Origin: a virus | Virus record (IMG/VR): IMGVR_UViG_3300008448_009629 | Span: 1 to 24,651 of that record | DNA: 24,651 nucleotides | Strand: one strand, 5' to 3' | The notes under the pieces: generated by a model | The model's input: only the letters and a program-made list of their open reading frames with translations | Databases searched by the model: none | What the model was told of the DNA's origin: nothing | Shown: one piece after another, positions 1 to 24,651 of the stretch | Layout of the letters: every line of letters starts with the position of its first letter | Position numbering within the stretch: position 1 is the stretch's first letter | Made by a program: the position numbers and the translations under genes

Positions 1-10
1 GCCGCTATCA

Positions 11-36
11 CTGCCGACTAGTCGCCTAGTGGGCAG
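11..36 (-). promoter_or_regulatory. Hairpin with GNRA-type loop after the last left-arm gene
   Basis: On the - strand the RNA would pair CTGCC with GGCAG and ACTAG with CTAGT, separated by one C-C mismatch, around a GCGA loop, which fits the stable GNRA tetraloop class. It starts about ten bases after the stop codon of the 84-residue gene. There is no T run after it, so it is not a classical intrinsic terminator. A 3' end stabiliser or an intercistronic element before a further gene beyond the window is possible. The pairing is seen; the role is inferred. Confidence 0.45.
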
Positions 37-46
37 GGTAGAGGGA

Positions 47-301
47 TTAACCGCGCGGGTTCCGCTTCAACGCTTCAACGAAGCGAGCGACCAAGTCCAT
101 GTCATCCGTCTCGACGCAGAAACCGTGCGATACCGTCGCGAAGTTTCCAAAAAACTTCGTGAAGTATTCAAAGCGTGGGGACTGCGCAACATAAGGCGCA
201 AGTGACGGCCGCAGTGGTTCCGTTTCGAGTAGGTGGAAAAGTTCGTCGAGCGAGTCGGAGCTTTTCCACCCTCCTCCGTTCCAATGTATGATCGTTCCCA
301 T
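47..301 (-). CDS. Small hypothetical protein, last left-arm gene in window
   Basis: An 84-residue protein of unknown function. It has an aromatic-rich middle (PRFEYFTKFFGNFATVSHGF) and an acidic then helical C-terminal end (DDMDLVARFVEALKRN). No signal peptide or membrane segment is visible. The start is set by the stop of the upstream gene: the two share one base in a TAATG arrangement, which usually means translational coupling. A modest GGA lies just upstream. I do not recognise a family. Its place at the end of a run of six small same-strand genes suggests an early or accessory phage gene, but nothing in the sequence gives a function. Confidence 0.65.
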   Translation of the reverse strand: MGTIIHWNGGGWKSSDSLDELFHLLETEPLRPSLAPYVAQSPRFEYFTKFFGNFATVSHGFCVETDDMDLVARFVEALKRNPRG

Positions 302-534
302 TATCGTTCCAATCTCACGAGTTGACGTGTTTTTTTGTACTCTGACGGTGTTACGTTAACTTCCAGCATCCATCGCGACAGCGCGTCACGGTATTCCTGG
401 GGGATAGCCCCATACCCGGAATATCCTTCGTCGATCCATTCAACTGGGCGCCCCTCTGGGCTGAGTCTAACCCAAGCCCTGCGAGGGTTCCCGCTGCGGT
501 CGTTAGTCGTGCGAATTCGGACTAGTATCGTCAT
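301..534 (-). CDS. Small hypothetical protein
   Basis: A 77-residue basic protein of unknown function. The first half looks like a small beta fold (MTILVRIRTT, then RRAWVRLSPEGRPVEWIDEGY) and the second half is helical (IPQEYRDALSRWMLEVN) with a charged tail. The start is well supported by TGAAAGGA about nine bases upstream, the same ribosome site used by several genes in this window. It overlaps the next gene by one base (TAATG). A hairpin lies in the 41-base gap between it and the preceding gene. I do not recognise a family and assign no function. Confidence 0.7.
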   Translation of the reverse strand: MTILVRIRTTNDRSGNPRRAWVRLSPEGRPVEWIDEGYSGYGAIPQEYRDALSRWMLEVNVTPSEYKKTRQLVRLER

Positions 535-554
535 GATGCTTTCCTTTCAGTGAA

Positions 555-569
555 GCGCGCTAGGCGCGC
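555..569 (-). promoter_or_regulatory. Intercistronic GCGCGC hairpin
   Basis: GCGCGC, a three-base spacer and GCGCGC form a short, very GC-rich inverted repeat between the stop of the 576-809 gene and the ribosome site of the 301-534 gene. In the - strand transcript it is followed by TTCACTGAAAGGA, nearly the same sequence that follows the hairpin at 1406-1425 (TTCATTGAAAGGA). The shared placement suggests a repeated junction design in this operon. A near copy (GCGCGC-TTG-GCGCGC) occurs at 1909-1923. The stem is short and self-complementary, so the confidence is modest. Confidence 0.4.
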
Positions 570-575
570 GGTGAA

Positions 576-809
576 TCAGGGGGTGACGCGGCGAAGCTTG
601 CGCGCAGCAGCGAGCGGCGCCGCCCCGTCGCAGTATAGCTCCCAGGTCGCGCGGTGGACGTCACGCCGTCCGGCGTACTGGCACGAGCCCCAGCCGAGGC
701 GATCTAGGTGCGCGCTCACGCGCTCGCACCATGTCGCCCACCGGCGATCCTCGGCGTCGCCGGCGCCGGTGTATAGGTCAGACATGATGTGATGCACTGA
801 TCGGCTCAT
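576..809 (-). CDS. Small hypothetical protein
   Basis: A 77-residue protein with several Trp, Arg and Cys residues (RRWATWCERV, then LDRLGWGSCQYAGRRDVHRA) and a basic helical end. Two cysteines (in ATWCERV and WGSCQY) plus one near the C-terminus are not spaced like a standard zinc finger. The start overlaps the stop of the upstream gene as ATGA, a coupling arrangement, so this start is preferred although the local ribosome site is only a G run (GGGG) about eleven bases before. Family and role are not recognised. Confidence 0.65.
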   Translation of the reverse strand: MSRSVHHIMSDLYTGAGDAEDRRWATWCERVSAHLDRLGWGSCQYAGRRDVHRATWELYCDGAAPLAAARKLRRVTP

Positions 810-1015
810 GGCGATACCCCGTAGGCGAGCGCCAGAACGGCACCTAGGAGCGCGCTTCCAACGTAGGGAGCCGCTAGGCTAGCCACGCGAGCCGCGAGGC
901 TCGCTACGGGGCTGCTAGGCGCCGCGATGGGGGCGCGCAGTGCGCGGGCGATGCCCGGCGAGTAGGTACCGGCGTCTAGGCGCGCGGCGATCGAGGTGTA
1001 GACAATGTGGGTCAT
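806..1015 (-). CDS. Small Ala-rich hypothetical protein, possible C-terminal membrane segment
   Basis: A 69-residue protein rich in Ala, Ser and Leu. A heptad-like direct repeat, VASLAAR then VASLAAP, occupies roughly residues 37-50, and the C-terminal part (VGSALLGAVLALAYG) is hydrophobic and long enough for one membrane helix. The repeat is mirrored in the DNA by a perfect 7-base inverted repeat at 887-904. The start follows GAAAGG and a run of seven or more C on the coding strand. It overlaps the next gene as ATGA. A small membrane protein such as a holin or superinfection factor is conceivable but unsupported; simple composition lowers certainty. Confidence 0.55.
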   Translation of the reverse strand: MTHIVYTSIAARLDAGTYSPGIARALRAPIAAPSSPVASLAARVASLAAPYVGSALLGAVLALAYGVSP

Positions 1016-1041
1016 GGGGGGGGCCTTTCTGGGTCAGGGAA

Positions 1042-1063
1042 GGGGGAGCCCGTAGGCTCCCCC
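1042..1063 (-). promoter_or_regulatory. Intercistronic hairpin with UACG tetraloop
   Basis: A perfect 9-base inverted repeat. In the - strand transcript it reads GGGGGAGCC, loop UACG, GGCUCCCCC. The loop with its C-G closing pair matches the very stable cUNCGg tetraloop class. It lies between the stop of the 1076-1384 gene and the GAAAGG site of the 806-1015 gene. It is followed by TTCCCTG, not a T run, so termination by the usual mechanism is unlikely. It may protect or separate gene messages. Pairing and loop are seen; the role is inferred. Confidence 0.6.
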
Positions 1064-1075
1064 GTAGAGAGATGG

Positions 1076-1384
1076 TCAGCGAAACTCGACGAGCCGCGCC
1101 ACGTCACTAGCGCCGCGATTACGGAGTGCGGCGAAGACCGCAAGGCGGTCGGACTCGGACGTGCACTCGCCGCGTAGCAAATACATGGCAGCCTCAAAGC
1201 TGTCCCTGTGCTTACGGCAACGGCGCGAAGCCCGCGTGTACTCGTGGTACAGCGTCTCGTCGCCGTCATCCTCGAACCATGCGTCAAAGGCGTCGGATTC
1301 ACGCTTTTTCGCCTCCAGCAGCTCGGATCCGACAGCGAGCACATAGTCAGCGAGTATATGGAAGGCAGTTGGGCTGATGGTCAT
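1076..1384 (-). CDS. Small acidic helical hypothetical protein
   Basis: A 102-residue protein, mostly predicted helix by eye: an N-terminal helix (FHILADYVLAVGSELLEAKK), an acidic stretch (FDAWFEDDGDETLYHEY), a basic patch (RASRRCRKHRDS) and two more helical stretches. Function not recognised. The start is supported by GAAAGGACTCTGACC directly before ATG, almost identical to the leader of the 1436-1663 gene, so the two genes share a translation-start cassette. An alternative longer reading frame at 1012-1344 on the same strand is a shadow. Both flanking gaps contain a related GGGGGAGC hairpin. Confidence 0.72.
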   Translation of the reverse strand: MTISPTAFHILADYVLAVGSELLEAKKRESDAFDAWFEDDGDETLYHEYTRASRRCRKHRDSFEAAMYLLRGECTSESDRLAVFAALRNRGASDVARLVEFR

Positions 1385-1405
1385 GGTCAGAGTCCTTTCA
1401 ATGAA

Positions 1406-1425
1406 GGGGGAGCCGCAGCTCCCCC
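1406..1425 (-). promoter_or_regulatory. Intercistronic hairpin with UGCG tetraloop
   Basis: A perfect 8-base inverted repeat. The - strand RNA reads GGGGGAGC, loop UGCG, GCUCCCCC, again a cUNCGg-type tetraloop. It sits between the stop of the 1436-1663 gene and the GAAAGGA site of the 1076-1384 gene. The stem is the same as at 1042-1063, but one base pair is missing and the loop base differs, which keeps the structural class. CGCTGACCATC precedes both hairpins on the - strand. Copying of a junction cassette or selection on the structure are the likely explanations. Confidence 0.6.
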
Positions 1426-1435
1426 GATGGGATGG

Positions 1436-1663
1436 TCAGCGGGAAGACGCGGCGTTTGCAGCCGACCACGCCTCGTCACGCCGCGCACGAGCCTCGTGCA
1501 ACGCCTTACGGACTCGGGCAATCTCACGGGAGAGGGCGACCCTGACAGCGGGGTCCGTCGAGTCGCAAAATGCGAACGTGAGCCTAAGGAGAGCGTCTAG
1601 GAGCGCATCGGACTCGTCGGACATCGCAAGGAATCGGCCCCAGGCTTTGGCAGTCTTCGTCAT
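1436..1663 (-). CDS. Small helical hypothetical protein, first left-arm gene
   Basis: A 75-residue protein, predicted helical throughout, with an acidic and hydrophobic front half (SDESDALLDALLRLTFAF) and an Arg/Ala-rich back half (SREIARVRKALHEARARRD) that could form a coiled coil. I chose the ATG at 1663 because GAGAGGACTCTGACG lies directly upstream and matches the leader of the next gene; a longer version starting at 1729 would add 22 residues but has a weaker CAGGG site. It is the first gene after the divergent control region. No family recognised; a small regulator or host-directed early protein is possible from position only. Confidence 0.65.
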   Translation of the reverse strand: MTKTAKAWGRFLAMSDESDALLDALLRLTFAFCDSTDPAVRVALSREIARVRKALHEARARRDEAWSAANAASSR

Positions 1664-1777
1664 CGTCAGAGTCCTCTCAGGTAGCGGCGTCTCGCCGGTG
1701 TGGTCAACCCACGAGTGACGTTCTCTCATGCCCTGGCAGACGACGCAAGAGAAAAAGAGAGAGAGTCAGCGTTTTCC

Positions 1778-1805
1778 TACAGTAGACAGGAAAAAGCCTG
1801 GTCAA
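1778..1805 (-). promoter_or_regulatory. Candidate leftward sigma70-like promoter
   Basis: On the - strand TTGACC (1805-1800) is followed after 16 bases by TACTGT (1783-1778), a good -35 but only a half-matched -10. It would transcribe the left operon, with the first gene starting about 110 bases downstream. A small inverted repeat, TTTTCCT and AGGAAAA (1771-1777 and 1787-1793), overlaps the -10 side and could be a control site. The hexamers are seen directly; promoter activity is inferred. Confidence 0.3.
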
Positions 1806-1817
1806 AAAAAGACCATC

Positions 1818-1847
1818 TTGACAGGGTAAGTTATCGTATGGTCTATA
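1818..1847 (+). promoter_or_regulatory. Candidate rightward sigma70-like promoter
   Basis: A perfect TTGACA at 1818-1823 is followed by an AT-rich block; TCTATA at 1842-1847 gives an 18-base spacer, and TATATA follows at 1844. Its -35 box lies 12 bases from the -35 of the leftward candidate, and the two boxes form an inverted repeat (GTCAA at 1801-1805, TTGAC at 1818-1822). A transcript from here would begin inside or just after the long hairpin at 1839-1888 and run toward the terminase gene. The -10 match is weak. Confidence 0.35.
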
Positions 1848-2087
1848 TATTCCCGTAGGCCTTGGCCGTAGGGAATATGTAGAGACCAGCTGGCGTAGCT
1901 CTGTATATGCGCGCTTGGCGCGCTTCCCTTGGAAAGTACCTGACTAGACGCACCCCCGTTAGGCGGGGTGCGTAGTCAGTAGCGGTACTCTTGAGCGGTG
2001 ATGGGAGGGATACCGTATGTGTGCATAATGAGCGAAGACAAGCCATTGGCTTGGCTGAGCGTAGATACATCCATGTACTGCTACGCT
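1839..2087. other. Run of strong inverted repeats upstream of the terminase gene (candidate structured RNA or origin)
   Basis: Five foldback elements follow each other. First, 1839-1888: about 21 base pairs including GGTCT/AGACC and ATATTCCC/GGGAATAT, with small bulges and a CTTG loop. Second, 1909-1923: GCGCGC-TTG-GCGCGC. Third, 1935-1989: AGTACC/GGTACT outside, then CTGACTA/TAGTCAG, then CGCACCCC/GGGGTGCG, with short bulges. Fourth, 2039-2053: CAAGCC-ATT-GGCTTG. Fifth, 2058-2087: AGCGTAG/CTACGCT with an inner TACAT/ATGTA. No convincing reading frame covers them, and none is followed by a T run. The inverted repeats are seen directly. Whether they act as RNA, as replication origin hairpins or as protein sites is not known. 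Confidence 0.45.
2011..2019 (-). promoter_or_regulatory. Reverse-oriented operator-like half site
   Basis: TACCGTATG is the reverse complement of the ACGGTA element found four times on the + strand at 2101-2236, differing at the last base of the TATACGGTA core. It lies between the third and fourth hairpins of the control region. Given one partial site, chance occurrence is possible. Confidence 0.25.
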
Positions 2088-2100
2088 ACAGTTCTCGTAT

Positions 2101-2236
2101 GTATACGGTACAATGGTAGATAACGTATATACGGTACATAGAGTACATACTGTACAAGGATAGAAGCGATACTGTATATACGGTAGTTAGATATGATAGA
2201 TAGCTGTATGAGGTATAGGTATAGGTATATACGGTA
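2101..2236 (+). repeat. Cluster of four operator-like repeats, core TATACGGTA
   Basis: TATACGGTA occurs exactly at 2102-2110, 2128-2136, 2177-2185 and 2228-2236. Three copies share the longer GTATATACGGTA, whose GTATATAC core is a perfect palindrome; the copy near 2174 extends to an imperfect dyad ACTGTATATACGGT. A related dyad GTACATACTGTAC lies at 2143-2155. Successive copies are 26, 49 and 51 bases apart. The block is much more AT-rich than its surroundings. Repeated palindromic sites between divergent operons are typical of repressor operators or of promoters for a phage-encoded polymerase; the sequence cannot decide which. Confidence 0.6.
2212..2229 (+). repeat. Tandem GGTATA repeat (3 copies)
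   Basis: Three exact head-to-tail copies of GGTATA run directly into the fourth TATACGGTA site. Such hexamer runs can be slippage products or iteron-like binding sites. It is short, so no function is assigned. Confidence 0.5.
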
Positions 2237-2280
2237 ACTACCTCGAGCTGGCTGCTGTCTGGCTTGTAGGAGGAGGGGGT

Positions 2281-2316
2281 ATGTGTGACAGCGGTAGGAG
2301 GGGGGCTATGGCCTAA
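2281..2316 (+). CDS. Candidate 11-codon leader minicistron upstream of terminase
   Basis: A short frame MCDSGRRGAMA with an unusually strong ribosome site: GGAGGAGGGGG at 2269-2279 ends just before the ATG. A second purine run (GTAGGAGGGGGG at 2294-2305) lies inside it, ahead of an internal ATG-GCC-TAA. The terminase gene starts about 60 bases later with no clear ribosome site. The frame could be a regulatory leader peptide, the remains of a lost gene, or a purine-rich sequence with another role. Its size makes a chance frame quite possible. Confidence 0.25.
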   Translation: MCDSGRRGAMA

Positions 2317-2378
2317 CCCTTCTTCTCTAAACCCTACCATATGGCCTTCTACTGTTTGTGACGTGCTACTATGCGGGT

Positions 2379-4013
2379 ATGGCATACGAGCAGGACAAGA
2401 GGCGTACGGCGGTAGAGGGGAAGCAGGCTGAGAGGCTTGTGGGGTTGAAGCGAGCCATTGCTCGTGAGCTTGAGGACAAGCGGGTTAGGCTGGGTACGCT
2501 GGAGGAGCTGTTGACGCACCCGATGGGGTTTGGGCTGACGACGGCGAGTGTGGTGCAGAGGGCCATCATGCGGTGTGCGGACGGGAGGGAGCTTGGAGAG
2601 CTGTGGGGGCATCCTGCGGTGGTGAGGGCGTTTGGCGGGATGGAGCCACGGTTTGAGGGCAAGCCGAAGGAGATGGCCATCCTGAGTGCTATTCGTTGTG
2701 GCAAGAGCTTGATGGCTGCTTGCATGGCGGTGCATTGGACGCAGGTATGTGCGCTTGAGCACCTTGGGCCTGGGGAGGTGCCCAGGGTGAGCATCGTCAG
2801 CATCAACAAGGACTTGGCCGAGGTTATCTTCGGGCACATTGTTGGGCGTGTGATGTCGAGCCCTGTACTTAAGGGCTTGGTGATGGAAGACCCGACGACG
2901 GACGAGCTAGTGTTGCGGCATCCCTCTGGTCGCCCCGTACAGATTAAGGTGGTAGCCGGGTCGAGGAGTGGTCAGACGCTTGTGGCTCGCTGGAGTGCTG
3001 GAGCCATCTTTGACGAGTTTCCTCGCATGCTCGGGGAGGGGGAAGCGGTGGTGAACTGGGACGACATGCGGAAGGCCGTTCTCTTCCGTATCTGCCCTGG
3101 CAGCCAGGTGGTGAGCATTGGCTCCCCATGGGCACCCTTTGGGCCTGCGTATACGGTAGTGAAAGAGTATTACGGGGCACCGTCAAGGAACATCGTGGTG
3201 GTCAAGGCTCCTGGTTGGGACTTGAACCCGGTGCTGTGGACCCCGCAGGCGGTGCGGGAGGCGGAGGAGAAAGACCCGCAGGCGTTCCGTACCGATGTGG
3301 CTGCGGAGTTTGCCCAGCCTGAAGAGTCTCTCCTGAGCCAAGACTCGCTCGATGCGGCTACCCGTCCAGCTCCGCTTATCGACCCTCCCAAGCCTGGGGT
3401 GCAGTACTCGGCGGCCATCGACCCTGCTACGCGAGGCAACGCATGGACCCTCATCATTGCCTGCCAGGAGGGCGATAAGAGGCGGGTGGTGCTGAGCAAG
3501 CAGTGGGTAGGCTCGGCTGCTGCCCCGCTGCGTCCTGGGGCCATCCTGGAGGAAGTGGCGAGGCTTTGCCGAGCTTACCGGGTGTCGGTGCTCGACTCAG
3601 ACCAGTACTACGGCGACGCCCTCAGAGACCTGGCTGCTCAGCAGAAGCTCGTGCTCATCGTCCATGCCTGGAACGAACGAGAGAAGCTCTCGAAGTTCCT
3701 CGCCATCAAGACCATGTTCGAGCAGGGCATGGTCGAGATTCCCGCAGACCCGCTGCTCAGGTCTGACCTTGGCCGCGTGAAGAAGGTGCTCAAGGGCAGC
3801 GGCGCTAGCATCAACCTCCCGCGCACCTCAGACGGCCGCCACTGCGACTACGCCCCCTGCCTTGCCATGGCCCTCGCTCGCTACTGGCAGAACGAGGATG
3901 ACGTGAAGGAGGCCCAAGGCGAGCTTGCCAAGATGGGCGAGGAGGAGCGCAGCATCCTCAAACGCATCATCGACAGGTCGAAACCTCAAGATGGTTGGGG
4001 CTACTCCTGGTAG
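2379..4013 (+). CDS. terL: Terminase large subunit (DNA packaging ATPase and nuclease)
   Basis: This protein (544 residues from the ATG at 2379; a GTG at 2358 would give 551) powers DNA translocation into the procapsid and cuts the concatemer. The ATPase half shows a Walker A-like SAIRCGKS (Lys109), a Walker B AIFDE (Asp212, Glu213) and a coupling motif SIGSPW (246-251). The nuclease half shows the expected acidic triad sites: AAIDPA (Asp348), LDSDQYYGD (Asp406, Asp408) and HCDYAP (Asp490). The length is normal for the family. Neither start has a good ribosome site, so the start is uncertain. No small terminase subunit precedes it; instead there is a long structured noncoding region. The TATACGGTA sequence also occurs inside the gene at 3150-3158. 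Confidence 0.93.
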   Translation: MAYEQDKRRTAVEGKQAERLVGLKRAIARELEDKRVRLGTLEELLTHPMGFGLTTASVVQRAIMRCADGRELGELWGHPAVVRAFGGMEPRFEGKPKEMAILSAIRCGKSLMAACMAVHWTQVCALEHLGPGEVPRVSIVSINKDLAEVIFGHIVGRVMSSPVLKGLVMEDPTTDELVLRHPSGRPVQIKVVAGSRSGQTLVARWSAGAIFDEFPRMLGEGEAVVNWDDMRKAVLFRICPGSQVVSIGSPWAPFGPAYTVVKEYYGAPSRNIVVVKAPGWDLNPVLWTPQAVREAEEKDPQAFRTDVAAEFAQPEESLLSQDSLDAATRPAPLIDPPKPGVQYSAAIDPATRGNAWTLIIACQEGDKRRVVLSKQWVGSAAAPLRPGAILEEVARLCRAYRVSVLDSDQYYGDALRDLAAQQKLVLIVHAWNEREKLSKFLAIKTMFEQGMVEIPADPLLRSDLGRVKKVLKGSGASINLPRTSDGRHCDYAPCLAMALARYWQNEDDVKEAQGELAKMGEEERSILKRIIDRSKPQDGWGYSW

Positions 4014-4263
4014 TTGACTGTCACTCAAAAACGTGATACCGAGGGTACAGTTCACGAACGCCCTGCGTTGATGAAGCGCCTCCAGCGGCAGCTCCTCCAG
4101 GGCCTTCTCCTGAGCTAAGGTAAAAGTTTTTTGCTTCTCTCTCTCTTGATAGAGAGGTTAAGCAAATTCCAAGTCCTTCCTTTGATGGCTTCTTCTAAGC
4201 GAGTGGTGATGCTTATGAAAAAGTTATTGACGGTAGTACGAAATAGGTAAATCAGTATGCTCG
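4014..4263 (+). other. Gap between terminase and portal with hairpin and late-promoter candidates
   Basis: About 250 bases lack a convincing gene, unusual inside this tightly packed operon. A hairpin lies at 4133-4163: GCTT/AAGC outside and CTCTCT-TGAT-AGAGAG inside, preceded by a T6 run (4127-4132). TTGACGGTAGT at 4226-4236 shares ACGGTAGT with the operator region (2180-2187) and with 3152-3159 inside terL, and could be a promoter or regulator site for the capsid genes. Tiny frames at 4071-4118 (15 residues) and 4185-4250 (21 residues) lack ribosome sites. The gap probably holds a control element that separates packaging from structural expression; this is inference. Confidence 0.4.
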
Positions 4264-6156
4264 ATGGACTATTCCGAGCAGGCGCAACAGTGGTTCGACA
4301 AGGACCGTAGCGATCCTCACCTGGCCGTCGTTGAGCGAGTTAAGGGTACGCTCGACAGCCAGCAGGCACGCCGCGAAAGTGTGCGCCGTTGCCAGCAAAT
4401 CTACGGCGTGGACTTGTCTGCGTACGGAATGGCCCCGGATGCAACCATCGACCGTCGCTTCAGCATCAACAACCTGAAGAACAGCATCGACACGCTGGCT
4501 GCCAAGATTAGCCGGGTCAAGACGCTTCCCTACGCGGTCACGAGCGGCGGCGACTACATGCAGCGCCGCCGTGCCGAGAAGCTCTCTCGCTTCGTCGAGG
4601 GTGCCTTCGAGGACACGAACTTCTACACCAAGTCGATGAGCGTCGACCTGGGTACGCTCGTCGATGGTACTGGCTGCGCCAAGGTCACGTCCAACAACGG
4701 GCAGCTTCAGCTCGAAGTCGTCCCGATGCTCGACCTGTTCGTCTCGGATGCCGAGGCGCGCTACGGCCAGCCGCGTAACCTCATCCAGCGGCATCTCATC
4801 GACCGCAACGTCGTCATGCATCTCTACGGGGATAGCGAAGGCGATGGCCTCGTAGGCTCTCGCTCCTTCCGCCGCTCCAGCATCCAAGACGTGTCGAACC
4901 CCACCGACACGGAGATGGCTCAGTTCGTCATCAACTCTGGCTCGGACCTGGTCTACGTCTACGAAGCCTGGCACCTGCCGTCTGGCCCTGGTGCCGATGA
5001 CGGCGAGCACATCGTCTGCATCGAGAACGCTACGCTGCTTCGCGAGAAGTGGACGCGCGACACGTTCCCCTTTGCCTTCCAGCGCCGCAACGTACCGCTC
5101 GTTGGCTTCTGGGGGTCGTCTGCCGTGTTCGAGTTTGGCCCTGCGCAAGAGGAGCACAACCGGCTCTCTCACAAGCTCCAGCAGGCGCACAACATCATGG
5201 GCGGCTCGCATATCATCATGCAAGCCGGCACCCTCGGCAAGACCGTGTCGCTCGACAACGGCATCGGCACCATCATCGAGTACCTGCCCGGTGGCTCGCC
5301 TCCGATGACGTTCAACCCTGACCCGGTGAACCCGCAGACCTACGCCTATCGCTCCAGCATCCCGCAGGAGATTAACCAGGGCCTCGGTCTGTCGAACATG
5401 AGCGCCAACTCGGAGCTTCCTGCGGGTCTCCGAGCAGCTTCGGGCAAGGCTCTCCAGGTCTACGAGGACTTTGAGTCGGAGCGCCTGCACGTCTTTCACA
5501 AGCTGCACGAGCAGTTCGCCCTCGACGTGGCCAAGCTCTTCATCGCGGAAGCCGAAAGCATGTTGGCTGCCGACATCGACGTGGCCGTCGCCCGCCCCAC
5601 CAAGAGCACCCTTGAGGAGCTGTCTTGGTCGGAGGTGCGCATGGACCAGCGCGAGTACCGCTTGCGCATGTACCCCATCTCGAACCTCTCGCGGCAGCCG
5701 TCTGCCAAGTTCGAGCAGATTCTCTCCATGGCCCAGTTTGGCCTCGCCGACAAGCCGACGCTTCGTCGCCTGCTCGACATGCCAGACATCGACGCCGAGG
5801 AAGACCTCGCGAACGCCCCGCGCGACGCCGTCGACATGCAACTCTACGAGATGGTTGAGTCGCGTCGCTACGTTGCGCCGTCTCAGTACATCGACCCACT
5901 GATGGCGCAAGAGCGAGCCAAGCTCTTTATCGCCAAGTGCATGGTCGACAAAGTTCCGCAGAAGAAGCTGGACCTTGTCGCCCAGTACATCGAAGAGTGC
6001 GCGGCTATCATCGCCGCTATGCAGGCACCGGAGCAGGCGGCTCCAGTCCCGCAAGCGCCTCCCACTGGTGAGCAGACCGGTGAGATGGCTCAGGTTGCCG
6101 CCCCAATGGCCGGGGAGGGCGCTGCTCCGCCCAACCCTGCCTCTATGGGAGTGTAG
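4264..6156 (+). CDS. Portal protein (head-tail connector)
   Basis: This 630-residue protein would form the dodecameric ring at the capsid vertex through which the terminase pumps DNA. Recognition rests on position right after terL, length, and the motif region around residues 373-410 (GLGLSNMSANSELPAG, then SGKALQVYEDFESERL), which matches the pattern seen in podoviral portals where a helical stem region carries an A-L-x-x-Y-E-D-x-x-S/E-R signature. An upstream helix (QEEHNRLSHKLQQAH) is also typical. The last 45 residues are Pro, Ala and Gln rich and probably disordered. The ATG at 4264 is the only possible ATG in frame; it lacks a good ribosome site, and an out-of-frame ATG at 4257 with a nearer AGG starts a 17-codon frame that overlaps it. 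Confidence 0.85.
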   Translation: MDYSEQAQQWFDKDRSDPHLAVVERVKGTLDSQQARRESVRRCQQIYGVDLSAYGMAPDATIDRRFSINNLKNSIDTLAAKISRVKTLPYAVTSGGDYMQRRRAEKLSRFVEGAFEDTNFYTKSMSVDLGTLVDGTGCAKVTSNNGQLQLEVVPMLDLFVSDAEARYGQPRNLIQRHLIDRNVVMHLYGDSEGDGLVGSRSFRRSSIQDVSNPTDTEMAQFVINSGSDLVYVYEAWHLPSGPGADDGEHIVCIENATLLREKWTRDTFPFAFQRRNVPLVGFWGSSAVFEFGPAQEEHNRLSHKLQQAHNIMGGSHIIMQAGTLGKTVSLDNGIGTIIEYLPGGSPPMTFNPDPVNPQTYAYRSSIPQEINQGLGLSNMSANSELPAGLRAASGKALQVYEDFESERLHVFHKLHEQFALDVAKLFIAEAESMLAADIDVAVARPTKSTLEELSWSEVRMDQREYRLRMYPISNLSRQPSAKFEQILSMAQFGLADKPTLRRLLDMPDIDAEEDLANAPRDAVDMQLYEMVESRRYVAPSQYIDPLMAQERAKLFIAKCMVDKVPQKKLDLVAQYIEECAAIIAAMQAPEQAAPVPQAPPTGEQTGEMAQVAAPMAGEGAAPPNPASMGV

Positions 6157-6157
6157 C

Positions 6158-7177
6158 ATGAGCGATTTCACTGGTTCTGAGGCTGTGGATACGGGTGAGG
6201 GCTCGGCTGAGCCCGTTGCACACGCTGATTTGGTTGCTGCCGCGCGCTCGGCGATGGACGATGCAGAGGCTACGCCTGCCCGCGTGGCCGCAGATGCCCT
6301 CGAAGACCTCGCCGATGGCAGTGAGACCGCCGAAGAGGAGGCCGCTCAGGCCAAGCCGGCCAAAGCCAAGCCCGTCCAGGCTGCCGACGATGACATCGAC
6401 CCTCGTGAAGTCATCCGAAGCCGCATGGAAAAGGCCCGTGCGGCCAAGCACGCCAAGGCGGAGGCTCGTCGCCAAGCCGATATGGCGGAGCGCTTGCGTG
6501 AATATCAACAGATGCAGGCTGAGCGCGCCCCGCAGGTCTCTCAGTTCGACGTGGATGGCTTCAAGGCGAAGCTCAAGACCTCCCCGCTGACGGCTTTGCA
6601 GGATTTGGGCATCAACCTGGACGAGTTTACCCAGGCTGCGCTTGAGGAGAACACGCCGCAGTCGAAGATGCTTGCCCAGATGCAGGCGCTTCAGGCCAAG
6701 ATTGACGCTTTCGAGCGCCAGCAGCAGGAAGCGGAGCACGCGGCGCGGCAAAAGCACGAGGAAGCCGAGACCCTGCGCGAACAGCAGGAGTTTTGCTCGA
6801 TGATCACGAGCGAAGACTACCCTTCGCTCTACGAGTGGTTCTCGGATGACCCGTACGCACTCGTTCGTGAGGCGGAAGGCGTTGCCCGTGAGTTCTTGTC
6901 GCGTGGCGGAGACCCGGATGAACTCGGCGACGAGGACATCGCGTGGTTTCTTGAGCAAAAGTACGGGAAGAAGCTGGGTGCCATCAAGGGCAAGAGCGCG
7001 GCCAAGGCGTCTGCGCAGCCCGCGCCAGCAACTTCCAAACCCCGGTCGCCCTCCCAGGCGTCTGCATCGGAAACGCGACTCGGGGGTCCAAAGAATCTCT
7101 ATGACATGAGCCGGGACGAGCAGACGGCCATGCTCATCGAGGTGGCCCGTCAAGAGATGCACAAGTCAGCAAACTAA
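6158..7177 (+). CDS. Capsid assembly scaffolding protein
   Basis: A 339-residue, highly charged, helical protein placed between portal and major capsid gene, which is the classic scaffold position. The N-terminus is acidic and Ala-rich; residues about 85-120 are a strongly charged helix (REVIRSRMEKARAAKHAKAE), followed by Gln/Glu coiled-coil segments (MQALQAKIDAFERQQQEAEH). The C-terminal 60 residues are basic and Pro/Ser rich before a last helix, matching the usual scaffold contact with the capsid shell. The start at 6158 lies one base after the portal stop with GGGAG upstream; an open frame reaching back to 5975 is only overlap into the portal gene. The sequence itself is low in specific motifs, so the call leans on position. 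Confidence 0.8.
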   Translation: MSDFTGSEAVDTGEGSAEPVAHADLVAAARSAMDDAEATPARVAADALEDLADGSETAEEEAAQAKPAKAKPVQAADDDIDPREVIRSRMEKARAAKHAKAEARRQADMAERLREYQQMQAERAPQVSQFDVDGFKAKLKTSPLTALQDLGINLDEFTQAALEENTPQSKMLAQMQALQAKIDAFERQQQEAEHAARQKHEEAETLREQQEFCSMITSEDYPSLYEWFSDDPYALVREAEGVAREFLSRGGDPDELGDEDIAWFLEQKYGKKLGAIKGKSAAKASAQPAPATSKPRSPSQASASETRLGGPKNLYDMSRDEQTAMLIEVARQEMHKSAN

Positions 7178-7186
7178 GGAACAGTC

Positions 7187-8506
7187 ATGCCTATCTCCAG
7201 CAACGTCACCGCAATCAACGCAGTCCTCAAGCTCCTCTACAAGAAGGGCGTCCCGAACCTCTCGTACAACAAGCAGGCTCTTCTCCAGAAGATTCCGGTT
7301 GTTCAAGACTTCACGGGTGAGAAGAAGGTTCTCGCGCTCCAGACCACCAACCCGCAAGGCTTTGGTGCGGACTTCGCCCGCGCGTTCTCGCACGCCGACA
7401 GCGCCGAGGTTTACAAGCGCTTCGAGCTGTTCCGCGTGCAGCACTACGGCTTCGCGCAGGTCTCTGGCGAAGTCATGCGTACGGCGGTTGACCCCGGCTC
7501 GCTCGTGAACGTGTGGCGCAACCGCACGGAGAGCGTCGTTCGCGGTATGCAGAACAGCGCCGGCCGCCTCCTGTACGGCTCCGGCACTGGCCGTATCGGT
7601 GCGGTGAGCGCGGCTGCGGGTGGCTTGGTTTCGACCGTTACGCTTGCCACGTCGGCGGACATTGCCAACTTTGAAGAGGGCATGTACATCACGATGTACA
7701 CGGCGGAGGACTTCGGCGCTTCGTACGTCGATTTCGCGACCGGCCTTGCGGCTACCACTTTCAGCTCCGCGAACATGGTTCGTAAGGTCACTGCGGTCAC
7801 GCGCGACCTCGCGGCTGGCTCGGCTACTCTTACGCTGGACACGACCGCGAACTGGCCGGCTAGCGCTATCATCGTCCGCGACGGCGACGGTATCAACTAC
7901 AGCGCTGGCGCGACGAGCTACGACACCAACGCTCGCTCGATGGCCGGTATCAAGCAGTGGATTTCGGGCAGCCTCATTGGCACGCCGCCCTACGGCAACA
8001 CGCTCTTCGGCCTCAACCGTTCGAGCGACAAGGTCCGCCTCGGCGGCTCGGTCCTCAACGGCTCTGGTCTCAACATGGTCGAGGCCCTCCAAACCCTTGA
8101 GAGCAACATCCTCTTTCAAGGCATGGGCTACCCCACGGCCATTGCGGCCAACACGCTCGACATCGCCAACCTCAAGAAGTCGGCGCTCTCTGACGTTATC
8201 CGCATCCCGGCGCAAGACCCGAAGCAGAACCTCAATTTTCAGTCGGTAGTGTTCATCGGCCAGAACGGCCCCATCCCGTTCGTGGAAGACCCCTTCTGCC
8301 CGCGTGGCGAGGCGTACATGCTCAACCTCCCGTCGTGGAGCCTCTCCACGGCTCCTGGCGGCATGTTCCAGCTCGTCGACTGGGACGGCGTGAACTTCCT
8401 CCGCCTCACCAACGAGGACCAGTACCAGGCGCGCTTCGCCTCGTACTACCAGCTCGGCTGCGACAACCCCGGCTCGAACGGCTACGTCTACAACTGGGGT
8501 GCCTGA
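7187..8506 (+). CDS. Major capsid protein
   Basis: A 439-residue protein that would build the icosahedral shell. It follows the scaffold with a good ribosome site (TAAGGA) six bases upstream. The N-terminus (INAVLKLLYKKGVPNLSYNK, then PLL-like ALLQKIP) and the run FARAFSHADSAEVYKRFELF with HYGFAQVSGEVMR fit the HK97-fold capsid family common in uncultured podovirus-like phages, in which an early helix is followed by the E-loop and spine helix. The later GRLLYGSGTGRIGAVS segment is also typical of that family. Gene codons are the most biased to G and C in the window, as expected for the most expressed virion protein. A short inverted repeat (TAGGC-CCA-GCCTA, 8507-8519) follows the stop. Confidence 0.88.
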   Translation: MPISSNVTAINAVLKLLYKKGVPNLSYNKQALLQKIPVVQDFTGEKKVLALQTTNPQGFGADFARAFSHADSAEVYKRFELFRVQHYGFAQVSGEVMRTAVDPGSLVNVWRNRTESVVRGMQNSAGRLLYGSGTGRIGAVSAAAGGLVSTVTLATSADIANFEEGMYITMYTAEDFGASYVDFATGLAATTFSSANMVRKVTAVTRDLAAGSATLTLDTTANWPASAIIVRDGDGINYSAGATSYDTNARSMAGIKQWISGSLIGTPPYGNTLFGLNRSSDKVRLGGSVLNGSGLNMVEALQTLESNILFQGMGYPTAIAANTLDIANLKKSALSDVIRIPAQDPKQNLNFQSVVFIGQNGPIPFVEDPFCPRGEAYMLNLPSWSLSTAPGGMFQLVDWDGVNFLRLTNEDQYQARFASYYQLGCDNPGSNGYVYNWGA

Positions 8507-8533
8507 TAGGCCCAGCCTAGAAAGGAAAAGGCC

Positions 8534-9445
8534 ATGCAAGGTACTGCACTTCGGTCCCAGTTGCGGACCAATGTTCCTGGCTTCACGTCGACTGTGGGTA
8601 CGCTCACGGTCGACGGAAGCGGCGTTCCCGCTGTCGGCGTCGGGAAGAACTTCACGGTCGGCCGTGGCGTTCTCTCGGTCACGCTTGGCAGCAGCCCCGT
8701 CATTGTCGGTGGCGTTACCGGGACGTACACGAACGTCCCGATCACGACAGCGAATGGCACCGATGGGTTCTGCTCGCTGACGCTTACCAGTACGGCCGTT
8801 ACGGCCGTTACGGTCACGGCGCCTGGCACGAACTACACCGCTGCTGCGACGATGAACGTGGCGGTCGGCTCGCTCTTCTGGACCTCTGGGTCCATCTCGG
8901 GCACGTCTGGTCTGACGAACGGGACGTACTTCGTTCCGATCAACAGCACGAGTGGCCAGGGCATGATCGCGCGTGTCGTGGTGGCGGGCAACGTCATCTC
9001 GACCGTCACGGTCAATCCGGCGACGACGGCTGGTACGGCGGTTGGCTCGAACTACGGTACGAGCGTCATCACCTACAACCTGCCGGCGGACGCGCTCTAC
9101 TCGGGCTCTCCGGCCATCACGAGCGCGTTTACGCTGACCCCGAACCCGGTCATTACTGGTGGGACTCTCACGACCGTCGTCACCGGTAACTTCTCGGTCA
9201 TCTACGCGGGCCGCGTGTTCTCGACGGTGGCTGGCCTGGCGACGCCCATGGTGAAGCCCGGCAACACCTTCTTCACCGTTGGCTACCGCTACGGTGGGCA
9301 GACCTACGCGAACTTCACCACGCTCAAGAACGTCACGTCCGGAACCCCGAACGTTGCTGACTTGACTGGCTCGTCGGCTACCCCGTCGAGTGGTGACGGC
9401 TTCGCGTTCCAGATCATCTCGACCGATACCGAGGTAACGGTCTGA
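8534..9445 (+). CDS. Beta-rich virion protein, probable capsid decoration or head fibre
   Basis: A 303-residue protein dominated by Thr, Val, Gly and Ser, all signs of a beta structure. Its position directly after the capsid gene and its composition suggest a cement or decoration protein on the head. The stretch AVTAVTVTAPGTNYTAAATM (about residues 89-108) resembles the G-x-N/G-Y repeat motif that recurs in phage decoration and fibre proteins, and a looser copy follows around VISTVTVNPATTAGTAVGSNYG. The start is supported by GAAAGGAAAAGG just upstream. A 9-base tandem repeat TACGGCCGT lies at 8791-8808 and encodes the TAVTAV run. No signal peptide is present. A minor tail protein is the alternative. 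Confidence 0.6.
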   Translation: MQGTALRSQLRTNVPGFTSTVGTLTVDGSGVPAVGVGKNFTVGRGVLSVTLGSSPVIVGGVTGTYTNVPITTANGTDGFCSLTLTSTAVTAVTVTAPGTNYTAAATMNVAVGSLFWTSGSISGTSGLTNGTYFVPINSTSGQGMIARVVVAGNVISTVTVNPATTAGTAVGSNYGTSVITYNLPADALYSGSPAITSAFTLTPNPVITGGTLTTVVTGNFSVIYAGRVFSTVAGLATPMVKPGNTFFTVGYRYGGQTYANFTTLKNVTSGTPNVADLTGSSATPSSGDGFAFQIISTDTEVTV

Positions 9446-9675
9446 TGAAGGGCAAAGGCCTGCTCATCGCCATGCTCGGCAAGGGCAAGGGCGGCGGTAT
9501 GGACGAGGAGGAAGGCCCCTCCTCGTCCAAGATGGAGTCGGACGGTCCTTCGCCTGACAAGGTGAAGCTGTTCCGCAAGATGCGGAAGGCGTTCCAGTCC
9601 GGCGATGACGAGGGCGGAGCCATGGCGTTCGAGGCGCTTGCCTCAATGTGTGGCGACGAGTACGAAGACGACTGA
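9445..9675 (+). CDS. Small charged hypothetical protein in the head operon
   Basis: A 76-residue protein that begins with a basic Lys/Gly segment (MKGKGLLIAMLGKGKGGG), continues with an acidic Ser-rich linker (DEEEGPSSSKMESDGPSPDK) and ends in one helix (VKLFRKMRKAFQSGDDEGGA) and an acidic tail. It shares a base with the decoration gene stop (TGATG), so translation is probably coupled. Small genes at this place between capsid and adaptor are common in podoviruses but differ widely; I do not recognise this one. Its two-charge layout would suit a small scaffold-like or DNA-contact role, which is speculation. Confidence 0.65.
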   Translation: MKGKGLLIAMLGKGKGGGMDEEEGPSSSKMESDGPSPDKVKLFRKMRKAFQSGDDEGGAMAFEALASMCGDEYEDD

Positions 9676-9692
9676 AAGGATAAGGGTTCACC

Positions 9693-10436
9693 ATGGCTCG
9701 CATGAGAACACTCGCTCAACTCCGCGAGGAGGTACGACAGCGTGCGGACATGGTGAACTCTGCCTTCGTCACGAACGCAGAAGTCGACCGCTGCATCAAC
9801 GAGAGCTGGGCGCACATGTACGACCAGCTTCTCGCAACCGGCGAGGACTACTACCTGAAGTACGTCGACATCCCATCGGCGACTTCAGGTGGCATCTTCC
9901 AGTTTGGTACACGCACCGCCTCGTCTGGCGGTCTGGCGACCGACGTTTACCAAGTTCGCGGTGTAGATGCGATTTACTCCGACAACTGCACGGTCAACCT
10001 GCCCAGGTTCAACTGGGAAGAGCGCAACATCTACTCGGCGACGCCTGCGCTGACGCCGTACTACCCCATCATCGCGTACCGCGTCATCCAAGACCCGGTC
10101 TCGCAGAACGACGCCATCGAGATCATCCCGAACAACTCGAACGGCATCACTAACCTGCGTGTTTGGTATTACCCTAACCCGAAGTACCTAACGATAGACG
10201 CCGACTCGATTGATGGCCGCTCCGGCTGGGAGGAATGGGTAGTGATTGACGCGGCGACGAAGCTCCTCGCGAAGGAAGAGAGCGACACGTCGCAGCTCGA
10301 ACGCCAGGCTGCCCGCATCTGGGCACGAGTGATGACCGTTGCGCAGAACCGTGATGCCGGTCAGTCTAAGCGGATTACGGACGTGAGCTACAACTCCGGC
10401 ATGTGGCCGTGGTCTGCGGGATTCCCGCGACGATAA
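9693..10436 (+). CDS. Head-tail adaptor protein (T7 gp11-like position)
   Basis: A 247-residue protein expected to bind below the portal ring and connect it to the tail nozzle. The N-terminal part (LAQLREEVRQRADMVNSAFV, then TNAEVDRCINESWAHMYDQL) matches the widespread phage pattern of a helix rich in Arg/Glu followed by a Met-x-N-S-x-F-V and an E-x-x-x-x-I-N segment found in podoviral adaptor or gp4-like proteins. The central part is beta-rich with several Tyr; the C-terminal third is helical (EEWVVIDAATKLLAKEESD). It starts after TGAAAGGATAAGG and precedes the nozzle gene by one small gene. Whether it is closer to T7 gp11 or P22 gp4 cannot be settled by eye. Confidence 0.65.
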   Translation: MARMRTLAQLREEVRQRADMVNSAFVTNAEVDRCINESWAHMYDQLLATGEDYYLKYVDIPSATSGGIFQFGTRTASSGGLATDVYQVRGVDAIYSDNCTVNLPRFNWEERNIYSATPALTPYYPIIAYRVIQDPVSQNDAIEIIPNNSNGITNLRVWYYPNPKYLTIDADSIDGRSGWEEWVVIDAATKLLAKEESDTSQLERQAARIWARVMTVAQNRDAGQSKRITDVSYNSGMWPWSAGFPRR

Positions 10437-10448
10437 CAGGAGGGTGCG

Positions 10449-10868
10449 ATGCCGAAGCAGGACAAGCCGTCTCAGTTCCTTGCTCGCGACGCCAAAGACC
10501 CGCTGGCCAACGCGGTGCAGGAGTCGCTTGCGCAGGTCACGAAGAGCCTCCGGCAGCAGCCACCGCCCAAGCAGCTCGTTAGCTCCTTGTCAAAGCAAAC
10601 GCCTGACCAGGGTATCACGTTCAAGCCTGGCCAGATTGTCGACATCCCGCATGGACTTGGCCGTAACGCGGCTGGCTTCAACATCGCCAAGGTCGTGACC
10701 GACACGCCCAACGCGAGCAGCGCCCCATATGCTGCTCCGAACCTGCAAGTGGTTGAAGTTCCTGGCCCACTAGGGCAAAAGATCATGCGTCTTCGCTACA
10801 TCGCTCCGAAGGATTCGAACGGGGATGACGTGAAGACTCCCGTGCGCCTGAATCTGGAGATTTTCTGA
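10449..10868 (+). CDS. Small virion-associated protein with HGLGR motif
   Basis: A 139-residue protein. The N-terminal half is helical and charged (ANAVQESLAQVTKSLRQQPP); the C-terminal half is a beta domain with IVDIPHGLGRNAAGFNIAKV (residues 63-82) and ends LRYIAP...VRLNLEIF. This pattern, a Pro-His-x-Leu-Gly-Arg turn, a Gly-Phe strand and a final hydrophobic strand, recurs in short phage structural proteins encoded among tail and fibre genes. A role as a tail accessory or receptor-proximal protein is plausible but unproven. The start follows AGGAGGG, and the stop overlaps the nozzle start (TGATG), so the two are likely co-translated. Confidence 0.55.
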   Translation: MPKQDKPSQFLARDAKDPLANAVQESLAQVTKSLRQQPPPKQLVSSLSKQTPDQGITFKPGQIVDIPHGLGRNAAGFNIAKVVTDTPNASSAPYAAPNLQVVEVPGPLGQKIMRLRYIAPKDSNGDDVKTPVRLNLEIF

Positions 10869-13800
10869 TGCCGACTCGCGACCAAGTGATTCAAGTGCCG
10901 TTCGTCGGCGGCATCGACGAGTACACGGACCCCGACCAACTCCAGCCTCCGGGCATGGCGGCACTTGAGAACGCGGTCGTGCGCAAGACGGGCCGTGTCG
11001 AGAAGCGCGAGGGCTTTCAGTACCTTGAGAAGTATGGCGTACCTGGCGTCCCAGCAGACTCGTTTGGGGCTTCTTCTGGACCCATCTCGCCCAACATCGA
11101 GGCGCTGGGCGTCAACAGTGGCAAAGACGGCTCCAGGCTCCTTCTTGCGTCCGACAACACGCTGTTCGAGTATGTGGGTTCCGACGCGACGCACGGCTTC
11201 CGAGACGTGAACCGCTTGCCGTCCTGCTACGGTACGCTGCATCCGATTGACGCGACTGGCGGCGAGGTCATCGAGGTCGAGTCGATGCTCGACGACGCTG
11301 GTGCATACCGTTGCACGGTGTGGGTTCTTGGCGTCCGAAACGGTCAAGACCTTACCAACGACCGGGCCATCTCGTCGCAACCGAATGGGACGCACGGCGT
11401 CTACGTCGCGGTGCAGCGCGTCAACGACGGCTCCTTCGTGCTGCCTCCCGCGCGAGTGCTTGATGCGTCTGGCGGGCCTACGAGCCGCGCCTGCGATCTT
11501 CGTATGACGAAGTGCCTCGGGACGGCAGGGAATACAAGAAACTGGGTCGTCGCGTTTAGAAGGGACTACGCAGTCATCGAAGCGTTCTTCGTTAACGCAG
11601 AAGACTGGTCCGTCTCTACTACTCGCACCCTTCTGACGCCGTTCACGGGTCGCCCGTATTGGCGGGCCTTCGACATCACTGGTGTAACGGGGCAGAGATA
11701 CTTTCTTCTGGCGTTCTGCCAGAACGACAATGCGCCATCGTCATCCGACGTCTCGTTGAGACTCGTCGAATTCGACATATCAACTGGCAACTTCTCTACT
11801 TTGTACACGATGCCAGGCGGAGTCCTGGCTAATACGAACGCCAGTGGCGTTACTCCGTACAGCGTCAACGACTGGTCGCGGTATACGCCTCGTGGCGTGG
11901 TGCTCGAAGCAAGCCCGGACCCAGTGACAGCCTCCGTAGCAGTGGCCGTGCGAACCATCTATGAGATGAACGCAGCCCCGAACTATCTCGATGGGAAGTT
12001 CGTGGCAGCCGTTGCCGACTGCTCGTCATCTTCCATTTCGATGACGGCGGACCAGTTCGCATGGCTTCATCGCGCCGCGTTCCAAACCGAAGACAGCTTT
12101 TCTCTGTTCTCGACGGCGTCGCAGTACCAGTCCAAGTACAGCGGGACCACGAGTTCGACTGGGACGGTGCTTGAGGTCGCGAACTACGGAGCCCAGACAT
12201 CCCAGGTCACAACTGTGACTGCTCGATTCGCGGACGGATCGGTTCAGACGTACCAGGCAAACATCGCTTCTCCTGGCGTTGGCGGGGCGGTCTACCAGCT
12301 TCCGGCCGTCTACAAGGGGAACCAGTCGAACGCGACCATTCTTGCGTCAGGGCTTTACCCGTCACCAGAGCATCTTTACCCGTCTACCAACATCGTTAAA
12401 GTCTCGCAGCCATGCGTGCCTGGGGCCATTAGCGTTGGAGAGGCTGCGTTCGACCAGCGCAACATAACGCGCGTGCAGCTAGGGGGAGCCCCCGGAGTGG
12501 TGTCAGTTACGCTTGCCAACACGGTGCAGTATTGTCGTCTGAACACCGGGGCTGGAGTTAGGTGCTTGGCGCTTGTCGCGTTTGGGCCAACAGGCATCCC
12601 TACTGAGGTCGACCTGTATAGCGGCGAAGGCGCTGGGAACGCGCTCGGCGCACCAGCGCTTGTCGACATTATCCTACTTGAGACTGGTGGCACTCCATAC
12701 GCAGGGCCATGGGCTGCGCCGCTCGGTGTCCCTGCCAACACCATTCAAGTGTATGACGACTTTAACAACGCCACTGGCCTCGTCTCCGGCGCTTACGTTT
12801 TTGAAGACATCGGGCTCAACACGCAGCCCACTTCGCAATCGGTCGTAGAGACTGACATCGGCGTAGAGCAGTGCGTGCATCGGTGGGACGTTGCCATCTC
12901 TGGCTCTGAGGTTGTGCTTGCCGTTTCATCCACATCCGCTGCCACGTTCAGCGGGCCAAACGGAGACGCCCCACTTGGCTATGTGAGCCCTTTCGCCAGG
13001 AGCAATTACTTCGAGGTATACCCATGGGAGTTTGCTTCCGACACGAGGCACGACCTGAACGCTTACGGGACTGGAGGGAGCAGCCCAGCTACTCCAATAT
13101 GGTGCGCTGCTGGTGGGCCGTGGCGGATGGTGGGCGGGCTAGTGCAGCTTGGCCAAAACCGTCTTGGCTGCGTGTTGATGCCATCTGGCGATGACTTCCA
13201 AAGAAGTGCGTTTTTTGTGTCGTTCACTGACGGCGGGTCCGAAGTACAGACGCTCCTTGACCCCATTGACAGTTTGCCTATCCAAACGTCGAGCGGAGTC
13301 GTGTACACTGACAACAAGGGTATATTCGTCGAGTCAATGAATATGCCTAGAATCGCGGCGGTCCCGATTAACTGCCCTCGCTTCACGTCATACGGAGACA
13401 TGCTTTGCCTTGGGGCCATCCGGCAGGGCCAGGGCGATGGCACTAACGAGGTTCACGCGCTTCAGTACACGCGCGCCGCGTCAGACTGGCGCACCATTAA
13501 AAACTGGGGCGACTACTCTGTCGTCAACGGCGGCATCGTGTCTACGTTCGATGGCTCGTCTTGCAACGAGGTGGTCTCGCTCCTCTGGCCGCAGCGAGAC
13601 CTGACGAGCATCGCGTATCCGCCAGACCCTACGAACCTGTTTACAAGGGCCTTCTCGTCGCCATACCCGATTGACTCAGCCATCTCCGCGTATTCGTTCT
13701 ACGGAGCTGGGAGCGGATATGCGCTGAGCAACATCTCAAGGCCGTGGTTCGCGTACGAAGCGGGACTCAAAAACAAGTCTGAAGGCGACGGCGTAGCCCA

Positions 13801-15820
13801 GCCTGTTACGCAGCGTATTCCCTGGGCAACAATATCGACGCAGTGGGGCGGAGACCCGACAGGCGACTACCAGTCTATCTACGCCGATCCCCGGCTAATG
13901 CAGGTGTCAGGTAGTAAGTACAACAACGGCGTAGGTCTCTCACAAGCTGGCTCTTCACACTACTATGGGCGCTATCAGTCTGGGTTCTGTACGAAAATTC
14001 CGTACTCCGTCAGTCCCCTCCGGCTGGCGCTTTGGGTACCTAGGACATCGCCTGACACGAGCAACTACCTAAATTCGGTATACAACCCGCTTGTCGCGAA
14101 CGGCGACTTCCTTGCCCGCTGGTGCTACGAGGCCATCGACGGCACCGGCCGCGTGGTAAGGAGCGCCCCAAGCCAGGCCGTAACATTCTCAATCTGCTCT
14201 GCGATCCGTTACACGGAGCGGTCTGTGGGCGGCGTTTTGCTAACCAACCCGGATGTTGATGTTGACGAATATCGGTACGGCTTTTTCGTCCCTCGTCTTG
14301 AACTGACCAATCGGCTCAAGACTGCCGCAACAGATTCCAAACGTACAGTCTTGCAGCCGTATTTCACGGCGGAACCGTTCGCGACTGTATTCTACAAGGT
14401 TCCGTTCTCGAACTTCATGAGCGAGTTTAAGAACGACTTCACCATCAGTCGAAACGCAACGCGAGGCGTCATCCCGTACTCTGGCTCTAACGCTGGGGCT
14501 CCAGGCGACAACCCATACGGGTTGATTGCCAGCAACCTTACATGCTTCGACGGCCCGCAAGGCGAGTACAACGGCATCCTTTCGCAACCGGTGCTCTACA
14601 CTGTCGGTGGCGGACTCGATAACGTCGCGCCTCCATCCGCGCTCTGTATGACGGTCCACCAGAACCGGCTTGTCGTTGGCGGGGCGGACGACGCAACGGT
14701 CGTGTGGTTCTCGAAGGAGCTGTCGCCGACTGATGCTCCGCAGTTTAATGATGCCCTGACCATTCAGATTGAGGATGGCGGGGCCGTTACCGGGCTCGCG
14801 TCGCTTGAGTCGCTGCTCATCATCTTCAAGCGCGGCATGACGTGGCTCGTGCCTGGCGACATGCCTGACGACACGGGCAGCTCCGTCAACCGTGGCTACG
14901 TCTCCAACACGCTAGGGACGCCTGTGCGTATGCCGCACGGTATCGGGTGCGTCGACCACCGCAGCGTCATCGAAACGCCCGTGGGCGTTTTCTTCAAGAG
15001 CGAACGTACCATCGAGCTGCTCGCTCGCGACATGAGCATCACGCCTGTGGGCCTCAAGCTCGACGATACGCTCTCCGTGTACACGGAGATCACGAGCGCG
15101 ATTCACAACGCCAAGGACACCGAGGTTTGGTTCGCCCTCCGTGACCCGTACAACGTCACGAGCATCGTCTTCGCAGTATACAACTACACGACGGACGTGT
15201 GGTCGAAGCATGTCGTCGACGCTGATGCGGACGCGCCTCCGACGTTGCCTATGACCATCATGGACAACAACGTGTACTTTGCGATTAACTGGGACGACCC
15301 GCTTGGCGTCCAGCCGGTTCAGGCGGTCGTGTACCAACAGACCGAGAGCAAGTTCTTCGACGTGACCCCAGAAGGCCGCAAGTACGTTTTGATGGCTGGG
15401 ACCACCGCCCCCATCGCCCTCAACAACGTGCAGGGGTATCAGCGGGTGAAGCGAGTGCGCCTCATCGGCAGCCCTATCCCAACCAAGAGCACGGGCGCTC
15501 CGCAGTCTCGCAACCCGCACGGTATGCTAGTCGGGGCGTTCACCGACTATGCGCTGACTGGCCCGAACAATGGCTTTCAGCTCGCTCAATGGACGGAGGC
15601 TGAGGCCGCCGCCGTCTACGCTGACCAGAACCGGGAAGTCTACGAGGTTCACGTCAAGGAGCAGAAGGGCCAGAAGGTATCGGTCGGCTTTCAGGAGATT
15701 GCGCCGGCAGACATCTACTCACTCTCTCACGGGTACGGCACCGCTTTCTCTAACATGTCCATCGTTGTTGGCTTGAAGGCTGGCCTTGACAAGCGTATCA
15801 CTCCAGGGGCGAAGCATTAG
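10868..15820 (+). CDS. Very large tail nozzle / tail tube protein (T7 gp12-like position)
   Basis: A 1650-residue protein, about twice the length of T7 gp12. The N-terminus (VPFVGGIDEYTDPDQLQPPG, then ENAVVRKTGRVEKREGF) matches the phage nozzle start pattern in which a hub strand is followed by a list of gene-product 'ENA...R..G...KR.GF' residues. The C-terminal 390 residues carry the other family marks: VHQNRLVVGG (from 1263), VVWFSKE, a LLIIFKRGMTWLVPGD segment and a propeller-like VEIPVGVFFKSE-type repeat (here VIETPVGVFFKSE). Between these lies about 1000 residues of beta-rich sequence with no family I recognise. Arg codons AGA/AGG and Ile codon ATA occur mainly in this middle part. The gene start overlaps the previous stop. 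Confidence 0.72.
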   Translation: MPTRDQVIQVPFVGGIDEYTDPDQLQPPGMAALENAVVRKTGRVEKREGFQYLEKYGVPGVPADSFGASSGPISPNIEALGVNSGKDGSRLLLASDNTLFEYVGSDATHGFRDVNRLPSCYGTLHPIDATGGEVIEVESMLDDAGAYRCTVWVLGVRNGQDLTNDRAISSQPNGTHGVYVAVQRVNDGSFVLPPARVLDASGGPTSRACDLRMTKCLGTAGNTRNWVVAFRRDYAVIEAFFVNAEDWSVSTTRTLLTPFTGRPYWRAFDITGVTGQRYFLLAFCQNDNAPSSSDVSLRLVEFDISTGNFSTLYTMPGGVLANTNASGVTPYSVNDWSRYTPRGVVLEASPDPVTASVAVAVRTIYEMNAAPNYLDGKFVAAVADCSSSSISMTADQFAWLHRAAFQTEDSFSLFSTASQYQSKYSGTTSSTGTVLEVANYGAQTSQVTTVTARFADGSVQTYQANIASPGVGGAVYQLPAVYKGNQSNATILASGLYPSPEHLYPSTNIVKVSQPCVPGAISVGEAAFDQRNITRVQLGGAPGVVSVTLANTVQYCRLNTGAGVRCLALVAFGPTGIPTEVDLYSGEGAGNALGAPALVDIILLETGGTPYAGPWAAPLGVPANTIQVYDDFNNATGLVSGAYVFEDIGLNTQPTSQSVVETDIGVEQCVHRWDVAISGSEVVLAVSSTSAATFSGPNGDAPLGYVSPFARSNYFEVYPWEFASDTRHDLNAYGTGGSSPATPIWCAAGGPWRMVGGLVQLGQNRLGCVLMPSGDDFQRSAFFVSFTDGGSEVQTLLDPIDSLPIQTSSGVVYTDNKGIFVESMNMPRIAAVPINCPRFTSYGDMLCLGAIRQGQGDGTNEVHALQYTRAASDWRTIKNWGDYSVVNGGIVSTFDGSSCNEVVSLLWPQRDLTSIAYPPDPTNLFTRAFSSPYPIDSAISAYSFYGAGSGYALSNISRPWFAYEAGLKNKSEGDGVAQPVTQRIPWATISTQWGGDPTGDYQSIYADPRLMQVSGSKYNNGVGLSQAGSSHYYGRYQSGFCTKIPYSVSPLRLALWVPRTSPDTSNYLNSVYNPLVANGDFLARWCYEAIDGTGRVVRSAPSQAVTFSICSAIRYTERSVGGVLLTNPDVDVDEYRYGFFVPRLELTNRLKTAATDSKRTVLQPYFTAEPFATVFYKVPFSNFMSEFKNDFTISRNATRGVIPYSGSNAGAPGDNPYGLIASNLTCFDGPQGEYNGILSQPVLYTVGGGLDNVAPPSALCMTVHQNRLVVGGADDATVVWFSKELSPTDAPQFNDALTIQIEDGGAVTGLASLESLLIIFKRGMTWLVPGDMPDDTGSSVNRGYVSNTLGTPVRMPHGIGCVDHRSVIETPVGVFFKSERTIELLARDMSITPVGLKLDDTLSVYTEITSAIHNAKDTEVWFALRDPYNVTSIVFAVYNYTTDVWSKHVVDADADAPPTLPMTIMDNNVYFAINWDDPLGVQPVQAVVYQQTESKFFDVTPEGRKYVLMAGTTAPIALNNVQGYQRVKRVRLIGSPIPTKSTGAPQSRNPHGMLVGAFTDYALTGPNNGFQLAQWTEAEAAAVYADQNREVYEVHVKEQKGQKVSVGFQEIAPADIYSLSHGYGTAFSNMSIVVGLKAGLDKRITPGAKH

Positions 15821-15828
15821 GAGAATCC

Positions 15829-16746
15829 ATGGCAATCGATCCACTTTCTATCGGCGTCGCAGCCGGTGTGTCTGCGCTCTCTCCTGTTGTCGCAAAGGGT
15901 ATTGGCTCGCTTTTCGGGCTCGACCAGCCAAGTGAGGAGGAGCGCCAGGCTGAGCAGCTTCGCCAGCAGGCGCTCGACCGACTTACGGCGCAGGCCGAAG
16001 GCCGCACGGCGTCGCCCGCACAGCTTGCCGCCATCGCGCAGCAGCAGCGCACGCAGCAGGCCCTCCAAAGCCTTGCGCAGCGCGGTAGCGTGCAGCAGCG
16101 TGCGGGCAACTTGCGGACGGCCATGCAGGCAGCCCCGGAAGTCATGGCCCAGCAGGGCGCTATTGCCGCTCAGACGCGCGCGCAGGAGATGGAGTCTGCC
16201 CGCAACGCGCTCGCGCAGATGCAGATGGCGTCGGCTGCTCAGCAGGCTGCCTCTGGCCGACAAAACCGCGAGTACATGCAGCGCATCGTCGGGGCTGGCG
16301 TCTCTGGCGCTGGTGCAATTGCGGGGCAGGGTATGCTGATGGGCGCGGAGGACGCGGCCAAGAAGACGGCGGAGACCGCAAAGCCTGCCATCGAGACCGC
16401 AACGACCTCGCAGGCTCAGACCGCCGCTCCTGCGGCTGCGCCCGTGGCTGCTGCGCCAAGGCCGTCGCCCGGAGTCTCAAGCACCCAGGCTGCACGAGCG
16501 CTTGGGTTTGACACGGGTGCGCCATCGACCAACCTCCGCCTTGGGGCGGGTCCGAGCATGGTGGCTGGCGGGGCTGTCGGGAACCTACTCGAACAGCCAG
16601 ATGTAGCGGCATTGGAGTTCTCTAATCTTCAGCAGCAGCGTTATGGCCAGGGCGGTTTTGTCAGCAACGCGATGAGCCGCGTACGGCCCCCCGCCTCTCC
16701 TGGCTACGGGTACCCGAGCAAAAACACTCGCGGGCCTGTGTACTAA
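15829..16746 (+). CDS. Internal virion / ejection protein, Ala-Gln-rich (T7 gp14-like position)
   Basis: A 305-residue protein. After a hydrophobic N-terminus (IGVAAGVSALSPVVAKGIGS) comes a long Gln/Ala helix region (about residues 38-145) with ASPAQLAAIAQQQRTQQALQ and AQRGSVQQRAGNLRTAMQAA; this pattern is frequent in phage inner-core proteins that are ejected with the DNA. A second hydrophobic, Gly-rich stretch follows (VGAGVSGAGAIAGQGMLMGA), then an Ala/Pro linker and a Gly-rich end. Two hydrophobic stretches would suit membrane insertion during entry. It starts after GGAGAATCC and is the first of three consecutive genes of this kind behind the nozzle, the order seen in T7-like phages. Direct homology to gp14 is not demonstrated. 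Confidence 0.6.
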   Translation: MAIDPLSIGVAAGVSALSPVVAKGIGSLFGLDQPSEEERQAEQLRQQALDRLTAQAEGRTASPAQLAAIAQQQRTQQALQSLAQRGSVQQRAGNLRTAMQAAPEVMAQQGAIAAQTRAQEMESARNALAQMQMASAAQQAASGRQNREYMQRIVGAGVSGAGAIAGQGMLMGAEDAAKKTAETAKPAIETATTSQAQTAAPAAAPVAAAPRPSPGVSSTQAARALGFDTGAPSTNLRLGAGPSMVAGGAVGNLLEQPDVAALEFSNLQQQRYGQGGFVSNAMSRVRPPASPGYGYPSKNTRGPVY

Positions 16747-16755
16747 GAGGATACC

Positions 16756-18528
16756 ATGGGTGACTTCGACCAGATGACAGACGACGAGCGCAATAGGGCG
16801 GTCCTTGCGGAGCAGCGCCGAGCGCAAGCGGCGCAACCCGAGTCGGCAGAGGCGCGATTCGACTCCGTCTCCATGCCGTTTGGCCTCCCGCCTGTTCAGT
16901 TTACAACCCTGCCGAACCAGGGATTGCCTCGCGAATTGCGGGCAGCCCCATCCGCTACCGCAATGACCGGAGGTGGCGTCAATGCCGTCGCTCCCACCGT
17001 GACCGACTACGAGCAACGCTTCGCGAAGCCAGCGGTCCCGCAGATGGGCACCGAGGGCGCGGGAGGGCCTACGGAGCCTGCTGAGGAAGATGAGTTCGCT
17101 TCGGCGCAAGGGGAGCTTGAGCGCCGCCGTCAGGCGGGAGCCAGGGCATACTCTGCGGCCATGGCTGGCGGAGGCGGCGGAGGCTACACGCCAGAACAAC
17201 TGAAGCTCAACGATCGCCTGCGCACAGCCTACGAGACCGGGCTCTCTGGCGTTGAAGACGTGGAGCGTGAGACGGCTGCGTTTCAGCAAGACCCACGACG
17301 CGCCGCGTTGATGCAGCAGGAGGCCGGTCGGCAGCAGAAGGCGGTGACGGCTGAAGAGGGCCGCTCGAAGCGACTCGAAGACATTGGCCTTGAGCAGAAG
17401 CGCGTCACGGGCGACATCGCCAAGAAGATTGACGAGTTCAAGATTGACCCGAACCGCGTCTTCGGACAGGGCGGCCAGCGCGCTGCGGCTACGTTCGCTC
17501 TGGGCCTGGCCAACGTGTTTAGCAACGTCGGAGAAGCGATGCAGGGCAAGGCTGGGACTAACGCGGTCCTTGGCCTCATCCGAGACCGTGTCGCCCAGGA
17601 CATCTCGCTCCAAGAGAACGACTACCGCCGTATGCTCCAAGGCTACGAGGTGCGCCGCAACGGCCTCATGGACGCCATCCAGATGGTTGGCAACGAGCGC
17701 CAGGGCGCGGAGGCGCTCGCTCGTCAGCAGGTGCTCGCGTACGCTGGGCAGCTTGCCCTTCTTGAGCAGAAGGTTACGGACGCAAAGGTCCGCGGGGTCA
17801 TCTCGCAAGCCAAGTCGACCATCCTTGCCCAGTACGGCAAGGACGAGCAGGCTATTGAGACGGCTAACGTCGCATCGCGCAACCAGGCTCGCGCTCAGGC
17901 GGCATCGTTCGCAGCCCAGGAGCGTCGGCTTGCTGCGCAGCAGGCGCAAGCCCTGGCGGTATCCGGCATCTCGGATAAGGAGCAGGGCCAGGTCAACGAG
18001 GCGCTGAAGACGGCCCGCGACAAGGGGCTTTACGTCCGCACGCGCGGCCTCCAGGACCTCCGCAAGGTCGTAGAGTCATACCCGAACGCAGCCGCAGAGG
18101 CGCGTGGGGCCATTGGCCAGTTCTGGCGCTCCGTCGCCGAGGACAAGGACCGTGGCACCGTAGCGTCGATGCTTTCCAATATCGCGCTTGAGGGTCTCTC
18201 TGACGGCGCTCGCAAGTACATCACGGCATACAGCAACTACATCGGCCCGCGCATCCGGTCGCAGGCTGGCGCGAACGTCACCGCTGGCGAGCGTACGCTG
18301 TACGACCCGGAGAAGTACACGACGCCTGCGGCTGTCGATGTGATGATGAAGAACGAAAACCGTCGCGTCGCCGACGAAGCCAAGGAGATTGAGATTGGGG
18401 CCGGTCTTGGCGTGGGGTCCGACGCTCGACTGTTCCTTCGCTCCCAGCTCTACTCGATGTACGGTTCGCAGCCCAAGGACGCCCCCGCGCTCCAGGCCGT
18501 CACTCGTGAAGGGAAGCCCGTAAAATGA
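16756..18528 (+). CDS. Internal virion / ejection protein, coiled coil (T7 gp15-like position)
   Basis: A 590-residue mostly helical protein. The first 140 residues are low-complexity and end in a run of six Gly (138-143). The rest is charged coiled coil, with a segment around 270-300 (AVLGLIRDRVAQDISLQEND) that follows a pattern I associate with phage inner-core proteins: a helix ending in R/D-x-I-x-x-Q just before a long Arg/Glu helix. The C-terminal 130 residues look globular (FLRSQLYSMYGSQ near the end). Placed between the gp14-like and gp16-like genes, it probably forms part of the DNA ejection channel. It overlaps the next gene start (ATGA). Starts after GAGGA. Confidence 0.6.
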   Translation: MGDFDQMTDDERNRAVLAEQRRAQAAQPESAEARFDSVSMPFGLPPVQFTTLPNQGLPRELRAAPSATAMTGGGVNAVAPTVTDYEQRFAKPAVPQMGTEGAGGPTEPAEEDEFASAQGELERRRQAGARAYSAAMAGGGGGGYTPEQLKLNDRLRTAYETGLSGVEDVERETAAFQQDPRRAALMQQEAGRQQKAVTAEEGRSKRLEDIGLEQKRVTGDIAKKIDEFKIDPNRVFGQGGQRAAATFALGLANVFSNVGEAMQGKAGTNAVLGLIRDRVAQDISLQENDYRRMLQGYEVRRNGLMDAIQMVGNERQGAEALARQQVLAYAGQLALLEQKVTDAKVRGVISQAKSTILAQYGKDEQAIETANVASRNQARAQAASFAAQERRLAAQQAQALAVSGISDKEQGQVNEALKTARDKGLYVRTRGLQDLRKVVESYPNAAAEARGAIGQFWRSVAEDKDRGTVASMLSNIALEGLSDGARKYITAYSNYIGPRIRSQAGANVTAGERTLYDPEKYTTPAAVDVMMKNENRRVADEAKEIEIGAGLGVGSDARLFLRSQLYSMYGSQPKDAPALQAVTREGKPVK

Positions 18529-21500
18529 CCGTCAAGCTCCTCGATAAAGAGACCAAGTCGCTCGTCGACTTTGAGCCGAACGCGGTCAACGCGGCGGTCG
18601 ATAGCGGCAAGTTCCTCTTCCCAAAGAACCGTGGCGTGCCCGTGCGCGCCGATGGCCAGCTCAAGTACATCTCTGCGGCCGACGCAGCGAAGTACCGAGA
18701 CCGGCTGCTCTTTGTGAACGACGAGGACGTTGAGCGGGGTCAGGCCGAGGAGCGATTCGGTGGTCTCGGCGGAGCAGCTCAGGCGCTCGCGTACGGCGGC
18801 GTGAAGGGCCTCACGCTCGGCACCGTGCCCGCTCTCGCATCGGCGCTCAGTCCGGAGTTTGCGGAGTACAGCAAGCAGATTGAGCTTGGCCGTCCGGGCG
18901 TGACGGCTGCGGGTGAGATCGCCTCGCTTGCGGTTGACCCGTTTGCCCTTGCAGGCAAGGCCCTTCGGCTTGGGTCTAAAGGCGCTAGAGTGGCTCAGGA
19001 GGCGGGGGCTGCGGCTCGCGCTGCGGAGTCGGCTGCGGCTCCGCGCGTCATGGAGGGGGTGTACGAAGCCGAGCGCGCCACGCCGATGCTTGGCGCTGGG
19101 CCTACGGCAGAAGCCGCCCCACTTCGCCTTGGTGGTCGTGTTGCTGGAGCAGAGCCGCAGGCGGGAGCTGGTTTTGCCGCAAGAGAAGCTCAGCCTCCTC
19201 GCGCACTGCCTCCGGCTGGCCGTGAGCCCGTTGCTGCCCCAGAAAGCCCGCTGACGTACCAAGCGCCGCCGTTTGAGTCGCGGGTGACGACGGACCTGCG
19301 CCTTGGACGCTCGGACACCGCCGAGCGCATTGGTGAGCTTGACCGTACGATTCAGTCGACGCTTGGCTCTAAGGCGAAGGGGGCTAAGAAAGCTGTAAAA
19401 GGACTTCGCGAGGAGCGCGACGCGCTTGCCCAGCAGCTTGACGAGTATGACTTCCAGCTCGCCAAGTACGAGGGGCCGGAGGCGGAGGCGCTTGGGGCTC
19501 AAGCGGAGCGTGCTGCCGAGGCCACGAAGTATCGTGTGCCATCGGCAAAACCGACGGCGGTTGAAGGCGTAGCGGGCATGACGCAGGAGCAGCTTGCCGA
19601 TTACTATGCGGCGAATGGTCTCCCAGAAGGGGTTGATGCGTACGCCGCGCTGACCGCAAGGCCGTCAATGCGTGGCCTTTCTCGCGCTGAGATGGTTGAA
19701 AGATTCAACGCTTCTGGGGGCGCTGAGGCTGGCCGTAAGTGGGCGGACCAGATGGAGTCGACGTGGCTCAAGATTGCCAAGGAGAAGCCTGCTGGTATTA
19801 AGGCCGCTGGTGGAGACTCGATGTGGACAAACTTCCGCGTCGGCAAGGATGTTAGTCCGGCGGCTGGAGCGGCTAGGGACAAGGCGTACGTTACGCTAGG
19901 CGATCCACTGTCCTTGTCTGGCGAAGATGTTACTGGCTTTCTTAAAGCCCTGCGCAAAGCCAAATACAACGGGCAGGTAAAGGTTCCAGGCAGCGGAGCT
20001 AGACTCATCACGAACTTTGACAATATCGTGATGCACGGAGCGACGAAGGCCGATGCCGAGCTTGGCGAAGAACTGGCTCGCAAGTTTTTTGGAGAGCGCG
20101 TTGAAGCTACGTCGTTTGGCCGAGACGTTGCTGGCAAAAGCCATACGCAGCTTCTTGCGGAATCGCTTGAGAAAAAAGCGCCAAACATGGTTGTTGGCAA
20201 GGTGGGAGCCGCCGCTCCAGAGCTGAAGCTCGGAGAGCGTGCGGCGGCTGAAGCAGAGCAAGCCCGCGAGCGTCTCCGCATGGGCGGCGGTGCGCCGGAG
20301 TATGTTGGACCCGAGCCGGGGCCGCTCGCTCTCGCTGGAGAACGGCCACTTGCGCCCACGGCGGCGCGAGAAGGCGCCCTCGAAGCAGAATTCGCGGAGC
20401 TGCCCGACGCTGGGCCGCGTCTTACGCCGGAGCCGGCAGCTCCAATCGCTGCCGCTCCAGTGCCTCAAGGCGGAGGGTTGACGCTCCCGCCTGGCCTTGC
20501 GTCCATGTCGGCGCAAGGCGGCCTTTACGGGGCCTCTGAGGAGGCGCGTCGGCAGGCTACGGGCGAGAGCCAGGGCGGCATGGGCGCTATCCTCGGCGCA
20601 GGCGCTCTCGGTGCAGCCATCCCGGCTGGGCTGATGCTCGGTGGCAAGGTAGCGGCGAAGGGCGCACAGGCGCTTGCGACCGGCGCTCGCGAGGCTGGTC
20701 TGATTGAGCGGATTGCGGCTGGCGCTTCGACCATCGAGAAGCAGCATATCGCTCGCTCCTTCGACCTGTCGCGCGACCAGGTTACGCGGCTCAACAACAA
20801 GTTCGCAATTCCTGAGATTGAGCAACAGGGCACCGACGCGTTCGTCAAGTTCATCAAGGGCGAGCTTGACGACGTGTCCAAGCTCAAGGCTGCGTTCCCC
20901 GACGATGCGTTCCTTCAGAGCATCCCTGAGAACACGTCGCTCAAGTTTGGCCAGCTCACGCCTGACCGCAAGAAGGCGTTCGCTGACGCTGTCGAGCGAT
21001 TCTACGGCAAGGAGTACGACACCATCTTCACGGATGCGGTGCGGGCAGCTCCGGTTGACCGGTCCATCATCGATCGCATCATCGCCGACACCGAGGCGAG
21101 GGCTGTTGCTGGAGCGCCGCAGCGCGGCCTTGAGTCCGTGGCCCCTGAGATTGCTGCGATGCGTGACTACCAGGGCCAGCACTCTGTCGGCACGCTGCGC
21201 GAGCTTCAGTCTCGCATCGGCGAAATCTTCCGTGGACGCCAGGGCGAAGGTGGCAAGTTCACCGAGGCTCAGGCTGCGATGTACGGTGGCCTTAAGCGCG
21301 CTCTTGCAGACGCCGTCGAGGCCGCTGAGCCAGGAGCAGCAGCTCGCCTTGCCGAGAACGACGTTCGCTACGAAATGTCGAAGATCATGGCGGAGGGAGC
21401 CAACAAGGTTCTCTCGAAAGCCACGACCACCTCTCCCATCGGGCGAGACCTGCTCTCACAGTTCGCGCTCGGCTTCGCCGCTGTCGGCCACCCGCTTGCC

Positions 21501-22298
21501 GCCACCAAGTTCTTCGTCACGACGGTTGGCCTGCGCCATCTGTACAACACGCGCGGCGAGGGCATCATCGCGGATATGGCGGGCAAGCTCTCGACAAGCC
21601 TGCGGAAGAACCCGACTGCCGCCGCGACCGAGGCTGCGGACATCATCGTCAACGCGCGCCGCCCCATGCTGCTCGGCATGAGCGCCACGAAGCTCACGGA
21701 CGCCAAGCCAGAAGACTACACGTCCATGTCTCGCGCGGTTCGAGAGCTTGAGGCAACGCGCGACAAGGCGAAGCGGCAGATTGCCGATGCCACCTCTGGT
21801 CTCACCCCAGAGGAGCAGCAGAAGTCCGTCGAGTTCTTCGACAACCAACTCAACGCGCTCGCGTCGGCGCTGCCGAAGGGTATCCCGACCGGCAAGGCGC
21901 TCAACGAGCAGGAGAAGAACTACACCATCTTCGCCCGCGCCATCCTCGACCCGCAGGTGTACGGCGTGCAGGCAATCCTGAACGGCGGGCTCGGCGCAAG
22001 CGTGGCGGCTGATGCCATTAACTCGCTCGGTCCGCAGGGCCAGGAGTTCCTCCAGAAGCTCGGCGACAACCTCCAGGCGCGCATCAGCGAGAGCGAGCAG
22101 CTCCGTGGTCGCGAAGACATGCTGCAAACGCTTCGCAACGTGAAGACCGCTACGCGCAAGAGCGTCGGCGGAGGCGGAGGCGCTCGCCTTCGGGCGCTCC
22201 ACCCGTCGAGCGACGTGAAGAACATCGCGAAGGGCGCTCCTAGCGCGTTTCAGAACGCAGCCAAGGCATTTTCTGGTAGTGCTAAAGGCATCCAGTAA
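18525..22298 (+). CDS. Large internal virion / DNA ejection protein (T7 gp16-like position) with an unplaced central domain
   Basis: A 1257-residue protein, similar in length to T7 gp16. Near residue 90 is a hydrophobic Gly/Leu segment (AYGGVKGLTLGTVPALASAL), at about 685-720 a second one (GAILGAGALGAAIPAGLMLG), and at 980-1002 a third (FALGFAAVGHPLAATKFFV); these could enter the cell envelope. Residues about 150-350 and 570-680 are Ala/Pro/Glu linkers. Residues about 433-550 form a compact, different-looking domain with KAYVTLGDPLSL, DNIVMHG (499-505) and GRDVAGKSH (532-540). The C-terminal third is helical. No lytic transglycosylase Glu-Ser motif is seen at the N-terminus, unlike T7 gp16. 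Function of the central domain is unknown to me. Confidence 0.62.
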   Translation: MTVKLLDKETKSLVDFEPNAVNAAVDSGKFLFPKNRGVPVRADGQLKYISAADAAKYRDRLLFVNDEDVERGQAEERFGGLGGAAQALAYGGVKGLTLGTVPALASALSPEFAEYSKQIELGRPGVTAAGEIASLAVDPFALAGKALRLGSKGARVAQEAGAAARAAESAAAPRVMEGVYEAERATPMLGAGPTAEAAPLRLGGRVAGAEPQAGAGFAAREAQPPRALPPAGREPVAAPESPLTYQAPPFESRVTTDLRLGRSDTAERIGELDRTIQSTLGSKAKGAKKAVKGLREERDALAQQLDEYDFQLAKYEGPEAEALGAQAERAAEATKYRVPSAKPTAVEGVAGMTQEQLADYYAANGLPEGVDAYAALTARPSMRGLSRAEMVERFNASGGAEAGRKWADQMESTWLKIAKEKPAGIKAAGGDSMWTNFRVGKDVSPAAGAARDKAYVTLGDPLSLSGEDVTGFLKALRKAKYNGQVKVPGSGARLITNFDNIVMHGATKADAELGEELARKFFGERVEATSFGRDVAGKSHTQLLAESLEKKAPNMVVGKVGAAAPELKLGERAAAEAEQARERLRMGGGAPEYVGPEPGPLALAGERPLAPTAAREGALEAEFAELPDAGPRLTPEPAAPIAAAPVPQGGGLTLPPGLASMSAQGGLYGASEEARRQATGESQGGMGAILGAGALGAAIPAGLMLGGKVAAKGAQALATGAREAGLIERIAAGASTIEKQHIARSFDLSRDQVTRLNNKFAIPEIEQQGTDAFVKFIKGELDDVSKLKAAFPDDAFLQSIPENTSLKFGQLTPDRKKAFADAVERFYGKEYDTIFTDAVRAAPVDRSIIDRIIADTEARAVAGAPQRGLESVAPEIAAMRDYQGQHSVGTLRELQSRIGEIFRGRQGEGGKFTEAQAAMYGGLKRALADAVEAAEPGAAARLAENDVRYEMSKIMAEGANKVLSKATTTSPIGRDLLSQFALGFAAVGHPLAATKFFVTTVGLRHLYNTRGEGIIADMAGKLSTSLRKNPTAAATEAADIIVNARRPMLLGMSATKLTDAKPEDYTSMSRAVRELEATRDKAKRQIADATSGLTPEEQQKSVEFFDNQLNALASALPKGIPTGKALNEQEKNYTIFARAILDPQVYGVQAILNGGLGASVAADAINSLGPQGQEFLQKLGDNLQARISESEQLRGREDMLQTLRNVKTATRKSVGGGGGARLRALHPSSDVKNIAKGAPSAFQNAAKAFSGSAKGIQ

Positions 22299-22337
22299 AC
22301 ACTCTTAGACTGAACACTGTAGTGAAAGGGTAATACG

Positions 22338-22754
22338 ATGAGGACTGGAAGCGCAATTGCGAATGGCGTACGACAGTACGCGGTGACGGTGACTACGACC
22401 TGGCAACAGCTTGAGAGCGGCGTTAGCGGCTCCGCTGTTGGGGCTAACGGCTTGGCCGCCGGCCTCCCGGTACTTCGTTGGAAGGGCCAAACGGGCACGT
22501 CGTCGTCGGGCAACCAAAACCCGTACGATTACGTCCAAGGGCTGCTCATCCAGAACCGCGACGCGAGCGCGACGCTCTACGTCAGCACCTTCAAGGACGC
22601 GGACGGCACGGACCCATCGATTGCCACGGCCCGCAGCGTAGCGAACGCCATCGCCATCGCCGCAGGTGGCAGCCTGCGCCTCGACAACACCGACGCTACG
22701 AAGGTCTGGCTGGCTGGCAGCGGGTCGCTCGTAGCAGCCATCCTGGCGACCTGA
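22338..22754 (+). CDS. Small beta-rich virion protein, possible cement or tail accessory protein
   Basis: A 138-residue protein with alternating hydrophobic and polar residues typical of beta strands: YAVTVTTTWQQL at the front, YDYVQGLLIQNRDASATLYV in the middle, then a Gly-rich GGSLRLDN and a last strand VWLAGSGSLVAAIL. This layout, strands around an 'iqNrda.atlyv' core and an aGGSL..d turn, is common in small phage surface proteins. The start is well supported by TGAAAGGG twelve bases upstream. It lies between the ejection genes and the C1q-like gene, a region devoted to surface and host-contact proteins. No family name can be given. Confidence 0.55.
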   Translation: MRTGSAIANGVRQYAVTVTTTWQQLESGVSGSAVGANGLAAGLPVLRWKGQTGTSSSGNQNPYDYVQGLLIQNRDASATLYVSTFKDADGTDPSIATARSVANAIAIAAGGSLRLDNTDATKVWLAGSGSLVAAILAT

Positions 22755-22760
22755 GCGCCC

Positions 22761-23285
22761 ATGGGAGCGCCTCAAATCGTTACGACGACATCGGGGCACG
22801 TCACGGGACGTTGGGGCTCGTTTTGGGACATTACCGCGAGCCAGGGCGTCCCTTCTGCGGGCGGCACGATTGCGGTTGCCATCGGGCAATCCGATCCCGC
22901 CAACAGCGGCGTCAGCATCACGTCCGGCGACCGGGTGACGTTCGCTTCGGCGGGCGTCTACTCGGTCACGTTCAGCGTGCAGTTCAAGAACACCTCGGCG
23001 ACCATGTACGACGCGCAGCTTTGGCTGCGTAAGAACGGGACGACGAGCGCCGATGACGTGCCTGACTCGAACAGCCGGTTCAGTGTGACTGGCAAGCACG
23101 GTTCAACGGACGGCCATGTCCTTGGCACCGTCAACTTCGTCATGTCAATGTCTGCCAGCGATTACATCTCGTTGATGTTCTCGGCAGAAAATGTTGCAGT
23201 AACTATCGAGACGCTCGCGGCGACTACCGGGACTCCCACCGTCCCTCGCACCCCTGGCGTCATCCTCACGGCAGTACAGGTTTAA
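22761..23285 (+). CDS. C1q/TNF-like jelly-roll virion protein
   Basis: A 174-residue protein. From residue 57 it follows the C1q-like phage pattern: RVTFASAGVYSVTFSVQFKN (58-77), then DAQLWLRKNG (84-93) with the Trp-Leu-Arg-Lys-Asn-Gly turn, a KHG site (112-114), VNFVMSMSASDYISLMF (124-140) and a final VTIE strand. This jelly-roll fold occurs in phage fibre tips and head surface proteins and usually forms trimers. The N-terminal 55 residues could attach it to the virion. The gene has no clear ribosome site and starts six bases after the previous stop, so coupling is likely. It could be a receptor-binding knob made as its own gene rather than fused to the fibre. Confidence 0.7.
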   Translation: MGAPQIVTTTSGHVTGRWGSFWDITASQGVPSAGGTIAVAIGQSDPANSGVSITSGDRVTFASAGVYSVTFSVQFKNTSATMYDAQLWLRKNGTTSADDVPDSNSRFSVTGKHGSTDGHVLGTVNFVMSMSASDYISLMFSAENVAVTIETLAATTGTPTVPRTPGVILTAVQV

Positions 23286-23293
23286 GGTTCACC

Positions 23294-24651
23294 ATGAGCG
23301 CACCTAACATCATTTACCCCCCTAGCAGCGGCGGCGGCGGCGGCGGCATCAGCGGCAGCGGCTCGTCGCCTTACGTGGCCGTGTGGAGCGGCACTAGTGC
23401 AATCACGACGGGATCGCTCGTGGACACCGGCAGCCGCGTCGGTATCCTGCAAACATCGCCCGTAACGACCTTTCAGGTCGGCGGCAACACCGTCGCAACG
23501 GCAAGCCCCGTCGGTGCATTCTGCACGCTCGGCAGCAACTCGCGTTTCACGGCGGATGACGGCACGCGGGCCGTCACGCTCGCGGCAGACGGCACAAGCG
23601 CTATCGTCGGCACGACGACCGCGCATGACCTCGTGCTGCAACGCGGCGGCGTCGAGGCCGCGCGCATCATCGCGGGCGGGTTGACGGGGTTCGGCAACAC
23701 GAACCCGGCGGCCACGATCGAGGCATACGCAGCGGTCACTGGCGAGGTGCGCGCCAGCGGCGATACCGTGTCGATTGTCAGCTCGTACACCTACAACAAC
23801 TCGGTTGCCGGATTTGCGCCGTTCGTGCGGTTGAGCCGCTCGCGAGGTACAAGAGCGGCACCGGCAGCGGTCAATGCGCTCGACACGATCGGTGTCGTCC
23901 AGTGGCAAGCTAGAGGCACAACGGACCGCGCCGTTGCAAACATCTCATGCACCGCGCCAGCCAACGCGGGCGGCGACCAGATCTCCGGTCAGCTAACCTT
24001 CGCGACGGCGCAGACGACGGACGCCCTCCCTGTTGTGCGCCTCACGATCGACCCGGCTGGAGTTGCATCGTTCGCCGGTGCCGTTCGCGCGACCGGAACG
24101 ACCGCGACGGCTCCAGCGTTCACGGGGTCCGACACGGACACCGGCATGTACTTCCCGGCTAACAACCAGGTGCGCTTTTCGACCAACGGAACCGTTGCGG
24201 TTGCCGTTGACGCAACGCAGAACGTCGGTGTCCAAAACGCAAGCCCAAGCTATCCGCTACACGTTGGCGGCGGCAACAACACGGGCATCGTAACGACGGG
24301 GCCTGCGGCCTATGTTGCAACCAACGGCGCAACGTCCCTCGTTGTTCGCGATGCAACCAACGGGATCGAGTCGTTTCTGTATTGCGGCTCGTCTGTCGTG
24401 CTTGCTGGCGCGGCGTCTAACCATCCGTATCAAATTCGAACCAACAACGCGACGCGCATCACGATCAGCGCCACGGGCGACACGTCGATCGCCAACACGC
24501 TGTCCTTCAACTCCGGCTACGGTTCCGCCGCCGTAGCCTACGGCACGCGCGCGTGGGTGAATTTCGACGGGACTAGCGTCAGCCCGACCCGAGGCTCTGG
24601 GAACGTTTCCACAATTGGCGATCTAGGGGTCGGCAGCTATCAGGTCAATTT
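23294..24651 (+). CDS. Tail fibre protein, 3' end outside the window
   Basis: An open frame of 452 visible residues that runs off the window. After MSAPNIIYPPSS comes a run of six Gly (13-18), probably a flexible hinge. Then a beta-rich fibre shaft with three copies of a repeat in the style V-G-I-x-x-x-S/N-P: RVGILQTSP (48), LTGFGNTNP (130) and NVGVQNASP (310). TDTGMYFPANNQVRFSTNG (from 281) and RAWVNFDG with GNVSTI (419 onward) are frequent near the C-terminal end of phage fibres, so most of the protein is probably present. The start has AAGG before TTCACC, the same leader as the adaptor gene at 9693. It would recognise the host surface. Confidence 0.78.
   Translation, partial: MSAPNIIYPPSSGGGGGGISGSGSSPYVAVWSGTSAITTGSLVDTGSRVGILQTSPVTTFQVGGNTVATASPVGAFCTLGSNSRFTADDGTRAVTLAADGTSAIVGTTTAHDLVLQRGGVEAARIIAGGLTGFGNTNPAATIEAYAAVTGEVRASGDTVSIVSSYTYNNSVAGFAPFVRLSRSRGTRAAPAAVNALDTIGVVQWQARGTTDRAVANISCTAPANAGGDQISGQLTFATAQTTDALPVVRLTIDPAGVASFAGAVRATGTTATAPAFTGSDTDTGMYFPANNQVRFSTNGTVAVAVDATQNVGVQNASPSYPLHVGGGNNTGIVTTGPAAYVATNGATSLVVRDATNGIESFLYCGSSVVLAGAASNHPYQIRTNNATRITISATGDTSIANTLSFNSGYGSAAVAYGTRAWVNFDGTSVSPTRGSGNVSTIGDLGVGSYQVN

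Follow-up and report, generated by a model that had tools for sequence, protein, structure and literature searches.

A fast-evolving, hairpin-rich putative control region and possible replication origin between divergent operons of an undescribed phage family

The hairpin block studied here lies in the window (the whole stretch of DNA that was analysed, a 24.65-kb virus record of an uncultured tailed phage). It is tentatively interpreted as the variable core of a cis-acting control region of ~650 bp between divergent operons, whose hairpins and repeats would most likely form a replication origin. The feature is real and of an ordinary kind, and its detail is unusual: a fast-evolving, hairpin-rich control region and probable origin. 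Taken alone, the origin role is a serious possibility on the comparative analysis, somewhat short of an even chance. It is based on what was observed: the region is non-coding, structured beyond chance and divergently placed, it carries repeats, and conserved flanks enclose a fast-evolving core. On this reading an unexplained hairpin block would sit at the centre of control in a phage family that has not been described, and the conserved elements E1, E2 and E3 are directly testable.

The divergent intergenic region (1730–2378, ~650 bp) separates a short leftward operon of small genes, extending up to 1729, from the rightward terL operon, which continues with portal/adaptor, head, internal virion and tail-fibre genes. 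The features are listed below with their coordinates in the window.

812–1015, minus strand: small membrane-type protein with the motif ARLxAGTYxP
1436–1729, minus strand: first ORF of the leftward operon, 97 aa, function unknown, only weak PHROG matches
1799–1822, strand-neutral: E1, left border, TGGTCAAAAAAAGACCATCTTGAC, with inverted GTCAA / TTGAC and inner TGGT / ACCA
1839–1888, strand-neutral: hairpin H1, belonging to variable spacer A, with 19 predicted pairs
1909–1923, strand-neutral: hairpin H2, GCGCGC-TTG-GCGCGC
about 1935–1991: hairpin H3, three nested stems (GTACC..GGTAC, CTGACT..AGTCAG and GCACCCC..GGGGTGC)
2003–2031, plus strand: E2, mid-region, GGGAGGG-16 nt-TAATGA, candidate promoter
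2038–2056: hairpin H4, AAGCCA..TGGCTT, right of E2, opening variable spacer B
2056–2096: hairpin H5, right of E2, at the beginning of variable spacer B (H4 and H5 together are entered as 2038–2105)
2102–2236: TATACNGTA repeats, plus strand at 2102, 2128, 2177 and 2228, minus strand at 2170, G+C about 42%
2275–2352, plus strand: E3, leader element GGGGGTRYATGTGMC..GGGGCYATGGCAWACCCC-23/24 nt-GCYTTCTAY, right border, beginning of the rightward operon
2379–4013, plus strand: terL, PHROG terminase large subunit, heading the rightward operon in this lineage

The terL gene is a 551-aa ORF, and PHROG large terminase matches also cover its C-terminal half. Its start was placed at ATG 2379 and not at GTG 2358, the start of the longest ORF, because the relative L005 carries an in-frame TGA in that stretch. 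Relatives of terL with 71–86% identity were found on 13 viral contigs. Four long relatives were compared whole (G001, 39.4 kb; G006, 42.0 kb; G008, 38.9 kb; G009, 37.7 kb); they share a conserved map of ~38–42 kb, and G001 can be closed within recT, part of which is carried by each contig end. In these relatives, leftward recombination genes (exonuclease, RecT and RusA-like resolvase) come after the rightward structural genes; then come a short rightward set and a leftward set that ends at the studied region. The RusA-like Holliday junction resolvase (L016:6477–6821, minus strand) is 85–92% identical family-wide, far above the neighbouring early genes. No replication initiator, helicase or polymerase was recognized among the proteins scanned, which covered part of the early ORFs. 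No tRNA or tmRNA was found. The family is undescribed and without a close cultured relative. No DNA similarity was detected in annotated phages, the terL protein search returned only relatives of 21–25% identity, the putative major head protein returned none, and no relative was found in bacterial genomes. The small membrane-type protein is retained left of the region in all lineages, with relatives there in G001, G006, G008 and G009, and a scan from the early side with this protein yielded no further intact region. A contig that is otherwise different has a relative of it beginning at its end (L054:5001–5107).

The first-pass annotation had described five foldbacks at 1839–2087, and all of them were recovered (H1–H5), including the three nested stems of the third. 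For the first it had given about 21 bp; the foldback is there, with 19 predicted pairs. The chain continues past 2087, to ~2105. The absence of a convincing gene was confirmed, as no ORF within the block has a family match. The block had been placed directly before the terminase gene; it does lie upstream of terL, but the repeats (2102–2240) and the leader element (2275–2352) intervene.

Folding of 1820–2110 against dinucleotide shuffles went far beyond chance, as the first-pass annotation had proposed to check. The minimum free energy (MFE) of the plus-strand RNA was −123.7 kcal/mol against −99.7 ± 5.5 for the shuffles (z −4.34), and that of the minus strand was −106 (z −6.00), a larger relative excess of stability than on the plus strand. 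None of the 200 shuffles was as stable. With DNA parameters the z values were −6.0 and −6.3. When GC content is taken into account, no other spot of the window is as stable as the block (120-nt window 1761–1880, z −2.89). Perfect 6-bp hairpins exceed those of shuffles in the window's region (3 of 200 shuffles reach the count), although this is not a genome-wide maximum, higher counts being found in 62 of 969 windows of 450 nt.

The divergent gap was compared across five lineages. For the window, G001, L003 and G009, the whole E1–E3 region is more stable than its shuffles (z −3.3 to −7.5; −4.6 to −7.5 in the three relatives). The excess is weak in G006 (−2.2 and −2.9) and not significant in G008 (−1.4). 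Perfect short hairpins are above shuffles in five of six regions. H2 is the sole hairpin placed alike in the window, G001 (GCGCGC-TGT-GCGCGC) and L003 (GAGCGC-AAG-GCGCTC, with one compensatory pair). Other large hairpins precede E2 in G001 and G009, with sequences unlike H3. No common RNA fold was found across lineages for spacer A or E3, and the fold of the block, whose conservation the first-pass annotation had proposed to check, is not kept between lineages. Hairpin richness is thus mostly kept while the sequence changes, and therefore a DNA-level or generic structural use fits better than a specific RNA.

E1, E2 and E3 recur in fixed order and place, except that E1 is missing in one lineage. 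The E1 consensus TGGTCARRAAANNACCANMTWGAC was found at the left border with no mismatch in the window, G008 and G009 and with one in G001; a search of G006 did not find it. One additional hit elsewhere in G009, with five mismatches, is at chance level. E1 probably serves as an operator, or contributes the −35 element of divergent promoters. E2 is present in all five lineages with 16–18 nt between the G-run and TAATGA; the G-run is weaker in G001 (GGGAAAGAGG). TAATGA is one of only six hexamers shared by all five regions (shuffle mean 1.6). It occurs once per region, and its copies elsewhere in the genomes have no comparable G-run at the E2 spacing. A leader peptide starting at the ATG of TAATGA was considered and dropped; the small ORFs, read by eye, encode unrelated peptides in each lineage. 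E3 was found in all 11 family loci that reach its place. It is a rigid DNA element of ~75 bp with GGGG..CCCC symmetry, and its sequence is conserved although covariation gave no support for an RNA fold. No standard sigma-70 promoter or canonical −35/−10 pair was found at E1, E2 or E3; a leftward TTGAC-15..17-TAnnnY is present only in the window, G006 and G009. The three elements are taken as putative promoters or operators of the leftward and rightward operons.

Between these elements the sequence changes rapidly. E1 and E2 are 185–246 nt apart and E2 and E3 roughly 160–410 nt, and the spacers scarcely align beyond the closest clade. Their hairpin and repeat stretches have no shared fold and little common sequence between lineages. 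In the window, the right spacer carries the TATACNGTA repeats, with one perfect dyad TACTGTATATACGGTA at 2170–2185; only one half-site occurs elsewhere in the window (3150). These repeats look iteron- or operator-like. G001 carries them at the corresponding place (8327–8383), with two more at 6018–6068. The AT-rich repeats are restricted to the clades of the window and G001, and the right spacer of G006 and G008 contains GC-rich repeats. In a GC-rich repeat block upstream of E3, the copy number of a GCTCGGCCTAG-like unit differs between L011 and the near-identical L007 and L010.

In the proposed mechanism, promoters and operators at E1 (left), E2 (middle) and E3 (right) would serve the leftward and rightward operons. 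A DNA-binding protein would load on the TATACNGTA repeats, and the hairpin stretch would be melted or transcribed into a structured primer. The host replisome would then be recruited, and the phage RecT, exonuclease and RusA-like resolvase may back recombination-dependent replication. We infer each of promoter activity, origin activity and the primer step. The origin reading, one of the candidate roles rightly named in the first-pass annotation together with regulation, is favoured by a position that separates divergent operons in every lineage and does not depend on terL, by the iterated dyads, and by the RecT, exonuclease and RusA-like genes, alongside which the scanned proteins included no recognized initiator, helicase or polymerase. 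Against it, no GC-skew switch occurs at the site and no conserved DnaA box was found. The only DnaA box of the window (2020–2028) is at chance level and was rejected, not being conserved in relatives. G008 shows no significant MFE excess, the AT-rich repeats are confined to two clades, and a second intergenic region of the relatives, still richer in hairpins, could be the origin instead.

The closest parallel is the origin region of Ceduovirus (lactococcal phages c2, bIL67 and 923 types), which was shown experimentally to support plasmid replication without phage proteins (PMC7150918). The Ceduovirus origin types are mutually dissimilar; the variable part lies between the conserved promoters PE1 and PE2, and the PE1 transcript is implicated (PMC7150918). 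Both regions are non-coding gaps at a constant place between divergent blocks, with a variable core flanked by conserved sequence. In the window, a leftward set diverges from the rightward terL/structural operon, and the left operon would be the early one. The differences are that the phages are unrelated, with about 60% G+C against 36%, that the flanks here are only candidate promoters, and that the present region has dense hairpins and TATACNGTA dyads and a putative origin function. The region adds a second, unrelated candidate to the phage origin/control regions in which conserved flanks enclose a freely changing core.

A purely transcriptional role is possible and nearly as likely as the origin. 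The region would then hold divergent promoters and operators and no origin, with E2 as the late promoter; H4/H5, the repeats and E3 would give the terL mRNA a long, structured 5′ leader; alternatively, the hairpins would insulate the two operons from each other. The geometry of E2 (G-run, 16–18 nt, TAATGA) is promoter-like and kept in five lineages, E3 heads the rightward operon also where its first gene is not terL, and the short dyads resemble operators. However, canonical −35/−10 sequences are lacking, the leader has neither a shared RNA fold nor covariation, and ~200 bp of hairpins upstream of E2 are left unexplained.

A packaging role was raised for the block, as speculation, in the first-pass annotation on account of its nearness to terL. 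In the more distant relatives G006, G008 and G009, several small genes (~3–4 kb) separate the E2–hairpins–E3 region from terL (in G009, E2 and E3 lie at opposite contig ends, and the join is inferred); what the region follows is thus the operon boundary, not terL. Therefore the nearness that prompted the packaging idea is secondary, and the proposed link of the hairpins to packaging was not borne out. Some of these small genes have relatives on the other strand in G001 (1337–3217), which leaves E3 beside terL in that genome and, it seems, also in the window. A 57-aa HTH gene comes after E3 in G006 and has a relative in G009.

A more specific reading, in which packaging starts at E3 (a cos or pac site) and terminase binds the repeats upstream of it, is unlikely. 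In cos/pac sites of the lambda/SPP1 type, a conserved element and repeats head the late operon, and E3, a rigid conserved element of ~75 bp with GGGG..CCCC symmetry beside lineage-specific repeats, stands similarly at the head of the rightward operon. Contig ends fall ~15–480 bp upstream of E3 in 7 of the 13 terL-bearing family contigs (L002, L003, L004, L006, L010, L011 and L031), and for L031/G009 (37.7 kb) this is true of both ends. However, these ends all differ in position, sharing no cut position, and most contigs continue across E3. The differing positions point to assemblies broken in structured or variable DNA more than to a cut site; hairpins or strain variation that interrupt assembly would account for the ends as well as physical ends would. 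For G001, G006 and G008 the contig breaks lie at other places, that of G001 within recT. E3 and terL do not keep together across the family, and no small terminase gene was identified, in agreement with the first-pass annotation, which had seen none beside terL.

The second intergenic region lies at the junction of the short rightward and leftward sets in the relatives (G001, ~5.92–6.40 kb; G006, ~12.6–13.4 kb; G008, ~19.5–20.1 kb; G009, ~33.7–34.2 kb). On the contigs (L014:5920–6440, L016:12600–13440, L050:19460–20000 and L048:13692–14600) it carries a strong hairpin like that of a terminator, and its repeats are similar to those at the studied site. In G001 it holds two TATACNGTA half-sites, found otherwise only at the studied site and in one more place. 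The 8-mers of the G006 and G008 right spacers rank highest at the second site in G006, G008 and G009; their lead is small within the own genome against other GC-rich windows and larger across genomes (58 against 42, 62 against 35 and 52 against 32). Sharing of repeats between the two sites is clear in G001 and suggestive in G006, G008 and G009, where GC-rich composition is confounding. The two could form a replication/partition system, a reading that is quite unlikely. Sites 2–5 kb apart would bracket the leftward operon, their repeats would change together (AT-rich TATACNGTA against GC-rich GGCAGGCGCACGC-like), and one rapidly co-evolving DNA-binding protein would join both to start replication without a recognizable initiator. 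If true, this protein would be a new initiator. The likeness of the repeats could alternatively reflect the shared composition of non-coding DNA. Phage P4 has repeats at two sites, ori and crr, and the alpha primase/helicase as initiator. The G001 repeats likewise occupy two intergenic sites separated by a few kb (6018–6068 and 8327–8383), with related GC-rich repeats in G006, G008 and G009. Here, however, no P4-type alpha primase/helicase was found among the proteins scanned, which covered part of the early ORFs, and the site pairing is a resemblance of sequence only.

That the hairpins are a by-product of fast, unconstrained intergenic evolution, with no role of their own, is improbable. The sequence is indeed unconserved, other windows hold as many perfect hairpins and the MFE excess is not significant in G008. 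However, the window, G001, L003 and G009 fold beyond every shuffle, short hairpins are enriched in five of six regions and the placement between E1, E2 and E3 recurs.

A conserved functional RNA, for packaging or regulation, is very improbable: both strands fold strongly and H2 has a single compensatory pair (L003 against G001), but the minus strand is relatively more stable than the plus strand, the lineages have no common fold, and Rfam gave no match at curated or relaxed thresholds (even E 5). The phi29-type packaging RNA named in the first-pass annotation is not supported; the likeness lies in a structured block near a packaging gene, and the differences are the lack of an Rfam match to the phi29 pRNA, the lack of a conserved fold, and a full-length classical large terminase rather than the phi29-type ATPase without a nuclease domain.

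Another structured spot lies between terL and the portal gene (4105–4270). With GC content taken into account it ranks second in the window for structure (z −2.88), and its element GGTAAAANTTTTTT..CGATAGAG..GGAAATACGATAGTC..GTTGACN15TAAATCA is conserved in all five lineages. Rfam had no match to it, and none of the common folds was convincing.
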